From an uncultured Eubacteriales bacterium (lineage in GTDB: Bacteria > Bacillota > Clostridia > Peptostreptococcales > Anaerovoracaceae): a stretch of 64,000 bases of DNA. The translations under genes and the position numbers were made by a program. This document shows positions 1 to 64,000 of the stretch, piece after piece (position 1 is the stretch's first letter; every line of letters begins with the position of its first letter). The stretch covers positions 62,001 to 126,000 of the forward strand of contig CACYLW010000008.1 in assembly GCA_902775345.1 (NCBI GenBank), given 5' to 3'. The notes under the pieces are model-generated. The model had not been told where the DNA came from. It saw nothing but the letters and a program-made list of their open reading frames with translations, and made no database searches.

Positions 1-639
1 CAGCGCCAGTACGGTCACCACGGCACATGTCGAGATGAGCCCCACTGACATTGATACCAGCGTCGCCTTGCTGACTGACTGAACGACAGTCCTCAGCGTT
101 CCGTTGACCGCTATCTGTGTCGAGCATGCTATACCGTCAATGAAAGCAAGGACGGCATAGAGCATGGGAAGCGTACGGCGCTCCATCCCTCCGGAAGGCT
201 TTTCATGGTTCACGAGTATCAGGCCCGCAAATACCATGACAGCGCCGATCACTCTTGTAAGGGATATTCTCGCTTCATCAGCTCCGAACAGAGCAAAATG
301 GTCAATGACCAGACCTGTTACTATCTGCCCGAAGTTCAGTATCATGACATTGCCGGCAGCGCCGAGTTTCGGCACGCACACGATGTTCAGGGTCACTATG
401 ATGATGGCACAGACTCCCCCCAGCCAGATCCACGGAGGGTTCTTTGCTATCTCACCTACGGGAATGGATAACCGGTGCTCATTGAAAATAATAAAAGCGG
501 CAAGGCAGAGCCATGCCACCGTAAAATTGAGCCCCGCTGTGATAAACGGGGATCTGAAAAATTTTCTTGCTTCCGTATTGACGCTCGCCTGCACGGTAGA
601 GGCGATGCCTGCTATCACTCCTATTACCAGAGCAATCAT
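1..639 (-). CDS. DMT family transporter of the DUF606/YdcZ type, 3' end outside window
   Basis: The reverse complement is open from an ATG at 639 through the window edge (213 codons), giving a very hydrophobic protein that starts MIALVIGVIAGIAS. The N-terminal ~150 residues form a run of membrane helices with the DUF606 signature region (KNPPWIWLGG, then a polar break ending in NFGQIVTGL), and a second copy of the unit begins near residue 165 (LPMLYAVLAFIDGIACSTQ), so it is the tandem-duplicated form of the family. The substrate is unknown; family members are assumed to be small-molecule exporters. It starts 15 bases after pyrE on the same strand and is probably the last cistron of the pyr operon or read through from it. 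The C-terminus lies outside the window. Confidence 0.8.
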   Translation of the reverse strand, partial: MIALVIGVIAGIASTVQASVNTEARKFFRSPFITAGLNFTVAWLCLAAFIIFNEHRLSIPVGEIAKNPPWIWLGGVCAIIIVTLNIVCVPKLGAAGNVMILNFGQIVTGLVIDHFALFGADEARISLTRVIGAVMVFAGLILVNHEKPSGGMERRTLPMLYAVLAFIDGIACSTQIAVNGTLRTVVQSVSKATLVSMSVGLISTCAVVTVLAL

Positions 640-654
640 TATTTGTTATAGTCC

Positions 655-1305
655 CTATTTCCCTATCCAGCTCTCATCTGACGGATTGTCCCTGAAAGCC
701 TTGAGTCTCGATATATCTCCCTCTGAGATATATCCGTTTTCGGCTGCTGCCGCTATTACCTCATCAAAGTTTGTCAGCGAGACCCACTTGATATCCGCTT
801 CAGCCATGCGGTCGATGCCCTTCTTCATGCCATAGGTCATGATGGAGATGACTCCAAGCACCTCTGCGCCGGCTTCTCTGAGCACATTGACAGTATCTAT
901 GCAGCTTCCGCCTGTCGATATCAGGTCTTCTACCACTACTACCTTCTGGCCCGGCTCGAGCCTGCCTTCTATCTGGTTGCCCCTTCCGTGGTCTTTTGCG
1001 CCGGATCTTACATATCCCATAGGAAGACCCATGAGATGAGCCGTTATCGCCGCATGAGCGATACCTGCCGTGGCGGTTCCCATCAGGACTTCCACTTCAG
1101 GAAAGACCTCCCTGATCGTAAGAGCAAGCGCTTCTTCAACGTCAGTTCTCACCTCAGGTGCCGTAAGGGTCAGTCTGTTGTCACAGTAGATCGGGCTTTT
1201 GATCCCGCTTGCCCATGTGAAAGGCTCCTCAGGTCTCAGGAATACGGCTCTGATACTGAGAAGATCCTCTGCTATCTTTCTTTTAATGCTGTTGTTATTA
1301 TCCAT
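655..1305 (-). CDS. pyrE: orotate phosphoribosyltransferase
   Basis: This 216-residue enzyme converts orotate and PRPP to orotidine 5'-phosphate, step five of UMP synthesis in the cytoplasm. The PRPP-binding motif VVVVEDLISTGGS is at residues 122-134, and the mobile loop around residues 101-110 (SGAKDHGRGN) carries the catalytic Lys/His. Length is normal for bacterial PyrE. The gene lies 17 bases downstream of pyrF in the same direction, so the two final steps of the pathway are encoded as a pair. Nothing unusual is visible. Confidence 0.95.
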   Translation of the reverse strand: MDNNNSIKRKIAEDLLSIRAVFLRPEEPFTWASGIKSPIYCDNRLTLTAPEVRTDVEEALALTIREVFPEVEVLMGTATAGIAHAAITAHLMGLPMGYVRSGAKDHGRGNQIEGRLEPGQKVVVVEDLISTGGSCIDTVNVLREAGAEVLGVISIMTYGMKKGIDRMAEADIKWVSLTNFDEVIAAAAENGYISEGDISRLKAFRDNPSDESWIGK

Positions 1306-1322
1306 GTTTCGTCACTTTAACT

Positions 1323-2078
1323 TTAGAGAAATTCCTCTTTGCATCTTGCATACGCTTCGAAAGGCTTGTCTGCCGCCGTGATAGGTCTGCCTACTACGAT
1401 GTAGTCAGATCCGGCAAGCTTTGCCTGTGCAGGTGTCATTACCCGCTTCTGGTCATCATTCGAGCCCTCAGCAAATCTGATGCCCGGTGTCACGGTAATG
1501 AAGTCAGCGCCGCATGTTTTGTGTATCTCTTCTGCCTCGAACGCGGAGCAGACTACACCATCGAGCCCTGCCTCCCTGGCATTAAGAGCATACTGCTTTA
1601 CGACCTCGGCCATCGGCCTGTTGATAAGGAGCTCGTCGTGCAGAGTCTCCTCGTCTGTCGACGTCAGCTGGGTGACAGCGATCAGTTTCGGCTTGTCGGC
1701 AAACCTTGCGGCTCCGAGCATGAGTCCTTCCTTTGCGGCCTTCATCATCCCGACTCCGCCTGCGGCATGCACGTTCACCATGTCGACGCCATATCCTCCA
1801 AGCACCTGCATGGTCTTTTTAACGGTGTTCGGTATATCGTGCAGTTTCAGATCGAGGAACACCTTGTGTCCTCTGGACTTGAGCAGTTTGATCATCTCCG
1901 GCCCTTCGGCATAGAACAGCTCCATGCCTATCTTTACATATGGTCTTCCCTCTCCGAATCTGCTGTCATCACAGCTGATGACCTCACTCCTGATCCTTGT
2001 GAGTCTGTCAAGGAACTTGACAGTCTCATCAGCGCTCTTGAAATCGCATGCGATTATTACATCCCTCTGATTAGCCAT
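1323..2078 (-). CDS. pyrF: orotidine 5'-phosphate decarboxylase
   Basis: Decarboxylates OMP to UMP. The catalytic segment DLKLHDIPNTV is at residues 76-86, with the phosphate-binding region near the C-terminus (TPGIRFAEG and YIVVGRPIT). I choose the start at 2078 (MANQRDVIIACDF) because an AGAGGTG ribosome site lies about seven bases upstream; an in-frame ATG six codons earlier (2096) overlaps that site. The resulting length is 251 residues. It sits between pyrD and pyrE, all minus strand. The gap to pyrD is 48 bases. Confidence 0.95.
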   Translation of the reverse strand: MANQRDVIIACDFKSADETVKFLDRLTRIRSEVISCDDSRFGEGRPYVKIGMELFYAEGPEMIKLLKSRGHKVFLDLKLHDIPNTVKKTMQVLGGYGVDMVNVHAAGGVGMMKAAKEGLMLGAARFADKPKLIAVTQLTSTDEETLHDELLINRPMAEVVKQYALNAREAGLDGVVCSAFEAEEIHKTCGADFITVTPGIRFAEGSNDDQKRVMTPAQAKLAGSDYIVVGRPITAADKPFEAYARCKEEFL

Positions 2079-2126
2079 ATCGCACCTCTCGATCATTCAA
2101 ACATAATTCTCTTTGACTATTATACA

Positions 2127-3023
2127 TTAAAAGCTATCGATTCCGTACTTTTTCATTGCATAAGGCAGATCGCGCACTATGTTTCTCGATGCGTACGGAT
2201 CCACCAGATTGGCTGCTCCTACTTCTACGGCTACCGCTCCGGCCATCATCATCTCAAGCACGTCTTCAGCCGATGATACGCCTCCCATTCCTATCACCGG
2301 GATGTTGACGGCCTTCGCAGTCTGATAGACCATGCGGAGAGCTACCGGGAACACGGCAGGTCCCGAAAGTCCGCCGGTGACATTTGCCAGTATCGGCTTT
2401 CCTGTACGAAGATTGAACCTCATGCCCATGAGCGTGTTTATCAGGCTGATGCCGTCGGCACCTTCCGTTTCACAGGCTCTCGCGATCTCGGTTATGTCTG
2501 TCACGTTAGGTGACAGTTTCATGATGATCGGCTTGTCCGTCATCCACCTGACCGCCTTTACGACCTCAGCCGCCATTTTAGGATCCGTGCCGAAGCTCAT
2601 TCCGCCTCCGTGTACATTAGGACAGCTGATGTTGATCTCATACCAGCCTATCATGTCAGACACAGCAGATCTGTCAAGCCTTTTAACGACCTCAGCATAC
2701 TCATCAGTCGAAAAGCCGCTCACGTTTGCCATTACAGGCTTGTGGAACACCCTTTCAAGCTTCGGAAGTTCTTCCCTGATGACATCGTCCACCCCCGGAT
2801 TCTGCAGTCCCACCGAGTTGAGCATGCCTGACGGACACTCCGCGATGCGCGGTGTATCATTGCCGAATCTCGGATCCAGCGTGGTGCCCTTGAACGAAAA
2901 GGTTCCCAGGCAGTTAATATCGTAAAGCTCTGCAAATTCATATCCGTAGCCGAAGGTCCCCGATGCGGGTATTACCGGATTATCGATGGTGATGCCGCAA
3001 AGATCGACTTTTGTATCTACCAT
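2127..3023 (-). CDS. pyrD: dihydroorotate dehydrogenase B, catalytic subunit
   Basis: FMN-dependent oxidation of dihydroorotate to orotate. This is class 1B: the catalytic base is Cys134 in NISCPNVHGG (residues 131-140), and its electron transfer partner PyrK is encoded directly upstream. The start is at 3023 (MVDTKVDLCGI) with GGAGGAG six bases upstream; a longer in-frame reading exists but would overlap most of the 3' end of pyrK in another frame. The resulting protein is 299 residues, normal for the class. The first codons overlap the pyrK stop by 7 bases, which implies translational coupling of the two subunits. Confidence 0.95.
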   Translation of the reverse strand: MVDTKVDLCGITIDNPVIPASGTFGYGYEFAELYDINCLGTFSFKGTTLDPRFGNDTPRIAECPSGMLNSVGLQNPGVDDVIREELPKLERVFHKPVMANVSGFSTDEYAEVVKRLDRSAVSDMIGWYEINISCPNVHGGGMSFGTDPKMAAEVVKAVRWMTDKPIIMKLSPNVTDITEIARACETEGADGISLINTLMGMRFNLRTGKPILANVTGGLSGPAVFPVALRMVYQTAKAVNIPVIGMGGVSSAEDVLEMMMAGAVAVEVGAANLVDPYASRNIVRDLPYAMKKYGIDSF

Positions 3024-3769
3024 AGTATCTCCTCCGTTCTGAGCACCGGCCCTTCCTTGCATATGCGCTTGTTTCCGTTTCTGGTTTTTGTGCTGCAGCC
3101 CATGCATGCTCCGAAGCCGCATCCCATGCGCTCCTCAAAACTCATCTGACCGCTGATGCCGGCTTTTTCATATACTCTCTCGTATACGGCTCTGAGCATC
3201 GGTTCAGGTCCGCAGGTATAGAAATGCGTGAAGGTCTCGCCCTTATTGACCAGTTCCCTGAACGCATCGGTCACGAAGCCGCGGACTCCGCAGCTGCCGT
3301 CAGCAGTCGCCACTATGACGCGCGCGCCGAGCTTTTCGAACTCATCCACGTAATAGATCTCTTCCTTGCTGTTGAAGCCGAGTATCACTGTGGTATCAGC
3401 ATTTGTGAGACAGCGGGCGGTAAGATACAGCGGCGGTATCCCTACTCCTCCTCCGATGAGAAGAGGCCTGTCTCCCGCATCGCTCAGATCATATCCGTTG
3501 CCCAGTCCTGTAAGCACATCCAGTTCGGCTCCCGGTGTCAGGCATGTCATCTCTTCAGTGCCGTGGCCGAGGACCTTGTAGATTATGGTTATGCAGTCTT
3601 TCCGCGCATCGCTGATGCTGATCGGCCTGCGCAGGAAATGGCCGTTAAGCTTTATGTTTATGAACTGCCCCGGCGCTCTTATGCCGCTCACATCGCCCGT
3701 CATCCTCATGAGCCAGGTCGTTGGCGTGAGCTTTCTGTTTTCTGTTATTGTAAAGAATCCCTGTTTCAT
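3017..3769 (-). CDS. pyrK: dihydroorotate dehydrogenase B, iron-sulfur/FAD electron transfer subunit
   Basis: PyrK passes electrons from PyrD to NAD+. The 250-residue sequence has the FAD-binding RRPISISDA (48-56), a nucleotide-binding glycine-rich segment LLIGGGVGIPPLY (103-115), the YTCGPEPML signature (184-192) and four cysteines for the [2Fe-2S] cluster at 217, 222, 225 and 237. It lies 12 bases after carB and overlaps pyrD by 7 bases. The PyrD-PyrK pairing is the typical Gram-positive arrangement. Confidence 0.95.
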   Translation of the reverse strand: MKQGFFTITENRKLTPTTWLMRMTGDVSGIRAPGQFINIKLNGHFLRRPISISDARKDCITIIYKVLGHGTEEMTCLTPGAELDVLTGLGNGYDLSDAGDRPLLIGGGVGIPPLYLTARCLTNADTTVILGFNSKEEIYYVDEFEKLGARVIVATADGSCGVRGFVTDAFRELVNKGETFTHFYTCGPEPMLRAVYERVYEKAGISGQMSFEERMGCGFGACMGCSTKTRNGNKRICKEGPVLRTEEILW

Positions 3770-3781
3770 ATGCGTTGCCTG

Positions 3782-6700
3782 CTAAGCGTCTATGGTTGAA
3801 ATGGTCTGCGTCGTTTCTTCAAGCACGTCGAGGAGCACGCTTACGGTGTCGAGCGATGTGAACAGCGTCGCGTTGTTTTCGCTTGCGCACTGCCTTATAA
3901 GCGCTCCGTCGTTTGCCGTAACGTGGTCGCCCACCTTGCGGGTATTGATGATATAAGCGATGTGGCCCATGCGGATCGCTTCGAGTATCTCGTCAGAGCC
4001 CTCGCTGATCTTCTTCAGCTGTCTTGTTTTTATCCCGTTCTCCCTGAGGAATCTCGCCGTGCCGGTAGTGCCCACTATATTGAATCCGAGATTATAGAAG
4101 CGTCTGATCAGAGGCAGAGCCTCGGCCTTATCATCTCCGGCAAGCGTCGCGAACACCGTACCGTAGTTGCGGAGCTTTGTGCCTGCCGCGGTAAGTGCCT
4201 TGTACAGAGCCCTGTTCAGTTTGTTGTCGTAGCCTATCGCCTCGCCTGTGGATTTCATCTCAGGCGAAAGGTATGAATCGAGGCCCTTGATCTTGTTGGA
4301 GCTGAAGACCGGCACCTTTACATAGAACCTCTTCTTCTCCTCAGGATACAGGTCGAATATCCCCTGCTCCTTGAGAGACTTGCCGAGCATCACCTCAGTC
4401 GCTATATCGGCCAGGCTGTATCCTGTCGATTTTGAAAGGAACGGCACTGTCCTCGATGATCTCGGATTTACTTCGATTATATATACTTCTTCGTTTCCAT
4501 CAACTATGAACTGGATATTGTAGAGACCGATTATGCCGATTCCCGGACCGAGTTTTTTCGCATACTGCAGGATCTTGCCCTTCACCTTGTTGCTTATCGA
4601 GAAGGTCGGGTACACTGAAATTGAGTCTCCCGAATGTACGCCCGTCCTTTCGACCAGTTCCATTATGCCCGGCACGAATACATCGCGGCCGTCACATACG
4701 GCATCGACCTCGACTTCCTTGCCGAGTATGTACTTGTCTACCAGTACCGGCTTGTCCTCGTCTATCTCTACCGCAGTCTTGAGGTAATGTCTGAGCTGTG
4801 CTTCGTCGTTTACTATCTGCATTGCGCGTCCGCCCAGTACGAATGACGGTCTCACCAGGACCGGATATCCTATGTCCTCAGCAGCCTTTACTCCGTCTTC
4901 GATCTTTGTGACCGCATGCCCCGGCGGCTGTGGTATGCCAAGCTCATCCAGCACCTTTTCGAATCTGTCCCTGTTCTCTGCCCTGTCGATGGCTTCGCAG
5001 TCAGTTCCTATGAGCTTTACGCCTCTTTCCATGAGCGGTTCTGCGAGATTGATCGCTGTCTGACCGCCGAGTGTAGCGATAACGCCCTCAGGCTGCTCAA
5101 AATCGATTATCGCCATGACATCCTCTGCTGTCAGCGGTTCAAAGTAGAGCTTGTCTGCCGTAGTGTAGTCAGTCGAAACGGTTTCCGGATTGTTGTTGAT
5201 GATGATCGCTTCGTATCCGCTGCGCCTTATCGTCTGCACTGCATGCACCGTAGAGTAGTCAAACTCAACACCCTGTCCTATCCTTATAGGGCCGGCTCCG
5301 AGCACTACTATCTTTTTCCTGTCTGTCAGTATGGACTGGTTCTCTCCGGTGTATGACGAGTACAGATAAGCAATATACTTGCCCGTATGAAGCGTGTCCA
5401 CCATCCTGAATACAGGTGTGATGCCGTTGGCCTTTCTCTTCTGATAGATCTCCACCTCGCTCAGGTTCCACAGGCCGGCTATCTCTTTATCCGAGAACCC
5501 GACGGTCTTTGCCGCCCTTAGAGTCTTTATGTCGTTGACACGTTCCCTGAGAGTCTTTTCCATGTCCGTTATGGTCTTGAACGCTTCAAGGAATATCTCC
5601 GTGATCATTGTTACTTTATGGATCTCAGCCACGCTGATCCCGCGTCTCAGAAGTTCCGCGACCGCATACATGTTGTCATCTTTGAACTCGGAGATGTATT
5701 CCATCAGATTGTTGCGGCTCATGCCGTCAAACTTGGCAAGATGCAGATGGCAGACTCCTGTCTCAAGCGATCTGATGGACTTCAGGAAGCTTTCAGTCAG
5801 CGTGGAACCTATGCCCATGACCTCGCCGGTCGCCTTCATCTGGGTACCGAGCACATTCATGGCATCGCTGAACTTGTCAAACGGGAATCTCGGGAATTTT
5901 GCGACTATATAATCAAGGCTAGGCTCCGTTGAAGCAAGTCCGCCGGCAACCTCGATCTCATCAAGTGTCATTCCGAGTGCTATCTTTGCGGTGACTCTGG
6001 CTATCGGATATCCGGAGGCCTTTGACGCAAGAGCTGATGATCTCGATACTCTCGGGTTGACCTCGATCAGATAGTACTCGCTCGTTTCCGGATGCAGCGC
6101 AAACTGCACGTTGCAGCCGCCCTCTATCTTAAGTTCGCGGATGATCCTGATCGCCGAATCATTGAGCATCCTGAGATCATGATCATTGAGGGAAAGGATA
6201 GGCGCCACAACGATCGAGTCGCCCGTATGGACTCCGACAGGATCGACATTCTCCATTCCGCAGATCGTGATGGCCTTGTCGGTTCCGTCACGCATGACCT
6301 CGAATTCGATCTCCTTGTAGCCTCTGACGGACTTCTCTATAAGCACCTGATGTACCGGTGAAAGATTGAACGCGTTGATTGCGATATCCTCTAGTTCCTT
6401 TTCATTGCTGGCGAAGCCTCCGCCCGTTCCTCCGAGCGTGAACGCCGGTCTCAGGACCACAGGATAGCCGATATCCTCCGCTGCCTTTTTAGCCTCTTCG
6501 ATGCTGTATGTGATCTCGCTCGGGATCACCGGCTCTCCGATCGACTCGCACATCTCCTTGAAGAGCTCTCTGTCCTCAGCTCTCTCGATGGAGTCTGCCG
6601 GTGTGCCCAGAAGTTTGACTCCGCACTCTGCAAGCACGCCTTTGCGGTCGAGCTGCATTGCCAGGTTCAGTCCTGTCTGTCCCCCTATGCCCGGAACGAT

Positions 6701-6955
6701 CGCGTCAGGTCTCTCATATCTGAGGATCTTTGCGACGTATTCGAGCGTCAGCGGCTCCATGTAAACCTTGTCAGCGATCGAAGTATCCGTCATTATGGTC
6801 GCCGGATTCGAGTTGCACAGGATGACTTCATAACCCTCTTCCTTGAGAGCCAAGCATGCCTGTGTGCCTGCATAGTCAAACTCAGCTGCCTGTCCGATAA
6901 CGATCGGTCCGCTTCCTATGATAAGTACCTTTTTGATGTCTTCTCTTTTTGCCAT
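3782..6955 (-). CDS. carB: carbamoyl-phosphate synthase large subunit
   Basis: A 1057-residue protein with two tandem ATP-grasp halves, each preceded by a dinucleotide-like motif (VLIIGSGPIVIGQAAEFDYAG near residue 10 and VVLGAGPIRIGQGVEFDYS near residue 555). The C-terminal ~130 residues form the MGS-like regulatory domain that binds allosteric effectors such as UMP or PRPP in this family. It makes carbamoyl phosphate from bicarbonate, ATP and ammonia delivered by CarA. No carA (glutaminase subunit) lies next to it, which is atypical; carA must be elsewhere or outside the window. It is the second gene of the pyr operon, after pyrC. Confidence 0.96.
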   Translation of the reverse strand: MAKREDIKKVLIIGSGPIVIGQAAEFDYAGTQACLALKEEGYEVILCNSNPATIMTDTSIADKVYMEPLTLEYVAKILRYERPDAIVPGIGGQTGLNLAMQLDRKGVLAECGVKLLGTPADSIERAEDRELFKEMCESIGEPVIPSEITYSIEEAKKAAEDIGYPVVLRPAFTLGGTGGGFASNEKELEDIAINAFNLSPVHQVLIEKSVRGYKEIEFEVMRDGTDKAITICGMENVDPVGVHTGDSIVVAPILSLNDHDLRMLNDSAIRIIRELKIEGGCNVQFALHPETSEYYLIEVNPRVSRSSALASKASGYPIARVTAKIALGMTLDEIEVAGGLASTEPSLDYIVAKFPRFPFDKFSDAMNVLGTQMKATGEVMGIGSTLTESFLKSIRSLETGVCHLHLAKFDGMSRNNLMEYISEFKDDNMYAVAELLRRGISVAEIHKVTMITEIFLEAFKTITDMEKTLRERVNDIKTLRAAKTVGFSDKEIAGLWNLSEVEIYQKRKANGITPVFRMVDTLHTGKYIAYLYSSYTGENQSILTDRKKIVVLGAGPIRIGQGVEFDYSTVHAVQTIRRSGYEAIIINNNPETVSTDYTTADKLYFEPLTAEDVMAIIDFEQPEGVIATLGGQTAINLAEPLMERGVKLIGTDCEAIDRAENRDRFEKVLDELGIPQPPGHAVTKIEDGVKAAEDIGYPVLVRPSFVLGGRAMQIVNDEAQLRHYLKTAVEIDEDKPVLVDKYILGKEVEVDAVCDGRDVFVPGIMELVERTGVHSGDSISVYPTFSISNKVKGKILQYAKKLGPGIGIIGLYNIQFIVDGNEEVYIIEVNPRSSRTVPFLSKSTGYSLADIATEVMLGKSLKEQGIFDLYPEEKKRFYVKVPVFSSNKIKGLDSYLSPEMKSTGEAIGYDNKLNRALYKALTAAGTKLRNYGTVFATLAGDDKAEALPLIRRFYNLGFNIVGTTGTARFLRENGIKTRQLKKISEGSDEILEAIRMGHIAYIINTRKVGDHVTANDGALIRQCASENNATLFTSLDTVSVLLDVLEETTQTISTIDA

Positions 6956-6974
6956 TACCTTTTCCTTTTCTGTA

Positions 6975-8177
6975 TTAACGTTCTGTCATGGAGTTATACG
7001 CGATCTTTCCGTCACATACGGTCAGATAGTTGCGACCCATTACCCGCCATCCTTCGAAAGGCGTTGCCTTGCCCATCGAAAGCAGTTCTTCCTTATCTAT
7101 TGTCCACTCTTCAGTAAGATCCCAGACTGAATAGTCATTGCCGAGAGGTATGCCGAAGCGTCTGCGAGGATTGTACACGAGCAGCTGCTCCAGCCTGTCC
7201 ATCGTTATGATGCCCGGCATGACCAGATATGTGTACATCAGCGGAAATGCCGTTTCAATGCCTACGATGCCGAATGCCGACTTCTCAAGCCCGCGGGACT
7301 TTTCCTCTGCCGAATGCGGAGCGTGATCTGTCGCAATGCAGTCGATGGTACCATCGACTATGCCTTCGAGAAGGGCATCCCTGTCCGAGGCATCGCGGAG
7401 CGGAGGGTTCATCTTCCACTTGCCGTCCTCTTTCAGCATGCTGTCATCAAGCAGCAGATAATGAGGACCTGTCTCGCAGGTGACATCCACGCCGCTCTTC
7501 TTCGCGTCTCTTATGATGCTGACGCTTTCTTTCGTTGAAATATGGCAGACATGATAAGCGCAGCCCGTCTCGTCAGCGAGTTTGAGATCGCGCTCGATCT
7601 GCCGCCATTCCGACTCGGAGCAGATCCCCCTGTGCCCATGCTCTGCCGCGTACTTTCCGTCATGTATGTATCCGCCTTTCAGCAGGCTGTTCACCTCGCA
7701 GTGAGCGGTTATGATCTTCCCCAGCGATTTCGCCGTCATCATGGCCTCTCTCATCATGCCATCCGACTGGACTCCATGGCCGTCGTCCGAAAACGAGATG
7801 CAGTTTCCGGCCATTCCGGCAAGATCCGCAAGCACTTCTCCTTTCTGACCAACGGTTATCGCGGCATAAGGATATACATTGATGCACGCGTCGCGGTCGA
7901 TGATGTCCTGCTGCATCCTGAGATGCTCGACCGAATCCGAGACCGGAGCAAGATTCGGCATTGTGCACACGGCAGTATATCCACCGTGTGCAGCAGCTTT
8001 TGAGCCTGTTGCTATAGTCTCCTTATATGAAAAACCCGGTTCTCTGAAATGTACGTGTACATCGCAAAAACCGGGTAGTATGGTATATGTTGAAGAGAGT
8101 CCGACCCCTGCATCCCTCAGAATCTTCGTATCGATGGTAGGGCTGAAAGTCAGTTCCTTAGCTCCTGTTCCGTTCAT
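6975..8177 (-). CDS. pyrC: dihydroorotase
   Basis: Zinc amidohydrolase that cyclises carbamoyl aspartate to dihydroorotate. Visible metal-site motifs are CDVHVHFREPG (38-48) and the late ATDHAPHS motif near residue 290; the carboxylated-Lys region and intermediate His ligands (ITAHCEV and CHIST) are also present. At 400 residues it is slightly shorter at the N-terminus than many class I dihydroorotases. It opens the pyr operon here. An AAAGGAGG site lies 5 bases before the ATG. The 79-base upstream gap contains a TATACT box but no convincing partner -35, and no PyrR-type attenuator fits in it. Confidence 0.94.
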   Translation of the reverse strand: MNGTGAKELTFSPTIDTKILRDAGVGLSSTYTILPGFCDVHVHFREPGFSYKETIATGSKAAAHGGYTAVCTMPNLAPVSDSVEHLRMQQDIIDRDACINVYPYAAITVGQKGEVLADLAGMAGNCISFSDDGHGVQSDGMMREAMMTAKSLGKIITAHCEVNSLLKGGYIHDGKYAAEHGHRGICSESEWRQIERDLKLADETGCAYHVCHISTKESVSIIRDAKKSGVDVTCETGPHYLLLDDSMLKEDGKWKMNPPLRDASDRDALLEGIVDGTIDCIATDHAPHSAEEKSRGLEKSAFGIVGIETAFPLMYTYLVMPGIITMDRLEQLLVYNPRRRFGIPLGNDYSVWDLTEEWTIDKEELLSMGKATPFEGWRVMGRNYLTVCDGKIAYNSMTER

Positions 8178-8256
8178 TTACTGCCTCCTTTTTCATTCAG
8201 TATAGTCTATCACGAAATGAAAGGCGTTATCAACGAGAAGCAGTGCTGTAAATTGT

Positions 8257-8919
8257 TTATCCAATGATTTTTATAAGAAGCAAGCGGCCTTCTGATACCG
8301 TGATCTCCGCGGTCATGCCCGGAGTTACTTCATTACTCGTAGCATACTGATAATCAGGGCCGATCAGGCCGTCTTCGAGCCCGAACTTTGCGCCGCGTAT
8401 CGTGACACCGCGCGCATCTCCCTCGAGCGCTACAAGTGAGAAGAACGGATAGCTGTCTTCCACCGAAGCCCTTCCCGGATGGACAGTTCCCGCTTCATCA
8501 GTCCACGATGAGATGAGTTCCATTTCCGAATAATCATCAACGATCATTCCGCGGCATCCTCTGTTTTCGAGCATCGTGAGGATATACGTGTTCACAAGAG
8601 TGTGGTCCAGCCTTGCTCCGATGACTCCGGCAAGAAGAAAATCCCTGCAGCCCCTCTTCATTCCTTCGCGCACCGCATATACAGTATCCGTATCGTCCTT
8701 TGCGACAGGAAGAGTGATGGTCTCTGCATCGAGATGCGGATTTTCATGGGAGTCCCAGTCTCCGACTATGAGCGAAGGAGCCGCCCCCAGTCCATCCATA
8801 TGCTTCAGACCGCTGTCGCAGTATACTACAAAATCATCATCCCTGAGGAATGACCGTACCCTGCTGTAACTGCCTATATCAGCGCCGCCGACTATCACAC
8901 ATCTTTTATCTGCACACAT
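8257..8919 (-). CDS. thiN: thiamine diphosphokinase
   Basis: Transfers pyrophosphate from ATP to thiamine to give thiamine diphosphate. The catalytic GDWDS (53-57) and KDDTDT (74-79) motifs and the later GARLDHTL motif near 100 are all present, and 220 residues is the normal length. It starts 4 bases after the stop of the upstream PNPOx-like gene, so the two are co-transcribed. No thiamine riboswitch is visible upstream of this small operon. Confidence 0.93.
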   Translation of the reverse strand: MCADKRCVIVGGADIGSYSRVRSFLRDDDFVVYCDSGLKHMDGLGAAPSLIVGDWDSHENPHLDAETITLPVAKDDTDTVYAVREGMKRGCRDFLLAGVIGARLDHTLVNTYILTMLENRGCRGMIVDDYSEMELISSWTDEAGTVHPGRASVEDSYPFFSLVALEGDARGVTIRGAKFGLEDGLIGPDYQYATSNEVTPGMTAEITVSEGRLLLIKIIG

Positions 8920-8923
8920 GACT

Positions 8924-9400
8924 CTACGCCTCGTGGACCAGCTTTCCGTTCATGTCTTCAATGTTTATGGCGATCACGAGAGTCCTTGGCGCGTCCTTGT
9001 CGATCTCACTCTCCACGTATTCCGGAGGGCACGGGAACTTGCCGCAGAGCAGCCTGCTGATCCTGACGATCTCGCCGGCATCCTCTATCATCTCAGCCTT
9101 GCCGAACACGATGACGCTCTTGACGTACTTGGCCCAGTCTCCCTCTTTCTGGTACTCACCGCCGAAAACACAGAATGAAACCTTCGGATCCTTCTTGACA
9201 GCGCTTACTCTGTGACCGAAAGTCGCTCCGTGAATGTAGATCTTATTGGTTTCTTCGTCGTAATAATGATTGATCGGAAAACCGTACGGATACCCGTTGT
9301 CGCCCTGCACTGACATGACGCCTCTGGTCTCGGTCTTAAGAAGATCTATCATCTCCTCATGACTCAGTGCCTGCACGCTTCTTCTCATCTTTCTGAACAT
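8924..9400 (-). CDS. pyridoxamine 5'-phosphate oxidase-like flavin split-barrel protein (NimA-like)
   Basis: A 158-residue single-domain protein of the FMN-binding split beta-barrel fold. The start resembles nitroimidazole-resistance NimA relatives: MRRSVQALSHEEMIDLL, then GYPYGFPINHYYDEETNKIYIHGA, which is the flavin phosphate-binding strand-loop region. These proteins bind FMN or F420/heme and reduce various substrates; the true substrate here is not predictable. An AGGAGG box lies 8-9 bases upstream of the ATG. It sits between hslO and thiN with very short gaps. Confidence 0.85.
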   Translation of the reverse strand: MFRKMRRSVQALSHEEMIDLLKTETRGVMSVQGDNGYPYGFPINHYYDEETNKIYIHGATFGHRVSAVKKDPKVSFCVFGGEYQKEGDWAKYVKSVIVFGKAEMIEDAGEIVRISRLLCGKFPCPPEYVESEIDKDAPRTLVIAINIEDMNGKLVHEA

Positions 9401-9412
9401 GTCCTTCTCCTC

Positions 9413-10288
9413 CTAACGCGACGCGACTATTTCTTTCAGTTCTTCAACGCTGAATTTATATGCGGAGTTGCAGAAATAGCACTTTACTTCTATTTCCTCT
9501 CCGTCATTTATCATGTCCTGCAGATCTTCGGTACTGATGGTAGCCAGCACTCCCGCGACCTTCTCCTTGGAGCAGCCGCAGTAGTACCTTACCGGCAGCT
9601 TTTCGGTGATCCTGAGTCCCAGGTCTCCGAGATAATAATCAAGAATGTCTTCAGGACTCATGCCCTTGTCCATCATTGTGGTGACCGGCTCCGCATCAGC
9701 GACCTTCGCTTCCAGAGCCGCGATCGTCTCCTCAGCGGCATCCGGCATCACCTGCAGGATGAATCCTCCGGCATGCTTTACCGAGCTGTCTGTATCCACC
9801 ATGACTCCGAGGCCAACGACTGACGGAGTCTGCTCAGAAACGGTGAAATAGTACGCGAGATCATCTCCGATCTCTCCTGTCTGTATCTCGACCTGCCCGT
9901 TGTAAGGCTCCTTGAGTCCGAGATCCATTATGACCGTAAGGAACCCCTTGCCTACCGCACCGCCTACATCAAGTTTTCCGGCATATTTCAGCGGTATGTC
10001 AACGGCAGGATTCGCCGCAAAGCCTTTCACGTTTCCGTGGCTGTCGGCAGTTACCGTCATTTGCGCGATAGGACCATCGCCCTTCATCTGAAGAGTAAGC
10101 TTGTCGTCTTCACCTTTCATCATGGAGCCCATCATGGCTCCGGCGCTCAGCAGTCTTCCGAGAGCCGCTGTAACCACAGGGAACGTGTGATGTATTTCAC
10201 GCGCCTCCGCGGTCAGTCCGGTAGATTTTATGGCAAACGCCCTTACCGTCTCACCCGCGGCAGTCGCTCTTACAATATAATCATCCAT
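9413..10288 (-). CDS. hslO: Hsp33 redox-regulated chaperonin
   Basis: Cytoplasmic holdase activated by oxidation. The C-terminal redox switch is intact: CxC at Cys237/Cys239 and CxxC at Cys270/Cys273, the zinc ligands that form disulfides under oxidative stress. The length, 291 residues, is typical. The substrate-binding N-terminal domain begins MDDYIVRATAAGETVRAFAIKS. Its neighbour, a PNPOx-like flavoprotein, fits a loose redox-stress theme. The gap to the downstream gene is 12 bases. Confidence 0.95.
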   Translation of the reverse strand: MDDYIVRATAAGETVRAFAIKSTGLTAEAREIHHTFPVVTAALGRLLSAGAMMGSMMKGEDDKLTLQMKGDGPIAQMTVTADSHGNVKGFAANPAVDIPLKYAGKLDVGGAVGKGFLTVIMDLGLKEPYNGQVEIQTGEIGDDLAYYFTVSEQTPSVVGLGVMVDTDSSVKHAGGFILQVMPDAAEETIAALEAKVADAEPVTTMMDKGMSPEDILDYYLGDLGLRITEKLPVRYYCGCSKEKVAGVLATISTEDLQDMINDGEEIEVKCYFCNSAYKFSVEELKEIVASR

Positions 10289-10303
10289 ATTCTTTATACT
10301 TCC

Positions 10304-11416
10304 TTAATCCGTAATATCCAGGTCCGCAACGATTATGATCTCGTATTCAGGATAGATCCCACTGATCTCATCCCGCAGTATCCTGACACCTTCACTGTGT
10401 GCTATATCGAAGCTCATGACAACGTCAAACCTGATTCTTTTTTTCTCCTCATCGATATAGAAGCCGTGCATCTGGAGCGCCCACTCGTGCTTCAGAACTA
10501 CCTCTTCGATCTGTGTTCTCATATCCTCGGCTTTGGAGCCCGCATTACGTGAATAGACTCCGACTGCAGTCATGACGACGCCGGTCTCCCTGTACACCTT
10601 TTCGTTGATCTTTCTGGTCAGTACATCCACCTTGTCGACCGTCATGTCAGCTGGCAGTTCTATATGGACGGAGGCGTATTCCCTTTCAGGTCCGTAGTTG
10701 TGTACGAAGAGATCGTACGCGCCGAGCACCGAAGGTTCTGCTACTATTATTTGTTTTATCCTCTTCGAGATCTCTATATCCGTACGCCTGCCCAGGATGT
10801 CGCTGACAGTATCGCTTATCATCTCGTAACCTGCCTTGATGATGAAGCCTGAAATTATAACACCCATGTATGCTTCAAGAGAAATGCCCTTGACGGTATA
10901 TATCAGCGCAGTGATAAGTACGCCCGCGGAGATCGCAGCATCTGACAGCGCGTCGGTTCCTGAAGCAACCAGCGCGCCGGATCCGGTCTGCTCTCCCTTT
11001 GCCTTGACATATCTGCCGAGCAGTATTTTAGTGATGACCGCGACTCCGATGATCACGAGCGAGGCAGTCGTATAGTGCGGCTGTCCCGGATCAAGTATCT
11101 TCTTTACGGACTCGACCAGCGAAGTGATTCCGGCGTACATGACTATTGCCGCCACTATCAGCGCGGATATGTACTCACTGCGTCCGTGTCCGAGCGGATG
11201 CTTTTTGTCCGGTTTTTTTCCTGCGACCTTGGCGCCGATGATGGTTATGATCGATGACAGTGCGTCAGACAGGTTGTTTACAGCGTCCAGGACTACAGCG
11301 ATCGAATCCGACAGTATGCCGACGGCGGCCTTGAACGCGGCGAGCAGCAGGTTCACAACGATCCCCACCACACTCGTTCTTACTATTATTTTCTCTCTGT
11401 TCTGATTATCATTCAT
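10304..11416 (-). CDS. cation diffusion facilitator family transporter
   Basis: A 370-residue membrane antiporter for divalent metals (Zn, Fe, Mn or Cd in the family). It has about six transmembrane segments in the first 210 residues with the metal-site pattern DAVNNLSDALSS in TM2 and HPLGHGRSEY in the following loop, then a cytoplasmic C-terminal domain of ferredoxin-like fold that binds metal and dimerises. The family is clear, but the specific metal cannot be read from sequence. It starts the minus-strand hslO-thiN group; a weak AAGGT site precedes the ATG. Confidence 0.92.
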   Translation of the reverse strand: MNDNQNREKIIVRTSVVGIVVNLLLAAFKAAVGILSDSIAVVLDAVNNLSDALSSIITIIGAKVAGKKPDKKHPLGHGRSEYISALIVAAIVMYAGITSLVESVKKILDPGQPHYTTASLVIIGVAVITKILLGRYVKAKGEQTGSGALVASGTDALSDAAISAGVLITALIYTVKGISLEAYMGVIISGFIIKAGYEMISDTVSDILGRRTDIEISKRIKQIIVAEPSVLGAYDLFVHNYGPEREYASVHIELPADMTVDKVDVLTRKINEKVYRETGVVMTAVGVYSRNAGSKAEDMRTQIEEVVLKHEWALQMHGFYIDEEKKRIRFDVVMSFDIAHSEGVRILRDEISGIYPEYEIIIVADLDITD

Positions 11417-11581
11417 TATTTAACCTTCTGAAACCCTTTCCCATGAAAGTGATTTTACTGCAAACATCAGTTTCTTGCAATGTCAGCGGCGGGCTTCTGT
11501 TTTATTCAGTCAGAGAAATCCTGTCTTTAATCTGTTACAATACATAAATAAGCAAACCAAATATATGAAAGTGGACCGGAC

Positions 11582-13042
11582 ATGAAAAAGAACGATACTA
11601 TTTGTCTGTTGAACGACTCGTTCCCGCCTGTAATTGACGGAGTTTCGAACGCAGTCCTGAACTACGCGCGCATACTGGAAAAGAACCACGCACACTCGCT
11701 TGTGCTTACTCCCCAGGTACCGGGTTCAGACGACAGCGCCTATGATTTCTCTATTGTAAGATATCCGAGCATCGATACCCGCAAGCTCATCGGATATGTG
11801 ACAGGTTACCCGTTCTCGCCTGAGGCTGCTCATGAAGTGGAAGCACAGAACGTGTCCCTGCTTCATGCTCACTGCCCTGTCACATCGTGTCTCCTTGCAA
11901 GACAGCTTGCAGAAGCATACAACCTGCCTCTCGTTCTGACATGGCACACCAAGTATGACATAGACATCGCCAACGCGGTAAAGAGCAAGCTTCTGCAGGA
12001 AGGCGCTCTGCAGGCACTGCTGCTCAACGTAAATGCCTGTGATGAGATATGGACCGTCAGCAAGGGAGCCGGCGAGAACCTCAGGTCGATCGGATTTGAG
12101 GGTGAATACATAGTCATGCCTAACGGTGTTGATCTGCCGAGAGAAACAATCTCTGATGAACTGTTGTCTGAAGTGACCTCGGAGTATGACCTGCCTGAAG
12201 GAGTGCCTTGCTTTCTCTTCATAGGAAGGCTTATGTGGTACAAGGGGCTCCGCATCATTCTTGACGCGCTTAAGACACTCGACACGGGCGGTACTGATTT
12301 CCGCATGGTGTTCGTCGGCGGAGGCGGCGATGAAAGCGAGGTGCGAGAGTACACAACAGAGCTTGGCCTTGACCGCAAGGTTATCTTTACCGGAGTCATC
12401 TCAGACAGGGAAAAACTCCGCGCATGGTATACCCGTGCCGATCTCTTCCTCTTTCCTTCGTCTTTCGATACCAACGGGCTTGTCGTAAGAGAGGCGGCTG
12501 CATCGGACACCGCCTCGATAATCATAGAAGGAAGCTGCGCCTCTGAAGGCGTAACAGACGGCCGTAACGGTTTTCTGATCGAAGAGAGCGCGGGATCCAT
12601 GGCAGCAAAGCTCAGGGAATTATGCGCTCAGCCTGATCGCATAAAGGTCGTCGGCAAAGGCGCCGGTGATGAATTGTACATATCCTGGACTGATGCTGTT
12701 GCTCATGCATACGATCGCTACGGTGCAGTGATCGACAACTTCAGGAGCGGTGTCTATGGCACGCACGATCCTCTCAAAGGCTCATGGATGCAGTCACAGG
12801 GCGAGCTCATGCAGATACTGGGAGATATAAATGCTGCAGGTAAAGCCTTGAAGCATGACTTCGAAGAGACTCAGGCTGAAGTCGAGTCCTCCATCCGCAG
12901 CTTACGCAACAAGGCAATAGTCGATGCCATTACGACAGGCTATGAAGCGAGAGAAAACATCCGCTCGATAGGAAGGGAAATAAAAGAACAGATCGAAGAA
13001 GCCCGGGATGACTTATGGGAAAAGCTCGACCGCTATCTGTAA
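11582..13042 (+). CDS. GT4 family glycosyltransferase with C-terminal coiled-coil tail
   Basis: A 486-residue GT-B fold enzyme. The N-terminal domain shows the acceptor-side motif GVSNAVLNYARIL and WHTKYDID, typical of 1,2-diacylglycerol glucosyltransferases and phosphatidylinositol mannosyltransferases; the C-terminal nucleotide-sugar domain has the FPSSFDTNGLVVREAAAS segment that contains the E-x7-E-like catalytic region. The last ~100 residues are charged, helical and probably coiled coil, an addition beyond the normal GT4 end. It is likely to glycosylate a membrane lipid, an inference. It is a single plus-strand gene divergent from the cation transporter, ending at a bidirectional terminator shared with tsf. 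Confidence 0.85.
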   Translation: MKKNDTICLLNDSFPPVIDGVSNAVLNYARILEKNHAHSLVLTPQVPGSDDSAYDFSIVRYPSIDTRKLIGYVTGYPFSPEAAHEVEAQNVSLLHAHCPVTSCLLARQLAEAYNLPLVLTWHTKYDIDIANAVKSKLLQEGALQALLLNVNACDEIWTVSKGAGENLRSIGFEGEYIVMPNGVDLPRETISDELLSEVTSEYDLPEGVPCFLFIGRLMWYKGLRIILDALKTLDTGGTDFRMVFVGGGGDESEVREYTTELGLDRKVIFTGVISDREKLRAWYTRADLFLFPSSFDTNGLVVREAAASDTASIIIEGSCASEGVTDGRNGFLIEESAGSMAAKLRELCAQPDRIKVVGKGAGDELYISWTDAVAHAYDRYGAVIDNFRSGVYGTHDPLKGSWMQSQGELMQILGDINAAGKALKHDFEETQAEVESSIRSLRNKAIVDAITTGYEARENIRSIGREIKEQIEEARDDLWEKLDRYL

Positions 13043-13049
13043 AAAAACA

Positions 13050-13087
13050 TGGGTACTGATATTGATCAGTACCCATACTTTTTTGGT
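13050..13087. terminator. bidirectional intrinsic terminator between the glycosyltransferase gene and tsf
   Basis: A perfect 11-bp stem TGGGTACTGAT / ATCAGTACCCA (13050-13060 and 13065-13075) with a 4-base loop, flanked by seven A on the left and a T-rich run on the right. It can stop both the plus-strand glycosyltransferase transcript and the minus-strand rpsB-tsf transcript. Confidence 0.93.
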
Positions 13088-13104
13088 TTTTCAGCTTTTT
13101 CAAA

Positions 13105-14202
13105 CTACTTGTTAGCTGCTTCCATCTGAGCAGCGACCTCAGCTGCGAAGTCTTCTTCCTTCTTCTCGATGCCTTCGCCTACCTCGAATCTGATAACCTT
13201 GACCAGTGAAAGATCCTTGTCAACGGATTTCAGATACTCAGCGACAGTCTGCTTGCCATCTTCAGCTCTTACGTAAACCTGATCAAGCAGGCAGATCTCT
13301 TTCAGCTGCTTCTTGATACGTCCGTCAACCAGACCCTTGAAGATCTTGTTCTCGGAGATCTCAAGCTTTGCAGCGATAGCAAGACCTGCAAGTCTTGTCT
13401 TTGCTTCTTCCGAAAGGAAGTTTGGCAGATAGTTGAAGTTGAAGCTCTTGTCTGCTCTCTTTTCAGCCAGGATAGCGATGTCGTCATCACCCCATACGCC
13501 GGCAACCTTCTCGAGAAGGCCGTTAAGGATCGGCTTAGGAAGTGTGAACGGATCGTTCAGTGCGCTTTCAAGAGTGATCTTGCCGAGGCTTGCGAGTTCC
13601 TCTTCCGAGATCTCATCCCTGCTTACATACTGAGGGTTCATTGCTGCTACCTGCATTGCAATGTTCTTAAGAGCAGCCTTGTTCTCATCAGTGTCTGCTC
13701 CGTTAGCAGCAACGATAACACCAATGTTTCCGCCACCGTGAATGTAAGTTGCAAGGACTTCTCCGGAAGCCTTGTCGATTCTTCTTACTGACATGTTTTC
13801 ACCGATCTTTGCGATAAGTGCTGTCAGAGCTTCTCCGACTGTAGAACCATCAAAAGGCATAGCCTTGAATGCGTCCATGTCATTGTTTTCTGCCTCGAGA
13901 GCCAGCTTAGCCAGTCTTTCAACGAATCCGATGAATTCATCGTTCTTCGCAACGAAGTCTGTCTCAGAGTTTACTTCTACGATAGCAGCTGTATTGCCGT
14001 CTTCCGATAATGCAGTTCTTACAAGACCCATTGCAGCGATTCTGCCGGCCTTCTTAGCAGCCTTCGAAAGTCCCTTTTCTCTCAGAACTTCTACAGCTCT
14101 GTCCATATCTCCATCAGCTTCGACCAAAGCTTTCTTGCAGTCCATCATTCCTGCGCCTGTCATTTCACGCAGTTCTTTCACCATCTTTGCCGTTACAGCC
14201 AT
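13105..14202 (-). CDS. tsf: translation elongation factor Ts, with an internal insertion
   Basis: Nucleotide exchange factor for EF-Tu. The N-terminal UBA-like domain (MVKELREMTGAGMMDCKKAL) and the TDFVAKN signature (81-87) are intact, and the C-terminal DGRIKKQLKEICLLDQ motif is present. The protein is 365 residues, roughly 60 longer than a typical clostridial EF-Ts. The extra residues lie between about 220 and 290, after ITLESALNDP and before IFKGLVDGRI, and look like folded sequence rather than low complexity. It is the second gene of the rpsB-tsf operon. Confidence 0.96.
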   Translation of the reverse strand: MAVTAKMVKELREMTGAGMMDCKKALVEADGDMDRAVEVLREKGLSKAAKKAGRIAAMGLVRTALSEDGNTAAIVEVNSETDFVAKNDEFIGFVERLAKLALEAENNDMDAFKAMPFDGSTVGEALTALIAKIGENMSVRRIDKASGEVLATYIHGGGNIGVIVAANGADTDENKAALKNIAMQVAAMNPQYVSRDEISEEELASLGKITLESALNDPFTLPKPILNGLLEKVAGVWGDDDIAILAEKRADKSFNFNYLPNFLSEEAKTRLAGLAIAAKLEISENKIFKGLVDGRIKKQLKEICLLDQVYVRAEDGKQTVAEYLKSVDKDLSLVKVIRFEVGEGIEKKEEDFAAEVAAQMEAANK

Positions 14203-14244
14203 TTTTTCCTCCTGTTATTTAAAGAATACTCAGAATCGCACGAA

Positions 14245-14997
14245 TTACTCTTCGTCTGCAGCTTCCTCTTCTGCTTCAGCCTCAGCAGCCTCTGCAGGAG
14301 CTTCCTGGAAGCTCTCTCCCTGCTTAGCTTCGATGATAGCATCAGCCATGCAGCTTGTGATCAGCTTGACGGCTCTGATAGCGTCATCGTTTGCAGGAAT
14401 TACATAGTCTACGTCGTCAGGATCGCAGTTGGTATCTACCATACCTACTACAGGGATACCGAGGATAGCGGCTTCCTTGACAGCGATTCTTTCCTTCTTA
14501 GGGTCAACAACGAAGATTGCTCCAGGCATTCCCTTCATGTCCTTGATTCCGCCGAGATACTTCTCGAGCTTGTCAGCCTCAGCGATCAGCTTCAGTGCTT
14601 CCTTCTTGGCATACTTGTTGATAGTGCCGTCTTCCTGCATCTGTCTGATCTCAGCGAGTCTTTCGATTCTCTTGCTGATGGTCTTGTGGTTTGTGAGCAT
14701 TCCGCCCAGCCATCTCTCGTTTACATAGAACATTCCGCATCTCTCAGCCTCATCCTTGATGGCAGCCTGAGCCTGCTTCTTTGTTCCTACGAAAAGAACC
14801 GGCTTGCCGGTCTCTCCGACCTTTCTCATGAAATCATACGCGTCATCGATAAGTCCCAGCGTCTGCTGAAGGTCGATGATGTAGATTCCGTTTCTCTCTG
14901 CGAAGATGTAAGGAGCCATCTTAGGGTTCCATCTTCTTGTCTGATGTCCGAAATGGACGCCTGCTTCGAGCAGCTGTTTCATTGATACTACTGACAT
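14245..14997 (-). CDS. rpsB: 30S ribosomal protein S2
   Basis: The first gene of the conserved rpsB-tsf pair. The 250-residue sequence starts [27 protein letters not shown] and has the [10 protein letters not shown] and [12 protein letters not shown] signatures of S2. The last ~25 residues form an Ala/Glu-rich acidic tail that is common but variable in this protein. A GGAGG box lies 8 bases from the ATG. It is preceded by a structured 5' leader (see separate entry) which may be where S2 controls its own synthesis. Confidence 0.97.
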
Positions 14998-14999
14998 TT

Positions 15000-15090
15000 T
15001 TTAACCTCCGGTTAATCAACTTCCACTGAGCCTCAGCCCTTGGGCCATACGCCTTAAACCCCTGAGTTTCAGGGCACCGCGGCGTAATCA
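15000..15090 (-). promoter_or_regulatory. structured 5' leader of rpsB-tsf, candidate autoregulatory RNA
   Basis: Between the upstream aminotransferase gene and rpsB the RNA-sense strand can fold into nested helices: an outer 6-bp stem (15048-15053 with 15081-15086), an inner perfect 6-bp stem with a 3-base loop (15060-15065 with 15069-15074), and a neighbouring GCCC/GGGC hairpin (15036-15039 with 15042-15045). Ribosomal protein genes are often controlled by such leaders. The assignment to S2 control is inference from position and structure only. Confidence 0.5.
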
Positions 15091-15146
15091 CTCCTGCAAT
15101 TGCAAGGGTTTTCACTTGTTTTTTTGCTTAATCGTATCGCCTGTCC

Positions 15147-16631
15147 CTATTTGTCGAGTTTGCCGCATTTAGAGAATACACGGTCGAATCTTGCGATGAC
15201 ATCATCGATCATTTCTTCGTCATATGCAGCGCTCGTATACAGTCTGGATCCGGCAAGGGTGATTATTCCCTCCGCCATATACGCAGCTCCGATGTGCTCC
15301 ATCTCGATCTGTCTTCTTGACGTCTCTTTCAGTACCAGCGGCAGAGTCCACGGCTTGCTCCAGTCTACGGCAAAATGCATTGTGCCGACTGTGTCGACAT
15401 GGCAGATGGAGCCCTGGTTGAATACAACGAACGGAAGTCCGTATTTTTCAGCCGATGCCCTGATGCCTTCTGTCAGGCGGTCTGCCAGACGTCCCGCCTT
15501 CTCACAGGCGTTGGTTCTCTCGATCTCTTCGAGAGTGTAGTAACCGGCGCAGCAGCTTATAGGTGTAGCAGCCATCGTGCCGCCGCAGAGAGCTTTTTTG
15601 ACCTTCTTTCCTGACGAGTCGAGTCCGGCGCCGAGGTGCTGCATGCAGTCTCTGTGTCCGCCGATGCCGCCTGCTCCCGGATATCCTCCGGCAATTACCT
15701 TTCCGAACACAGTCAGGTCAGGATCGACTCCGAAGTATCCCTGAGCTCCCGAAAGGCCTATACGGAATCCTGTTACAACCTCATCAAAGATCACGAGCGC
15801 TCCGTACTTGTGCGCGAGCTCCACCGTGCCTTCTATGAACTCTTTTGTCACAGGCCATGTTCCGCTCTCAGGACCGACCGGTTCAACATAAACCGCAGCT
15901 GTACCGCCGGTAAGTCTGTTCTTTCTGAGTTTTTTCTCGAGGTCGTCAAGATCGCCCGGGAAGAACTCATCAGTATGACTGAACGCATAGTTCGGTACGC
16001 CTCTTGACTGCAGACCTTTCGTTCCCGGTATCCTTATGCCGTAACACAGCATGTCGGACCATCCGTGGTATGCTCCGCCCATCTTCAGAATGTTCTTGTT
16101 ACCGGTCTTCAGTCTGGCGACTCTGGCAGCTACCATGTCTGCCTCCGTACCGGAACCCAGCATGCGGAACATCTCAACAGAAGGTACAAGATCAGATATC
16201 TTTTTAGCGAGCTTGTATTCGTACTCGTGGAAGAGTCCGGTCGACGGTCCGCAGGTGTTGAGAAGGTCTATGACCTTCTCCCTGACACACTCAGGATTGC
16301 TTCCCAGCACAGTAGGTCCGCCCGCCTGGAGCAGGTCGTAATACTCGTTGCCGTCGATGTCGTAGAGTTTCGCGCCGTCAGCTTTTGTTATGACTATCGG
16401 AAACGGATAGTTGAACGCCAGATTATGCTGCACTCCGCCCGGTATAATATTCCTTGCTTCAGAGATCTCTGCCTTCGAGCGCGAGCACTTCTTTTCAAAG
16501 TACTCACTCTCATACTCTGCCAGAGCGTCAGGAAGCACGCCGTATATAGGGCTTTTTATGAGCTTATCGAGCTGAGCGTTGACCGCGTCAGCGTCAAGAT
16601 ATTTATCTATCGCAAATCCGTTGTATGCCAT
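15147..16631 (-). CDS. class III aminotransferase, glutamate-1-semialdehyde aminomutase-like
   Basis: A 494-residue PLP enzyme of fold type I, class III. The Schiff-base lysine is Lys311 in VFGKVIAGGYPGAG; the cofactor aspartate lies in IFDEVVTGFR (281-290); and the YHGWSD motif (188-193) is typical of the HemL branch. HemL proper is about 430 residues; this protein has a longer N-terminus (~60 extra) and no heme genes next to it. It is therefore more likely an amino-acid aminotransferase or aminomutase of unknown substrate than a heme enzyme. AGGAGG precedes the ATG. It is downstream of the MATE gene on the same strand. Confidence 0.8.
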   Translation of the reverse strand: MAYNGFAIDKYLDADAVNAQLDKLIKSPIYGVLPDALAEYESEYFEKKCSRSKAEISEARNIIPGGVQHNLAFNYPFPIVITKADGAKLYDIDGNEYYDLLQAGGPTVLGSNPECVREKVIDLLNTCGPSTGLFHEYEYKLAKKISDLVPSVEMFRMLGSGTEADMVAARVARLKTGNKNILKMGGAYHGWSDMLCYGIRIPGTKGLQSRGVPNYAFSHTDEFFPGDLDDLEKKLRKNRLTGGTAAVYVEPVGPESGTWPVTKEFIEGTVELAHKYGALVIFDEVVTGFRIGLSGAQGYFGVDPDLTVFGKVIAGGYPGAGGIGGHRDCMQHLGAGLDSSGKKVKKALCGGTMAATPISCCAGYYTLEEIERTNACEKAGRLADRLTEGIRASAEKYGLPFVVFNQGSICHVDTVGTMHFAVDWSKPWTLPLVLKETSRRQIEMEHIGAAYMAEGIITLAGSRLYTSAAYDEEMIDDVIARFDRVFSKCGKLDK

Positions 16632-16655
16632 ATCAGTTTCCTCCTGTTTACTTTT

Positions 16656-18029
16656 TTAAATAATAGCCTTGTTCTTCCATCGCCCCGCCCTGTATACGAT
16701 ATATGTCATAGCTGCCCCGATCAGCCATGTCAGCAGGAGCGAGACGAACATCATATAAAAGTGGCCGTGAGGTTCTTCCGGGGATCTTGTCATCCATGTC
16801 ATCAGGTAAGCAAGCGGAACTCGTATGACTACGGTTGAAATCATCGACAGCCACATAGGCGCCATAGTATCGCCTGCTCCGCGCATGATGCCCTGCAGGC
16901 ACTGAGTCACTTCCATGGCTATGTAGCCCACCCCCAGGATCATCATCATATGGTAACTCTGCTCTACCAGCTCATCAGTGTTGGTGAACAGCATCATCAG
17001 ATATTTGCCGAAAAGGAGTATCAGTACGGTTATCACCGCCGATGTCCCCATCGCAACGAACGTTCCCTTCTTTGCACCTGTCTCTACACGGTCCAGTCTG
17101 CCGGCTCCGATGTTCTGCCCTGCGAAGGTCGTCATCGCCGCGCCGAATGAGAACGCAGGCATCATGACGAACCCGTCGATCCTCATTACTATGACGTTGG
17201 TCGCGATGCACATCGGGCCGAAGCTGTTGGTGAGTGACTGTACGACTACCATCGACAGCGAGAAAATAGCCTGCGTTATGCCTGACGGAAGGCCCAGCCT
17301 CACGAGTTCTCTGAAGTACTTGCGTGTCGGCTTCAGATAGGCTGCCTTCATGTCAAAGCAGTCGGTCCTTCTGCGGAGTTTCAGGAATGCCAGAACAGCG
17401 GAGATAGTCTGCGCTATGACCGTAGCCAGCGCAACTCCCGGTACCCCGAGTCCCAGCTTTGCCACGAAGTAAATGTCGAGGAATATGTTGAGTATCGTTG
17501 CTATTATGAGATACAGAAGAGCAGATACAGAGTCACCGAGTCCTCTCAACATGCCTCCGAGGATGTTATAGAACGCGCATCCTGCTATTCCCAGGAAGAT
17601 AGTCATGAGGTACCTGTCGCACCAGTCTATTATCTCCGCAGGAGTGTTGAGCAATTTAAGCAGAGGCATGGTCACGAGTGGCGCAACAGCCATGACTATC
17701 AGCGATGCGATAAATGTCATGGTGATACATGTTCCGATCGTCAGTGAAAGCGCCTTGCGCTGCTTTGCGCCAAAGTACTGGGATACCATGATCCCCGCTC
17801 CGACAGATATGCCCATGAAAAGCACCAGCAGCAGATTGAGTATCGGACCTGCGCTTCCTACGGCGGCAAGCGCGTTGTCTCCTATATATTTTCCTACGAC
17901 AATGCTGTCAACAGTATTGTACAGCTGCTGAAACACATTGCCTATGAGCATGGGTATCATGAACTTGACGATCTGGCGTACCGGATCGCCCTTTGTCATG
18001 TCTACCGGTTCAAACAATTTTTTCCACAT
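16656..18029 (-). CDS. MATE family efflux transporter
   Basis: A 457-residue integral membrane protein with about 12 hydrophobic segments in two similar halves (MIPMLIGNVFQQLYNTVDSIVVGKYIGDNALAAVG near residue 30, and a related segment around residue 250). The NorM/DinF-like opening P-x-LIGNxFQQLYN is a clear family mark. It exports cationic drugs or metabolites with Na+ or H+. It lies between an iron alcohol dehydrogenase and a class III aminotransferase, with gaps of 24 to 39 bases, so an operon is likely. The substrate is unknown. Confidence 0.93.
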   Translation of the reverse strand: MWKKLFEPVDMTKGDPVRQIVKFMIPMLIGNVFQQLYNTVDSIVVGKYIGDNALAAVGSAGPILNLLLVLFMGISVGAGIMVSQYFGAKQRKALSLTIGTCITMTFIASLIVMAVAPLVTMPLLKLLNTPAEIIDWCDRYLMTIFLGIAGCAFYNILGGMLRGLGDSVSALLYLIIATILNIFLDIYFVAKLGLGVPGVALATVIAQTISAVLAFLKLRRRTDCFDMKAAYLKPTRKYFRELVRLGLPSGITQAIFSLSMVVVQSLTNSFGPMCIATNVIVMRIDGFVMMPAFSFGAAMTTFAGQNIGAGRLDRVETGAKKGTFVAMGTSAVITVLILLFGKYLMMLFTNTDELVEQSYHMMMILGVGYIAMEVTQCLQGIMRGAGDTMAPMWLSMISTVVIRVPLAYLMTWMTRSPEEPHGHFYMMFVSLLLTWLIGAAMTYIVYRAGRWKNKAII

Positions 18030-18068
18030 TTTCCGTGTCCCGTCCCCGAATGCCGTTTCAGGAAAACC

Positions 18069-19286
18069 TTACCAACACTCTTTATATATCTCCAGTATTT
18101 CTTCTTTTGTAAGCGGCCTGAACGCACCCCGCGAAACGAAGCAGGATTCAGCGATCTCAGGAAGCATGCCGTATTCCTCTTTTCCGAATCCAAGCTCGCG
18201 CAGAGTCGCCGGAAGGCCCATCTCCTTTATGAATGATGCAAGTTCTCCGATCCCCGCCAGGGCAAAGTCTTCATCCGTGCCATAATTTTCACGGTCCAGG
18301 CCCCATACTCTCTCTGCGAACCTCATGAATTTTCCGAGGCCGTCTTTGTATATATGCCTGTAGTATGCGGGATGAAGAACGGCAAGCCCCTCACCATGGT
18401 TGCAGTCCGTGAACGCCGAAAGCTGATGCTCCATGTTGTGAGCCTGAAAATCCTTGGTCTTGCCCGTCTTGATTATCCGGTTCTCTGCCAGGGATGCCGC
18501 CCACATTATATTGCTCCTTGCCTGATAGTCAGCAGGATCCTTGACGGCTGTCCTGAAATCCCTTATGAGTCCTTTCATCAGGCCCTCGGATACATCATCA
18601 GCAGGGTTGTCTTCTTCCGGATAGCTGAAGTACGTTTCCATTATATGCGACAATATGTCAAAAGTGCCTGCCCTGAGCTGCCTGAGCGGCATCGTAAGCG
18701 TGTACGACGGATCCATGAGCGCAAACAGCGGGTTCATCTCCGGATAGTCCCTGTCAGTCTTGATGCGGGTATCTTCATTTGTGAGCACTGCGCATCCGTT
18801 GACTTCGCTTCCCGTAGCCGGCATGGTCACTACTGCTCCGCAAGGGATAACTTTGTGAGTCATCGGCTTCCCAAGGATCCAGAAATCCTCCCAGGCATCC
18901 CCGTCATAGCCGGCCTGCACGGATATCGCCTTGCAGCAGTCCATGACTGAGCCTCCGCCGATCCCGATGATGAGTCCTATATCCATCCGGGAAGCAAGAG
19001 CGGCACCTTCTTTCATCTTTCCGAGAGTAGGGTTTGACATTATTCCCGGGAATTCAATTATGAGATTCCCCGCGTCCGCACTGCCTGTCCTGCTGTATCC
19101 CAGCGACTCAAGCACACCTATCACGTCATCATAAGCGCCGTTTCTTTTTACCGAACCGCCGCCGTAGCCGATCATTATATTGCGTCCGGGCAGAGCAAAC
19201 TCACTTACAAAGCCGGCCAGATATTCTCTGACGCATCCTTTCCCGAATTTCACTTTCGTCCTGCATTCCCAACTGAAATCATTCAT
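18069..19286 (-). CDS. iron-containing alcohol dehydrogenase
   Basis: A 405-residue NAD(P)-dependent group III dehydrogenase, butanol-dehydrogenase-like. Visible are the opening typical of the family (WECRTKVKFGKGCV), the nucleotide-binding GGGSVMDCCKAIS near residue 115, and metal-ligand segments FDILSHIMETYF and HNMEHQLSAF followed by DCNHGEGLAVLHPAYY, which carry the Asp/His iron ligands. It likely reduces an aldehyde produced in fermentation. It is upstream of a MATE gene and 142 bases from the solitary PrdA-like domain gene; the latter gap contains no clear terminator. Confidence 0.92.
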   Translation of the reverse strand: MNDFSWECRTKVKFGKGCVREYLAGFVSEFALPGRNIMIGYGGGSVKRNGAYDDVIGVLESLGYSRTGSADAGNLIIEFPGIMSNPTLGKMKEGAALASRMDIGLIIGIGGGSVMDCCKAISVQAGYDGDAWEDFWILGKPMTHKVIPCGAVVTMPATGSEVNGCAVLTNEDTRIKTDRDYPEMNPLFALMDPSYTLTMPLRQLRAGTFDILSHIMETYFSYPEEDNPADDVSEGLMKGLIRDFRTAVKDPADYQARSNIMWAASLAENRIIKTGKTKDFQAHNMEHQLSAFTDCNHGEGLAVLHPAYYRHIYKDGLGKFMRFAERVWGLDRENYGTDEDFALAGIGELASFIKEMGLPATLRELGFGKEEYGMLPEIAESCFVSRGAFRPLTKEEILEIYKECW

Positions 19287-19428
19287 GTCCTGTACCCTGT
19301 TTCACGCGAACTGTAGCCCTCTGAATCCAAGTATACGCTGTTTTCATGCTGACGGGCAATATAAATCGGAGGCATCCATCCGGGATGCCTCCATGATCTG
19401 TTCATCGATCTTTAATGATTTTCCCCTC

Positions 19429-19836
19429 TTATACCGGGAACTCGATCGCGATGTCCTTGCCCTCTGCGATGTAGAGCTTAACGACTCCGCCGCCGAATGT
19501 CATCTGTGTGCCTGCAGGAACTGCCATTGCAGGAGCTGCTGCCTCTGCAGGAGCTTCCTCTTCTGCTTCTTCCTCGCCGGCACCCGGATCCTGGATATTG
19601 TCTACGATCTCAGCTGTGAGCGGTGTCAGGGAGTCGGATACTTCCTTGAGAGTAGCTCCGAGGCACTGTCCGATGGTCAGGCATCCGTCAAGTTTCAGAA
19701 GTCCTGTGTCTACCAGATCAGGGAAAATCGCAGGGTCTTCAAGGTTGTGGTGCGAGATCTCGCCCGGCTCCATTCTGCAGCAAAGTACTGCAGGATCGTT
19801 CTTATGTTCCAATGCATATTCTAACTCGATTGACAT
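19429..19836 (-). CDS. stand-alone PrdA N-terminal-domain protein
   Basis: A 135-residue protein that matches the N-terminal domain of the proline reductase PrdA encoded at 30.8-31.3 kb: NDPAVLCCRMEPGE, LEDPAIFPDL and VDTGLLKLDG correspond to NDPAVLCCRAEAGT, FEDPAIFPDL and VDSGLLNLDG. An Ala/Glu-rich linker follows and the protein ends in GGVVKLYIAEGKDIAIEFPV, equivalent to the lipoyl-like strand segment of PrdA. It stops there, so it lacks the pyruvoyl proprotein part. It has its own promoter (19944-19973) and AGGAGG-like site. Its function is unknown: it may be an alternative partner or regulator for the reductase. The paired Cys in LCCR are conserved in both copies. Confidence 0.8.
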   Translation of the reverse strand: MSIELEYALEHKNDPAVLCCRMEPGEISHHNLEDPAIFPDLVDTGLLKLDGCLTIGQCLGATLKEVSDSLTPLTAEIVDNIQDPGAGEEEAEEEAPAEAAAPAMAVPAGTQMTFGGGVVKLYIAEGKDIAIEFPV

Positions 19837-19943
19837 ATCATTTCCTCCGTTTTCTTTCAGGGTAATGCTGGGATACAGACATATCCCGCCTACAATATCA
19901 TTGTAGTTTCAGGCCTCTGTCTAAACAAATAGACGCTTTCAAT

Positions 19944-19973
19944 ATTGTAGAATAGTTTAATAACCCTAATCAA
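19944..19973 (-). promoter_or_regulatory. promoter of the stand-alone PrdA-like domain gene
   Basis: On the minus strand TTGATT (19968-19973), an 18-base spacer and TACAAT (19944-19949). The predicted leader of about 100 bases carries two further inverted repeats, CTACAAT-ATC-ATTGTAG at 19890-19906 and GGGATA-N6-TATCCC at 19870-19887, which could be operators or RNA hairpins. Confidence 0.65.
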
Positions 19974-19998
19974 TAAACACGGAGTTAAGGTTCGTAAG

Positions 19999-20027
19999 CC
20001 GGACTTTCAGTTTGACTGAACGTCCGG
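19999..20027. terminator. stable hairpin downstream of the flavodoxin gene
   Basis: CCGGAC and GTCCGG (6 bp) enclose TTCAGT/ACTGAA (6 bp) with one mismatch and a 3-base loop. It lies between the flavodoxin stop and the next promoter, where a terminator is expected, but there is no T-run on either strand, so it may be a factor-dependent terminator or a 3' stabilising hairpin. Confidence 0.45.
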
Positions 20028-20058
20028 AAGAAAGTCTTTAACAGAGCTGATCCTGCGT

Positions 20059-20610
20059 TCACCGGTCTGCCTTCTTTTTTGCGTCTTTAACGAGCGACAA
20101 GATGTTCTCACGCTTAACAAGATCACAACCGTTGTCAATGCGGTCCTTCATCATGTTCGCCTGTGACTTCGCGTCGTTCGTGCTGCCCGAAAGCAGGACG
20201 GCTCTCATTGTCTTCATGAGGAACTTATCGAGTCCCGTTACAGCCGCAGGATCATATCTGCCGCCGAGGATGTACAAAAGCACCCTGTGCTCGTTTTTAG
20301 GGTCTATCTTTCCAAGGCTGTAGCCCCAAACCTGCGCATAATTCTCAGCAGTCTCGTCGGCAAAACCGACACCGTAAACAATAAGTCTGTTCATGAGCTC
20401 ATCATCGAGCATCTTCGCGAACTTATCGAAATCAACGATGCCTGACCCGCGTATCCATCCGCCGTATATCATGCAGTCATAATCGTAAAGGTCGATACCT
20501 TTCGCATCCGGAAGAGGAACGGCTTCACAGCCGAGGTCTCCGGCTATCCACTCAGCGTACTGCTTCGTTGAACCTCTTTTAGATGTGTAAATAACTATGC
20601 TTTTTCCCAT
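20059..20610 (-). CDS. flavodoxin-domain protein
   Basis: A 183-residue FMN-binding protein. The phosphate loop is YTSKRGSTKQYA (8-19) and the second loop includes YGGWIRGSG, as in flavodoxins related to menaquinone-dependent protoporphyrinogen dehydrogenase (HemG type). It probably carries electrons for a reductase. Its ATG overlaps the dnaE stop (TAATG), so it is translationally coupled to dnaE, an unexpected partner. No heme genes are close. A specific electron acceptor cannot be named. Confidence 0.82.
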   Translation of the reverse strand: MGKSIVIYTSKRGSTKQYAEWIAGDLGCEAVPLPDAKGIDLYDYDCMIYGGWIRGSGIVDFDKFAKMLDDELMNRLIVYGVGFADETAENYAQVWGYSLGKIDPKNEHRVLLYILGGRYDPAAVTGLDKFLMKTMRAVLLSGSTNDAKSQANMMKDRIDNGCDLVKRENILSLVKDAKKKADR

Positions 20611-23600
20611 TATCCTTTTACGTTCTCCGTTCCGAGCAGTCTTTCAAGCTTTGCTCTGAGATCATCCGCGAAGATCACGCGGTTTTCGGCATTGCATCTT
20701 ACCGGCTTCTGCCCCGGAAGATAAACCAGCACGTCTCTTTCACCCGGGTAAAGACTGAACATGTCAGTCAGATGCATCAGTACCTTGCGCGCGCCTCCGT
20801 GTGATCTGACCACTTCTTCAGGGATCCTCAGCTTGACGGGATCATTCAGCGGCGCCGCAGGCCTGTTTTCTGACCTGCGAGGCGGTTCCGGAGCATATCT
20901 GTCGTCAGAAGGGTATCCGTACATGTCGTTTTCCCTGCCGTTCTGCGACCTGCTCCTGCCCAGGCTCGCTATGTTTTCTATCGGTACTATGTCCTCAACA
21001 AGTATCTCTGCTTCGCTTTCATCCTTGAAGCTGACACGTCCGGATATGCCTACTATCATGTCGTTCCTGACCAGGTTCCTCTTGCGCTCATACACCTTTG
21101 GGAAGACTATGGCGTCAATGACACCATCGAAGTCCTCGAGGGTCATCCTGGCCATCTCCTGCGACTTTCTTGTGATCATCGTCCTAACGCCGCTTATCAT
21201 GCCTGCCATGATGACAGCGTCTCCGTCCTTGAATCTGGAGGTGTTGATCACCATGCTGTCAGCGTCATCTCCCTCAGCGGTAAACTCCTCGCCTCCTCCG
21301 GTGAGTTCGGCTGTTCCGACGCTCGTGTTGTCTCTGATGAGCGCGGCGTATTCATCCAGAGGATGCCCTGAAAGGTAGACTCCTAGCATCTCCTTCTCCA
21401 TGGCGAGCTTGGTCTCCTTATTGAAGTCAGCCACTTTAGGAAGTTCAGGACCCGCGATGACCTCATCGGCGAAGTCTTCAAGCTGGAACAGGCTTATCTG
21501 TGCCCTGCTGCCCTGCCTGGCTTTCTTCTGGGCTCTCTGCACGGCATCATCACATACCGCCATGAGCTGAGCCCTGTTCGGATTTATATCATCGAAAGCT
21601 CCGGCCCTCACCAGCGATTCGATTGCTTTCCTGTTGAGTTCTCCGGCGTCTATGGCCTCGATGAATTCATATATATCGTGAGTCCCCCTGACCGATTCGC
21701 GGCCTTCGATTATTGCCTCGATTATGCCTTCGCCTACGTTCTTGACCGAAAGCATGCCGAATCTTATGCGGCCGTTTTTTGTCGAGAAGTTCTTCTCACT
21801 CCTGACCACCGAAGGAGGCTCCAGAACTATGCCCATCTCGCGGCAGTTCCTCACATAGTCCGCCGTGTGTCTGGCGTCCCCGGCCATGCTGGTCATAAGA
21901 GCAGCCATGAATTCAGCAGGATAGTGCGCCTTGAGATAAGCAGTCTGGTATGAGATCACAGCATAGGCAGCGGCATGGGATTTGTTGAACGCGTACGAAG
22001 CAAACGTGACCATGTCTTCGAATATGGTCTCCGCAGCTGCAGCCGGAACGCCGTTTCTGGCGCATCCTGCTATCTCGACGTTCCCCTCATCATCCTTTTT
22101 GCCGTTGATGAAGTACTGCTTCTCTTCGAGCATCACCTGCATCTTCTTCTTGCTCATCGCGCGGCGCACCAGATCAGAGCGGCCGAATGAATAGCCGCCG
22201 AGGTCACGCACTATCTGCATTACCTGCTCCTGGTAGATCAGGCAGCCGTAAGTGACGCCGAGGATAGGCTCGAGATGCGGGTCAACGTATTTTATGTGAT
22301 CCGGGTGTTTCTTGTTGTCTATGTATTTAGGGATCGAGTCCATAGGGCCCGGTCTGTAAAGAGCGATTCCCGCGACAATATCCTCGAAGCAGCTCGGTCT
22401 GAGGTTCTTCATGAAGTCGGTCATACCGCCGCTTTCCAGCTGGAACACTCCCTTCGTATTGCCTTCCGATATGAGCCTGTACACATCCGGATCGTCGAAA
22501 TCCATGGATGCAAAATCGATGTCGATGCCATGGTTCTCTTTTATCATGCGGAGCGCGTCGCGTATGACGGTAAGGTTTCTGAGCCCGAGGAAGTCCATTT
22601 TAAGGAGTCCGAGCTCCTCAATAGTCGTCATGTTGAACTGCGTGGCGACTCCCTTGTCGGATGAATAGAGCGGCACGTACTCATCGAGCGGCATCTTCGA
22701 GATGACTATGCCCGCGGCGTGAGTCGAAGCGTGACGCGGCAGGCCTTCGAGCGCCATGGAAAGATCAAGCACCTGCCTGACCAGCGGTTCATTCTCATAT
22801 CTCTGCCTCAGATCAGGATTCACTTCAAGCGCCTTGGCGATCGTGATGCCGAGCTCATTCGGGATAGCCTTCGCGATCGCGTCTCCCTCCGCGTATGTTG
22901 CGTCAAGGGCTCTCGCTATGTCTCTTACAGCCGCCTTGGCCTTGAGCGTACCGAAAGTGATGATCTGCGAGACTTTATCCTTGCCGTACTTGCGTATTAC
23001 GTAATCGATGACCTCCTGACGTCTTTCGATGCAGAAATCTATGTCTATATCCGGCATGCTCACACGCTCCGGATTGAGGAATCTCTCAAAGATGAGGCTG
23101 TACTTTATAGGGTCTATCTCGGTTATGTCAAGGCTGTAAGCCACGATGCTTCCAGCGGCGGAACCTCTGCCCGGACCTACCGCGATCCCGTGGGATTTGG
23201 CGTAGTGAATGAAGTCCCATACAATAAGGAAGTATTCGACATAGCCCATGCCCTCGATCACCTTGAGTTCTGTCTCGAGCCTCTGCCTGTAAACGCTTTC
23301 AGGATCCATGGCTCCGGCTCCATAGCGCTTCACCAGGCCCCTGTAGCAGAGATCTCGCAGGTATTCTTCCGTGCTTCTCCCATCAGGCGGGATGTATTCA
23401 GGCAGGTGATAATTGCCGAACTCGAACTCAACATTGCATCTTTCAGCGATCTCATGCGACCTGTCTATGACTTCAGGCATATCCGGGAAGAGTTCTCTCA
23501 TCTCGGCCTCGGACTTCACATAAAACTCGTCGTTTTCGAACCTCATGCGGTTCTCGTCAGTCACCTTTGCCTGCGTCTGGATGCACATCAGCACGTCCTG

Positions 23601-24245
23601 GGCTGTCGCGTCGCTGCGTCTCATGTAGTGCGCATCATTCGTTGCTACGATAGGGATGCCGGTATCCTCGCTGATCATCTTAAGCCCGGTAATTACAGTC
23701 ACATCCTCTTCGAGATGGTGGTTCTGTATCTCGAGGAAAAAGTTGTCGCTCCCGAAGATGTCCCTTAACTCAAGGGCTTCTTTTTTTGCGCCGGCATAGT
23801 CTCTCGCAAGCAGCATCCGCTGTACGTTGCCTGCCAGGCAGCCCGAAAGGCAGATAAGACCTTCGCTGTACTGCCTCAGAAGCTCTTTATCGACGCGTGG
23901 CTTGTAGTAGAAACCGTCAACATAACTCTTTGATACGATCTTTACGAGGTTGCTGTATCCTTTCTGGTTCTCGGCAAGGAGTATCAGATGTCCGTAGCCG
24001 CGGTCCTTGTCCGGATCCTTGTCATAGAGAGTCCTCGCGGCTGTATAGACCTCGCATCCTATCACAGGCTTGATGCCCGCCTTTTTGCATGCTTTGTAGA
24101 AATCTACCACGCCAAACATCGCGCCGTGATCAGTTATGGCGCACGAATCCATACCGAGCTCCTTTACATATGAAGGGAGCTCGGAGATCCTGCTCATTCC
24201 GTCGAGCAGGCTGTATTCAGTATGAAGATGAAGATGTGTGAACAT
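20610..24245 (-). CDS. dnaE: DNA polymerase III alpha subunit
   Basis: A replicative polymerase of the DnaE family (1211 residues). Domains in order: PHP domain with HLHLHTEYSLLDG (4-16) and ITDHGAMFG; polymerase core with GPGRGSAAGS (357-366) and the catalytic PDIDIDF (398-404); an HhH region; an OB-fold around residue 1000; and a short C-terminal tail. Both Asp of DID are present. PHP metal ligands look intact (HLHLHTE, DHG, NDAH), which suggests an active PHP proofreading or pyrophosphatase site, an inference. It overlaps the preceding phosphatase gene and the following flavodoxin gene by one base each, so all three are one transcription unit. Confidence 0.96.
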   Translation of the reverse strand: MFTHLHLHTEYSLLDGMSRISELPSYVKELGMDSCAITDHGAMFGVVDFYKACKKAGIKPVIGCEVYTAARTLYDKDPDKDRGYGHLILLAENQKGYSNLVKIVSKSYVDGFYYKPRVDKELLRQYSEGLICLSGCLAGNVQRMLLARDYAGAKKEALELRDIFGSDNFFLEIQNHHLEEDVTVITGLKMISEDTGIPIVATNDAHYMRRSDATAQDVLMCIQTQAKVTDENRMRFENDEFYVKSEAEMRELFPDMPEVIDRSHEIAERCNVEFEFGNYHLPEYIPPDGRSTEEYLRDLCYRGLVKRYGAGAMDPESVYRQRLETELKVIEGMGYVEYFLIVWDFIHYAKSHGIAVGPGRGSAAGSIVAYSLDITEIDPIKYSLIFERFLNPERVSMPDIDIDFCIERRQEVIDYVIRKYGKDKVSQIITFGTLKAKAAVRDIARALDATYAEGDAIAKAIPNELGITIAKALEVNPDLRQRYENEPLVRQVLDLSMALEGLPRHASTHAAGIVISKMPLDEYVPLYSSDKGVATQFNMTTIEELGLLKMDFLGLRNLTVIRDALRMIKENHGIDIDFASMDFDDPDVYRLISEGNTKGVFQLESGGMTDFMKNLRPSCFEDIVAGIALYRPGPMDSIPKYIDNKKHPDHIKYVDPHLEPILGVTYGCLIYQEQVMQIVRDLGGYSFGRSDLVRRAMSKKKMQVMLEEKQYFINGKKDDEGNVEIAGCARNGVPAAAAETIFEDMVTFASYAFNKSHAAAYAVISYQTAYLKAHYPAEFMAALMTSMAGDARHTADYVRNCREMGIVLEPPSVVRSEKNFSTKNGRIRFGMLSVKNVGEGIIEAIIEGRESVRGTHDIYEFIEAIDAGELNRKAIESLVRAGAFDDINPNRAQLMAVCDDAVQRAQKKARQGSRAQISLFQLEDFADEVIAGPELPKVADFNKETKLAMEKEMLGVYLSGHPLDEYAALIRDNTSVGTAELTGGGEEFTAEGDDADSMVINTSRFKDGDAVIMAGMISGVRTMITRKSQEMARMTLEDFDGVIDAIVFPKVYERKRNLVRNDMIVGISGRVSFKDESEAEILVEDIVPIENIASLGRSRSQNGRENDMYGYPSDDRYAPEPPRRSENRPAAPLNDPVKLRIPEEVVRSHGGARKVLMHLTDMFSLYPGERDVLVYLPGQKPVRCNAENRVIFADDLRAKLERLLGTENVKG

Positions 24246-25744
24246 TATTTTCCGTTATATCTGAATGCAAGCATGGTTATATCGTCGAACTGCGGAGCAT
24301 CTCCAACGAACGCATCTATCGAGTCCTTTACGTTCTTCAGCAGTTCTTCAGGCAAAGCGTCAACGCTTTTATTAAGCGCATCAACAAGTCGCTGTTCTCC
24401 GAAGAGCTGATGATTTTTGTCGCTGGCCTCCGTAACACCGTCAGTATATACGAAGAGCGAATCTCCCGGATCGAGTCTGAACGACCGCTCCCTGAATATG
24501 ATCCCGTCAAGTGCCGCAAGAGCCGGTGAATGTCTGTATCTGTCAAGTTCGAACAGGCCGCCTTTCTTTCTGATCGCAGGGTGCTCGTGTCCGGCGTTGA
24601 TCTCGACACATTCGCCCGTATCCAGATCTATAAGCACAAGCCATGTTGTGACAAAGAGATCGAGATCATTGCTTTCTATCAGTTTTTCATTAGTGGCACT
24701 CAGCGCTTCCGATGGGCTGAGTCCCTGCTTGAGGCCGTATTTGATCAGGATCTTTGTCGCGACCATGAACAGCGATGCCGGAACACCCTTTCCGGATACA
24801 TCGGCGATCACAAGCGCTAAGTGCCTGTCATCCGCCATGAAGATATCATAGAAATCCCCGCCGACCTCTCTGGCCGGTACCATTGACGCTGCAAGATCGC
24901 ATTCCCGCATATCCTCATACTGCATGCCCTTCTTGGGAAGTATGCCCATCTGGATCTTTGCAGCTGCATCAAGTTCACCGCTGATCCTTTCCCTCTCGGC
25001 CATAGCTGCAGAAAGCTCATTTATGTATTCTCTGATGTCGATGTCCATCTTTGTGAACGCTTCTGCCAGAGTCTCTAGTTCATCGTTCGTATGTATATCT
25101 ATATTTACTGCTTCATCACGCTCAAGATTGCCGACCATTGTTTCCGCGCTTTTTGTCAGAATACCTATCGGCCGTATGAAGCTTTTTTTTATGATCCTGT
25201 AAAGGATCAGCATTATGACTGTTGAAACAAATGCGGCAGACAAGAGGATAACGAGAATGAACTGTGATATCAACGTTCCGAGCATAAGTTCCGGACGTGT
25301 GACACAGACAACGGCAACCGGTTTGCCTTTACTGTCAGTCAGAGGTGTGAACACGCTGATGAAAGGTTCTATTCCGTTTTGTGTCCTGACCGGCTTTACT
25401 TTAACGGGTCCTCTCTCTGACGCATCTGCATTGTAATAATTGCGGTAGTCCCTGAATGCTGCCGTTCTCTCTCCGAGATCGTACGCGCCTTCGCCTCCGT
25501 CAGTGTCCCATACATTTATTGCTTCGTCCCCATCCGGTACGAATACGCTTATATCTGTCAGCTCTATCTCATCGCGGAATGAATCCAGGAATATCATTGT
25601 ATTAAGATAGTACGCGTCCTTCTCACCGCTCTCCAGATACCCCCGGACAGTGTCTCCGTTTATGACATGTGAAACAATACCCGCATAATCACGGGTATCA
25701 TCATAGTAGTGGCGTCTCGATATCACGGAAAAGCCATAACTCAC
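24245..25744 (-). CDS. membrane PP2C-type serine phosphatase with HAMP domain; 5' end uncertain
   Basis: Domain order: an extracellular sensor-like segment (residues 1-150), one transmembrane helix (~158-185), a HAMP domain, a short coiled coil, and a C-terminal SpoIIE/RsbU-type phosphatase domain with the metal motifs EVGGDFYDIF, VIADVSGKGVPA and YTDGVTEA. Such proteins control anti-sigma-factor antagonists. The readable frame begins at a GTG at 25744, but the frame remains open upstream to about 25790 and encodes a hydrophobic stretch (IVVFTLILTIVVSLPVSYGF) that is the expected N-terminal membrane helix; no normal start codon opens it. The only nearby ATG (25787-25789) is in another frame, so a one-base indel is suspected. 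It overlaps dnaE. Confidence 0.82.
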   Translation of the reverse strand: MSYGFSVISRRHYYDDTRDYAGIVSHVINGDTVRGYLESGEKDAYYLNTMIFLDSFRDEIELTDISVFVPDGDEAINVWDTDGGEGAYDLGERTAAFRDYRNYYNADASERGPVKVKPVRTQNGIEPFISVFTPLTDSKGKPVAVVCVTRPELMLGTLISQFILVILLSAAFVSTVIMLILYRIIKKSFIRPIGILTKSAETMVGNLERDEAVNIDIHTNDELETLAEAFTKMDIDIREYINELSAAMAERERISGELDAAAKIQMGILPKKGMQYEDMRECDLAASMVPAREVGGDFYDIFMADDRHLALVIADVSGKGVPASLFMVATKILIKYGLKQGLSPSEALSATNEKLIESNDLDLFVTTWLVLIDLDTGECVEINAGHEHPAIRKKGGLFELDRYRHSPALAALDGIIFRERSFRLDPGDSLFVYTDGVTEASDKNHQLFGEQRLVDALNKSVDALPEELLKNVKDSIDAFVGDAPQFDDITMLAFRYNGK

Positions 25745-25862
25745 CGGCAGACTGACTACGATGGTGAGTATCAGCGTGAAAACGACTATACCGCATGGCT
25801 AAAGTATATCATAACTCATTCAGCGACATGGATATCAGGTGAAAATTTCTATCGCCATTTTG

Positions 25863-25892
25863 TTGCCATTATTCTGCAGTTAGATGTACAAT
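25863..25892 (+). promoter_or_regulatory. promoter for the cysteine-synthase-like gene
   Basis: TTGCCA (25863-25868), an 18-base spacer and TACAAT (25887-25892), with a short leader to the first ATG. It is divergent from the phosphatase-dnaE operon. Confidence 0.6.
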
Positions 25893-25935
25893 ACTTGAGT
25901 AATTTTAAATAATGATAAAGGGTCCAGGACATCCA

Positions 25936-26862
25936 ATGATTTATAACAACATCCTTGAGGCAATGGGAAACACCCCTATGATCCGCCTCAATCACATCAA
26001 TCCGCCTACAAACGCAGAGGTACTGGTCAAATTCGAAGGACTCAATGTCGGCGGATCAATCAAGACAAGAACTGCATACAAGATGATACAGGCTGCCGAA
26101 GAAGCAGGAGTCGTCGGCCCGGGTTCCATAATCGTAGAGCCTACAAGCGGCAATCAGGGCATAGGCCTTGCTCTCGTCGGAGCAGTACGCGGATACCGCA
26201 CGATAATCGTCATGCCTGACTCAGTCAGTATAGAAAGGCGCAAGCTTGTGCAGCACTACGGCGCGGAAGTCGTACTCGTTCACGATGACGGAGATATAGG
26301 AAAATGCATCCATGAGTGCCTCGCGACGGCTATGCGGATGAAAGAACAGGACAAGCGCGTATTTGTTCCTCAGCAGTTCATCAACAAGAACAACATAATA
26401 GCTCAGAAAGAAGCAACAGCACAGGAGATACTCAGGCAGGTAAACGGTCCGATCCACGGCTTCTGCTCAGGCATCGGCACCGGAGGAACAATAACAGGCA
26501 TAGGCGAAGTTCTGCGTGAGCACTATCCGGACATCGAGATCTGGGCAGCTGAACCTGAAGACGCAGCCATCCTCGCAGGCGGCAGTATAGGCACCCACGT
26601 ACAGATGGGTATCGGCGACGGGCTTATCCCGGACATCCTTAACACAGAGGTCTACGACAACACCTGCATAATCCCGGATGATAACGCGCTCGACATGGCT
26701 AAGCGTCTGGCGAGCGAAGAAGGCATCATGTGCGGTATTTCATCAGGCACAAACGTAGTTGCCGCCATAATGCTCGCCGAAAAACTCGGTCCGGGCAAGA
26801 CAGTAGTAACAGTACTGCCGGATACGGCAGAGCGCTACTTCTCCACACCGCTCTTCGAGTAA
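25936..26862 (+). CDS. cysteine synthase/beta-family PLP enzyme with atypical active-site motif
   Basis: A fold type II PLP enzyme of the CysK/CysM family, about 308 residues from the start chosen at 25936 (AGGA about 8 bases upstream; another ATG lies 8 codons earlier). The PLP lysine is Lys43 in EGLNVGGSIKTRTAY; the phosphate loop GTGGTITG and the substrate loop TSGNQGIGLA are present. Normal O-acetylserine sulfhydrylases have NPGGSVKDR here; the change to NVGGSIKTR removes the conserved Asp, and QFINKNNIIAQKEATAQEI differs from the usual QFENPAN segment. It may therefore use a different acceptor or donor. It is convergent with the prd operon. Confidence 0.85.
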   Translation: MIYNNILEAMGNTPMIRLNHINPPTNAEVLVKFEGLNVGGSIKTRTAYKMIQAAEEAGVVGPGSIIVEPTSGNQGIGLALVGAVRGYRTIIVMPDSVSIERRKLVQHYGAEVVLVHDDGDIGKCIHECLATAMRMKEQDKRVFVPQQFINKNNIIAQKEATAQEILRQVNGPIHGFCSGIGTGGTITGIGEVLREHYPDIEIWAAEPEDAAILAGGSIGTHVQMGIGDGLIPDILNTEVYDNTCIIPDDNALDMAKRLASEEGIMCGISSGTNVVAAIMLAEKLGPGKTVVTVLPDTAERYFSTPLFE

Positions 26863-26873
26863 AAAGAAAAATA

Positions 26874-27040
26874 AAAAAGCGGCTGTAAAAGTCGTGAAGC
26901 GGAGGCTCTGCGGCAGCCGGCACTTAGCGATTGACGAGCAATATCGACAGATATTGTGAAGTCAGAGCTTAGTACCGCTGCGTTAAGCCGCAGCGAGGCG
27001 GGAGCCGTACTCCGCGGCAGGACTTTTACAGCCGCTTTTT
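26874..27040. other. 167-base highly structured intergenic element with 20-bp perfect outer stem
   Basis: Two perfectly complementary 20-base arms (26874-26893 and 27021-27040; each ends in an A5/T5 tract) enclose 127 bases that fold further: GCGGAG/CTCCGC and GCTC/GAGC continue the main stem, GCAATATC/GATATTGT forms a hairpin capped by GACA and flanked by a TGAC/GTCA stem, and GCTGCG/CGCAGC forms another. It sits between the convergent cysteine-synthase-like gene and prdE. It can terminate transcription from both sides, but the internal structure is far more than a terminator needs, so it may be a structured RNA or a mobile palindromic repeat. Confidence 0.6.
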
Positions 27041-27048
27041 GTTTATAA

Positions 27049-27528
27049 CTATTTGATTCCGCGCTCTTTCTTGAGCATGGCGATCTTGAGTTTCTTGATG
27101 CACTCTTTTACATCGTCTTCTGTGTAGTTGTTTTCACCGACGATGTTGGACTCGATGCCCTCAGGGTTCTTGTTGAAATCCACTACGTTGTCGAGATACG
27201 GGCTCTCAACTACGAAGGTTCCTGCAGTGCCGCTCCAGTTGAGTCCGGCTACAGGGATTCCCCTCTCGCCTATCTCGTTTACGCAGTTTACGTAGTCTAC
27301 GTCAAGGTTTCCCCATCCGTCTGTCTCAACGATGACTCCGTCAGGTCTGCAGCACTCAGCGACGACTGCGGCTGTTCTGGAGCATCTGATCTTTTCTTCG
27401 TTGCCCTCAGGCGAACCGAATACCAGGACTCCCATCAGGTCGATACCAGGGTCCTCACCAAGCAGTCTGATCAGCGGATCTCTGAAGTGGTGAAGGCTTG
27501 TTTCTTTTGTTGAAGGACCAACTCCCAT
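27049..27528 (-). CDS. prdE: proline reductase cluster protein PrdE
   Basis: A 159-residue protein similar to the C-terminal third of PrdA: GVGPSTKETSLHHFRDPL aligns with CIGPASKEMSRHYWREPL just after the PrdA self-cleavage cysteine, and GVIVETDGWGNLDVDYVN aligns with GAFVTTEGFGNNHVDFTS. At the position of the pyruvoyl-forming Cys it has Gly, so it should not form a pyruvoyl group. PrdE genes lie in D-proline reductase clusters; their exact role is not established. It is the last gene of the operon, 11 bases after prdD. Confidence 0.85.
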   Translation of the reverse strand: MGVGPSTKETSLHHFRDPLIRLLGEDPGIDLMGVLVFGSPEGNEEKIRCSRTAAVVAECCRPDGVIVETDGWGNLDVDYVNCVNEIGERGIPVAGLNWSGTAGTFVVESPYLDNVVDFNKNPEGIESNIVGENNYTEDDVKECIKKLKIAMLKKERGIK

Positions 27529-27539
27529 ATTGCACCTCC

Positions 27540-28304
27540 TTAGTTCATCGCCTTGATAGCACCGTCTCTGAACTCGTTAGGAGTCAGCATGACAGGCATC
27601 GCGCCGTAATCGATAAGTGACTTTCCTCCCTCAACGCCGCTTGGCTGATCAGGGAAGATCCATGTGTCGAGCATCGCGCCGTGAGCGATCATCTCTTTGA
27701 TAACAAGCACTTTCTTCTGGCCCTTACGGATCCTGTCATAGTACTCGTGTCTCTCAGTGCACTTGGTGCCCTCGAACTTCTTCAGCTGAGGTCTGAATTC
27801 ATTCATCCACTCCTCTACCATTCTGTACGCGTCGATTATCGCGTATCTTTCCTGGCCCATGCCCTTCTTGAAGGTTATATCGAATGAAATGATGAAGTCG
27901 TCATCAGCAGGTGTGCCGGCTCTGTTGAGGTAGAGCATGTCTTTGAGGTTACCCTCTGACGAACCGAACTCGTGTGCCTGCTCTCCGTCAACGTCAACGC
28001 CTGTAGGCATTACATATACACCTGTAATAGTGTGAGTGATGCCCTCTCCGCACTTACCGAGCACCTTCACGGAAATCGGAATGATGTCCATGATGGTGTT
28101 TGTATATCTGTCATGATCACCGGGTTTGATGATCTGAATGTCTATCTTCTCTATTACTTCGCTGTATTTTGCGGCCAGCGCGTCAAGACCATCTTTTGTT
28201 ATGGTCATTTTGCCGCCTGTAGTGATCTTGTTCTCATCTCCGAACTCGACATCATCCATATGGAATGCCTTGATCACCAATCTTCTCAGTTCAATGTCTT
28301 CCAT
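27540..28304 (-). CDS. prdD: proline reductase cluster protein PrdD
   Basis: A 254-residue protein matching the middle part of PrdA: MTITKDGLDALAAKYSEVIEKIDIQIIKPGDHDRY resembles the PrdA stretch around SLELDVITPDNYHVYSETVMDI, and both have EFGSSEG followed by GRAGTPADDD-like or RPGAVDKGE segments. It ends MPVMLTPNEFRDGAIKAMN, which aligns with PrdA VPIAANPLEVMDGCIHALT immediately before the cleavage cysteine. PrdD and PrdE together therefore equal a PrdA paralogue divided at that site. It follows a 123-base gap with a strong hairpin after prdB. Its function is uncertain, perhaps an assembly or regulatory partner. Confidence 0.87.
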   Translation of the reverse strand: MEDIELRRLVIKAFHMDDVEFGDENKITTGGKMTITKDGLDALAAKYSEVIEKIDIQIIKPGDHDRYTNTIMDIIPISVKVLGKCGEGITHTITGVYVMPTGVDVDGEQAHEFGSSEGNLKDMLYLNRAGTPADDDFIISFDITFKKGMGQERYAIIDAYRMVEEWMNEFRPQLKKFEGTKCTERHEYYDRIRKGQKKVLVIKEMIAHGAMLDTWIFPDQPSGVEGGKSLIDYGAMPVMLTPNEFRDGAIKAMN

Positions 28305-28356
28305 CGTATATTACCCTCTCGCGCATAATGCGATAGTATGAAATTCTCTCTTTGAA

Positions 28357-28386
28357 AAGATGGGGCTGATTTCTCAGCCCCATCTT
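28357..28386 (-). terminator. 13-bp hairpin between prdB and prdD
   Basis: AAGATGGGGCTGA and TCAGCCCCATCTT form a perfect stem with a TTTC loop. The following tract on the minus strand is only CTTTTC, so it is at most a weak terminator. It probably attenuates prdDE relative to prdAB or protects the 3' end of a processed prdAB message. Confidence 0.6.
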
Positions 28387-28427
28387 CGGAATAGTCCGAT
28401 GTCCTATTCTGTTTCTGTACGTCAGTA

Positions 28428-29153
28428 CTAGATAACTGCGTGATACTCGTAAGGCAGCTGAACGATCTTGCCCGGAGTCTCGATTGTCTCGAGGAGCTCG
28501 AGGGCTGCCTTTACGATAGCAGTCTGCATCTCTACATCGTGAGGTGCTCCAGCGTTAGCGCCCATAGGTACCATAGGAGCAGCAGCTCTCGGTGAACCAG
28601 CCTGTCTTACGACCGGTGGAAGAGCAGCGATGATAACTGTAGGGATACCTACCGACTCGATTGCTCTCTGCACGATTGTTGCAGAGCGGTGGCATGTTCC
28701 TCATCCAGCGGTGAGGAGAACTGCATCAACGCCCTCCTCCTTGAGCATCTGAGCTACAGCCGGACCTGTCTCGTTGGTGAACTTCTCAATGTTTCCGCCG
28801 CCGCCCATGAATCCTGCATGGTATGGTGCGCAAGCCTTGATGAATCCCTCAGCTGCGAGTTCCTTCAGTCTTGTGATAGGGAACATGCAGTTGATGTCCT
28901 TGTTAACGTCGGAGTTGTCGTAACCACCGTGTGTTACCATCAGATCGTCTTCCTCGGAATCATTAGGGATCTTTCTCCATGTGAAGTCTCCAGCCAGGTT
29001 GAATCTCTCCTGATCCTTTCTGTGTACGCCGGCAGCTGTTGCGAGAGCAACTGTCATCTCGCTGAGCGGCTTTGTTACAGGAGCCCAAACTGGCTTAGGA
29101 GTGATAGGTACGAATATCTCAGACTGTAATCCTTTTACAACTGTCATACTCAT
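28428..29153 (-). CDS. prdB: D-proline reductase selenoprotein subunit PrdB (in-frame UGA = selenocysteine)
   Basis: The 241-residue reading runs through a TGA at 28701-28703 (residue 151). The context is LLTAG-Sec-GTCHRS, the redox Sec-x-x-Cys motif known for PrdB, and the sequence both before and after the TGA is clearly coding and continuous in frame. The selenol attacks D-proline bound at the PrdA pyruvoyl group in the reductive ring opening to 5-aminovalerate. A hairpin suited to a bacterial SECIS follows the UGA. AGGAGG lies 11 bases upstream of the first ATG; a second ATG is two codons later. Conventional gene callers split this gene into two ORFs. Confidence 0.95.
28666..28703 (-). 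promoter_or_regulatory. candidate SECIS element of prdB
   Basis: Immediately 3' of the UGA (28701-28703) the mRNA has CTCTGCA (28680-28686) and TGCAGAG (28666-28672), a perfect 7-bp stem with a 7-base loop, 14 bases after the UGA. Bacterial SECIS hairpins that bind SelB sit at about this distance inside the coding region. Confidence 0.75.
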
Positions 29154-29159
29154 TTTGTA

Positions 29160-29438
29160 TTAATCCTCCTGATTGTTTTTACTGTGCATTTCGTTTTGGA
29201 GTTCTCTGGAATGCTCGATCGTTTCGAGATATCTCTCGTTGACATCAGGGCTTTCCTGTTCTATGAAACTCATATTCCAGGCTACCTCCTGACCGACCTC
29301 AAGGTCGTAATCGGAAATGATCATCCTTTTAGGGATCCTGAGATGTCCCAGTCTGCCCTTAAAGTCTATTGCAACACTTCCGTCGTGAACTTCGACAATA
29401 ATGCCTTCCATTCTTATTATTTTGTCACCGTATTTCAT
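29160..29438 (-). CDS. small proline-reductase-cluster protein between prdA and prdB
   Basis: A 92-residue protein, MKYGDKIIRMEGIIVEVHDG then SVAIDFKGRLGHLRIPKRMIIS, which looks like a small beta-barrel or KOW-like fold followed by an acidic helical tail ending in NNQED. A protein of this type (I recall it as the CBO2463/CBO2479 domain) is regularly found in prd clusters. It lies 26 bases after the prdA stop and 6 bases before the prdB start, so it is co-translated. It may help PrdA maturation or subunit assembly, which is inference. Confidence 0.75.
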   Translation of the reverse strand: MKYGDKIIRMEGIIVEVHDGSVAIDFKGRLGHLRIPKRMIISDYDLEVGQEVAWNMSFIEQESPDVNERYLETIEHSRELQNEMHSKNNQED

Positions 29439-29464
29439 ATCTCTCTTCGAACTTACCTTTCAGA

Positions 29465-30811
29465 TTAGTCGTATTTAGCCTTTCTCTTTTCGCTCATCGG
29501 CAGTGCCTGCTCGTTATCAACGAGTTCCATCTTTGTGCCGTAAGCCTTCTCGATCAGCTCAACGTTGTTCTCCTTGACACTGTGTGTGTACTGTCTCTCA
29601 GGTGCCTTGATGCTCTCGCCGGCCATCTTAGCCTTCAGCATAGCCAGACCTCTGATAGCGTCTTCGTGGCAGAGTGTGTTGCATGCAAGTACCTCGTTCT
29701 CGATACCGGACATCGACTTGTTGTTGTCGACCATAGCATCGCAGTACTTGTTACCTGTTACGAGAGCTCCCTGTACAGCGCAGAATGAGAATCCAACAAC
29801 CGGAACGCCTCTCTTACCGATCTGCTCGATGTGGGAAGTGAAGTCTACGTGGTTGTTTCCGAATCCTTCTGTTGTAACGAATGCTCCGTCTACGTTCATG
29901 GACTCTACCATCTGGCCAAGTCTTCTGGATACGTAGAACTTGTCTGTGTTAGCCTGCGGCGAACCAACAAAGATAACGCCTACCAGGTCAACGTCGTCAT
30001 CGTGGATTGCTTCGTAAACCAGCGGCTCTCTCCAGTAGTGTCTGGACATTTCCTTCGAAGCAGGTCCGATGCATGTAAGAGCGTGGATGCAGCCATCCAT
30101 AACCTCGAGAGGGTTAGCAGCTATAGGAACGTTACCGAGGTCTACGTTCGGCTTAGCTCCAAGTACGCCTACCGGCTCTGTTGGGAACAGGAAGTTATCG
30201 TGCATAGCGCCCTGGCCCATGATCTCCTTAACGATAACGATTTTCTTCTTACCAGGTCTTCTAACCTGCTTCAAAACCTGAGTATCTACGACCTGCTCGT
30301 CAGTGAGATCCTTCTTCATTGCGTTTCTGATCTCCTGAGTTACGTGGTCAACTGCAGTATGAATAGCGATAGGTCCCGGTCTCTCCATGTTCTTCTTATT
30401 GTCGATTACAGCGTGAGCTCTGATCATGATCTCGCCCTTGTCTACTGCGCCAGGACGTCCCCACATCATGTTCTCATCGATGTATCCTTCGGAAGAACCA
30501 AACTCACCAACCTGTACACCTTCTTCAGTAATACCGGTTACTACCATAACTACTCCGTCGAGAACTCTTGTAACGCCCTCACCAAGCTCATAATCGTCTT
30601 CCTTTGTAGCGATTGGCTGGATGTCCATTACTGTCTCAGAGTATACGTGGTAGTTGTCAGGTGTGATCACGTCGAGTTCGAGGCTGTGAACGAGCTTCTG
30701 AGCTTCTGCTCCCTCAGTAGCTGCTGCCTTACGAACGTACAGTGTTGTTCCTTCGATCTTGGTCTCGTCACCAAGAACTACCTTATCGATCTTGTAGTGC
30801 TTACGTGTCAT
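29465..30811 (-). CDS. prdA: D-proline reductase proprotein PrdA, catalytic (pyruvoyl) part
   Basis: A 448-residue protein corresponding to residues after the N-terminal domain of PrdA. ETKIEGTTLYVRK, GEFGSSEG, WGRPGAVDKGEI, RRPGKKKIVIVKEIMGQ and the self-cleavage site ALTCIGPASKE (about residue 265) are present; cleavage before that Cys yields the pyruvoyl-carrying subunit. The ATG at 30811 lies 11 bases after the stop of the separate N-terminal ORF, in a different frame. Upstream of the ATG this frame stays open and encodes EAVVVRE, which resembles the segment joining the two domains in single-chain PrdA as I remember it. The split may therefore be a one-base frameshift or sequencing error (see findings). 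The adjacent GAGAG is a weak ribosome site. Confidence 0.93.
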   Translation of the reverse strand: MTRKHYKIDKVVLGDETKIEGTTLYVRKAAATEGAEAQKLVHSLELDVITPDNYHVYSETVMDIQPIATKEDDYELGEGVTRVLDGVVMVVTGITEEGVQVGEFGSSEGYIDENMMWGRPGAVDKGEIMIRAHAVIDNKKNMERPGPIAIHTAVDHVTQEIRNAMKKDLTDEQVVDTQVLKQVRRPGKKKIVIVKEIMGQGAMHDNFLFPTEPVGVLGAKPNVDLGNVPIAANPLEVMDGCIHALTCIGPASKEMSRHYWREPLVYEAIHDDDVDLVGVIFVGSPQANTDKFYVSRRLGQMVESMNVDGAFVTTEGFGNNHVDFTSHIEQIGKRGVPVVGFSFCAVQGALVTGNKYCDAMVDNNKSMSGIENEVLACNTLCHEDAIRGLAMLKAKMAGESIKAPERQYTHSVKENNVELIEKAYGTKMELVDNEQALPMSEKRKAKYD

Positions 30812-30822
30812 CTCTCTGACTA

Positions 30823-31293
30823 CTACAGCTTCGCCGCAGGAGCTGCAACTGCTGCTGCTGGAGCTGCGACTGCGCCGCCGCCGATTCCTGCAGGGATCTG
30901 GATGTCGATGTTCTTGCCCTCTCCGATGTGCAGGCTGATGTATCCGCCTGCTGCAGGAGCTGCAAATGCAGGAGCTGCTGCTACTGGAGCCTCTGCTGCT
31001 TCCTCAGCTGCAGGAGCTTCTTCAGCCTCATCCTCTGCTGCGTCGAACTTATCGACGATGTCCGGTGTAATAGGTGTGAGAGAATCAACAGTCTTTGTAA
31101 GCTTTGATCCATTGAGCACCTGGCCAAGCTTCAGTGCTCCGTCGAGGTTCAGCAGTCCCGAATCTACCAGATCTGGGAAAATTGCCGGATCCTCAAAGTT
31201 TGCAGGTGTCAGTTCTGTGCCTGCCTCTGCTCTGCAGCAGAGTACTGCTGGATCGTTCGCATGCTGTTTAGCTGTTTCAGCTGTTATTGACAT
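30823..31293 (-). CDS. prdA: PrdA N-terminal domain, separate ORF
   Basis: A 156-residue ORF starting MSITAETAKQHANDPAVLCCR with AGGAGG 9 bases upstream (I reject an in-frame ATG 13 codons earlier). It covers the N-terminal PrdA domain, an Ala/Glu-rich linker, a lipoyl-like strand GYISLHIGEGKNIDIQIPAG and a second Ala-rich linker, then stops (TAG at 30823-30825). The catalytic part continues in the -1 frame. A homologous stand-alone domain is encoded at 19.4 kb, so the domain can exist alone, but the coding continuity across this junction argues for a broken or frameshifted single gene. Confidence 0.88.
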   Translation of the reverse strand: MSITAETAKQHANDPAVLCCRAEAGTELTPANFEDPAIFPDLVDSGLLNLDGALKLGQVLNGSKLTKTVDSLTPITPDIVDKFDAAEDEAEEAPAAEEAAEAPVAAAPAFAAPAAGGYISLHIGEGKNIDIQIPAGIGGGAVAAPAAAVAAPAAKL

Positions 31294-31417
31294 ATCGATC
31301 TTCCTCCTAAAAGTTATTCTTGCCTGCCTCACAATATGTGCCGGCAGTTTATATAATTCCCTCCGCCCGGATCATGTTGGGGTTATCCGGGCGAAGATAA
31401 TTAACGGTTATAACGTA

Positions 31418-32797
31418 TTATTCTACAGTCTCGTTGTCTTCAACATTGTCTACTACGTTGAGATCCTGCGAAACCTTCTTGGACACCTTAAGTGTTCTGT
31501 AAAGTGGGTGTCCGACAGCCATCATAGCGAGGTCTGTCATATGCATTACCTTGAGTCCCATCTTAGGGCCGGAAGCCATGACTGTGTTGGAGCAGTCTGA
31601 GCAGTTTCCGATGATGATGTACTCGCAGCCTGCTTTCTTGAACTCGAGGTTGTTCTTGACCTGTCCAGGGCAGTTGCCAGGACGCTCGCACTTACGTGTG
31701 CCGTTCGGCATCTCCATGGCCTGCTTGCAGTAGCAGACATGACCTACTGTACCATTGTACTTAGCAACGAGGTCTTCCATTCTCTCAAGGTTTCCGCCGC
31801 ATGCACATACGAGGATACCTACCTTAGCTCCGTGGAGATCTCTGAACGGACGTGTTACCAGAAGTGCTCCCGTGCACTTTGTGATAGGATCACCAAGCTC
31901 GCAAGCCTTACCTGTGAAGGATCCGCCCATGATGACTTCGCCGTAGCCTCTTTCATCGAAGCCGCCTGCTCTGTCGATCAGAGCCTGTACGCTTGTGCCT
32001 ACAGGAACATTCTCGAATACATGAGCTTCGCTTCCGCCCTTGATCATTCCTCTTACTGTAATGTTCTTGTCGATAAGAGGCTTCTGATCTTCGATAGCTG
32101 ATGCGCAGCTGTAAACTGTCTCGCTGTTGATTACTACAGCATTAGCTGCAGATGGGAGCTTGTCCGGCTCGAGTTCAATACCGAGGCACTCTCTTACTAC
32201 TGCACGCTCCTCGCCCATCGGATAGATATCCGGGAGAAGGTGTCTTTCGATTGCAGGATCATCCTTAAGCAGTGCATCGAGCTTCAGAATCGTTTCTCTG
32301 TGTTTTTTCTTGATGGCAATGATGCCCTTATCTGCTCCTGCGATCTCCATAACATAGTGGATACCTCTGAGCAGTTTTGCAGGATCTTCATCAATCTGCT
32401 GAATGTTGTGAGCGAGTCCAGGCTCACACTCTGAAGCGTTTACGAGGATATAGCCGTGATCGAGCACCGGCTTGTCGTCCTTACCATTGTAGATTTTGAT
32501 GAATGTAGGGAAGCCCGCTCCGCCCTGGCCGATGATTCCGGCTTCTTTTATCATCTCGAGGTTTGTGCCCTTCGGGATCTTGACGTATTCGTCAGGCTGT
32601 TCTTCATCCGGCTTGATGATGATTCTGTCTTCGAGAATCTCGACTACTTCACCATATACGCTGGAATGAACGTTTGCGCCGAGTCCGGTCGGTGTCGCGA
32701 TCAGCGTGCCCTTCTTTACCTTGTCGCCTACTGCTACTACAGGCGCACACGGTCTGCCTACAGCACCCTGCTTCAGTAACATCTGAATATTTTCCAT
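31418..32797 (-). CDS. prdC: PrdC, RnfC-like electron transfer protein for proline reductase
   Basis: A 459-residue protein with the RnfC-type opening (LLKQGAVGRPCAPVVAVGDKVKKG), the FMN/NADH-binding EAGIIGQGGAGFPTFIK near residue 85-100, and an SLBB-like segment (VRGMIKGGSEAHVFENVPVGTSV). The C-terminal part has several Cys (CACGG, CYCKQ, CERPGNCPG, NCSDC) that may bind an Fe-S centre. It likely transfers electrons from NADH to PrdAB, coupling proline reduction to NAD+ regeneration. I recall some PrdC homologues carrying Sec; this one reads without UGA. It is the first gene of the operon, 125 bases upstream of prdA. Confidence 0.9.
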   Translation of the reverse strand: MENIQMLLKQGAVGRPCAPVVAVGDKVKKGTLIATPTGLGANVHSSVYGEVVEILEDRIIIKPDEEQPDEYVKIPKGTNLEMIKEAGIIGQGGAGFPTFIKIYNGKDDKPVLDHGYILVNASECEPGLAHNIQQIDEDPAKLLRGIHYVMEIAGADKGIIAIKKKHRETILKLDALLKDDPAIERHLLPDIYPMGEERAVVRECLGIELEPDKLPSAANAVVINSETVYSCASAIEDQKPLIDKNITVRGMIKGGSEAHVFENVPVGTSVQALIDRAGGFDERGYGEVIMGGSFTGKACELGDPITKCTGALLVTRPFRDLHGAKVGILVCACGGNLERMEDLVAKYNGTVGHVCYCKQAMEMPNGTRKCERPGNCPGQVKNNLEFKKAGCEYIIIGNCSDCSNTVMASGPKMGLKVMHMTDLAMMAVGHPLYRTLKVSKKVSQDLNVVDNVEDNETVE

Positions 32798-32834
32798 AAT
32801 ACTTGATCTCCTTTTTTCGTCTTAAGACACACAA

Positions 32835-32969
32835 AAAAACGCCTTTTTTGACGTCTCCATAATATCACTTTTACTTATTTTGGGCAACAACACTCATATA
32901 AAAAACCAATGGCTTGCTATAAATAATCAGCTTTCATTTTGCTCAGATTTTTTATCGAAAAAGGCGTTT
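32835..32969. promoter_or_regulatory. prdC promoter flanked by inverted AAAAAGGCGTTT sites
   Basis: Minus-strand promoter TTGCCC (32882-32887), 17-base spacer, TATTAT (32859-32864). A 12-base AAAAAGGCGTTT element lies upstream (32958-32969, plus orientation) and is repeated inverted in the early transcribed leader (about 32836-32849), about 120 bases apart. Such a pair is what a loop-forming repressor or activator would use. No sigma-54 -24/-12 box was seen, although prd operons elsewhere can be sigma-54 dependent. Confidence 0.55.
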
Positions 32970-33022
32970 AAAATTTTTGAACAAGGCATTAAGTAACTGC
33001 ACATACACAAGGCTTTATTTCA

Positions 33023-33051
33023 TTGACGCTCACAATTGTTTGCGATATCAT
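33023..33051 (+). promoter_or_regulatory. promoter of the proline racemase gene
   Basis: TTGACG (33023-33028), a 17-base spacer and TATCAT (33046-33051), giving a leader of about 70 bases that ends in GGGAGG before the ATG. It is divergent from prdC, and the two promoters lie about 140 bases apart. Confidence 0.7.
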
Positions 33052-33127
33052 ACAATATGAAGACAGATGATCTTCAAGCACTATTTACATGTGTAATAAG
33101 TAATAATTACTAGGGAGGTAATTACCT

Positions 33128-34105
33128 ATGGCAAAGTATCTTGAAGCCAAGATCAACTATGACAACTATGACAAGCACGTTATCAGAACGGTCGAGGCTC
33201 ATACAGAGGGCGAGTACTGCAGAGTCGCTCTCGATTGCCCGGAACTGCCGGGAAACACAATGATCGAAAGGAAGCACTATCTTGAGGAGCACTATGACTA
33301 CCTCAGAACGATGCTCATGTTCGAGCCACGCGGATGCGGCCACTGCTCCATCGGCGCTGCCACAGTTATCCTCGAAGCAGGTCTCATGGAGATGAAAGAG
33401 CCTGTGACACAGGTTGTCATCGAAGCACCTGCAGGCCTGATCCATCTTGACTGCACATGCAAGAACGGCAAGGTTACAGGCGTTAAGCTCACAAACGTTC
33501 CTGCATTCGTTTACAAAGAGAACCTCGAGCTCGAATATCAGGGCAAGAAGGTCGTATACGACATCTGCTTCGGCGGATCGTTCTTCGCACTCGTCGATGT
33601 AGAGAAGAACTTCGGATTCAAGGTAACTCCTGAACACACAAAGTTCCTCACAGAGTGGTCAAGCTTCGCTCTCCAGGAGATCAACAAGACAGTTCCTATC
33701 CAGCATCCTGAGCTCGATATCACAAGCGTAGACCTCATCGAGAACTACTGCACAGACGAGCTGACAGAGAGCGATAAGGAATTCTGCCCGGATGCGAAGT
33801 TCGCACTGAAGAACCAGCTGGTATTCGGCGAGCCTCATGATCCACAGATCGACAGATCACCATGCGGCACAGGTACATCTGCTAAGCTGTCCTGGCTCTA
33901 CAAGCACGGTGAGCTCGGCGTTGGTGAAAGCTTCGTTTACAAATCATTCATCAACACAAGATTCATCGGTACAGTTGCTGACACAGCAAAGGTTGGCGAC
34001 TTCGATGCAGTCATTCCTCAGGTTACAGGAGCTGCTTACCTCTGCGGAGAAGCTAAGTGGTTCATGGATCCGGACGATGCAATGACAAAGGGCTTCACAG
34101 TCTAG
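33128..34105 (+). CDS. prdF: proline racemase, missing the segment between EPRG and CGH
   Basis: Interconverts L- and D-proline to feed D-proline reductase. Both catalytic cysteines are identifiable: Cys70 in CGHCSIGA and Cys246 in DRSPCGTGTSA. The sequence jumps directly from MFEPRG (64-69) to CGH; in characterised racemases I recall about 32 residues here, including EPRGH-x-DM-x-G and the Gly-rich strand before MCGH. The gene is otherwise full length (325 residues) because of a longer N-terminus and an insertion near 208-225. Whether it is active is therefore an open question. It is divergent from the prd operon with its own promoter and terminator. Confidence 0.88.
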   Translation: MAKYLEAKINYDNYDKHVIRTVEAHTEGEYCRVALDCPELPGNTMIERKHYLEEHYDYLRTMLMFEPRGCGHCSIGAATVILEAGLMEMKEPVTQVVIEAPAGLIHLDCTCKNGKVTGVKLTNVPAFVYKENLELEYQGKKVVYDICFGGSFFALVDVEKNFGFKVTPEHTKFLTEWSSFALQEINKTVPIQHPELDITSVDLIENYCTDELTESDKEFCPDAKFALKNQLVFGEPHDPQIDRSPCGTGTSAKLSWLYKHGELGVGESFVYKSFINTRFIGTVADTAKVGDFDAVIPQVTGAAYLCGEAKWFMDPDDAMTKGFTV

Positions 34106-34134
34106 TTGATCGCTTTACACTTGTAAAACAACAG

Positions 34135-34165
34135 AAGGTCGGCGATATGCCGGCCTTTTGCTTTT
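34135..34165 (+). terminator. intrinsic terminator after the proline racemase gene
   Basis: AAGGTCGGC (34135-34143) pairs with GCCGGCCTT (34149-34157) over a 5-base loop, one G-U pair included, followed by TTGCTTTT. Confidence 0.85.
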
Positions 34166-34243
34166 CTGATCTATTGAAAAAAGGTTTCAGATATTGACAT
34201 TTGCCGGTCTTCGTTGTAACATTTGAAAGTCGCAAAAAGTTAT

Positions 34244-34319
34244 GCGCGCGTAGCTCAGTGGATAGAGTGGCTGACTACGAATCAGTAGGTCGCGGGTTCG
34301 AATCCCTCCGCGCGCACCA
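34244..34319 (+). tRNA. tRNA-Arg (anticodon ACG)
   Basis: A 76-base cloverleaf with a perfect GCGCGCG/CGCGCGC acceptor stem and encoded CCA end. The anticodon loop CTACGAA gives ACG (34277-34279). The D arm TAGCTCAGTGGATAGAG and T loop TTCGAAT are canonical. The T-stem contains one C-U mismatch at its second pair (34293 with 34307) where a G-C or G-U is expected. A terminator follows. Confidence 0.97.
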
Positions 34320-34358
34320 AAAGAGCCTTGGAATCATAAGATCCCAAGGCTCTTTTTT
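34319..34358 (+). terminator. intrinsic terminator after tRNA-Arg
   Basis: AAGAGCCTTGG (34321-34331) pairs with CCAAGGCTCTT (34344-34354) over a 12-base loop and runs into TTTTTT. Confidence 0.93.
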
Positions 34359-34460
34359 CAGTTACATTCCTCAATTGCCAAAAATGCATAAAAACAGTAT
34401 GATTATCCTTGGCGGACAGAAGGTGTCCTCCCATAAAAAAGATCCGGAGGTTACGCATAA

Positions 34461-35672
34461 ATGAGCAGTATCGTTGACAGATTCATGAGGTATATTTCGA
34501 TAGACACACAGTCTCATGCAGACAGCAACACCTCGCCAAGTACCGCCAAGCAGTTCCGTCTGGCAAGGCTTCTGGCAGAAGAAATGACAGAGATGGGCGT
34601 CTCCAACGTCAGGTTGGATGACCGGCACTGTTATGTCTATGGTGAGATCCCTTCGAACCAGGATGCCGGCATCCCTGCTCTTGGTTTCATTTCTCATATG
34701 GATACGTCTCCGAGCGCTCCGGGAGATGCAGGTAACGCAAGGATACACGAAAACTATGACGGCGGAGTGATCATGCTTAATGAAGAGGTTTCCCTCGATC
34801 CGGAAATCTACCCTGAGCTCAGGGATTATGTGGGCTGCGACCTCATCGTCACTGACGGCGTTTCACTCCTCGGAGGAGACGACAAGGCCGGTATCGCCGA
34901 AATAATGACCATGGCGGAAACATTCATAAACGATCCTTCGATCCCGCATGGAAAAATTGGTATCGCGTTCACATCGGATGAAGAAGTCGGCAGAGGCGCG
35001 GACTACTTCGACATAGAAGGCTTCGGCATGGATTACGCATATACTGTTGACGGAGGCGTTCTGGGAGAGCTCGAGTACGAGAACTTCAACGCCGCTGAAG
35101 CACGTGTATACTTCAAGGGACGTGACATCCATCCGGGAACGGCAAAAGACGTGCTTATAAACGCAGTCGGGATAGCTACAGAGCTCGAAAGAATGCTTCC
35201 TCAGGAACAGAGACCGGAATACACCGAAGGCTATGACGGATTCTTCCATTTGACGCAGCTGAACGGCACACCGGCAGAGGCAGAGTCCCGCTACATAATC
35301 AGGGACCACGACGCCGCCCTCTTCGAAAAGAAGATAGCGCTCATGCGCAAGTGTGTCGACTACTTCAACACAAAATACGAGAACTCGGTCACGCTCGAGA
35401 TACGCGAACAGTACAGAAACATGCGCGAGCTGATAGAACCGCACATGTTCCTTATAGACAACGCGAAGGCCGCATTCAGGGCATGCGGGGTCGAACCGAT
35501 AATCATTCCTATCAGAGGCGGTACTGACGGCGCCAGGCTCACATATGAAGGCCTGCCTTGCCCTAACCTATCCACCGGCGGACTGAACTTCCACTCAAAT
35601 ACCGAGTATATCCCGGTACAGTCGCTTGAAAAGATGGTTGAAGTACTGGTGGAGCTCGCAAGAGCCAAATAA
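34461..35672 (+). CDS. pepT: peptidase T (tripeptide aminopeptidase)
   Basis: An M20-family dizinc aminopeptidase of 403 residues that removes N-terminal residues from tripeptides in the cytoplasm. Metal motifs: HMDTSPSAPG with His79, GGDDKAG near 140, and TSDEEVGRG near 175; the later RGGTDGARLTYEGLPCPNLSTGG and terminal His (HSNTEY) complete the site. GGAGG precedes the start. It probably supplies free amino acids, including proline, for fermentation. It ends at a terminator shared with the convergent sirtuin gene. Confidence 0.94.
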   Translation: MSSIVDRFMRYISIDTQSHADSNTSPSTAKQFRLARLLAEEMTEMGVSNVRLDDRHCYVYGEIPSNQDAGIPALGFISHMDTSPSAPGDAGNARIHENYDGGVIMLNEEVSLDPEIYPELRDYVGCDLIVTDGVSLLGGDDKAGIAEIMTMAETFINDPSIPHGKIGIAFTSDEEVGRGADYFDIEGFGMDYAYTVDGGVLGELEYENFNAAEARVYFKGRDIHPGTAKDVLINAVGIATELERMLPQEQRPEYTEGYDGFFHLTQLNGTPAEAESRYIIRDHDAALFEKKIALMRKCVDYFNTKYENSVTLEIREQYRNMRELIEPHMFLIDNAKAAFRACGVEPIIIPIRGGTDGARLTYEGLPCPNLSTGGLNFHSNTEYIPVQSLEKMVEVLVELARAK

Positions 35673-35686
35673 GCACAGCAACACAA

Positions 35687-35716
35687 AACGGATCCCACCG
35701 GGGATCCGTTCTTTTT
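35687..35716. terminator. intrinsic terminator between pepT and the sirtuin gene
   Basis: AACGGATCCC/GGGATCCGTT, a perfect 10-bp stem with a 4-base loop, followed by CTTTTT on the plus strand; A-rich on the other side. Confidence 0.92.
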
Positions 35717-35721
35717 GTCTT

Positions 35722-36453
35722 TCATTCTGCCTCAAGTTCTCTGAAAACTTCCTCAACGTCTGCGCGTATGAGAAGTGTGGCTCTCCCGTCGGCAGGAGTC
35801 GGCTCTTTGTTTATCACAACCAGGTTTCTGCCGCTGAAGTCATTGATCAGCGACGCGGCAGGTTCCACGGCAAGAGACGTGCCCGCAACTATCAGGGTAT
35901 CCGCTCCCGAGATCTCCCTGCACGCACCTATCATGGTGTATTTGTCGGGGATCTCTCCGTAGAGCACGACCCACGGTTTTATGATACCGCCGCATTTATC
36001 GCACCTCGGCACGCCTTCGCTCTGAAGTATCTTTTCGAGCGGATATTCCGTCTCGCAGTCCACACAGTAGTTTTCACGGATGCTCCCGTGGAGCTCATAT
36101 ACCCTCTTGTTGCCTGCTTCTTTGTGCAGCCCGTCTATGTTCTGCGTTACTATGCCGCGCAGCCTGTCCTGCTTTTCAAGCTTATACAGGTACCTGTGTA
36201 CGGCATTCGGCCTGGCATCGGGGTAGATCATGTAATTGCGGTAGAAGTCGTAAAAATCTGCTGTGTGCAGCATGAAGAACGCCGCGCTCAGTATCTCCTC
36301 AGGCGGCCTTCCCCTGAATCTTTCCGAGTAAAGCCCGTCCTCTGAGCGGAAGTCAGGTATGCCGCTCGCTGTCGACACTCCGGCTCCGCCGAAGAACACT
36401 ATCCTTCTCGATCTTCCGATTATTTCCTTAAGTTTTCCTACGGCTTCAGTCAT
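35722..36453 (-). CDS. NAD-dependent protein deacylase, sirtuin family
   Basis: A Sir2/CobB-type lysine deacetylase. From the start chosen at 36453 (243 residues) it shows FFGGAGVSTASGIPDFRS (20-37), TQNIDGLH with the catalytic His region, and four zinc cysteines in two pairs (CVDCETEYPL and CDKCGG). I prefer this start because the longer reading would overlap the preceding DUF2804 gene, whereas this one leaves a 7-base gap. It likely removes acetyl groups from metabolic enzymes. Confidence 0.92.
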   Translation of the reverse strand: MTEAVGKLKEIIGRSRRIVFFGGAGVSTASGIPDFRSEDGLYSERFRGRPPEEILSAAFFMLHTADFYDFYRNYMIYPDARPNAVHRYLYKLEKQDRLRGIVTQNIDGLHKEAGNKRVYELHGSIRENYCVDCETEYPLEKILQSEGVPRCDKCGGIIKPWVVLYGEIPDKYTMIGACREISGADTLIVAGTSLAVEPAASLINDFSGRNLVVINKEPTPADGRATLLIRADVEEVFRELEAE

Positions 36454-36460
36454 TTTCCGG

Positions 36461-37495
36461 TCAGTATTTATTATGCACTTTCTCCGCGAAACACATGACA
36501 TCCTTGATATTGACCTCAGTACCGTCGTCGAGCACCGCCCTGCCGCTCATCTTTCCGAACACCTGATGCTGATCGGAAACGATGACCTTGTAATCCAGGC
36601 AGGCAGCCCTGTCGAGCACAGGTTCAAAAGTCATTTCGAAGCGCCCGTCCGAAGACGTGAACTTCCACATGTCCATATAACCGCTTTCAGGGATCACGAA
36701 CTCCACGTCATCGAGCTTGTGGGCCTTTCCGTTCCAGAACAGCATATTTTCTGAAGCCGCGCTCGTATCACCGAAGCCGTATCCTATGTTCCATCCGAAG
36801 CTGTTGCCGTCTACATCAGCATTGCCGGATCCCCAGAACCAGGTGTTGTCATAAGTCCATACGCCCCTGCCCCAGTCAAGAGTACCGAAATCTGCCGACG
36901 GGTCGAAGGTGTATTTTTTACCGTCGAAGCTGACGTATCCGGAAGCTCTCATGCAGTTGATCTTCTGGTTATAATAGAAGGCGTGCTTCTCAGGCCACGG
37001 AGTCGCGATCACCATGGAATCCATAGGCGGCTGCTCCAGAACTATTTCTGCGTCAAAAGGCTTTCCGTCCATGAAGTTCTCAAAGTGGCATTTCAGATGC
37101 CTTGCCTGATATCTGACTTCAAAGCTCATCTGCAGCCTTTTGTCGCTGTATTTCGTGGTACCGTAGGACGAATCCTCAGGCAGGCCCAGTTTTCCCATCG
37201 GGAACGCGTTGAGCACGGTCTCGGTATGCTCCCACGGTTCGTCACCGAACACGAGCAGCGACACCGACTGCAGGCCGATATAGCCATCATCTGAAACAGT
37301 GAACGCGGCCGCAAAATCTTTGTTCACGACCAGATAGTAATCCCATTCTTTTATGCGGAATGCCGGCGCCTTTATATCATTCCTGCGATACTTCTGCACC
37401 AGGCTCCTGGACCAGCCGGGTTCTCTCAGTTCGCCGTTCTCATCGAGCAAAAGCTGCACGTTCGTCACTTCATGATTCCTCATCTGAGCCACCAT
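36461..37495 (-). CDS. DUF2804 domain protein
   Basis: A 344-residue protein of the DUF2804 family. The C-terminal half has the family-like FGTLDWGRGVWTYDNTWFWGSGN and GWNIGYGFGDTSAASENMLFWNGK segments, rich in aromatic residues as in a beta-sandwich or lipocalin-like fold. The function is unknown; no catalytic residues are proposed. It lies between DUF4298 and the sirtuin genes in a tight minus-strand operon. Starts MVAQ or MRNHE are both possible; GGAGA lies directly before the first ATG, too close for ideal use, so an in-frame GTG one codon later may be used. Confidence 0.85.
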   Translation of the reverse strand: MVAQMRNHEVTNVQLLLDENGELREPGWSRSLVQKYRRNDIKAPAFRIKEWDYYLVVNKDFAAAFTVSDDGYIGLQSVSLLVFGDEPWEHTETVLNAFPMGKLGLPEDSSYGTTKYSDKRLQMSFEVRYQARHLKCHFENFMDGKPFDAEIVLEQPPMDSMVIATPWPEKHAFYYNQKINCMRASGYVSFDGKKYTFDPSADFGTLDWGRGVWTYDNTWFWGSGNADVDGNSFGWNIGYGFGDTSAASENMLFWNGKAHKLDDVEFVIPESGYMDMWKFTSSDGRFEMTFEPVLDRAACLDYKVIVSDQHQVFGKMSGRAVLDDGTEVNIKDVMCFAEKVHNKY

Positions 37496-37502
37496 TCTCC
37501 TT

Positions 37503-37820
37503 TCAGAATTCCTTCTCTTCCATGCATCTGAGCACGGCTCTCTGCATCCTTGCCATAAGTTCCCTGTGGTCCGTTATGAGATCATATACCGCATCTTCAG
37601 ACAGGACGCCTCTTTTAAGATCTTCGGGAAGCTTTCCGGCTTCATCTGCCTCGAAATCATCCATCCATTTCTGACTGCTGTAATATTCCTCGAGCTTATA
37701 GTACTTGCTCTGTATCTTTTCGTATCTGTCCAGGGCTTCGGCAAGCTCCGAAAGAGCCTCCCCCGTTTCGTCCAGATACGATTCCATCTTTTTGATTCTT
37801 TCAACCTGTGCCTTGCTCAT
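37503..37820 (-). CDS. DUF4298 domain protein
   Basis: A 105-residue helical, mostly charged protein of the DUF4298 family: MSKAQVERIKKMESYLDE, then repeated helical heptads and KWMDDFEADEAGKLPEDLKRGVLSEDAVYDLL-like segment. I place the start at 37820, preceded by GAGGGGG at 7 bases, rather than the ATG eight codons upstream. No function is known. It is translated 7 bases before DUF2804. Confidence 0.85.
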   Translation of the reverse strand: MSKAQVERIKKMESYLDETGEALSELAEALDRYEKIQSKYYKLEEYYSSQKWMDDFEADEAGKLPEDLKRGVLSEDAVYDLITDHRELMARMQRAVLRCMEEKEF

Positions 37821-37840
37821 GAAGCACCCCCTCTTTGTTT

Positions 37841-38722
37841 TCACGCCGCTTTTCTGTCACCTGTAAGTTCGCTGACCGCAGCTGCGCCGAGTATCAGGAC
37901 GGCTCCCATGACCGTATAGATATTGACCGGCTCTCTAAGGAAGAACGCTGACAGCAGAACCGCTTCCACCGGGTCTATGTAACTCAGTATGCCGACGGTC
38001 TGGGTAGGCAGTTTATTGACTGCATCAAAGTAGATAATGTATCCGATACCGGTATGCAGCACTCCCAGCGTAAGCAGGCAGATGATGCCGGCAGCCGTGA
38101 TACTGACTTCGCTGAACGCTCCGGTCGCTGCTGAATACGGCAGCATTATCAGGGACACGAGCGCCAGCTGCATGATCGTGGTATTCACCGGAGAAATATC
38201 TTTCATGTACTTGTTTATCAGCACCACCATCGCATAGAAGAAGCCTCCGCAAACGCCGAATATAACTCCCTTAAGCTCGGATAGATGCAGTCCGGTCTGC
38301 AGCACGCCCGACACGAGTATCATTCCGCAGAACGCCACGGCTACACATATGATCTTCCTTGGAGTCAGCTTCTCCTTCAGAACGACCGCTCCGGCAAGTA
38401 TGTAAAACACCGGCTGCATGTAGTAGCAGAGCGTGCTGGTCGCGATGGTCGTGTATTTGTATGCTTCGAACTGGCAGATCCAGTTGCAGCACATCAGCGC
38501 AGAACTGAGCAGCAGCCACCATCTGTTTCTCCTGATCGCCTCTGCATCAGGCTTTTCCCTGCGCGCGGCAAGCAGTATAAGTATCGTGACGGCCCCGAAG
38601 AATGCGCGCCCAAGGCAAATGATACTCGACGGCATGTTTATGTATCTCGACAGAGTACCTATGGTTCCGAAGAGCAGCAGAGTGAATATAAGCTGCATTC
38701 TTGATTTGTTTATACTGTCCAT
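37841..38722 (-). CDS. EamA/DMT family transporter
   Basis: A 293-residue membrane protein with about ten helices and two EamA repeats (residues ~7-140 and ~155-285). The first repeat ends in AGAVVLKEKLTPRKIICVAVAFCG, the second in FLREPVNIYTVMGAVLILGAA, a standard EamA signature. It presumably exports amino acids or other metabolites. It is upstream of DUF4298 by about 20 bases. Several other DMT proteins occur in this window, so this family is enriched here. Confidence 0.9.
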   Translation of the reverse strand: MDSINKSRMQLIFTLLLFGTIGTLSRYINMPSSIICLGRAFFGAVTILILLAARREKPDAEAIRRNRWWLLLSSALMCCNWICQFEAYKYTTIATSTLCYYMQPVFYILAGAVVLKEKLTPRKIICVAVAFCGMILVSGVLQTGLHLSELKGVIFGVCGGFFYAMVVLINKYMKDISPVNTTIMQLALVSLIMLPYSAATGAFSEVSITAAGIICLLTLGVLHTGIGYIIYFDAVNKLPTQTVGILSYIDPVEAVLLSAFFLREPVNIYTVMGAVLILGAAAVSELTGDRKAA

Positions 38723-38742
38723 GCCCTTTATGTATACGCCTT

Positions 38743-39237
38743 TTACTTATCCTTATTTAGCGTAAAGAACTCAGCCGGTATGTGGCAGTATCCGGCCGGA
38801 TTTTTGTCCAGATACTTCTGGTGATATTCTTCCGCAGTGAAAAAGTTTGCGAGCGGTTTCAGCTCAACCGCAAGAGGCTCTCCGATGAGTTCCTCTTCCT
38901 TATCATATGCCCTGCGTATGGCATCGAGCATGTCAGGGTCGCTGTAATAAATGCCGGTGCGGTACTGGATGCCTACGTCATGCCCCTGTCTGTTGACCGA
39001 AGTAGGATCGATCACGAGGAAGTAGTAATAAATCAGTTTCTCCGGACTTATCACGCTTTCGTCAAACTCCACGAGCACGGTCTCAGCATGTCCGCTGTTT
39101 GCGCACACATCCTGATATGACGGCGCGTCATCCGGACCGTTCGCATAGCCGACTTCCGTCCTGATGACTCCGTCAAACTGGTCGAAGTATTTCTGCGTTC
39201 CCCAGAAACATCCTCCGGCAAAATATATGGTCTTCAT
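38743..39237 (-). CDS. msrA: peptide methionine sulfoxide reductase MsrA
   Basis: Reduces methionine-S-sulfoxide in proteins. The catalytic GGCFWG motif (Cys10) follows the start at 39237, which has AGGAG 8 bases upstream. TEVGYANGPDDAPSY, HAETVLVEFDESVISPEKL and GIYYSD are typical. About 164 residues, no MsrB domain fused. Together with the GAF-type fRMsr at 39.8 kb it forms a methionine repair pair. Confidence 0.95.
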   Translation of the reverse strand: MKTIYFAGGCFWGTQKYFDQFDGVIRTEVGYANGPDDAPSYQDVCANSGHAETVLVEFDESVISPEKLIYYYFLVIDPTSVNRQGHDVGIQYRTGIYYSDPDMLDAIRRAYDKEEELIGEPLAVELKPLANFFTAEEYHQKYLDKNPAGYCHIPAEFFTLNKDK

Positions 39238-39248
39238 GTTCATCACTC

Positions 39249-39785
39249 CTAGAGCATTATGATCTCAGGTTTATGCTTCTCAGCAGGCAGGAAGTTGTTT
39301 ATAAGCTGCTTTGTCTTGAATCTCAGGTGCGAGGTGTTTGCCCCCGGATTGCAGGCGAACCATTCCGCATCAGCAACGGCCTTGTCGATCACGACTTTGA
39401 CCTTGCCTTCAGGGTCATTGAGGATGCCCATGACGGACGCTTCACCCGGTGTGAGCCCTATCACATTCTGCATGTCCTCAGGTGACGCGAACGAGACTCT
39501 TGCCGTATGCATCATGGCAGCAAACAGCTTGGAGTCGAATCTCTTGTTCGCCGGCAGTATGACCAGGAAGAACTGCGTTTTCTGCCTGTTGCATACGACG
39601 ATCGTCTTGCGGATCTCAGCTCCGAGCTTTTCAGAGATCTCGACGCACTCCTCCATCGCTTCAACTGTATCGTTATCTACTCTCTCGTACTTGATGTTCA
39701 GTCTCTCCAGTTCCTGATATGTCTTTGTTTCCAGTGCCCCGCGCTCATCCTGCGGTGCTGTCGTCATTACTTCACTTATGAACAT
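39249..39785 (-). CDS. YbaK/ProX-type aminoacyl-tRNA deacylase (PrdX-like)
   Basis: A 178-residue editing domain protein that hydrolyses mischarged Ala-tRNA(Pro), related to ProX and to PrdX found in proline reductase clusters of other clostridia. RKTIVVCNRQKTQFFLVILPANKRFDSKLFA and the GEASVMGILND segment are the hallmarks. A GGGGG site lies about 6 bases upstream of the ATG. Here it sits among methionine sulfoxide reductase genes, 6 kb from prdF. A link to proline metabolism is inference. Confidence 0.82.
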   Translation of the reverse strand: MFISEVMTTAPQDERGALETKTYQELERLNIKYERVDNDTVEAMEECVEISEKLGAEIRKTIVVCNRQKTQFFLVILPANKRFDSKLFAAMMHTARVSFASPEDMQNVIGLTPGEASVMGILNDPEGKVKVVIDKAVADAEWFACNPGANTSHLRFKTKQLINNFLPAEKHKPEIIML

Positions 39786-39798
39786 TTCATCCCCCTTT

Positions 39799-40254
39799 TT
39801 ACTTTATGACCTTCATGGATTCCAGTGTGCGTACAAAGGCTTCCAGCCCTTTTCTGTCATCTTCCGAGAACCGGCCGAGCAGAGGGCTGTCTATGTCGAG
39901 CACTCCGTATACCGAACCGCCGGCATGAACCGGGACCACTATCTCCGAATTGCTTGCCGAATCGCACGCGATATGGCCGGGATACTCATGAACGTTTTTC
40001 ACAAGTTGTGTCCTGTCTTCCGCAACAGCCGTGCCGCAGACACCCTTCCCGACTTCGATGACAGTACACGCAGGCTTTCCCTGGAACGGTCCGAGCATGA
40101 GCTTTCCTTCTTTCATAAGGTAAAAACCCGCCCAGTTGATATCGTCAAGCGAGTCCCAGACAAGGGCCGCGGCATTGGACAGCACGGTCATGTCCCATGA
40201 CACTCCACCGGACAGGCTCTCAAGCTGTCTGCACATCAGATCATAATCAGTCAT
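39799..40254 (-). CDS. GAF-domain free methionine-(R)-sulfoxide reductase
   Basis: A 151-residue single GAF domain, starting MTDYDLMCRQLESL at 40254. The segment VIEVGKGVCGTAVAED and later HIACDSASNSEIVVPV contains the cysteines used by fRMsr to reduce free Met-R-sulfoxide; DDINWAGFYLMKEGKLMLGPFQGKPAC matches the family. The much longer in-frame reading upstream is not supported by a ribosome site. It is the first gene of the fRMsr-PrdX-MsrA unit. Confidence 0.85.
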   Translation of the reverse strand: MTDYDLMCRQLESLSGGVSWDMTVLSNAAALVWDSLDDINWAGFYLMKEGKLMLGPFQGKPACTVIEVGKGVCGTAVAEDRTQLVKNVHEYPGHIACDSASNSEIVVPVHAGGSVYGVLDIDSPLLGRFSEDDRKGLEAFVRTLESMKVIK

Positions 40255-40308
40255 TTCACATTTCCTTCCGTTTTTTCCAAACGAATACACAGTTATTCTA
40301 ACATAAAC

Positions 40309-40332
40309 AACGGCTGCCTTTCGACAGCCGTT
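40309..40332 (-). terminator. hairpin after the beta-eliminating lyase gene
   Basis: AACGGCTG (40309-40316) pairs with CAGCCGTT (40325-40332) over an 8-base loop; the minus-strand tail GTTGTTTATG is only moderately T-rich, so it is a plausible but imperfect terminator. Confidence 0.6.
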
Positions 40333-40360
40333 TGAGCAGTATGTACAGAGGTCTGCCCGG

Positions 40361-41809
40361 TTACTGATCTTCTCCGAAATCAGCCTTGTATGCGGCAACC
40401 AGTTTCTCAGGCCAGTCAGATGTCGCCTCAAGCTTTCCTGTAAAGAATCTGAGCGTCGCAGGCTCATGCACGAACCTGAGTCCGCCTATAAGATCCCTGT
40501 GATCAAAGACCCACTTAACTCTGTCTATCACGTATTCGACCTGTGAGAGCGTGAACACTCTTCTCGGAAGAGCCAGTCTGACAAGCTCCATGGACGCGAA
40601 TCTTTCACTTCCGTCAGCGTTCCTTTCTTCAGAAAGAGTGCCTCGCTCCATTCCGCGGATACCGCCGCACAGGTAGAACGCGCACACAAGGGCTCCCGCA
40701 GGGTATTCCTGCTGAGGTATGTGTGAAACGAAAGTGCTTGCATCGACATGCGCTCCCAGACCGCCGGCAGGAGTTATCATCGGAACACCGTACTCCACAA
40801 GTTTGTCGACGCAGTACTTTATGAACTGAGGTCCGTGTGAAATGATATCCATGTCCATCGACTCATCAAAGCCCACTGTCATGGCTTCTATCTCGCGCAC
40901 CGACATGCCGCCGTATGTGAGGAATCCCTCAAACATAGGGACCAGATCCTCCATCGAGTGGAACAGTTCTTCATCCCTGACCAGTATGGCGCCGCCGCGC
41001 GCGAAGCCGAACTTCCTGGCCGAGAAGTATATCATGTCGAACTGGTCAGCGATCTCTCTTGTGATGTCGCGCACGGACATGTCCTTTCGCTCTTCATCAC
41101 GTATTTTTATGAAGTACAGATTGTCCTGCAGAAGCGACGCGTCAAGCACAGACAGGATCCCGTGCTTTCTTGCTACGGCGCAGGCATCCTTGAAGCTCTG
41201 CACCGATACAGGCTGTCCGCCGATCAGGTTGGTGCCTGCCTCGAGTCTCATGAACGCAACGTTGTCAGCGCCTTCCTTTTCTATGCAGGCTTCCAGCTTA
41301 TCCAGATCGATGTCGCCCTTGAACGGGAGATCGCTCTGCGATACCAGGCCCTCATCCTTTACGAGTTCCTCAACATGGCCGCCGAGTCTGGTTATATGAG
41401 CCTTGGCCGTCGTGAAGTGATAGTTCATGATCACACAGCTTCCCGGTTTTACGAATCTGGTCGCAAGGATGTTTTCACACGCTCTGCCCTGATGCGCAGG
41501 CAGGCAGTATTTCATGCCGAATATCTCCTCAAGCTTGTCCCTCATGCGGAAGAACGATTCGCTCCCTGCATAGGCGTCATCAGGCGTCATCATGCCTGCG
41601 AGCATCTGATCGCTCATCGCGTTTACACCGGAATCGGTAAGCATGTCCATGAAGATGTCGCCGTTATGAAGCTGGAATGTGTTGAAACCGGCTTCCCTCA
41701 TCTTGCTGAGTCTCTGTTCGGCAGGCAGAAGCTGAAGCTGCTGAACGATCTTTACTTTATGCATCTCCACAGGAATAGGTTCGTGATCATAGAATTTTAT
41801 TGCGGGCAT
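40361..41809 (-). CDS. beta-eliminating lyase of the tryptophanase / tyrosine phenol-lyase family
   Basis: A 482-residue PLP enzyme. Family marks are LPAHQGRACE (phosphate-binding QGR at 107-109), NLIGGQPVS (194-202), DASLL with Asp223, and the Schiff-base Lys266 in YFSARKFGFARGGAI. Classical tryptophanases and tyrosine phenol-lyases carry S-G/A-KKD here, so this is a third subgroup whose substrate (Trp, Tyr or another beta-substituted amino acid) cannot be assigned from sequence. The start at 41809 has AAGGAGG 10 bases upstream. It is controlled by its own leader: promoter, a hexa-tyrosine leader peptide and an intrinsic terminator upstream (see separate entries), so tyrosine supply is likely the signal. 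Confidence 0.88.
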   Translation of the reverse strand: MPAIKFYDHEPIPVEMHKVKIVQQLQLLPAEQRLSKMREAGFNTFQLHNGDIFMDMLTDSGVNAMSDQMLAGMMTPDDAYAGSESFFRMRDKLEEIFGMKYCLPAHQGRACENILATRFVKPGSCVIMNYHFTTAKAHITRLGGHVEELVKDEGLVSQSDLPFKGDIDLDKLEACIEKEGADNVAFMRLEAGTNLIGGQPVSVQSFKDACAVARKHGILSVLDASLLQDNLYFIKIRDEERKDMSVRDITREIADQFDMIYFSARKFGFARGGAILVRDEELFHSMEDLVPMFEGFLTYGGMSVREIEAMTVGFDESMDMDIISHGPQFIKYCVDKLVEYGVPMITPAGGLGAHVDASTFVSHIPQQEYPAGALVCAFYLCGGIRGMERGTLSEERNADGSERFASMELVRLALPRRVFTLSQVEYVIDRVKWVFDHRDLIGGLRFVHEPATLRFFTGKLEATSDWPEKLVAAYKADFGEDQ

Positions 41810-41840
41810 TGCTGTGTACCTCCTTGTGTCCATCTCCGTC

Positions 41841-41876
41841 CCAAAACAAAAGCTCCGCAGCTGTCTGCTGCGGAGC
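41841..41876 (-). terminator. leader terminator of the lyase gene (attenuator)
   Basis: GCTCCGCAGC (41867-41876) and GCTGCGGAGC (41852-41861) form a perfect 10-bp stem with a 5-base loop, followed on the minus strand by TTTTGTTTT. It lies between the leader peptide and the lyase ribosome site, so transcription stops there unless the 5' arm is sequestered. Confidence 0.93.
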
Positions 41877-41930
41877 GTCATTAACCATGTGCGTCTGTCA
41901 CATTATCATACTACTCACAGCAAAACAGCT
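41860..41930 (-). promoter_or_regulatory. antiterminator: leader 3' end pairs with the terminator 5' arm
   Basis: The RNA segment 41914-41930 (AGCUGUUUUGCUGUGAG, the last codons and stop of the leader peptide) is complementary to CUCCGCAGCAGACAGCU of the terminator (about 41859-41875): AGCUGU/ACAGCU, GCUG/CAGC and GAG/CUC, 13 base pairs interrupted by two small internal loops. This helix and the terminator are mutually exclusive. Confidence 0.8.
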
Positions 41931-41989
41931 ACCCCATCGAGGTAGTAGTAATAATAATATTCTGCTGCGAAGTTGTTTCTCTGTTTCAT
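41915..41989 (-). CDS. hexa-tyrosine leader peptide of the lyase operon
   Basis: A 24-residue ORF, MKQRNNFAAE followed by six consecutive Tyr codons (TAT TAT TAT TAC TAC TAC, 41942-41959), then LDGVAVLL and TGA. It lies between a promoter and a terminator upstream of the lyase gene. A ribosome that stalls at the Tyr codons leaves the antiterminator segment free, while one that reaches the stop covers it. No clear Shine-Dalgarno precedes the ATG; an in-frame TTG eight codons upstream (42013) could extend it. It is too short for ordinary ORF calling. Confidence 0.82.
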   Translation of the reverse strand: MKQRNNFAAEYYYYYYLDGVAVLL

Positions 41990-42029
41990 ACGACGTTGTT
42001 TATTGTTAACCAACTTTAAATATAGCGCT

Positions 42030-42058
42030 ATGTTACTATGCTTCTTTGTTAATTACAA
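42030..42058 (-). promoter_or_regulatory. promoter of the lyase attenuator operon
   Basis: On the minus strand TTGTAA (42053-42058), a 17-base spacer and TAACAT (42030-42035). Start of transcription would be about 30-35 bases before the leader ATG. An overlapping alternative -10 is TATATT. Confidence 0.6.
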
Positions 42059-42076
42059 CAAATATCACATTTGTTT

Positions 42077-42820
42077 TTATTTAAAATCACAAACCGTTTC
42101 GATTATATCCTGTATGCCCGGGCTGTGATCCTTCAGAGGCTCGCCTTTCAGGCCGGCCATCATTATCCCGCTCTGTGCCGGTATCTCAGCGATGACAGCT
42201 TCTCTGTCGCGTATCGCGCCTCTTACCATCGCAGCCTGCTCAGCGTCAGCCTTGTTGATAACGAAAAAGACCGGTTTCTCCAAAGCCTTGCCCATATCAT
42301 ATATCTTCTCAGACAGATGGATCGACTCGTAGCTTGGATCGATGACCATTAGTATCACGTCAGCGCATCTGTCCAGTCCGCGTCCGAAATGCTCCACACC
42401 GGCTTCCGTATCGGTGATGACTATGTCATCTTCGCCGGTCTCCAGATTGTCGAGAAACATCTTACCGGTGAAGCCTATGCCGCAGGCACAACCCTCTTCA
42501 GCTTCCGCGATCTTGCCGATCGCCATGAGATGAAGACCATCTTCTCCCGACATGAATTCTTCAGGAATATCCGAAAAGCTCCATCTGTTGTCGAAAACTC
42601 TCCCTTTTTCATCAAAGACCCGGTACGCGCCCTTCTTGCCGCCGAAATAATGCGTGAAATCTTCAGGCAGATCAAATCCGAGCTGCCTGTGTAATCCGTA
42701 ATTCGACTCATCGGAATCGATCACCAGTACATTCTTTCCCGCTTTCTGATATGCTCTCGCGAGCAGCGTTGCGACCGTGCTCTTTCCGCAGCCGCCTTTT
42801 CCGCACAGTATTATCTTCAC
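42077..42820 (-). CDS. CooC-like P-loop ATPase, metal-enzyme maturation
   Basis: A 247-residue ATPase of the SIMIBI/CooC group, with the deviant Walker A GKGGCGKST (8-16), the VIDSDESNYGLH segment and the cysteine pair in EEGCACGIGF that resembles the metal-binding CxC of CooC. Relatives insert nickel into carbon monoxide dehydrogenase. No CODH gene is in this window. The GTG start overlaps the stop of the GNAT gene by 4 bases (GTGA), so the two are coupled. Confidence 0.82.
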   Translation of the reverse strand: MKIILCGKGGCGKSTVATLLARAYQKAGKNVLVIDSDESNYGLHRQLGFDLPEDFTHYFGGKKGAYRVFDEKGRVFDNRWSFSDIPEEFMSGEDGLHLMAIGKIAEAEEGCACGIGFTGKMFLDNLETGEDDIVITDTEAGVEHFGRGLDRCADVILMVIDPSYESIHLSEKIYDMGKALEKPVFFVINKADAEQAAMVRGAIRDREAVIAEIPAQSGIMMAGLKGEPLKDHSPGIQDIIETVCDFK

Positions 42821-43380
42821 TCCTGATCTCCTCCGGACAATTCGCGTCTCATCAGTATAAGTTCCTGCCAGCCGCTTTCGCGCGAGCGGAACCCCTTCGG
42901 GTTTCTGCCGAACTCCACAAAACCTGCCTTCTTATACAACTCGACCGCTCTCTCATTCTCTGAAGTCACGTCCAGTTCCAGCTGGGCATAACCGGCTTTT
43001 TCGGCGCATTCAATACAGGCTTCCGTCAGAGCTCGTCCGATGCCGAGTCCCCAGTATTCCCTGTCGATGCCAATACCGAATCCGGCTCTGTGTTTCAGCT
43101 TTTCCTGTCTTCCGATGCAGCTGATCCCTGCAGTCCCGGCGACCCTGCCGTCGATTTCAGCCAGTATTTCTATTTCATCAGGACTGTCCGCTCTGTCCTG
43201 CAGGAACTTCGCTTCCTGTTCGAGAGTAAATGACATCTCATCAGGGTATGTAAGCATCCAGTCAGTCTGTCTGTGGGTCAGATCAAAGACATCCAGCACA
43301 GCCCGGCCGTCCTCCGCTGTACAGTTGCGAAGGATGCAGGTTCTGCCGTCCTTAAGTTTTATCGTTTTATAGTATTCCAT
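42817..43380 (-). CDS. GNAT family N-acetyltransferase
   Basis: A 187-residue acetyltransferase of the RimJ/RimL-like group, with the acetyl-CoA site at IGIDREYWGLGIGRALTEACIECAEKAGY (motif A, Q/R-x-x-G-x-G/A) and the following VELYKKAGFVEFGR. The substrate is unknown. It sits between a radical SAM protein and the CooC-like ATPase, and its stop overlaps the start of the latter. No Shine-Dalgarno is evident. Confidence 0.88.
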   Translation of the reverse strand: MEYYKTIKLKDGRTCILRNCTAEDGRAVLDVFDLTHRQTDWMLTYPDEMSFTLEQEAKFLQDRADSPDEIEILAEIDGRVAGTAGISCIGRQEKLKHRAGFGIGIDREYWGLGIGRALTEACIECAEKAGYAQLELDVTSENERAVELYKKAGFVEFGRNPKGFRSRESGWQELILMRRELSGGDQE

Positions 43381-43385
43381 ATGTT

Positions 43386-44477
43386 TTACAGTCCAAGCAG
43401 CGCTTCTACCTGATCTCTCTTTTCATTCAGGACACAGCCGCCCTTGTGGTCATCCGCGAGAATGTCGCTGCTTCTCAATGCAACAAACAGCTTTGACCTG
43501 AGCGCCTCTTTCAGCGAAGTGTCCCTGACGTTTATATCCGAGTACGGTGAGAACGGACAAGGTTCCGCGCCGCCATGGGAGTTTATGTGGAAGAATCCGC
43601 GCCCCGCAGCCAGGCAGCCGCCAGAGCTCTTCTCGTCGCCCGGAAATGAAATATATATCATGTCCTGCTTGTCCGTCCGCAGCTCGTCAACTCTGCCGGC
43701 CATGTACTCACGGTCATCATCATCCGGCGCCAGGGGTTCCCCTTCGTCTGAGACCGGGGTGAACTCTATGTAGAACACAGCCTTGCAGCCGCGTGATCTG
43801 AGCGAGTCCAGAAAACTGTCTGAATAGACTTTTTCCATGTTTTCCTTCGTAACCGTAACAGACACGCCGTAAATGATCCCCATCTCATGGAGCTTATCCA
43901 TTTTCTCCATGACTGTATCGTAAACACCGGCTCCCCTTCTGTTATCTGTTTCCTCACGTTCACCCTCTATGCTTATGACAGGAACGATATTACGGCACTT
44001 TTCGAGCAGGCCCAGGTGTTTGTCGGTCATGAACGTTCCGTTGGTAAAGACCGGGAACATGATGTTTTTCATCTTTCCTGCGGATTCTATGACATCCCAT
44101 CTGAGCATCGGCTCTCCGCCGGCCAGCAGTATGAAGCTGACGCCGAGATCTTCTGCCTCTCTGAATATCTTCATCCACTCCTCTTCAGTGAGCTGCATGG
44201 ACGGGGCACAGTCAGTCGTAGCGTCATTGGCCCGTGAATAGCAGCCTTCACAGTGAAGATTGCAGCTCGAGGTAATGCTCGCAATAAGATAAGAAGGTAC
44301 GTGAATACCTTCCTTTTCGTTTTTCTCTCTCCTTTTGTCAGCAACTTTGCATGAAGCGGCAAACTTCACCAGAAACGCGCTCTCGCGCGGATCTTTCAGT
44401 GTCGCTTTCAACGCATCCTTTATTACCTGTTCGACCCCTTCAGTCAGGTATTTCTGCAGATCAAAGTTCTCACACAT
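43386..44477 (-). CDS. radical SAM protein (SPASM-like)
   Basis: A 363-residue enzyme with the [4Fe-4S]/SAM motif CNLHCEGC (Cys72, Cys76, Cys79) and the GGEPMLRWD motif near residue 120. The C-terminal third has several further Cys (GGCLAAGRG, AEPCPFSPYSD, HKGGCVL) that could bind an auxiliary cluster as in SPASM proteins. Its substrate, perhaps a peptide or cofactor, is unknown. Good ribosome site AAAAGGG precedes the ATG. It is upstream of a GNAT and CooC-like pair. Confidence 0.88.
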   Translation of the reverse strand: MCENFDLQKYLTEGVEQVIKDALKATLKDPRESAFLVKFAASCKVADKRREKNEKEGIHVPSYLIASITSSCNLHCEGCYSRANDATTDCAPSMQLTEEEWMKIFREAEDLGVSFILLAGGEPMLRWDVIESAGKMKNIMFPVFTNGTFMTDKHLGLLEKCRNIVPVISIEGEREETDNRRGAGVYDTVMEKMDKLHEMGIIYGVSVTVTKENMEKVYSDSFLDSLRSRGCKAVFYIEFTPVSDEGEPLAPDDDDREYMAGRVDELRTDKQDMIYISFPGDEKSSGGCLAAGRGFFHINSHGGAEPCPFSPYSDINVRDTSLKEALRSKLFVALRSSDILADDHKGGCVLNEKRDQVEALLGL

Positions 44478-44515
44478 ATCAGTCCCTTTTCATATTCGTT
44501 GAACTCTTCGTATTT

Positions 44516-45001
44516 TTACCATATATACGGTATCAGTTTTTTCGTTTTCTTACAATAATCTCTGTATGCTTCGCCGAAATCCTGTTCAAGTCTTTTCTCT
44601 TCACGGTTTACCTGCACCATCATTATCGCGAAATAAACAATAAACACGGCAGCAGCTTTCCATGACTGCAGGCAGATAATCAATCCAATATAGTAGATGA
44701 ATACGCCAAGCAGCATCGGGTTACGACAGATCCTGTACGGACCTTCAGTCATAAGATTGACTGTCCGCGGTGCTACCTCATGATTGAAAGCATCCATGGG
44801 ATTACCCTTGCCGACTTTTTTCATGTATACGATCGACCATACACTCAATCCAAGTCCGGCTGCTGCCAGCACCACAAAGCAGGCCGCCTGTATTATTCCC
44901 GGATCAACATCTCCGGACAGTTTCCACATCAGCAGCGGTATAAGTATCACGAACAGCAACAACCCTATCAGGTAACCTGCGATATCTCTGACCTTCTTCA
45001 T
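44516..45001 (-). CDS. isoprenylcysteine carboxyl methyltransferase-family membrane protein
   Basis: A 161-residue membrane protein with four or five helices. The C-terminal signature GPYRICRNPMLLGVFIYYIG followed by VNREEKRLEQDFGEAYRDYCKKTK is that of the ICMT/phospholipid methyltransferase family, which methylates small molecules, lipids or isoprenoid groups using SAM at the membrane surface. It starts one base after the stop of the upstream fusion gene and so is co-translated with it. The function is not assigned further. Confidence 0.85.
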   Translation of the reverse strand: MKKVRDIAGYLIGLLLFVILIPLLMWKLSGDVDPGIIQAACFVVLAAAGLGLSVWSIVYMKKVGKGNPMDAFNHEVAPRTVNLMTEGPYRICRNPMLLGVFIYYIGLIICLQSWKAAAVFIVYFAIMMVQVNREEKRLEQDFGEAYRDYCKKTKKLIPYIW

Positions 45002-45002
45002 A

Positions 45003-46289
45003 TCAGCGTTTCTCCGAGCGAATGGCTAAAAACGTCGGAATGTTCATCTCGTGGAGTCTGCCCTCTCCGTTTGTGTCTTCATACAGCTCCAGAACCGTAA
45101 ATCCGGCCTCAAGCTGCCCGCCTATCTGTTCTTCAAGCAAGTGCGAGAACTGCACACCTGCATCCTCGTCCTGAAGCTGCTTCATCTGCTCAGGATTCGT
45201 GAGGGGATCAAACGGCAGCGAATTGACTATCATCTTTTCCTCGCTGTCAACTATATAGTTAATGTAGTGGTCCACTCCTGACAGCAGTGACCCGCCCGGT
45301 TTCAGCACCCGGTAACACTCTTTCCATATCGGTCGTACATCCCTGACATAACAGTTCGATACCGGATGAAAAATCAGGTCGAACGTTTCATCGTCAAACG
45401 GCAGCGGCTTTGTCATGTCTCCCTGAATGGCCTTTATCTGATAGCCTTCGCGCTCTGCGACCATTCTTTCGCTTTCTATCTGTTTCGGAGAGTAGTCAAA
45501 TACAGTGCACTCCGCTCCGAGAGCCGCGAAGACCGGCATCTGCTGACCGCCTCCGCTTGCGAGTCCCAGGATCCTCTTCCCTTTCAGGTCACCGAACCAT
45601 CCGTGCGGCACCATTTTTACCGGCGTCAGCTTCACATCCCAGATGCCCTGCTCAGCTGCTGCATACTCTTCATGGCTGATCGGCTTCCCCCATTCCCAGC
45701 CTTCTTCGATCCAGCGGTCTATCGTCTCTGCATTTACGTCCTGATATTTTTCTCTGCGCATCCATTCTTCTCTGGTGAGCCTTGAAATGTGCTCTGTGCG
45801 TCTGTCCATCATCTTGACCCATTCAGCGTCTTCGTTTGTGTGATGATAGATAAAACCGCATTTTTCCTGCACGCGCCTGGACTTGTCATTGCCCTCGAAG
45901 TAGCCGCACCAGAGAGTCTCAACATGCAGTTCTTCGAATGCATGGCGTATTATCTCACGAACGCCTTCAGGTATGAGCCCCTGTCCCCAGAACGGCACGC
46001 CTATCCAGTAACCGATCTCCGCTTCATTGTTCGGAAGACCAATGTTGCTGTGTTCTCCAACCATCAGTCCTATGCTCCCGATCGCTTTCCCGTCTTCTTT
46101 CAGACATACGGCATAACTCTCAGGCACTGATAAAACAGTCCTGATTATTTCACGGCTGTTTTCAACGCTTGTATGCACAGGCCAGCCGGTTGCCGGTCCG
46201 ATACGCTCGTCTTTTGCATATTCATAAAGATCTTCCGCGTCTGCTTCTTCCCACGGCCGCAGTATCAGTCTGTCTGTCTTCAAAATCAT
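45003..46289 (-). CDS. fusion of a GNAT acetyltransferase and a SAM-dependent methyltransferase
   Basis: A 428-residue two-domain protein from the start at 46289 (AGAGG about 7 bases upstream; the upstream reading overlaps a terminator). Residues 1-~165 are a RimJ/RimL-type GNAT ([25 protein letters not shown], motif [15 protein letters not shown]). Residues ~225-428 are a class I methyltransferase with the SAM-binding [20 protein letters not shown] and a later [27 protein letters not shown]. Both domains look complete. The fusion is uncommon. It is followed by an ICMT-family gene one base later. Confidence 0.87.
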
Positions 46290-46341
46290 TTCCTGACCTC
46301 TGATTTCTGTCCCTCTTATGTTATTTCTATCTATTGTACTA

Positions 46342-46371
46342 TAAAAAAGGAACTGCATAACTGCAGTTCCT
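46342..46371 (-). terminator. intrinsic terminator after the ABC permease gene
   Basis: AGGAACTGCA/TGCAGTTCCT, a perfect 10-bp stem over TAAC, followed on the minus strand by TTTTTTAT. Confidence 0.92.
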
Positions 46372-46393
46372 GAAAAAGCCCTGTTATTCTGCT

Positions 46394-47992
46394 CTATCTG
46401 TTTTTTGTCAGAGCCATCACTTTAAGGTAACTCAGCCCGGCCAGCAGTGTAACTATGAGGATAAGTCCCAGAGAAAGTACCTTGTGATCCAATTTCATGC
46501 CCAGGACAACGACCAGCACGGTCATGCCCATTACCACGAACATATTCGGCAGCATGTATATCGCGACCGCCGCGCCTTGCTTGATCACTTCGATCTCATT
46601 CTCCCAGTCGAGCCGCATGTGTTTAGTGCCGCAAACGCAGCCCCAGGCCGTGGAAAACGCGCACAGCGCCAGCCCCAGTATCAGATAAAGCAGTGTGTCG
46701 ACTGCCGGCACCTTCGCGGAGATGCACATGCACAGAGTTGCGAAAGCCATCGCCGGCACTGTCAGATACATGTTGAACAGCATCTTTCCCTGCCAGACTA
46801 TCTTCTTTTCTAATGGCAGACTCTGAATGATCCAGTAATTCCTGCCTTCAAGTGACGGAGACATTGCCGTTGTTGCAACCATTCCGGTAAAGAAATAAAT
46901 TATGAACGGGATCGCCGGCTGCAGCATCGCATGATCGAAAGGAGCATCCGCTGTAACTGTCTCTACTATCCGGTCGAAACCGAAAATCAGAGTGACCAGG
47001 CCTAACAGTATGGCAAATATCACTCCCATGGCCCCGTTGACAGTATACGTAGTAGAGCCCAGAAGTCTCCTGTACTCTTTGAACACTATGGACCTGACCA
47101 CACTGTGTTTTTTCAGACCGGTCATCTTATATTTTTTAGCTGCCGCATGCGATTTAAGAGCGGAGTTGATGCTCCTGTACGAGTTTCCGACCGTCCGGAA
47201 TATGACTGCAAACAGAAGCAGACTTACACCTGCAAGCAGCAGCATCGCAGGAACACTGTGCCTTGTGACAGAATCCGCGAACCACTTTGCAGGCAAGTAT
47301 ATCTCTGCCGCATTGTATGTCATCTCCGATGTCTTTTCTAGTGTTGCTTCTACTTTATCATTTCTGAAAACGTCTTCAATTATAAAGCGCAGTGAAAAGC
47401 AGAATATGACGAATGCTATCGTAAGCACAGTCTGGATGATATTTGTCTTTCTGAAACCCGCGCTGATCCTGGCGATCAGAAAGCCCAGAGAGGATGCGAT
47501 CAGCATCGGTATCACCGGCAGGAAGAACGCCAGAATGATCCATACCGGATATACATAAAACACCGGATCCGCGTAGAAGCCGTAGCCGATCAGCATCGCG
47601 AGTGCAATGCTGAGATACCATGGCAGGCTCTTGATATACATATACAGGAACTTGCAACCCGCGACTGTCCTTGCCTCGAAAGGCAGCGACATCAGCATGT
47701 CGTACTCCCTGAAATTGAACAGGTACCCATTCGTCCTGAAAATGGTGAAAAAGAACGCGAGAAAGCTGATAACGAGAGCACACATGACAGGTGCCGAGTC
47801 GATGATACCGGCAGTTCCGTACCCGACGCACATCAGGATGCAGTATGCCATGATCATCGCATAAAGGAGAAATGTACCTATAAAACCTCCGATGATCTTT
47901 CTGCGCTTTTTCCTGTCCCTGCAGTGCCTGAGTATATTCCTCTGGCTCGTGGACAGGAGCAGAGTCCTCAGCAAAATAAAGTTTCTATTCAT
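46394..47992 (-). CDS. ABC transporter permease
   Basis: A 532-residue membrane protein with about 12 hydrophobic segments and no ATPase motifs; it matches the ABC-2-like permeases paired with a bacitracin/antimicrobial-type ATPase. The start at 47992 overlaps the stop of the ATPase gene by 8 bases (alternative ATG nine codons earlier). The exported substrate is unknown. Preceding genes encode the ATPase and an XRE-AbrB regulator, all in one minus-strand operon ended by a clear terminator. Confidence 0.85.
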
Positions 47993-48695
47993 GATCGGCC
48001 TCCAGGAACGTTTCCTCAAGCGAGTGTCCTTCCGTGATCTCTTCCATGGTACCTGTCGCTATTATTCTTCCCTTCCTGATTATGGCTACCTTGTTGCAAA
48101 GCTTTTCAGCCACATCAAGTACATGCGTAGAGAAAAATATCGCCGCACCATTCCGGCACATTCCGCGCATGATCTCTTTAAGCGTGAATGACGCCTTCGG
48201 ATCGAGCCCCACAAAAGGTTCATCAAGCACCATGAGCTTTGGTTCGTGGATGAGTGCGGATATGATAGCCACCTTCTGCTTCATCCCGTGCGAATATGAG
48301 CTTATCATGTCGCCGAGGGAATCCGTGATCTCGAACATGTCAGCATATTTTTTTATTCTTTCTTCGCGGTCCGCAACGCTTATGTCAAATACATCTGCTA
48401 TGAAGTTCAGGTACTGAATACCTGTCAGATTCTCATACAGATCCGGATTGTCGGGGATATAGGCAGTGACCTTCTTACAGGCCACCGGCTCATCTTTCAC
48501 GGAATGCCCGTCTATGAAGATCTCGCCTTCGGTGAAATCGAGTACGCCGACAACCGCGCGGATGGTCGTCGATTTGCCCGCGCCGTTATGGCCGATAAAT
48601 CCGAATATATCTCCGCTTTCGACTGTGATCGATACGTTATCCGCAGCCTTTTTTCCTTCTCCGTATGTCTTTGAATAGTTTTTTATCTCAAGCAT
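47985..48695 (-). CDS. ABC transporter ATP-binding protein
   Basis: A 236-residue ABC ATPase. Walker A GHNGAGKST is at about residues 35-43, signature SYSHGMKQKV near 137, Walker B LMVLDEPFVGLD near 156 and the switch His in STHVLDVAEKL. It belongs to the CcmA-like/ABC-2 subgroup. AAGGAGAGG precedes the ATG. It energises the permease encoded immediately downstream. Confidence 0.95.
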   Translation of the reverse strand: MLEIKNYSKTYGEGKKAADNVSITVESGDIFGFIGHNGAGKSTTIRAVVGVLDFTEGEIFIDGHSVKDEPVACKKVTAYIPDNPDLYENLTGIQYLNFIADVFDISVADREERIKKYADMFEITDSLGDMISSYSHGMKQKVAIISALIHEPKLMVLDEPFVGLDPKASFTLKEIMRGMCRNGAAIFFSTHVLDVAEKLCNKVAIIRKGRIIATGTMEEITEGHSLEETFLEADHE

Positions 48696-48714
48696 GATAC
48701 CTCTCCTTCGGCAG

Positions 48715-49140
48715 TTACCGTTTTTCTTCGTTTCTGATCATATCAGCCAGCGCAAGGAAATCATCCGTTTTGATTATCGCGATCCCCTCGCCCTCTTTTC
48801 CAAGCACCATGAGCTGGTCCCCTGCACTGATATCGAACACCTTTCTGGCTTTCGCCGGAATCACTATCTGTCCCTTGTCGCCGACCGTAACAACACCAAA
48901 AAGATATCTGCCTTTTGGCGGAACTCCAAGTCCCATGTTTTCTACCGGCTCATAGTTGGTCAGATCATCAAGAGAAACTCCTAACGCGCCCGCAAGAAGA
49001 CGGGCTTTCTCAAGGTCGGGAGTCGTGTCTCCGGCCTCCCATTTGGCAACCGCCTGTCTCGATACTCCTACCTTCTCAGCAATATCTTCCTGAGTCATGT
49101 TCTGCAGCTTTCTGAGCTGGATCAGATTGTCCCTGAACAT
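48715..49140 (-). CDS. XRE-type regulator with C-terminal SpoVT/AbrB domain
   Basis: From the start at 49140 (GGTGGGAG just upstream) the 141-residue protein has an XRE helix-turn-helix (MTQEDIAEKVGVSRQAVAKWEAGDTTPDLEKA) and then a SpoVT/AbrB swapped-hairpin domain (GDKGQIVIPAKARKVFDISAGDQLMVLG). Two different DNA-binding folds in one chain is unusual. It is 19 bases upstream of the ABC ATPase gene and probably autoregulates this exporter operon. Confidence 0.88.
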   Translation of the reverse strand: MFRDNLIQLRKLQNMTQEDIAEKVGVSRQAVAKWEAGDTTPDLEKARLLAGALGVSLDDLTNYEPVENMGLGVPPKGRYLFGVVTVGDKGQIVIPAKARKVFDISAGDQLMVLGKEGEGIAIIKTDDFLALADMIRNEEKR

Positions 49141-49304
49141 CTCTCCCACCTTTCCGTATTTTTGGTTTTTTCTGATCATTCCTACTTTTGCAATTATTGT
49201 TAACATAATTGTAAACCTTGTCGCATCCCCCGTCTACCAACAGAAGCTTACATTTCAGTCTGATTTTTGTTATGAACAGTTTCTTTATTTTCTATTTGCC
49301 TGCA

Positions 49305-49334
49305 ATAAAAAAGATTGCAGCTCTCTGCAATCTT
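49305..49334 (-). terminator. intrinsic terminator after the FeoB-associated gene
   Basis: AAGATTGCAG/CTGCAATCTT with a CTCT loop, followed on the minus strand by TTTTTTATTG. It ends the feo transcript. Confidence 0.92.
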
Positions 49335-49336
49335 GT

Positions 49337-49531
49337 CTATCGAAGGTCCGCCTTGTGCTGTTCAATGCTTCCGCAGCAGGCAGTTTCGCTTTGCCTGTGT
49401 CTCGGACAGGAGTCCGCATATGGACAGCCTATGCAGGCTTTACCCTTTTTCTTTTCCTTGTAAATATACCTGGCGGCGAAAAACAGTATCGCCGCTGTTA
49501 CTATTACCGCTATTACCGTAGCTGCATTCAC
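49337..49531 (-). CDS. FeoB-associated Cys-rich membrane protein
   Basis: A 64-residue protein: one transmembrane helix (residues ~4-22), a basic stretch (YIYKEKKKGK) and a cysteine-rich tail (CIGCPYADSC, then CC). This is the small protein that accompanies feoB in many Firmicutes and probably helps ferrous iron uptake. It lies downstream of feoB on the same strand with a ~100-base gap, and is ended by a terminator. Confidence 0.88.
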   Translation of the reverse strand: MNAATVIAVIVTAAILFFAARYIYKEKKKGKACIGCPYADSCPRHRQSETACCGSIEQHKADLR

Positions 49532-49632
49532 CGTGCCGCCCTCCTTTCACTCTGTTTGTTTCAGCACAATGCGCGGCGAAACGCTGCGCCGCGCACCATG
49601 CTTAGTTAAGTTATCCTCAATCAAGGAAGTTG

Positions 49633-51648
49633 CTATGCAGTTGCTTTTGCTGCCTTAGAAGCCTTGTGAAGCTGATACTGCTCATCGAAGTGTGCTCTTA
49701 CCTTTCTGCCGATAAGAACGACTGCTGCGACCATGCAGAGTACTGCTATCAGACCAGGAACGAATCCAGCTGCAAGGTGTCCTTCAGTAAACAGTGTTCC
49801 GAACTGGTTGACCAGGAATGCGATCGTGTATCCGGTTCCGAGCTGCAGTCCTATTGCGCCCCAGAGCCAGCCCCTGCTCTTCATCTCTGAATTCATGGCT
49901 CCGATAGCTGCGAAGCACGGAGGTGTGTAAAGGTTGAAGAACAGATACGCAAGTGCTGTTACGGATGTGAGTCCCATGGTCGCCGCAACTGTGTTTGCAC
50001 CGCCTGTCATAGCGAGTTCTTCTGTATCAATGAACGATGTCAGCGCGTATACTACAGCGAGTGTACCAACGACATTCTCCTTTGCGATGAAGCCTGTGAT
50101 GGCTGCTGCAGCGAGCTGCCAAACTCCGAATCCCAGAGGTATGAGCAGTATTGCGAACGGCGAAGCGATCGATGCGAGGATCGAAGTGTTCTCGGCACCC
50201 TCTTCAACGACCTGGAAGTGCCAGTCGAAGGTCTGCATGATCTGTACTACAGTATTGCAGATGAGGATGATCGTAGCCGCCTTGATGATATATGCTTTTG
50301 CTCTCTCCATCATGGATCTGAACGCGAACTTAAGGCTTGGCGCTTTCCACTTCGGCAGCTCCATGATAAAGAACGATTTTCTGTATTTGTAGCCTGTGAT
50401 TCCCTTGATAAGCAGAGCTCCGAGGAAAATCAGCAGGAGTCCCATGAAGTACGAAAGAGTGCTTACCCAGCCTGCTCCGTTGAAGAACGCGCCTGCAAAG
50501 AGTGCGATCACCGGGATCTTTGCTCCGCACGGGATGAATGTTGTGAGCATCGAAGTTGCTCTTCTCTCTCTTTCATCACGGATAGTACGGCATGCCATGA
50601 TGGCAGGGATACCGCAGCCTGTACCGATTACCACAGGGATAACGGACTTGCCCGAAAGGCCTACTCTCTTGAAGATAGGGTCCATTACCGCACTTACACG
50701 CGCCATGTATCCGCAGTCCTCCAGAAGGGCGATCAGGAAGTACATTACCATTACGAGAGGCAGGAATCCGACTACGGCTCCTACGCCGCCCACGATACCG
50801 TCAGCAAGCAGAGCCGATAGTATGGCCGGGCTGTTTTCGAGCTGCCCTGCGACCCATCCCTGGAATGTTTCGATCCATCCTACGAGCCAGTCAGCGACGA
50901 GAGGTCCGAGCCATGCCTGGGATACCCAGAATACGCCCCACATGACAAGAGCAAACACCAGAATGCCTGCAACCGGGTTCGTCAGAACTCCGTCCAGTTT
51001 ATCTGCGGAAGTAGTTTCTGCAGACAGTGTCTTCCTGGTCTCTACTTCGGAAACAATGCCGTTTACAAAGCTGTAACGCTTACGGTCTTCAGCATCTACC
51101 GCGTTTTTATCATGCAGGTCTATGTCTGCCTGCAGGTAAGGTGCTGTCTGAGATGTTCCCGCAAGTGAGATAGCCTTGTCTATCATCTCTGCGAGGCCCT
51201 TGTTCTCAGTGGATACTGTCTCGAAAACCGGGCAGTTGAGCTTTGCAGAGAGCTTTTTTGCATCGATCTTTGTGCCTTCCTTCTCGTTGATGTCTGTCTT
51301 ATTCAGTGCAACAACGACAGGGATCCCGAGTTCGAGCAGCTGTGTCGTAAAGAACAGCGATCTGCTCAGGTTGGTAGCGTCTACGATATTGACGATGGCA
51401 TCCGGATTGGCAGTACGTACATACTCACTTGTAATGCCTTCTTCCGGTGTGAACGGCGACATCGAATATGCGCCCGGCAGGTCGACTGCGATAACTTCCT
51501 TATCGCCCGCGAATTCCTTCTTCAGCTGGAATTCCTTGCTGCCGACCGTAACTCCTCCCCAGTTACCTATCTTTTCGTTTCTGCCCGTCAGGGCATTGTA
51601 CATGGTTGTCTTGCCGCTGTTAGGGTTACCGGCAAAAGCGATTCTCAT
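49633..51648 (-). CDS. feoB: ferrous iron transport protein B
   Basis: A 671-residue GTP-dependent Fe(II) permease. The G-domain opens with GNPNSGKTT (7-15) and continues with VVALNKTDI and the switch regions (DLPGAYSMSPFTPEE); helices and gate motifs follow (VIPVVIGTGCGIPAIMACRTIRDERERRATSM). Both G-domain and permease domains are complete. AAGGAGG precedes the ATG. It is downstream of feoA. Confidence 0.95.
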   Translation of the reverse strand: MRIAFAGNPNSGKTTMYNALTGRNEKIGNWGGVTVGSKEFQLKKEFAGDKEVIAVDLPGAYSMSPFTPEEGITSEYVRTANPDAIVNIVDATNLSRSLFFTTQLLELGIPVVVALNKTDINEKEGTKIDAKKLSAKLNCPVFETVSTENKGLAEMIDKAISLAGTSQTAPYLQADIDLHDKNAVDAEDRKRYSFVNGIVSEVETRKTLSAETTSADKLDGVLTNPVAGILVFALVMWGVFWVSQAWLGPLVADWLVGWIETFQGWVAGQLENSPAILSALLADGIVGGVGAVVGFLPLVMVMYFLIALLEDCGYMARVSAVMDPIFKRVGLSGKSVIPVVIGTGCGIPAIMACRTIRDERERRATSMLTTFIPCGAKIPVIALFAGAFFNGAGWVSTLSYFMGLLLIFLGALLIKGITGYKYRKSFFIMELPKWKAPSLKFAFRSMMERAKAYIIKAATIILICNTVVQIMQTFDWHFQVVEEGAENTSILASIASPFAILLIPLGFGVWQLAAAAITGFIAKENVVGTLAVVYALTSFIDTEELAMTGGANTVAATMGLTSVTALAYLFFNLYTPPCFAAIGAMNSEMKSRGWLWGAIGLQLGTGYTIAFLVNQFGTLFTEGHLAAGFVPGLIAVLCMVAAVVLIGRKVRAHFDEQYQLHKASKAAKATA

Positions 51649-51687
51649 CAGAAATACCTCCTTATATATAACATTTCCTTTTATGAC

Positions 51688-51978
51688 CTAAATGATAATG
51701 GCTTCAGAGAGCATCTTGTCGAGGTTGTATCTGCCGTCCTTAATAACGACAATACAACTCTTTTTCTTCTTGGAAATAAGAGTTATAGGTTCTCCCTGAT
51801 AGCATCCAAGCCTGAACAGGAACAAGTTCATGTCATCATCATCTGTGTTGATCTCCTTGATGATATATGTCTGTCCCGGTTCAGCATCCAGCAGAGTCAT
51901 ATTTCCCGCTGCATCGTGCGAGTCTTCTTTGGCCACTGCGTCTGCAGCGTTTGCATTCATTGCATATGCCAGTTCCAT
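51688..51978 (-). CDS. feoA: ferrous iron transport protein A
   Basis: A 96-residue SH3-like cytoplasmic partner of FeoB. The core is YIIKEINTDDDDMNLFLFRLGCYQGEPITLISKKKKSCIVVIKDGRYNLD, with the typical RLG-x2-xG-x2 turn. The N-terminal 35 residues are an extension (MELAYAMNANAADAVAKEDSH) not common in the short family. GGAGG site is 8 bases upstream. It opens the feoAB operon behind a strong promoter with a palindrome over the -10. Confidence 0.93.
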   Translation of the reverse strand: MELAYAMNANAADAVAKEDSHDAAGNMTLLDAEPGQTYIIKEINTDDDDMNLFLFRLGCYQGEPITLISKKKKSCIVVIKDGRYNLDKMLSEAIII

Positions 51979-52018
51979 AGTAACTTCCTCCTATACATGT
52001 TAGGCTTCCTTAACTATC

Positions 52019-52051
52019 GTTAGTTATATCTAACCAAGGCCGATTTGTCAA
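52019..52051 (-). promoter_or_regulatory. feoAB promoter with overlapping operator palindrome
   Basis: Minus strand TTGACA (52046-52051), 17-base spacer, TATAAC (52023-52028). The palindrome GTTAG-N6-CTAAC (52019-52034) covers the -10 box, as an iron-dependent repressor of the DtxR type would. A second partial copy, CTAAC-GAT-AGTTAAG, lies just downstream. Confidence 0.7.
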
Positions 52052-52087
52052 GGTATTTCCGAGTATGTTTGTAGGAATTTCTCATAA

Positions 52088-52118
52088 AAAAAGGCCCCGG
52101 GATAATCATCCCGGGACC
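52088..52118 (-). terminator. intrinsic terminator after the 117-residue hypothetical gene
   Basis: CCCGGGAT/ATCCCGGG over AATC (52096-52115), with GG/CC extension, followed on the minus strand by TTTTTTTAT. Confidence 0.92.
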
Positions 52119-52131
52119 GGCGTTTCTTATT

Positions 52132-52485
52132 CTACTCGCAGCAATATCCTAGCCTGTTGTCTATATATATTATATTTTCCAGATCTTCGCAAATGCGTTT
52201 TCCGGTCTCAGCGGCATGGTCACCGCTGCTGTCCGGAACCGAGACAGTTACTTCGATCTTTGGCTCAAAAGCGGATGACCTTATTATAAAAGAATACCCT
52301 CCGGCAAGCCGGTATTCCAGGGCTTCAGTTCCCGCAGTTCCGTCCGCCGCCTTGCTCAGTTCAGTTACGCTTTTCACTTCGGCATTTCCGATCGTCCTAA
52401 AGCCACAGCGGAACATTTTCATGATATACCGCATATCCTGCATGCCGCTGCTGCCTTCAAACTGATAAATATATTTATTATTCAT
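52132..52485 (-). CDS. hypothetical protein
   Basis: A 117-residue protein of mixed alpha/beta character with no recognised motif. It starts MNNKYIYQFEGSSGMQDMRY and contains VTVSVPDSSGDHAAETGKRICEDLENIIYID. GGGGTG precedes the ATG and a terminator follows, so it is a real, separately transcribed gene. It has one Cys pair at the end (YCCE). Its neighbours are a small secreted-like protein gene and feoA, with terminators on both sides. Confidence 0.7.
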   Translation of the reverse strand: MNNKYIYQFEGSSGMQDMRYIMKMFRCGFRTIGNAEVKSVTELSKAADGTAGTEALEYRLAGGYSFIIRSSAFEPKIEVTVSVPDSSGDHAAETGKRICEDLENIIYIDNRLGYCCE

Positions 52486-52497
52486 GAGACACCCCTA

Positions 52498-52523
52498 AAA
52501 AACAGCGGGTCAGAGCCCGCTGT
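52498..52523 (-). terminator. intrinsic terminator after the 60-residue hypothetical gene
   Basis: ACAGCGGG (52502-52509) pairs with CCCGCTGT (52516-52523) over a 6-base loop, then TTTTTT on the minus strand. Confidence 0.92.
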
Positions 52524-52542
52524 CAAAACGAAGTAATATTCT

Positions 52543-52725
52543 TTATTTTGTCATTCCCTCTGCGATCTCGATTCCCTTGGTGAAAACGTCCCAGAAGTCG
52601 TATTTTAACTTTACCGGAATGTTCATGGTCAGATTTCCGAGAATAGGAAGACCATACTTGTTGAGGTATGCGACTGTTCCTGCAACTCCGCCGACGATAG
52701 CTGTACAAACTGCAAGTTTCTTCAT
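52543..52725 (-). CDS. small hypothetical membrane or secreted protein
   Basis: A 60-residue ORF, MKKLAVCTAIVGGVAGTVAYLNKYGL, with an N-terminal hydrophobic helix that could be a signal anchor, then a short polar tail (VKLKYDFWDVFTKGIEIAEGMTK). A good ribosome site (AAGGAG) lies 8 bases upstream and a terminator 20 bases downstream, so it is likely expressed. It has no recognised family. Its ATG is about 90 bases from the convergently unrelated HxlR gene, same strand. Confidence 0.65.
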   Translation of the reverse strand: MKKLAVCTAIVGGVAGTVAYLNKYGLPILGNLTMNIPVKLKYDFWDVFTKGIEIAEGMTK

Positions 52726-52812
52726 TTTTTGATCTCCTTCGTTCAGAACATTAAAGTTGTTAGTTTTTTTATACCACGCATCAGAGGATAATACAACCCG
52801 AGCTCTGCCCTG

Positions 52813-53148
52813 TTAATATTCCCTGTTTTCCTCTCCCCATATACACAACTGGTCAAGAACTGTCATCAGCGATTTTCCTCTCCCGCTTAAACTGTACTCT
52901 ACCTTAGGGGGTATCTGCGGATATTCCGTTCTGATGATCAGATGGTCGGCTTCCAGCTCCTTAAGATTGGAACTCAATGTCTTATCCGAAATGTTTTTCA
53001 GATACCGTTTCAGTTCATTGAACCTTACAACACCATATTCCATAAGGCAATACAGTATTACCATCTTATGCTTTCCGGAAATCAGGGAAAGGGTATAGCT
53101 GAAACCCGTATCCTCAAAATTTGCATTCTCAATATATTTCGTTATCAT
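52813..53148 (-). CDS. HxlR-family winged-helix transcriptional regulator
   Basis: A 111-residue winged helix of the HxlR family: SYTLSLISGKHKMVILYCLMEYGVVRFNELKRYLKNISDKTLSSNLKELEADHL and YPQIPPKVEYSLSGRGKSL are characteristic. Family members sense electrophiles or oxidants. It has no Cys near the N-terminus, unlike HypR. GAGG precedes the ATG. It is divergent from the flavin reductase gene, its probable target; the intergenic region has CAGTAC repeats (53177 and near 53196) that may be its operators. Confidence 0.88.
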   Translation of the reverse strand: MITKYIENANFEDTGFSYTLSLISGKHKMVILYCLMEYGVVRFNELKRYLKNISDKTLSSNLKELEADHLIIRTEYPQIPPKVEYSLSGRGKSLMTVLDQLCIWGEENREY

Positions 53149-53271
53149 ACGCTTTCCTCAAGGACAGTACCTTTCATAAATATCAGTACTTGAATATTCT
53201 TCCTGCATGGTTAGAATTTTATTCGGGAACTATATCCCTGTCAATCCAGTCAAAGAAAAGAGGTACTCAGA

Positions 53272-53835
53272 ATGAGAAGAAAGCTCAATATAACGGAAGG
53301 TATTTTCCCTATGCCTGTCCTGATGATCGCAACATATAACGAAGACGGAAGCATCAATGTAATGAACGCCGCGTGGGGAACGATGCAGGAGAGAGGAAAT
53401 GTAGCTCTGAAGCTGTCAGAGTCCCATAAGACGGTAAAGAATATCAAGGCCAGAGGCGCGTTTACCGTGAGCATAGCAGATGCAGACCATCTGGTCGAAG
53501 CTGATTATTTTGGCGTTGAATCCGGAAACAAAGTCTCTGACAAGTTTGCCCGAAGCGGCCTCACCGCATGCAAAGCCGAAACCGTCGATGCCCCTGTGAT
53601 CAATGAATTTCCGCTTTGTCTTGAATGTGAATTCATTGAATACCAGAATAATGAGTACGGATGCGGTGTCATCGGCAAAGTCGTGAACGTCACTGCCGAT
53701 GAAAGTGTGCTGGTCGATGGAAAGCTTGATATGTCTCTTGTCAATGCAATCGCATTTGATCCGTATACGCACGGATACTACAAAGTGACCGAGCGGGTCG
53801 GCGAAGCATTCAAAGACGGTCTTAAGTTGAAATAG
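53272..53835 (+). CDS. flavin reductase-like domain protein (FMN split barrel)
   Basis: A 187-residue protein of the flavin reductase/FMN-binding split-barrel family: PMPVLMIATYNEDGSINVMNAAWGTMQERGNVALKLSES, then KNIKARGAFTVSIAD, the flavin-binding region. These enzymes reduce FMN or nitro/quinone compounds with NAD(P)H. GAGG precedes the ATG. Control by the divergent HxlR regulator is probable. A strong terminator follows. Confidence 0.88.
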   Translation: MRRKLNITEGIFPMPVLMIATYNEDGSINVMNAAWGTMQERGNVALKLSESHKTVKNIKARGAFTVSIADADHLVEADYFGVESGNKVSDKFARSGLTACKAETVDAPVINEFPLCLECEFIEYQNNEYGCGVIGKVVNVTADESVLVDGKLDMSLVNAIAFDPYTHGYYKVTERVGEAFKDGLKLK

Positions 53836-53876
53836 CCCCGTAATTCAACAATGGTCCTCCATATTTGATAAAAAGC

Positions 53877-53911
53877 GGCTCTGAGATGGTATTCATCTCA
53901 GAGCCCTTTTT
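53877..53911. terminator. terminator between the flavin reductase and lipoprotein genes
   Basis: GGCTCTGAGATG (53877-53888) pairs with CATCTCAGAGCC (53894-53905) over a 5-base loop, followed by CTTTTT. The reverse strand has an A-rich flank, so it may also serve the convergent lipoprotein gene. Confidence 0.93.
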
Positions 53912-53928
53912 CAGCGGTATTTGCCTGC

Positions 53929-54414
53929 TTATTCAACTGCGAGAGTGATTTTCACGTTGTTGGAACCAAGCAGTTCCTCAAGTTCGCTCTCACTCAGGTT
54001 TTCGATTTGGCCAAGCCTGGTGTAAGACCATGAGTTACTGCCGTAAAAAACAACCATATTGCTCCCTGAGTACAGTACAATGTCACCCGGCTTTGTTGTG
54101 ATATTTACATCACTGTTCGGAAGAGTCGTTCCGATCGATCCCACCTGTTCAAATCCTCCGTACATCGAAGTGTCTATCACAAGCGGCGACTCCGAAGCCA
54201 GTTCCGCAAGAGCTTTGACGGACTCGTTATTCTCCCATGTAACCTCTACCTTTTCATCATTTATCATCATAGTAATGGATCTCATCTCTGCACTCTCCTC
54301 TGCATTTTCTGTCTTCTGCTCCGGCGAATGACCTTGCCGGACCTCATCCTTACCGGCGCACGAAGTCAGAACGCTCAGCGTTATTACCAGCATTATGATC
54401 AGCGCTTTTTTCAT
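53929..54414 (-). CDS. lipoprotein with cyclophilin-like domain
   Basis: A 161-residue secreted lipoprotein. Residues 1-18 are a signal peptide ending in the lipobox LTSC with Cys19 as the lipidated residue. The mature part has a Glu/Ser-rich linker and then a cyclophilin-like fold domain: KALAELASESPLVIDTSMYGGFEQVGSIGTTLP and DIVLYSGSNMVVFYGSNSWSYTRLGQ. The function of these small domains is unknown. It is 20 bases downstream of an alpha/beta hydrolase gene and is likely co-transcribed with it. Confidence 0.85.
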   Translation of the reverse strand: MKKALIIMLVITLSVLTSCAGKDEVRQGHSPEQKTENAEESAEMRSITMMINDEKVEVTWENNESVKALAELASESPLVIDTSMYGGFEQVGSIGTTLPNSDVNITTKPGDIVLYSGSNMVVFYGSNSWSYTRLGQIENLSESELEELLGSNNVKITLAVE

Positions 54415-54433
54415 TTCTGATCACTCCACTGAT

Positions 54434-55432
54434 TTACAGGTATTTTTCCAAGAACGCCTGCAGTCTGTCGAAAGGAATCGCACCATTCTCACCCCCATCG
54501 TAGAGGTCAGTATGGACAGCGCCTTCGATCACGAGGAATTCTTTATTATCGGCATACTTATTACCGTTTACCATATTATCAAAAGCGTCCTTGCCAAAGT
54601 AGAAGGAGTGTGCCTTATCTCCATGCATCACCATTACCGCGCTTCTGATCTCGTTGGAGTACTTCAGGATCGGCTGATTCATGAACGACTCGCATCCGAT
54701 GACATTCCATCCGCCGTTCGAATTGAGCGATCTTGCGTGATAACCCCTGTCAGTCTTGTAGTATGAGTGGTAATCCTTGACAAAGTATGGTGCGTCATCC
54801 GGCAGCGAATCGATGACACCTCCACCGAGTGCATACTCTCCGGCTCTGAGGTCCGCAAGTCTCTGTGCGCACATTGCAGCTCTATGGGCATAGCGCTGCT
54901 CTTCACTGTCTTCAGAGTCAAAATAACCATTTGCGTTTACTCTTGTCATGTCATACATGGTTGAAGCGACTGTGGCCTTGATCCTGGTGTCAAGCGCTGC
55001 TGCATTGATCGCCATTCCGCCCCATCCGCAGATCCCGATGATGCCGATGCGGTCCGGATCGACCTTTTCATTAAGAGACAGGAAGTCCACTGCAGCCATG
55101 AAGTCTTCGGTATTGATGTCAGGTGACGCCATGAATCTCGGCTGTCCTCCGCTTTCACCTGTAAAGGACGGGTCAAAGGCAACAGTGAGAAAACCTCTCT
55201 CTGCCATTGTCTGCGCGTAGAGGCCCGAGCATTGCTCCTTGACAGCGCCGAATGGTCCGCTGACTGCGATCGCAGGGAGCTTGCCCTCAGCATCCTTCGG
55301 CACATACATGTCTGCGGCAAGCGTGATGCCATAGCGATTCACGAATGTCACCTTACAGTGATCCACCTTGTCGCTCTTAGCAAAAGTCTTGTCCCATTCC
55401 TGTACCATTTTGAGTTCTTCTTTAATGATCAT
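54434..55432 (-). CDS. alpha/beta hydrolase, dienelactone or X-Pro peptidase-like
   Basis: A 332-residue hydrolase. The start at 55432 has AGGGAG upstream at a suitable distance. The nucleophile motif is in GICGWGGMAINAAA (GxCxG, so Cys replaces the usual Ser), and the late VIEGAVHTDLYDGGE gives the catalytic His; an Asp lies before MHGDKAHSFY. The Cys nucleophile with a GxCxG elbow recalls dienelactone-hydrolase type enzymes. The substrate is unknown. It lies upstream of the lipoprotein and is divergent from a LysR regulator. Confidence 0.85.
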   Translation of the reverse strand: MIIKEELKMVQEWDKTFAKSDKVDHCKVTFVNRYGITLAADMYVPKDAEGKLPAIAVSGPFGAVKEQCSGLYAQTMAERGFLTVAFDPSFTGESGGQPRFMASPDINTEDFMAAVDFLSLNEKVDPDRIGIIGICGWGGMAINAAALDTRIKATVASTMYDMTRVNANGYFDSEDSEEQRYAHRAAMCAQRLADLRAGEYALGGGVIDSLPDDAPYFVKDYHSYYKTDRGYHARSLNSNGGWNVIGCESFMNQPILKYSNEIRSAVMVMHGDKAHSFYFGKDAFDNMVNGNKYADNKEFLVIEGAVHTDLYDGGENGAIPFDRLQAFLEKYL

Positions 55433-55460
55433 TTCCGTTCTCCCTTTCATATCTCTGTTA

Positions 55461-55685
55461 TCATCTGTTGTTTTCTGCTGTTCTTATGAGGTGATCCATG
55501 CAGTCTACTTTTCGCTGATTTCTGTGAAGCTCTTCTATCAGATCGCATCTGCACCTGCGAAGGCATTTTACGATCTCATCATCATGTCCCGCTTCATGCA
55601 GATGGCGGACTCTCTCGATATCCGCGCGGCTGCATCCTGCATCCCCCATATTTGTTACTATTTTTTCGATTTCAATGTTCTTCAT
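55461..55685 (-). CDS. small conserved-looking helical protein
   Basis: A 74-residue, largely helical and charged ORF (MKNIEIEKIVTNMGDAGCSRADIERVRHLHEAGHDDEIVKCLRRCRCDLIEELHRNQRKVDCMDHLIR) with five cysteines. The amphipathic pattern resembles the C-terminal effector helix of MerR-type regulators without a DNA-binding domain. It starts 14 bases upstream of the LysR operator region and is 28 bases from the hydrolase gene. It has no recognised domain. Confidence 0.65.
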   Translation of the reverse strand: MKNIEIEKIVTNMGDAGCSRADIERVRHLHEAGHDDEIVKCLRRCRCDLIEELHRNQRKVDCMDHLIRTAENNR

Positions 55686-55706
55686 GCCTGTATACTAATT
55701 GATTGC

Positions 55707-55744
55707 TTTGATATTCGCTAATGGTTATAATGAATATCATGATA
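55707..55744. promoter_or_regulatory. three-half-site GATATTC operator between the small helical gene and lysR
   Basis: GATATTC (55707-55713), its inverted copy GAATATC (55729-55735) and GATATTC (55738-55744). The last two form the perfect palindrome GAATATC-AT-GATATTC. The 22-base spacing between the first two puts them on the same DNA face. This is a LysR-type arrangement of T-N11-A sites. Confidence 0.6.
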
Positions 55745-55779
55745 TTCTATTTATGCATATCATTGAAGGGAGCATTGTC

Positions 55780-56661
55780 ATGGATATCCGCAACCTCAGA
55801 TACTTCCTCGCAGTAGCAAGAGAAGAAAACATGACCAGGGCTGCTGAACTGCTGCATGTAACTCAGCCTACTCTGTCCAAGACGCTCAAAGCGCTCGAGG
55901 ATGAGCTCGGGAAAAAACTGTTCACACGCAGGAGTTTCAGCATAAGGCTGACAGATGAAGGGATGCTTCTTCGCGACAGGGCCGAGGACCTTGTTTCGAT
56001 GGCTGATAAGATCGAGCAGGAATTCATGTCTCTCGACGAAGTGACCGGCGGAAATCTGTACTTCGGGCTGGCCGAATCGTATCAGATGCGTTACCTTGCA
56101 CGTGAGATCCGCAGATTCAAGGCAGCATATCCGGGTCTGAATTACCATATTACAAGCGGCGATACCGAGCAGGTCACGGAAAAACTTGATAAGGGACTGC
56201 TCGACTTTGCCGTCATATGCAGCGAGCTTCCTGACAGCCGCAAATACAACTACATCACCTTTCCGGAAAAAGATATCTGGGGAGCTGTCATGCCAGCCTC
56301 GCATCCTCTTGCACTAAAAAAGGCCATCTCTGTCGATGACCTTATCGGTGAACCTTTATTCTGTTCAGAGCAGAGCTGGCAGCGTGAAATAAGTGAATGG
56401 GCTGATGGCAGGATCGCTGAACTCAGCCTTGAGGGTTCTTTCCGTCTTTCGTATAACGGCTCGATGTTTGCCCTTGAAGGATTGGGCGTACTGCTGACGT
56501 TCGAGCATCTTGTCGATTGTTCTGAAGGCAGCGGACTGGTATTCAGACCGCTCCATCCTGTCAAGGAATCGAGCTTCTATCTCATATGGAGCAAATATCA
56601 GACGTTCACACCGATAGCCGAAAGATTCCTTTCCCAGATAACCCGGTCTTTTTCAGAATGA
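55780..56661 (+). CDS. LysR-family transcriptional regulator
   Basis: A 293-residue regulator from the start at 55780 (GAAGGGAG upstream). The N-terminal helix-turn-helix is MDIRNLRYFLAVAREENMTRAAELLHVTQPTLSKTLKALEDELGKKLF and the C-terminal ~200 residues are the substrate-binding domain. It is divergent from the small helical protein and hydrolase operon, the natural target. The co-inducer is unknown. It ends convergent with the ketopantoate reductase-like gene. Confidence 0.92.
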   Translation: MDIRNLRYFLAVAREENMTRAAELLHVTQPTLSKTLKALEDELGKKLFTRRSFSIRLTDEGMLLRDRAEDLVSMADKIEQEFMSLDEVTGGNLYFGLAESYQMRYLAREIRRFKAAYPGLNYHITSGDTEQVTEKLDKGLLDFAVICSELPDSRKYNYITFPEKDIWGAVMPASHPLALKKAISVDDLIGEPLFCSEQSWQREISEWADGRIAELSLEGSFRLSYNGSMFALEGLGVLLTFEHLVDCSEGSGLVFRPLHPVKESSFYLIWSKYQTFTPIAERFLSQITRSFSE

Positions 56662-56685
56662 CCCGTGACCGCGCATGCAGGCTTC

Positions 56686-57642
56686 TTATTGTAAGCCTCT
56701 CGACCGGAGCTCCTCAGCGATCGCTGCGTACCGGGGAGTCTTTACTCCATGCTTCTCTCCCAGCCTGACCACTTCATATATGAGTCCATCGACTTCCGAC
56801 GGTCTCCCTGCTGCTACATCCTTTTGCATGGATGTAGTAATGCCCGGATCGCTCTCGTCGGTTATCCTTAAATTCTCCGGCAATATGTCCTCTCCGAACC
56901 CTATGCCCATGGCATCTGCCAGATCAGAGATCTCAACGACCAGTTCCGAAAAGCAGTCTCTTATCTCTCCGGGCTCATGTACGGCTCCGACAGTAGTATT
57001 GTAATACAGCCCTGTTGCGCCCTGCGGAGATACGAAAGAGAACTTGCGCAGCGCATCCCTTTCGATATTATCTGATACAATGCCTGTAATACCGCAAAAC
57101 TCAAGGTCTGACCTGATTTTATCCAGTTTTTCAGCCAGTTTGTCTTCAAGCTCCTTCTGGTCCCTTCTGAGCCCGAATACAACGCGGAATATGGTTCCGC
57201 TCATCCAGATGAGACCCGGTTCCCTGAGCTCCGTCCAAATGTAAATGCATCCATCAAGGACCGTGATTCCCGGCAGGTACTTCTGCATCCTTCCGCCGGT
57301 GCCGAAAACGTTGAGGATAGGTATGACTATGGTATCCGGGCCGGCAACCTTTCTGATGAACGGAATCGTTCCTTCGACGGAATAGCCCTTGACGCAGACA
57401 AATATAACATCAGGTTTCTGATCTGACGGGCAGTCATCCATGCTGCATGCCCTGACCGGATATACTGTGAATTCCTCATCCGGCCGGTGCAGCCTCAGAC
57501 CGTTTGCCAGCATTGCCTCAAGCTGCCTTCCGCGCGCTATAAATGTAACGTCATTTCCGCCATGAGCAAGGTGAGCGCCGATAGCGCCTCCCGTGCCTCC
57601 TGTACCAATGATCATATATTTAAGGTTATTATCAATACTCAT
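56686..57642 (-). CDS. ketopantoate reductase family protein
   Basis: A 318-residue NADPH-dependent dehydrogenase of the PanE/ApbA family: MIIGTGGTGGAIGAHLAHGGNDVTFIARG (Rossmann GxGGxGG) and the later SFVSPQGATGLYYNTTVGAV with the typical K/N residues. Relatives make pantoate, but many family members are dedicated oxidoreductases of unknown substrate, and no pan genes are here. GGAGAC precedes the ATG. It is the last gene before the chromate transporter operon on the same strand. Confidence 0.85.
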   Translation of the reverse strand: MSIDNNLKYMIIGTGGTGGAIGAHLAHGGNDVTFIARGRQLEAMLANGLRLHRPDEEFTVYPVRACSMDDCPSDQKPDVIFVCVKGYSVEGTIPFIRKVAGPDTIVIPILNVFGTGGRMQKYLPGITVLDGCIYIWTELREPGLIWMSGTIFRVVFGLRRDQKELEDKLAEKLDKIRSDLEFCGITGIVSDNIERDALRKFSFVSPQGATGLYYNTTVGAVHEPGEIRDCFSELVVEISDLADAMGIGFGEDILPENLRITDESDPGITTSMQKDVAAGRPSEVDGLIYEVVRLGEKHGVKTPRYAAIAEELRSRGLQ

Positions 57643-57672
57643 GAATAGTCTCCAGTCATTGTCATGCCATGC

Positions 57673-58236
57673 TTACATTCCAAGAACAATACCCACCACA
57701 GCTGAAAAAGCTATAAAGAAGATCGGGTGGACCCTTTTGAGCGGTGTATATGAGAAGCATATAAACACGACTGCAGCCAGTATGATCGCAGGCCAGTAAA
57801 ACATCTGCGTACTGCCGTTATCCACCGCGTGATTCATTAAAGCTATCTCTGCAACCTGAAGAAGCGCCGCTGTTATAAGCGCCACTGACGCGGCTCTGAG
57901 GCCATAAAAGACCGCGTCCACGATCCTGGACTCCCGGAATCTGTTAAGAAATCCGGCAACGATCAGGATGATTATCAGTGACGGGAACACCAGTCCCAGC
58001 GTAGATACTATCCCTCCGGGCACCCCTGCTGCGGTATAGCCTGCATATGTAGCCATATTGACACCGACCGGTCCCGGTGTAGACTCGGAAACAGCGATCA
58101 TGTCTGCGAGCTGTCCTGAAGTGAACCACCCGGTCCTGCTCCCAAGATCACTCAGAAACGGGATAGTAGCCAGTCCGCCTCCGACGGCAAACAACCCGAC
58201 TTTACAGAATTCAAAGAAAAGGCGTATGTAGATCAT
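57673..58236 (-). CDS. chromate transporter, second half-size subunit
   Basis: A 187-residue membrane protein of the CHR family, FFEFCKVGLFAVGGGLATIPFLSD then SESTPGPVGVNMATYAGYTAAGVPGG; about six helices. The half-size ChrA proteins work as pairs; the partner is directly upstream. Its start overlaps the stop of the partner (58233-58236). The substrate may be chromate or another anion. Confidence 0.9.
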   Translation of the reverse strand: MIYIRLFFEFCKVGLFAVGGGLATIPFLSDLGSRTGWFTSGQLADMIAVSESTPGPVGVNMATYAGYTAAGVPGGIVSTLGLVFPSLIIILIVAGFLNRFRESRIVDAVFYGLRAASVALITAALLQVAEIALMNHAVDNGSTQMFYWPAIILAAVVFICFSYTPLKRVHPIFFIAFSAVVGIVLGM

Positions 58237-58835
58237 TCTTCAGCGCCTCCTTTCTTTGAACGGCGCATGCTTTTTATCAGCAGTCCTGACAAGCCGGAAA
58301 TGATAACAAGGAACACAGGTGAGGTTACGATACCCCACACATGTGAGAGCCTTTCAGGGGCAGCCAGGAAATTGCCCGCGGCAGCAAGCGCAAGGACTAC
58401 TATATAAATTATCCTTGTAGGCCAGTCCTTTACGGACCCCTTGAACAGTTTGATCACACTCGCAAGGATAAGAGCCGTGACGCATGCGCGAACACCGTTG
58501 AAGGCATGAGCGACGGCCATACTGTCCATGAAGCCGCTCAGAAACGCCGCTATGATCAGGATGAGTATGGTCGGGATGGTCACCACGCCAAGTGTTGCCG
58601 CTATGCCTCCGGCGATCCCCGCCTGCTGCGAACCTATAAAAGTCGCTGTATTAACGGCTATTACACCCGGCGTACACTGCCCGACAGCATAATAATCAGT
58701 CAGCTGCTCAGTTGTTGCCCACTTTTTATTCTCAACTACCTCCCTCTGCAGTATAGGCAGCATTGCATATCCGCCGCCGAACATCATGCTCCCGATTTTT
58801 ATGAAGGTAAGATACAGATCGATCAATACATGCAT
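58233..58835 (-). CDS. chromate transporter, first half-size subunit
   Basis: A 200-residue CHR-family membrane protein, LYLTFIKIGSMMFGGGYAMLPILQREVVE then AVGQCTPGVIAVNTATFIGSQQAGIAGG, homologous to its downstream neighbour, with which it overlaps. Together they equal the two halves of the full-length ChrA. AGGAG precedes the ATG. It lies 17 bases after a DMT transporter gene. Confidence 0.9.
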   Translation of the reverse strand: MHVLIDLYLTFIKIGSMMFGGGYAMLPILQREVVENKKWATTEQLTDYYAVGQCTPGVIAVNTATFIGSQQAGIAGGIAATLGVVTIPTILILIIAAFLSGFMDSMAVAHAFNGVRACVTALILASVIKLFKGSVKDWPTRIIYIVVLALAAAGNFLAAPERLSHVWGIVTSPVFLVIISGLSGLLIKSMRRSKKGGAEE

Positions 58836-58852
58836 GAAGTCTCTCTCCTACT

Positions 58853-59743
58853 CTATGAGTTAATATTCTGACGCCATTTCAATATGGCCATTGCGATTAT
58901 GATTATATATCCGCATATACTCAGCGCATCCGGCATTTCGCTAAAAGCGATCAGTCCCCAGGCTGCAGTGAACAGGATATTTGTGTAGTCGTACACCGAG
59001 ATTTCCTTTGCAGGCGCAAAAGTATATGCCGCGGTTATCGTCAGCTGCCCTCCCATCGCAGACATTCCCGCTCCCAGCAATATAAGAAGCTGAGTCAAAG
59101 TCATAGGGTGAAAGTCGAACAGCATAAAAGGAAGGCATACTATGCATGAGAAGAGCGAGAATACCATTATTATAACGGGACCCCGCTCGCCGCTTATTCC
59201 CAGTTTACGCACGTATGTGTAGGCCGCTCCGGCTCCGAAGCCCGACAGCAGTCCCGCAAAAGCCGGAATGCTGGCGATGCCCGCCGTCGGCTTTATTACA
59301 AGCACCGCTCCGAAGAACGCGGCTGCTACGATCGCCCACTCTTTTTTTGTCGCCTTCTCCTTAAGAATGATTGCCGACATGATTATCGCAAAGAAAGGCG
59401 ACATCTTATTAAGCACACTTGCGTCGGCTATCGTTATATGATCTATTGCCCAGAAATTAAGTATCACGCCCATCGTGCCGTAAAGCGAGCGGCGGATAAG
59501 GTCGGGCCAGCTTTCCTTTCTGATATAGAACTTTTCCGGCGTCCTCGAAAGTATGACGATGGCAAACAAAGCCGCTATCGCGTTTCTGAAGAAAGCCTTC
59601 TCCATCGTCGGCAGATCACCCGCCATTCTTACGAACAGCGACATCAGCGAAAAGAAAAAAGCTGACGCTATTATGCAGATTATTCCCTTTGTTTTATTAT
59701 TCAATCTCTCTCCCGCGTTCAGTCGGTATTTTAAAACGTTCAT
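58853..59743 (-). CDS. EamA/DMT family transporter
   Basis: A roughly 296-residue membrane protein with ten helices and two EamA repeats (IICIIASAFFFSLMSLFVRMAGDLPTMEKAFFRN near the start, and AGMSAMGGQLTITAAYTFAPAKEISVYDYTN in the second). The start is uncertain: ATG at 59743 with a weak CAGG site, or a TTG at 59704 (LNNKTKG) preceded by GGGAGAGAG. The shorter start loses only a non-membrane leader. It is upstream of the chromate transporter genes; a terminator lies beyond its start. Confidence 0.87.
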   Translation of the reverse strand: MNVLKYRLNAGERLNNKTKGIICIIASAFFFSLMSLFVRMAGDLPTMEKAFFRNAIAALFAIVILSRTPEKFYIRKESWPDLIRRSLYGTMGVILNFWAIDHITIADASVLNKMSPFFAIIMSAIILKEKATKKEWAIVAAAFFGAVLVIKPTAGIASIPAFAGLLSGFGAGAAYTYVRKLGISGERGPVIIMVFSLFSCIVCLPFMLFDFHPMTLTQLLILLGAGMSAMGGQLTITAAYTFAPAKEISVYDYTNILFTAAWGLIAFSEMPDALSICGYIIIIAMAILKWRQNINS

Positions 59744-59823
59744 GTTGCCTGATATATGATAATACCACATAAAAAGGCTATTTCAGCCCCGTAGAACTCT
59801 GATCTTCCGGAAGAAGCAAAATA

Positions 59824-59864
59824 AGACTGAGGAAAAGCCGGTTTTCTCTCGGTTTCCTCAGTCT
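59824..59864. terminator. hairpin between the DMT gene and the surface-protein remnant
   Basis: AGACTGAGGAAA (59824-59835) pairs with TTTCCTCAGTCT (59853-59864), with an inner CCG/CGG (59838-59840, 59850-59852) and a 9-base loop. The T-run is poor, but the position fits a terminator of the minus-strand surface-protein remnant. Confidence 0.6.
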
Positions 59865-59882
59865 CTGATTATTACTTATTAC

Positions 59883-60269
59883 CTATTTATTCCGGAAAAC
59901 GTGCGGCCCGCTTATTCGTCTGCGCGCTATCATGAGTATCGCGCTGCCTGCTGTAAGTACAGAGCCACAGATATAGAACAGCAATGTGCCCGGACCTCCG
60001 GTATGCGGAAGAGACGCACCAGGCATATTCTTCACTGCAATGGTCGTGTTCTTGTCCTGCAGTTCTACGTCGGAATACGTTTTCTTTTTGCCATTCTTGT
60101 CGGTCAGAGTCACTGCTCCGTCAGACACAGTGAAGTAAATGTCTTTCGTCAGTATGACGTATCCGGCAGGGGCTTTGGTTTCTGAAAGCTTATAGAAGCC
60201 ATTCGACATACCGGTCTCATCTGTCTTACGGACAGTGATTCCAAGAGGCGCGTTCTCAATGCTGATCTT
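59883..60269 (-). pseudogene. remnant of a sortase-anchored SpaA-type surface protein
   Basis: A 3' fragment of an adhesin/pilin-like protein. The readable part (from about 60269) includes KISIENAPLGITVRKT, then KLSETKAPAGYVILTKDIYFTVSDGAV, the end of a SpaA/collagen-binding B-type domain, and finishes with the sortase motif LPHTGG, a membrane helix and a basic tail. Upstream the same frame has a TAA (60270-60272), then a further stop, with recognisable but broken coding (LNKYTSVPGTVS). No start codon or ribosome site is evident, so the gene is a truncated relic. Confidence 0.8.
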
Positions 60270-60398
60270 TTATGACACGGTTCCCGGAACAGAAGTATAC
60301 TTGTTAAGCTAGTTGCATTTTTAGTAAAACACAGCAATATATGCAGTTTATACTAAAGAAGGTCTTTTCGGGATAAGCTCCGATGCCTGCATTTTATA

Positions 60399-61283
60399 TT
60401 AGCTCACATACTCTTTTGCTTTGCTGAAGCCTCTTCCGTGTACACTTGTCGCTCTTGTCATGATTACGAATGCGTCAGGATCGACTGAGTACACGATTTT
60501 TTCAAGACGATACAGTTCCTTAGGTGAAATAACACACAGCACGACATTCGTTTCATCACCGGTATATCCCTTTCTTCCGTGTAACATCGTCACACTCCGG
60601 TCAAGCCCGCTGCGTATTCTGTCCCTTATTTCATCAGGATCTGCGCTTACTATCTCGACTCTGGTTCTTGCAGCTCCGGCTGCCAGCAGTTTATCTAATG
60701 TAAGAGTGTATACAATCACAAGGACCACACCGTACAGGCAATTTTGCTTTTGTGTGAACAGCATCTGTCCGACAAGTATGACAAAGTCAAAAGCATACAT
60801 GCTTACAGATACAGGGATCCTGAGTGTTTTATTCAGGATCAGCGGAGGGATATCCATGCCTCCCGTGCTGGCTCCTACTCTGATCACGACAGCCAGTGCA
60901 AGCCCGATGCACAGACCGCCGAACAATGCTGACAGCAGCAGATCATCTGTCAGCACGAAATCCCCCGCGGCCTTCTGTATGAGCGCCAGCATTGCCGGAT
61001 AAGAAAATGTACTTATAATAGTAGATATCGCGAATTTTCTTCCCAGTACGATGAGGCCGAGAGCAAACATGATGACATTGAAAACAGCAATAAATGTGGA
61101 TATCTGCATTCCGGCAAAATGATTCATTATGATCGCTATACCCGTTGTGCCTCCGGTTATCAGACCTGTCGGCAAAATGAATAGTACGACTCCTGCAGCA
61201 TAGATAGCGTTCCCGGCAACTATGATCGCCGCATCAATGATCGCATTACGGATTTTACTGTTGTTTCCCGTTGATTTTTCCAT
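60399..61283 (-). CDS. YitT family membrane protein
   Basis: A 294-residue protein with about five transmembrane helices (DUF161) and a C-terminal DUF2179 domain (VEIVSADPDEIRDRIRSGLDRSVTMLHGRKGYTGDETNVVLCVISPKEL, then FVIMTRATSVHGRGFS). The function of the family is unresolved. CAGGAG lies about 11 bases upstream. It has a long, structured leader with its own promoter, a 9-codon leader ORF and a terminator (see below), so its expression is probably conditional. Confidence 0.9.
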   Translation of the reverse strand: MEKSTGNNSKIRNAIIDAAIIVAGNAIYAAGVVLFILPTGLITGGTTGIAIIMNHFAGMQISTFIAVFNVIMFALGLIVLGRKFAISTIISTFSYPAMLALIQKAAGDFVLTDDLLLSALFGGLCIGLALAVVIRVGASTGGMDIPPLILNKTLRIPVSVSMYAFDFVILVGQMLFTQKQNCLYGVVLVIVYTLTLDKLLAAGAARTRVEIVSADPDEIRDRIRSGLDRSVTMLHGRKGYTGDETNVVLCVISPKELYRLEKIVYSVDPDAFVIMTRATSVHGRGFSKAKEYVS

Positions 61284-61303
61284 TGTTATCGATTCTCCTG
61301 TCG

Positions 61304-61337
61304 AAAAAAAATCTGCCAGGGGATTTTCCCTGACAGA
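61304..61337 (-). terminator. leader terminator (attenuator) before the YitT gene
   Basis: TCTGCCAGGG (61312-61321) pairs with CCCTGACAGA (61328-61337), with one C-A mismatch and a 6-base loop, followed on the minus strand by eight T (61304-61311) only about 20 bases before the YitT ATG. Nothing else is transcribed upstream in this direction, so it acts within the YitT leader. Confidence 0.85.
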
Positions 61338-61343
61338 CGTGGA

Positions 61344-61373
61344 TCAAAGCTTTTCGCTTAATACTTTTGCCAT
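61344..61373 (-). CDS. nine-codon leader peptide upstream of the YitT terminator
   Basis: ATG to TGA encodes MAKVLSEKL between a strong promoter and the leader terminator. It has no clear ribosome site but lies only about 12 bases after the predicted transcription start. It may regulate the attenuator through translation; no codon bias towards one amino acid is visible. Confidence 0.5.
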   Translation of the reverse strand: MAKVLSEKL

Positions 61374-61391
61374 GTTTGGTTGACAACAGCT

Positions 61392-61420
61392 ATCGTAATA
61401 TAAAGGCAGACGTATGTCAA
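61392..61420 (-). promoter_or_regulatory. promoter of the YitT gene
   Basis: Minus strand TTGACA (61415-61420), 17-base spacer and TACGAT (61392-61397), close to consensus. The leader from here to the YitT ATG is about 100 bases. Confidence 0.85.
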
Positions 61421-61479
61421 GACGGTAATACTGTCCGGCATAATCGTGTAATTATACAAGTGCATCCATGTATGGAAAT

Positions 61480-61508
61480 TTGACAATGCTTCGGTTTTGT
61501 GGTAAAAA
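61480..61508 (+). promoter_or_regulatory. possible promoter of the alpha-amylase gene
   Basis: Plus strand TTGACA (61480-61485), 17-base spacer and TAAAAA (61503-61508). The -35 is perfect but the -10 is weak. The 61284-61584 gap contains only these promoters, the YitT leader and no gene. Confidence 0.5.
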
Positions 61509-61584
61509 GTGCAACTGTATTTTTATTTTGAACTTTTTCTGCGATCCATTTCATCGCAGATCGACATATATAGAAGGTAAAACA

Positions 61585-63057
61585 ATGGAAACAAACAGAA
61601 CCATGATGCAGTTTTTTGAATGGTATCTGCCTAATGACGGGTTCTGGTGGAAAAGATGTGCCGCAAAGGCACAGAATCTGGCAGGACTCGGTATAACAGA
61701 TATCTGGCTGCCTCCTGCATACAAATGCACATCTCAGGATGATGTAGGCTACAGTATTTATGATCTTTATGATCTCGGAGAATTTGATCAGAAAGGAACA
61801 GTAAGGACAAAATACGGAACGAAAGAAGAATATATTGAAGCGGTTCAGGCTTTGCACAACGAGGGCCTGCTTGTTTATGCCGATATCGTTCTGAATCACA
61901 GGATGGGCGGAGATAAGCTTGAAAAGGTCCGCGCAATTCCGGTATCTCCTGAAAACAGGTATCAGCCGGCAGGTGAAGAGCAGACGATCAGCGTCTGGTC
62001 AAAGTTCACTTTCCCGGGAAGGAACGGCAAATACAGCAGTTTCATGTGGGATCACACTCATTTCACAGGTACGGACTGGGATGAGGCATCGAAGGAACCC
62101 GGCAGGATTTACCGTTTCACAGGAAAGAACTGGGAACCTGATACAGATCAGGAGTACGGCAGTTTTGACTATCTTATGGGAATGAATGTCGACATGGAGA
62201 ATCCGGAAGTCACCAGGGAGCTGAAAAGCTGGCTTGAGTGGTATCTGAAGGAGACAGACGTTGATGCACTGAGACTTGATGCAGTCAAGCATATAAGTTT
62301 TTCTTTCTACCGTGATTTTCTGAAAACGATACGAAGGGATACAGGCAGAGCGTATCCGGCTGTCGGTGAATACTGGAGCGGAGACATCGACAAGCTTCTT
62401 TATTATCTTGACTCAGTTGAAAACACAATGAGTCTGTTTGACGTTGCCCTCCACTTCAACTTCTACCATGCAAGCAAGTCAGGAAGTGATTATGACATGA
62501 GCAGCATCCTTTCGCGCACTCTCGTATCGGAAAGGCCTGCCAATGCCGTAACTTTTGTTGACAATCATGACACTCAGTTCGGGCAAAGCCTTCAGTCATT
62601 CGTGGAGGACTGGTTCAAGCAGCTTGCATACGCCATGATCCTTCTGAGAAAGGATGGGCTGCCATGTGTCTTTTATGCGGACTACTACGGCAACCCGGCA
62701 CATAACCGCCCGATGGTGCCTAATCTTGGCAAACTGATCAAGCTGAGACACTTATATGCATACGGGGACCAGACTGACTATTTTGATGACAAACACATCG
62801 CAGGCTGGGTCAGGAGCGGTGATGATCAGCATCCTGACTCAGGTTTCGCGGTCCTCTTAAGCAACGCGGAAGGCGGAAGCAAAAAAATGTACCTGGGCAA
62901 GGACCGCTCAGGTACTGCATTCTATGACGCACTGAGTAATAATCAGGAGCCTGTTGTCATTGATAATGACGGTTACGGGATATTCACAGTCGGTGATAAG
63001 AGCGTATCCGTCTGGGTGCTTGAAGGCGCACTTGAAGAACTGACAGTGAACGAGTAA
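61585..63057 (+). CDS. cytoplasmic alpha-amylase (GH13)
   Basis: A 490-residue glycoside hydrolase without signal peptide, similar to cytoplasmic AmyA. Catalytic residues are visible: nucleophile Asp232 in LRLDAVKHI, acid/base Glu262 in VGEYWSG and Asp329 in VDNHDTQ; the first conserved region is IVLNHRMGG (101-109). It degrades maltodextrins or glycogen inside the cell. The start at 61585 has AGAAGG; the in-frame upstream reading lacks a site. Its 3' end overlaps the reading of the convergent GNAT gene by 85 bases. Confidence 0.93.
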   Translation: METNRTMMQFFEWYLPNDGFWWKRCAAKAQNLAGLGITDIWLPPAYKCTSQDDVGYSIYDLYDLGEFDQKGTVRTKYGTKEEYIEAVQALHNEGLLVYADIVLNHRMGGDKLEKVRAIPVSPENRYQPAGEEQTISVWSKFTFPGRNGKYSSFMWDHTHFTGTDWDEASKEPGRIYRFTGKNWEPDTDQEYGSFDYLMGMNVDMENPEVTRELKSWLEWYLKETDVDALRLDAVKHISFSFYRDFLKTIRRDTGRAYPAVGEYWSGDIDKLLYYLDSVENTMSLFDVALHFNFYHASKSGSDYDMSSILSRTLVSERPANAVTFVDNHDTQFGQSLQSFVEDWFKQLAYAMILLRKDGLPCVFYADYYGNPAHNRPMVPNLGKLIKLRHLYAYGDQTDYFDDKHIAGWVRSGDDQHPDSGFAVLLSNAEGGSKKMYLGKDRSGTAFYDALSNNQEPVVIDNDGYGIFTVGDKSVSVWVLEGALEELTVNE

Positions 63058-63776
63058 TACTCATAGATCAGTTTATCGTAGGTCTTCCCGTCGACAGTGA
63101 TGCAGTTCTTCTCAGTCCGGACGAGCTGCATCCCTGATTTTTCGAGCACTCTTATAGATCCAATATTGTCCGCGGCGCACCAGGCAGTCACGCATGAGAT
63201 TCCTTCATTTTCCGTCAGGTATTCCAGCACTTCCGTCAAGGCCTCCGTTGCCAGACCACGCCCCTGCCAGGCTTTTACGACGCTGTAGCCTACCTCTATC
63301 TGAGCATTTTTCCCGTCGGGATCGCACTTATAGTCATAGGCTCCGATAGTTCCGACCAGCACACCGTCGATATCCATTACCCACGAATAGGAATGTTCAT
63401 CGTCGTAACTGTCGATGAATTTGCGTACGGTTTCCTGCGCCATCTCCAAAGTCGCGTACGGGTTCCAGCCTGAGTATTGGTACATTTCAGGATCCGACCC
63501 CAGACGGCTGAACAGCGGTTCCGCGTCTTCCATGGTGTATCTGCGCAGGATAAGACGTTCCGTCCACAATTCAGCCGTTCCATGCGGTTCGATCTCCTCT
63601 ATGGACTCGATCTGCGAATTGTAGATCAGCCAGTCTTCTATGAAAATACCGTCTTCCTTTCCGCCGTATTCATGCATCAGGAACTCGTAATTGCCATGAC
63701 TCGCCCTTCCGGTGAAAGTCTGTCCGTATATGTCTTTCAGACGTATGTATTTTCCTTCGTACTGTGAAAGATCCAT
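62973..63776 (-). CDS. GNAT acetyltransferase with N-terminal extra domain and antisense-encoded tail
   Basis: A 267-residue protein. Residues 1-~60 form a small extra domain (SQYEGKYIRLKDIYGQTFTGRASHG, an SH3-like barrel possibility), residues ~65-235 are a GNAT domain (ERLILRRYTMEDAEPLF, motif A VGYSVVKAWQGRGLATEAL). The natural end of the domain is near KLIYEYY; the last ~28 residues (SFTVSSSSAPSSTQTDTLLSPTVNIP) are encoded antisense to the 3' end of the amylase gene, an 85-base overlap. GGAGG precedes the ATG. Confidence 0.85.
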   Translation of the reverse strand: MDLSQYEGKYIRLKDIYGQTFTGRASHGNYEFLMHEYGGKEDGIFIEDWLIYNSQIESIEEIEPHGTAELWTERLILRRYTMEDAEPLFSRLGSDPEMYQYSGWNPYATLEMAQETVRKFIDSYDDEHSYSWVMDIDGVLVGTIGAYDYKCDPDGKNAQIEVGYSVVKAWQGRGLATEALTEVLEYLTENEGISCVTAWCAADNIGSIRVLEKSGMQLVRTEKNCITVDGKTYDKLIYEYYSFTVSSSSAPSSTQTDTLLSPTVNIP

Positions 63777-63793
63777 ATCACGCCTCCGTTTTA

Positions 63794-64000
63794 TTAACCT
63801 TTTTCATGATCGCCAAAGTAATCTCTCAGCACTTCGAGAGCCTGTTCTTTAAGAATACCGGAGGTCACCTGTGGCTGCCAGAATGAATTTTCAAATACCA
63901 TCCGGCTGCAGTTGCATCCTTCATTCCCAAGAATACTTTCAAGTTCTGTATTGCTTGCACCATATACCAGTCTGCCCAGCTTTACCCAGACCATTGCGCC
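63794..64000 (-). CDS. cytidine/deoxycytidylate deaminase-family protein, C-terminal part
   Basis: The last ~69 residues of a zinc nucleoside/nucleotide deaminase; the 5' part is outside the window. GAMVWVKLGRLVYGAS is the segment just after the zinc PCxxC motif, and the tail EVLRDYFGDHEKG is typical of guanine or cytosine deaminases and tRNA adenosine deaminases. It is 17 bases upstream of the GNAT gene on the same strand. Confidence 0.75.
   Translation of the reverse strand, partial: GAMVWVKLGRLVYGASNTELESILGNEGCNCSRMVFENSFWQPQVTSGILKEQALEVLRDYFGDHEKG

What the first reader, a model, noticed from the sequence alone, without database searches (positions are those of the whole stretch)
41841..42058. 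Hexa-tyrosine leader peptide with a switchable terminator in front of a tryptophanase/tyrosine phenol-lyase family gene
The region contains, in order on the minus strand, a promoter, a 24-codon ORF with six consecutive Tyr codons, an antiterminator segment made of its last codons, and a perfect intrinsic terminator before the lyase. The antiterminator (41914-41930) can form 13 pairs with the 5' arm of the terminator. This is classical ribosome-mediated attenuation, and a stall at Tyr codons would favour antitermination. That sign is opposite to what a tyrosine-degrading enzyme needs, so the enzyme may work biosynthetically, respond to general starvation, or be controlled by nascent-peptide arrest like TnaC (which also has 24 residues). 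I know of no described Tyr-codon attenuator for this enzyme family.
Basis: partly seen in the sequence, partly recalled or inferred. Interest (0 to 1): 0.9.

Follow-up and report, generated by a model that had tools for sequence, protein, structure and literature searches.

The report
Tyrosine-starvation RNA switch before phenol-lyase-like gene
A gut bacterium puts a phenol-lyase-like gene behind an RNA switch that should turn it on when tyrosine runs short, and relatives use a different tyrosine sensor for the same kind of gene, so this supposed tyrosine-degrading enzyme may really make tyrosine, perhaps from phenol.

Summary
In detail: on the minus strand a 24-codon leader ORF with six Tyr codons, an antiterminator and an intrinsic terminator precede a tryptophanase/tyrosine phenol-lyase (TPL) family gene. 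The promoter is not confirmed. The leader has the three trp-type helices. In a simple folding model of 23 leaders, a ribosome on the Tyr codons mostly favours antitermination; none, or one past the run, favours termination. The antiterminator RNA is conserved but read in three frames, against TnaC-like arrest. Homologous genes elsewhere carry T-boxes: 26 found, 25 with a UAC (Tyr) specifier. So two unrelated tRNA-Tyr sensors would switch the same kind of gene on when Tyr is short. In the window's genome no prephenate dehydrogenase or chorismate synthase was found. The enzyme group keeps the TPL phenol-site residues but lacks Arg217, Lys256 and Asp258. Best reading: a tyrosine-making (phenol-salvaging) branch of the TPL family under classical attenuation. 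Regulation is well supported by sequence; the chemistry is inferred. The link to TyrA loss is strong in raw counts (p = 3e-8) but unresolved after correction for phylogeny.

The parts
40361..41809 (-). TPL/tryptophanase-family gene, 482 aa (P0001), apparently monocistronic
41819..41825 (-). Shine-Dalgarno AAGGAGG of the lyase
   Evidence: read directly
41915..41989 (-). leader ORF MKQRNNFAAEYYYYYYLDGVAVLL and stop codon
41942..41959 (-). six Tyr codons TATTATTATTACTACTAC, the sensing codons
41960..41970 (-). R1, protector (codons A-A-E and bases before them), pairs with R2
41914..41933 (-). R2, antiterminator strand, overlaps the last codons and the stop of the leader
41859..41872 (-). R3, bases of the terminator arm and loop that pair with R2
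41852..41876 (-). intrinsic terminator hairpin (R3:R4), U tract 41851-41843
42045..42062 (-). palindrome TTTGTT-N6-AACAAA, exact in 5 of 10 aligned rows; operator or promoter part, function unknown
42022..42031 (-). palindrome ATAGCGCTAT, present in 9 of 10 aligned rows (L014 differs); function unknown

Best explanation
This is a trp-type, ribosome-mediated transcription attenuator that senses charged tRNA-Tyr and controls a TPL-family enzyme which most likely supplies tyrosine. With enough Tyr the ribosome reads through the Tyr run to the stop codon, covers R2, and the terminator forms (off). With no ribosome, R1:R2 forms and the terminator also forms (off). When Tyr-tRNA is short the ribosome stalls in the Tyr run, covers R1 and leaves R2 free; R2 pairs with R3 and the lyase is transcribed (on). 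The enzyme would then run in the synthetic direction, joining phenol (from other gut microbes) to serine, or to pyruvate plus ammonia, giving tyrosine in a host in which neither TyrA nor chorismate synthase was found. Shown by sequence and computation: anatomy, conservation, helix co-variation on average, stall logic in a simple model, Tyr-specific T-boxes on homologous genes, no TyrA or chorismate synthase hit in this assembly, TPL-type phenol-site residues. Inferred: that regulation happens in cells; that the reaction is phenol to tyrosine; the co-substrate. My separate estimates: attenuation by Tyr-tRNA 0.92; enzyme serves Tyr supply 0.75; phenol as substrate 0.65.
For: Tyr run of 4-8 codons in 23 of 25 leader regions listed (picked after as leader bearers or close relatives), with synonymous TAT/TAC changes. 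All three helices predicted in 26 of 26 leader blocks, weakly for R1:R2 in L027 and L045; mean cognate R2:R3 energy better than in all 20000 permutations of 21 types. P(terminator), medians over 23 leaders: no ribosome 0.99, Tyr2 0.05, Tyr3 0.01, stop 0.99; median below 0.5 only at codons 2-6 of the run, 0.54 at Tyr1. T-boxes before homologous lyases: 10 in the first set, 16 of 29 loci of a separate phylum sample; specifier UAC in 25 of 26, register checked on T-boxes before thrS (ACC) and TrpB2 (UGG). No TyrA over cut-off and no chorismate synthase in the own genome; 17 of 23 genus lyase genomes show neither. T124, R381, M379, F448 as in TPL. Own genome holds TrpB2 behind a Trp T-box and shows no TrpA, an indole-salvage parallel.
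Against: No wet-lab data. Tyr control against TyrA absence gives Fisher p = 3e-8 in 70 lyases but only 2-3 independent pairs on the tree. Within the genus TyrA is not clearly rarer with the lyase (5 of 23) than in the other 24 genomes (8 of 24; lyase status not checked in all). 43 of 70 lyases have no Tyr sensor found, and 40 of those genomes have TyrA, so the enzyme is not always tied to Tyr need. 13 of 29 phylum-sample loci showed no T-box. One T-box (L196) reads UGC. In the swap test 142 of 420 single non-cognate R2:R3 pairs are stronger than the cognate one, so co-variation is an average effect. L027 does not switch in the model; L017, L018, L029 and L065 switch weakly; with the 5' RNA kept, the window copy still favours the terminator. 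The window's leader lacks a clear Shine-Dalgarno. Loss of R217/K256/D258 could mean another reaction.
Confidence: 0.7

Rival explanations
1. The enzyme is an ordinary degradative TPL, and the attenuator reports general amino-acid starvation so that tyrosine is used as carbon or nitrogen source.
For: Nearest solved structures are TPLs, about 40% identical; part of one clade has a divergent LysR-type gene upstream (cluster of 15 loci, label by eye) and mostly TyrA-positive genomes, which would suit catabolic use there.
Against: Both sensors found are specific for Tyr-tRNA and would switch the gene on only when the substrate is missing. Known TPLs are activated by TyrR (passages of PMC1173090). 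The group lacks R217/K256/D258 of TPL.
Confidence: 0.12
2. The enzyme helps tyrosine supply by another reaction than phenol condensation, e.g. releasing or rebuilding tyrosine from a modified or substituted phenolic.
For: Group-wide changes at R217, K256, D258 and T216 point to altered chemistry; no phenol source was looked for in the genome.
Against: Residues that distinguish TPL from tryptophanase at the phenol site are kept (T124, R381, M379, F448).
Confidence: 0.13
3. Nascent-peptide arrest in the manner of TnaC: free tyrosine stalls the ribosome at the end of a 24-residue leader peptide.
For: 24 residues in the window copy; six Tyr codons; member of the same enzyme family.
Against: R2 is read in three frames in relatives (17, 7 and 2 of 26 blocks) with ends such as VAVLL or CFAV or an early stop; lengths from the nearest in-frame ATG run from 19 to 32 residues. 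In the model a ribosome at the stop codon favours the terminator.
Confidence: 0.03
4. The Tyr run is a chance low-complexity ORF over an ordinary terminator.
For: (TAY)6 also arises elsewhere, e.g. beside DnaA boxes before dnaN in related genera.
Against: Conserved position and synonymous change of the Tyr codons; three helices conserved; T-box counterpart before homologous genes.
Confidence: 0.01

Closest known systems
Ribosome-mediated attenuators of amino-acid biosynthesis (trpL, pheL, hisL type; recalled)
   Same: Leader ORF rich in the sensed codon, R1:R2, R2:R3 and R3:R4 helices, intrinsic terminator, on when the cognate tRNA is uncharged
   Different: Sensed codon is Tyr; controlled gene belongs to a family known as degradative; host is a Gram-positive gut anaerobe. 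Leader peptides replacing T-boxes in Firmicutes are reported for hisS (passages of PMC2965389)
Tyr-specific T-box riboswitch (RF00230)
   Same: Same input (uncharged tRNA-Tyr), same output (antitermination), same gene family in relatives
   Different: Direct tRNA binding instead of ribosome stalling; none in the window
TnaC leader of tryptophanase operons (recalled)
   Same: 24-residue leader before a member of the same enzyme family
   Different: TnaC uses peptide-dependent arrest with free Trp and Rho (recalled); here an intrinsic terminator, and the RNA rather than the peptide is conserved
Tyrosine phenol-lyase (EC 4.1.99.2, e.g. Citrobacter freundii)
   Same: Fold; Schiff-base Lys257, Tyr71, Arg100, Thr124, Arg381, Arg404, Phe448 (roles recalled)
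   Different: About 39-40% identity; R217L, K256R, D258F/L/I, T53V in nearly all, T216S; below the TPL equivalog cut-off; opposite regulation (TPL is TyrR-activated, passages of PMC1173090)
Stand-alone TrpB salvage of indole to tryptophan (Bifidobacterium; abstract of PMC11085991)
   Same: Gut bacterium rebuilds an aromatic amino acid from an aromatic end product; the own genome has TrpB2 behind a Trp T-box and shows no TrpA
   Different: Other enzyme family and amino acid; no phenol-to-tyrosine counterpart met in my searches

Membership tests
trp-type ribosome-mediated attenuator | short ORF with a run of codons for the sensed amino acid | tested here: met
   Tyr run in 23 of 25 leader regions; TAT/TAC changes. 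Translation itself not tested
trp-type ribosome-mediated attenuator | mutually exclusive protector, antiterminator and terminator helices | tested here: met
   26 of 26 blocks, R1:R2 weak in L027 and L045; permutations as good as cognate: 0 of 20000 for R2:R3, 332 of 20000 for R1:R2; single non-cognate R2:R3 pairs stronger in 142 of 420
trp-type ribosome-mediated attenuator | stall at the regulatory codons frees the antiterminator; completion restores the terminator | tested here: met
   in silico only: P(term) below 0.5 in 20 of 23 at Tyr3 and in 0 from codon 8 on; weaker when the 5' RNA is kept
trp-type ribosome-mediated attenuator | controlled gene makes the sensed amino acid | tested here: inconclusive
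   indirect: no TyrA or chorismate synthase found in the host, Tyr T-boxes on homologous genes
trp-type ribosome-mediated attenuator | readthrough changes with tRNA charging in cells | not testable with these tools
   needs reporters or in vitro transcription-translation
TnaC-type arrest leader | conserved arrest peptide sequence | tested here: not met
   R2 read in three frames; C-termini differ
T-box riboswitch (window locus) | RF00230 match upstream of the gene | tested here: not met
   none in the window at gathering score; found before 26 homologous lyases, 23 at gathering score and 3 below it
tyrosine phenol-lyase (TIGR02618 equivalog) | score over curated cut-off | tested here: not met
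   441.1 against 720.7 bits
tyrosine phenol-lyase (TIGR02618 equivalog) | phenol-site residues T124, R381, M379, F448 (roles recalled) | tested here: met
   118 of 118 proteins for T124, R381, M379; 117 of 118 for F448, L065 being cut short there
tyrosine phenol-lyase (TIGR02618 equivalog) | R217, K256, D258 at the cofactor site (roles recalled) | tested here: not met
   L, R and F/L/I in 118 of 118; kept in the 7 TPL/tryptophanase relatives aligned
tryptophanase TnaA (TIGR02617, NF053783) | score over curated cut-off | tested here: not met
   334.7 against 825.8 and 397.1 against 750 bits
PRK13238 tryptophanase-like subfamily (NF009709) | score over curated cut-off | tested here: met
   565 against 285 bits

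The most novel reading that the evidence does not exclude
A widespread branch of the TPL family (43 of 398 genomes sampled across the phylum, the own included) is a tyrosine synthase: it rebuilds tyrosine from phenol, independently of prephenate and TyrA, and is switched on by uncharged tRNA-Tyr through at least two unrelated RNA sensors. With TrpB2 for indole, such gut bacteria would live on aromatic waste of their neighbours, turning the toxin precursors phenol and indole back into protein building blocks.
Probability: 0.6. Interest if true: 0.9.

Novelty: new variant of a known kind. Interest (0 to 1): 0.77.

Why it matters
TPL is described as catabolic and as a source of phenol, a uremic-toxin precursor, in the gut (abstract and passages of PMC11259132; passages of PMC1173090). 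If this branch runs the other way, many genomes labelled tryptophanase or TPL are misread, gut communities contain a phenol sink, and there is a natural route to tyrosine outside the prephenate pathway. It also gives a clear case of a leader-peptide attenuator and a T-box serving the same gene family for the same amino acid, and a Tyr-codon attenuator of a TPL-family gene, for which I met no description (paper searches).

Tried and rejected
TnaC-like arrest: disfavoured by the frame shifts of R2. Promoter: no convincing sigma-70 site; only partly conserved palindromes. Operon or neighbourhood clue to function: none; neighbours differ between lineages. Exclusion of lyase by TyrA within the genus: not seen (5 of 23 against 8 of 24). 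Phylogeny-corrected link of Tyr control with TyrA absence: only 2-3 independent pairs, cannot reach significance. Tyr leaders of L108/L109: real Tyr runs with good Shine-Dalgarno, but the stall scan gave no switch at their terminator, so their mechanism stays open; they are still counted as Tyr sensors in the tables. (TAY)6 in other genera of the family: in 15 of the 19 loci read closely it sits beside DnaA boxes just before a dnaN-like gene (oriC), not in a leader. In the stall scans everything 5' of the ribosome's leading edge was left out; a masking version with the 5' part kept gave a weaker shift in the window copy (antiterminator 0.19-0.29 at Tyr2-3, terminator still favoured). The count of structure pairs and covariance-model tools were not used; co-variation rests on the swap test. 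Rows dropped: L094 (G395, TyrA-positive, upstream cut by the contig end) from the 70-row table; L038, L054, L056 and L059 fell out of the first active-site table by clustering and were checked; 13 of the 42 new phylum hits had no locus fetched. For TyrA in the genus I counted only matches of 64 bits or more; G430, G431 and G434 have short matches of about 27 bits, over Pfam's cut-off with their neighbours, which I took for cross-hits.

Full report
WHAT IS THERE. On the minus strand, reading down from about 42060, the window holds two palindromes, a leader ORF (41989-41915, MKQRNNFAAEYYYYYYLDGVAVLL), a terminator (41876-41852 plus U tract) and a 482-aa gene (41809-40361) with AAGGAGG before it. 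The leader RNA folds far better than shuffles (z = -4.27, 0 of 200). Rfam finds no known element there (its only window hit at gathering score is a tRNA). (TAY)6 occurs once in the window's 2.25-Mb genome and in 21 of 47 genus genomes; in 19 of these 21 it stands just before the lyase, in one (G428) it is an orphan leader with terminator but another gene downstream, in one (G376) it lies inside a long protein.

THE SWITCH. Leader DNA of 25 loci was listed, picked after as leader bearers or close relatives; 23 have a Tyr run of 4-8 codons. The two without, L020 and L024, have only 177 and 248 bases of upstream sequence. Tyr codons vary between TAT and TAC, so the amino acid is kept. Around them RNA is kept: R1 (GCAGCAGAA or similar, giving the recurrent AAE/TAE before the run), R2 (GTAGCTGTTTTGCTGTGA) and the terminator R3:R4. 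R2 lies in three frames relative to the Tyr run: 17, 7 and 2 of 26 blocks (one block, L130, repeats L029, and one is the orphan leader), so the peptide after the run changes while the RNA stays. In the swap test on 21 distinct types, cognate R2:R3 averages -23.7 kcal/mol against -21.85 for permuted pairs (0 of 20000 as good); R1:R2 averages -13.1 against -12.5 (332 of 20000 as good). The effect is one of averages: 142 of 420 single non-cognate R2:R3 pairs are stronger than the cognate one. The distant copies L045 and L049, from genomes titled Saccharibacteria, keep the plan with different letters.

STALL LOGIC. With the ribosome's leading edge 12 bases past the first base of the A-site codon and the RNA behind it left out, the median P(terminator) over 23 leaders is 0.99 with no ribosome, 0.54, 0.05 and 0.01 at Tyr1, Tyr2 and Tyr3, and 0.99 at the stop codon. 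Scanned codon by codon, the median falls below 0.5 only for codons 2-6 counted from Tyr1 (0.05, 0.01, 0.04, 0.32, 0.44; five leaders have runs of only 4 or 5) and is 0.94 or more on either side; before the run up to 8 of 23 leaders still fall below 0.5, after it at most 2 of 23. Exceptions: L027 does not switch; L017, L018, L029 and L065 switch weakly. A version that keeps the 5' RNA gives a smaller shift for the window copy. This is equilibrium folding, a plausibility test and not proof.

THE SAME KIND OF GENE UNDER ANOTHER TYR SENSOR. Relatives without the Tyr leader can carry a T-box. In the first set, 8 of 14 loci scanned reach the Rfam gathering score and two more (L054, L059) lie just below it; the rest of the first set was checked with motifs only. 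In a separate sample of the phylum, 43 of 398 genomes have the lyase at E <= 1e-150, the own included; of the 29 new loci fetched, 15 have a T-box at gathering score and L173 one below it; the other 13 of 29 show none, and 13 further genomes with a match had no locus fetched. Reading the specifier slot by eye, 25 of 26 are UAC (Tyr); L196 is UGC. The slot was checked on two T-boxes of the own genome: ACC before thrS (named by eye) and UGG before a TrpB-like gene. A further Tyr leader stands before a DAHP-synthase-like gene in G107 (L151; gene named by eye), the expected place for a biosynthetic attenuator. L108 and L109 have a third kind of Tyr leader whose switch I could not model.

THE ENZYME. 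It is far over the cut-off of the broad PRK13238 subfamily but below the TPL and both tryptophanase equivalogs. Nearest structures are TPLs at about 40% identity (predicted model with mean pLDDT 82.7). Against C. freundii TPL numbering, 89 relatives (85, the window's own included, and the 4 left out there) and 29 more keep T49, Y71, R100, T124, N185, D214, K257, M379, R381, R404 and F448 (L065 is cut short before F448), with the phenol-site residues as in TPL and not as in tryptophanase (D/I/C or V/H in the four tryptophanase-like relatives aligned). All 118 have L for R217, R for K256 and F, L or I for D258. The roles of these residues are recalled, not tested. So it is a distinct branch with a TPL-like substrate site and an altered cofactor site.

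THE HOST. In the own genome (90.5% complete) prephenate dehydrogenase is not found over cut-off (best 23.9 bits against 26.5) and chorismate synthase not at all. Of 23 genus genomes with the lyase (71-96% complete), 5 have TyrA (counted at 64 bits or more), 6 have chorismate synthase (one partial) and 17 show neither. Outside the genus, TyrA was not found in 10 of 14 genomes whose lyase has a Tyr sensor and in 3 of 43 without one. Over all 70 lyases tested the table is 19/8/3/40, p = 3e-8, but the tree offers only 2-3 independent pairs, so relatedness could explain it. On that tree all 22 rows outside one 48-row clade have a Tyr sensor, and 5 of 48 inside it do. The order-wide rate of TyrA over cut-off is 234 of 393. 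TrpA was not found in the own genome and is over cut-off in only 2 of 28 genomes tested, while the own genome has a TrpB2-type gene (680 bits against 366) behind the Trp T-box. Indole-to-tryptophan salvage through a tryptophan synthase beta subunit is published for bifidobacteria (abstract of PMC11085991).

INTERPRETATION. Two unrelated sensors with the same input and sign, on homologous genes, in hosts many of which lack the normal route, fit a tyrosine-supplying enzyme. TPL chemistry is reversible (recalled) and phenol is produced in the gut by TPL-bearing bacteria (PMC11259132, passages). Hence the best reading: tyrosine from phenol. The regulatory half is strong; the chemical half is inference. 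In the 48-row clade, mostly TyrA-positive and mostly without Tyr sensors, the same active site may be used for something else or in the other direction.

LITERATURE. Ten full-text searches listed no paper whose title or abstract start describes a Tyr-codon attenuator or Tyr T-box for a TPL-family gene, or phenol-based tyrosine synthesis as natural metabolism; only openly licensed papers are held, lists were capped and most hits were seen as listings. Seen by passages: PMC7461572, PMC1262725, PMC2965389, PMC11259132, PMC1173090, PMC11477304; abstract and outline: PMC11085991.

One search was added to recount. It changed these facts, none of which moved the odds: four lyases missing from the first active-site table were checked and agree; the count of non-cognate pairs that beat cognate ones is now told; conservation of the first palindrome is 5 of 10 rows.

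Noticed in passing
L118:1501-1764 (-), own genome G000:C11: T-box with UGG specifier before a TrpB2-type gene, no TrpA found in the genome: likely indole salvage to tryptophan
   Followed up: partly
L119 (G428:C75:13787-13804): Orphan Tyr leader MFRISNAADYYYYYYFSRQLKKQFAVR with R1, R2 and terminator, but no lyase match in the 3-kb locus; the next gene looks like an endonuclease IV (by eye)
   Followed up: partly
L151 (G107): Tyr leader MNLVCRYYYYYYGKRSLS and terminator before a DAHP-synthase-like gene (by eye)
   Followed up: partly
L108, L109 upstream of the lyase: A differently built Tyr leader (MLSTTFKTTKYYYYYYTECSVS in L108) with good Shine-Dalgarno; the stall scan shows no switch, so its mechanism is open
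   Followed up: partly
L144-L146, L148-L150, L157, L159-L163, L165, L168, L169: (TAY)6 runs beside DnaA boxes just before a dnaN-like gene in 15 of 19 loci read: looks like the DnaA-trio element of oriC (name recalled)
   Followed up: partly
L196:2991-3211 (-): The only lyase T-box whose specifier slot reads UGC (Cys) and not UAC; a T-box from the same genus code (L199) reads UAC
   Followed up: no
L063, L064, L070, L071, L076, L077, L079, L080, L082-L085, L088, L089: A LysR-type gene (by eye) is the divergent upstream neighbour of the lyase in these 14 loci (cluster of 15), in the clade mostly without Tyr sensors; possible catabolic or other control
   Followed up: no
L045, L049: Genomes titled Candidatus Saccharibacteria (0.8-0.9 Mb) carry the lyase with the same type of Tyr leader, and no TyrA or chorismate synthase was found in them; horizontal transfer or misbinning
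   Followed up: partly
window 42022-42062 (-): Palindromes TTTGTT-N6-AACAAA (exact in 5 of 10 rows) and ATAGCGCTAT (9 of 10 rows) upstream of the leader
   Followed up: no
L065, L103: The lyase match is continuous only to residue 431, suggesting a frameshift or sequencing error near the C-terminus
   Followed up: no
L020, L024: The two share the same stretch just upstream of the lyase, unlike the other leaders, close to a contig end; perhaps the end of a mobile intron (by eye)
   Followed up: no
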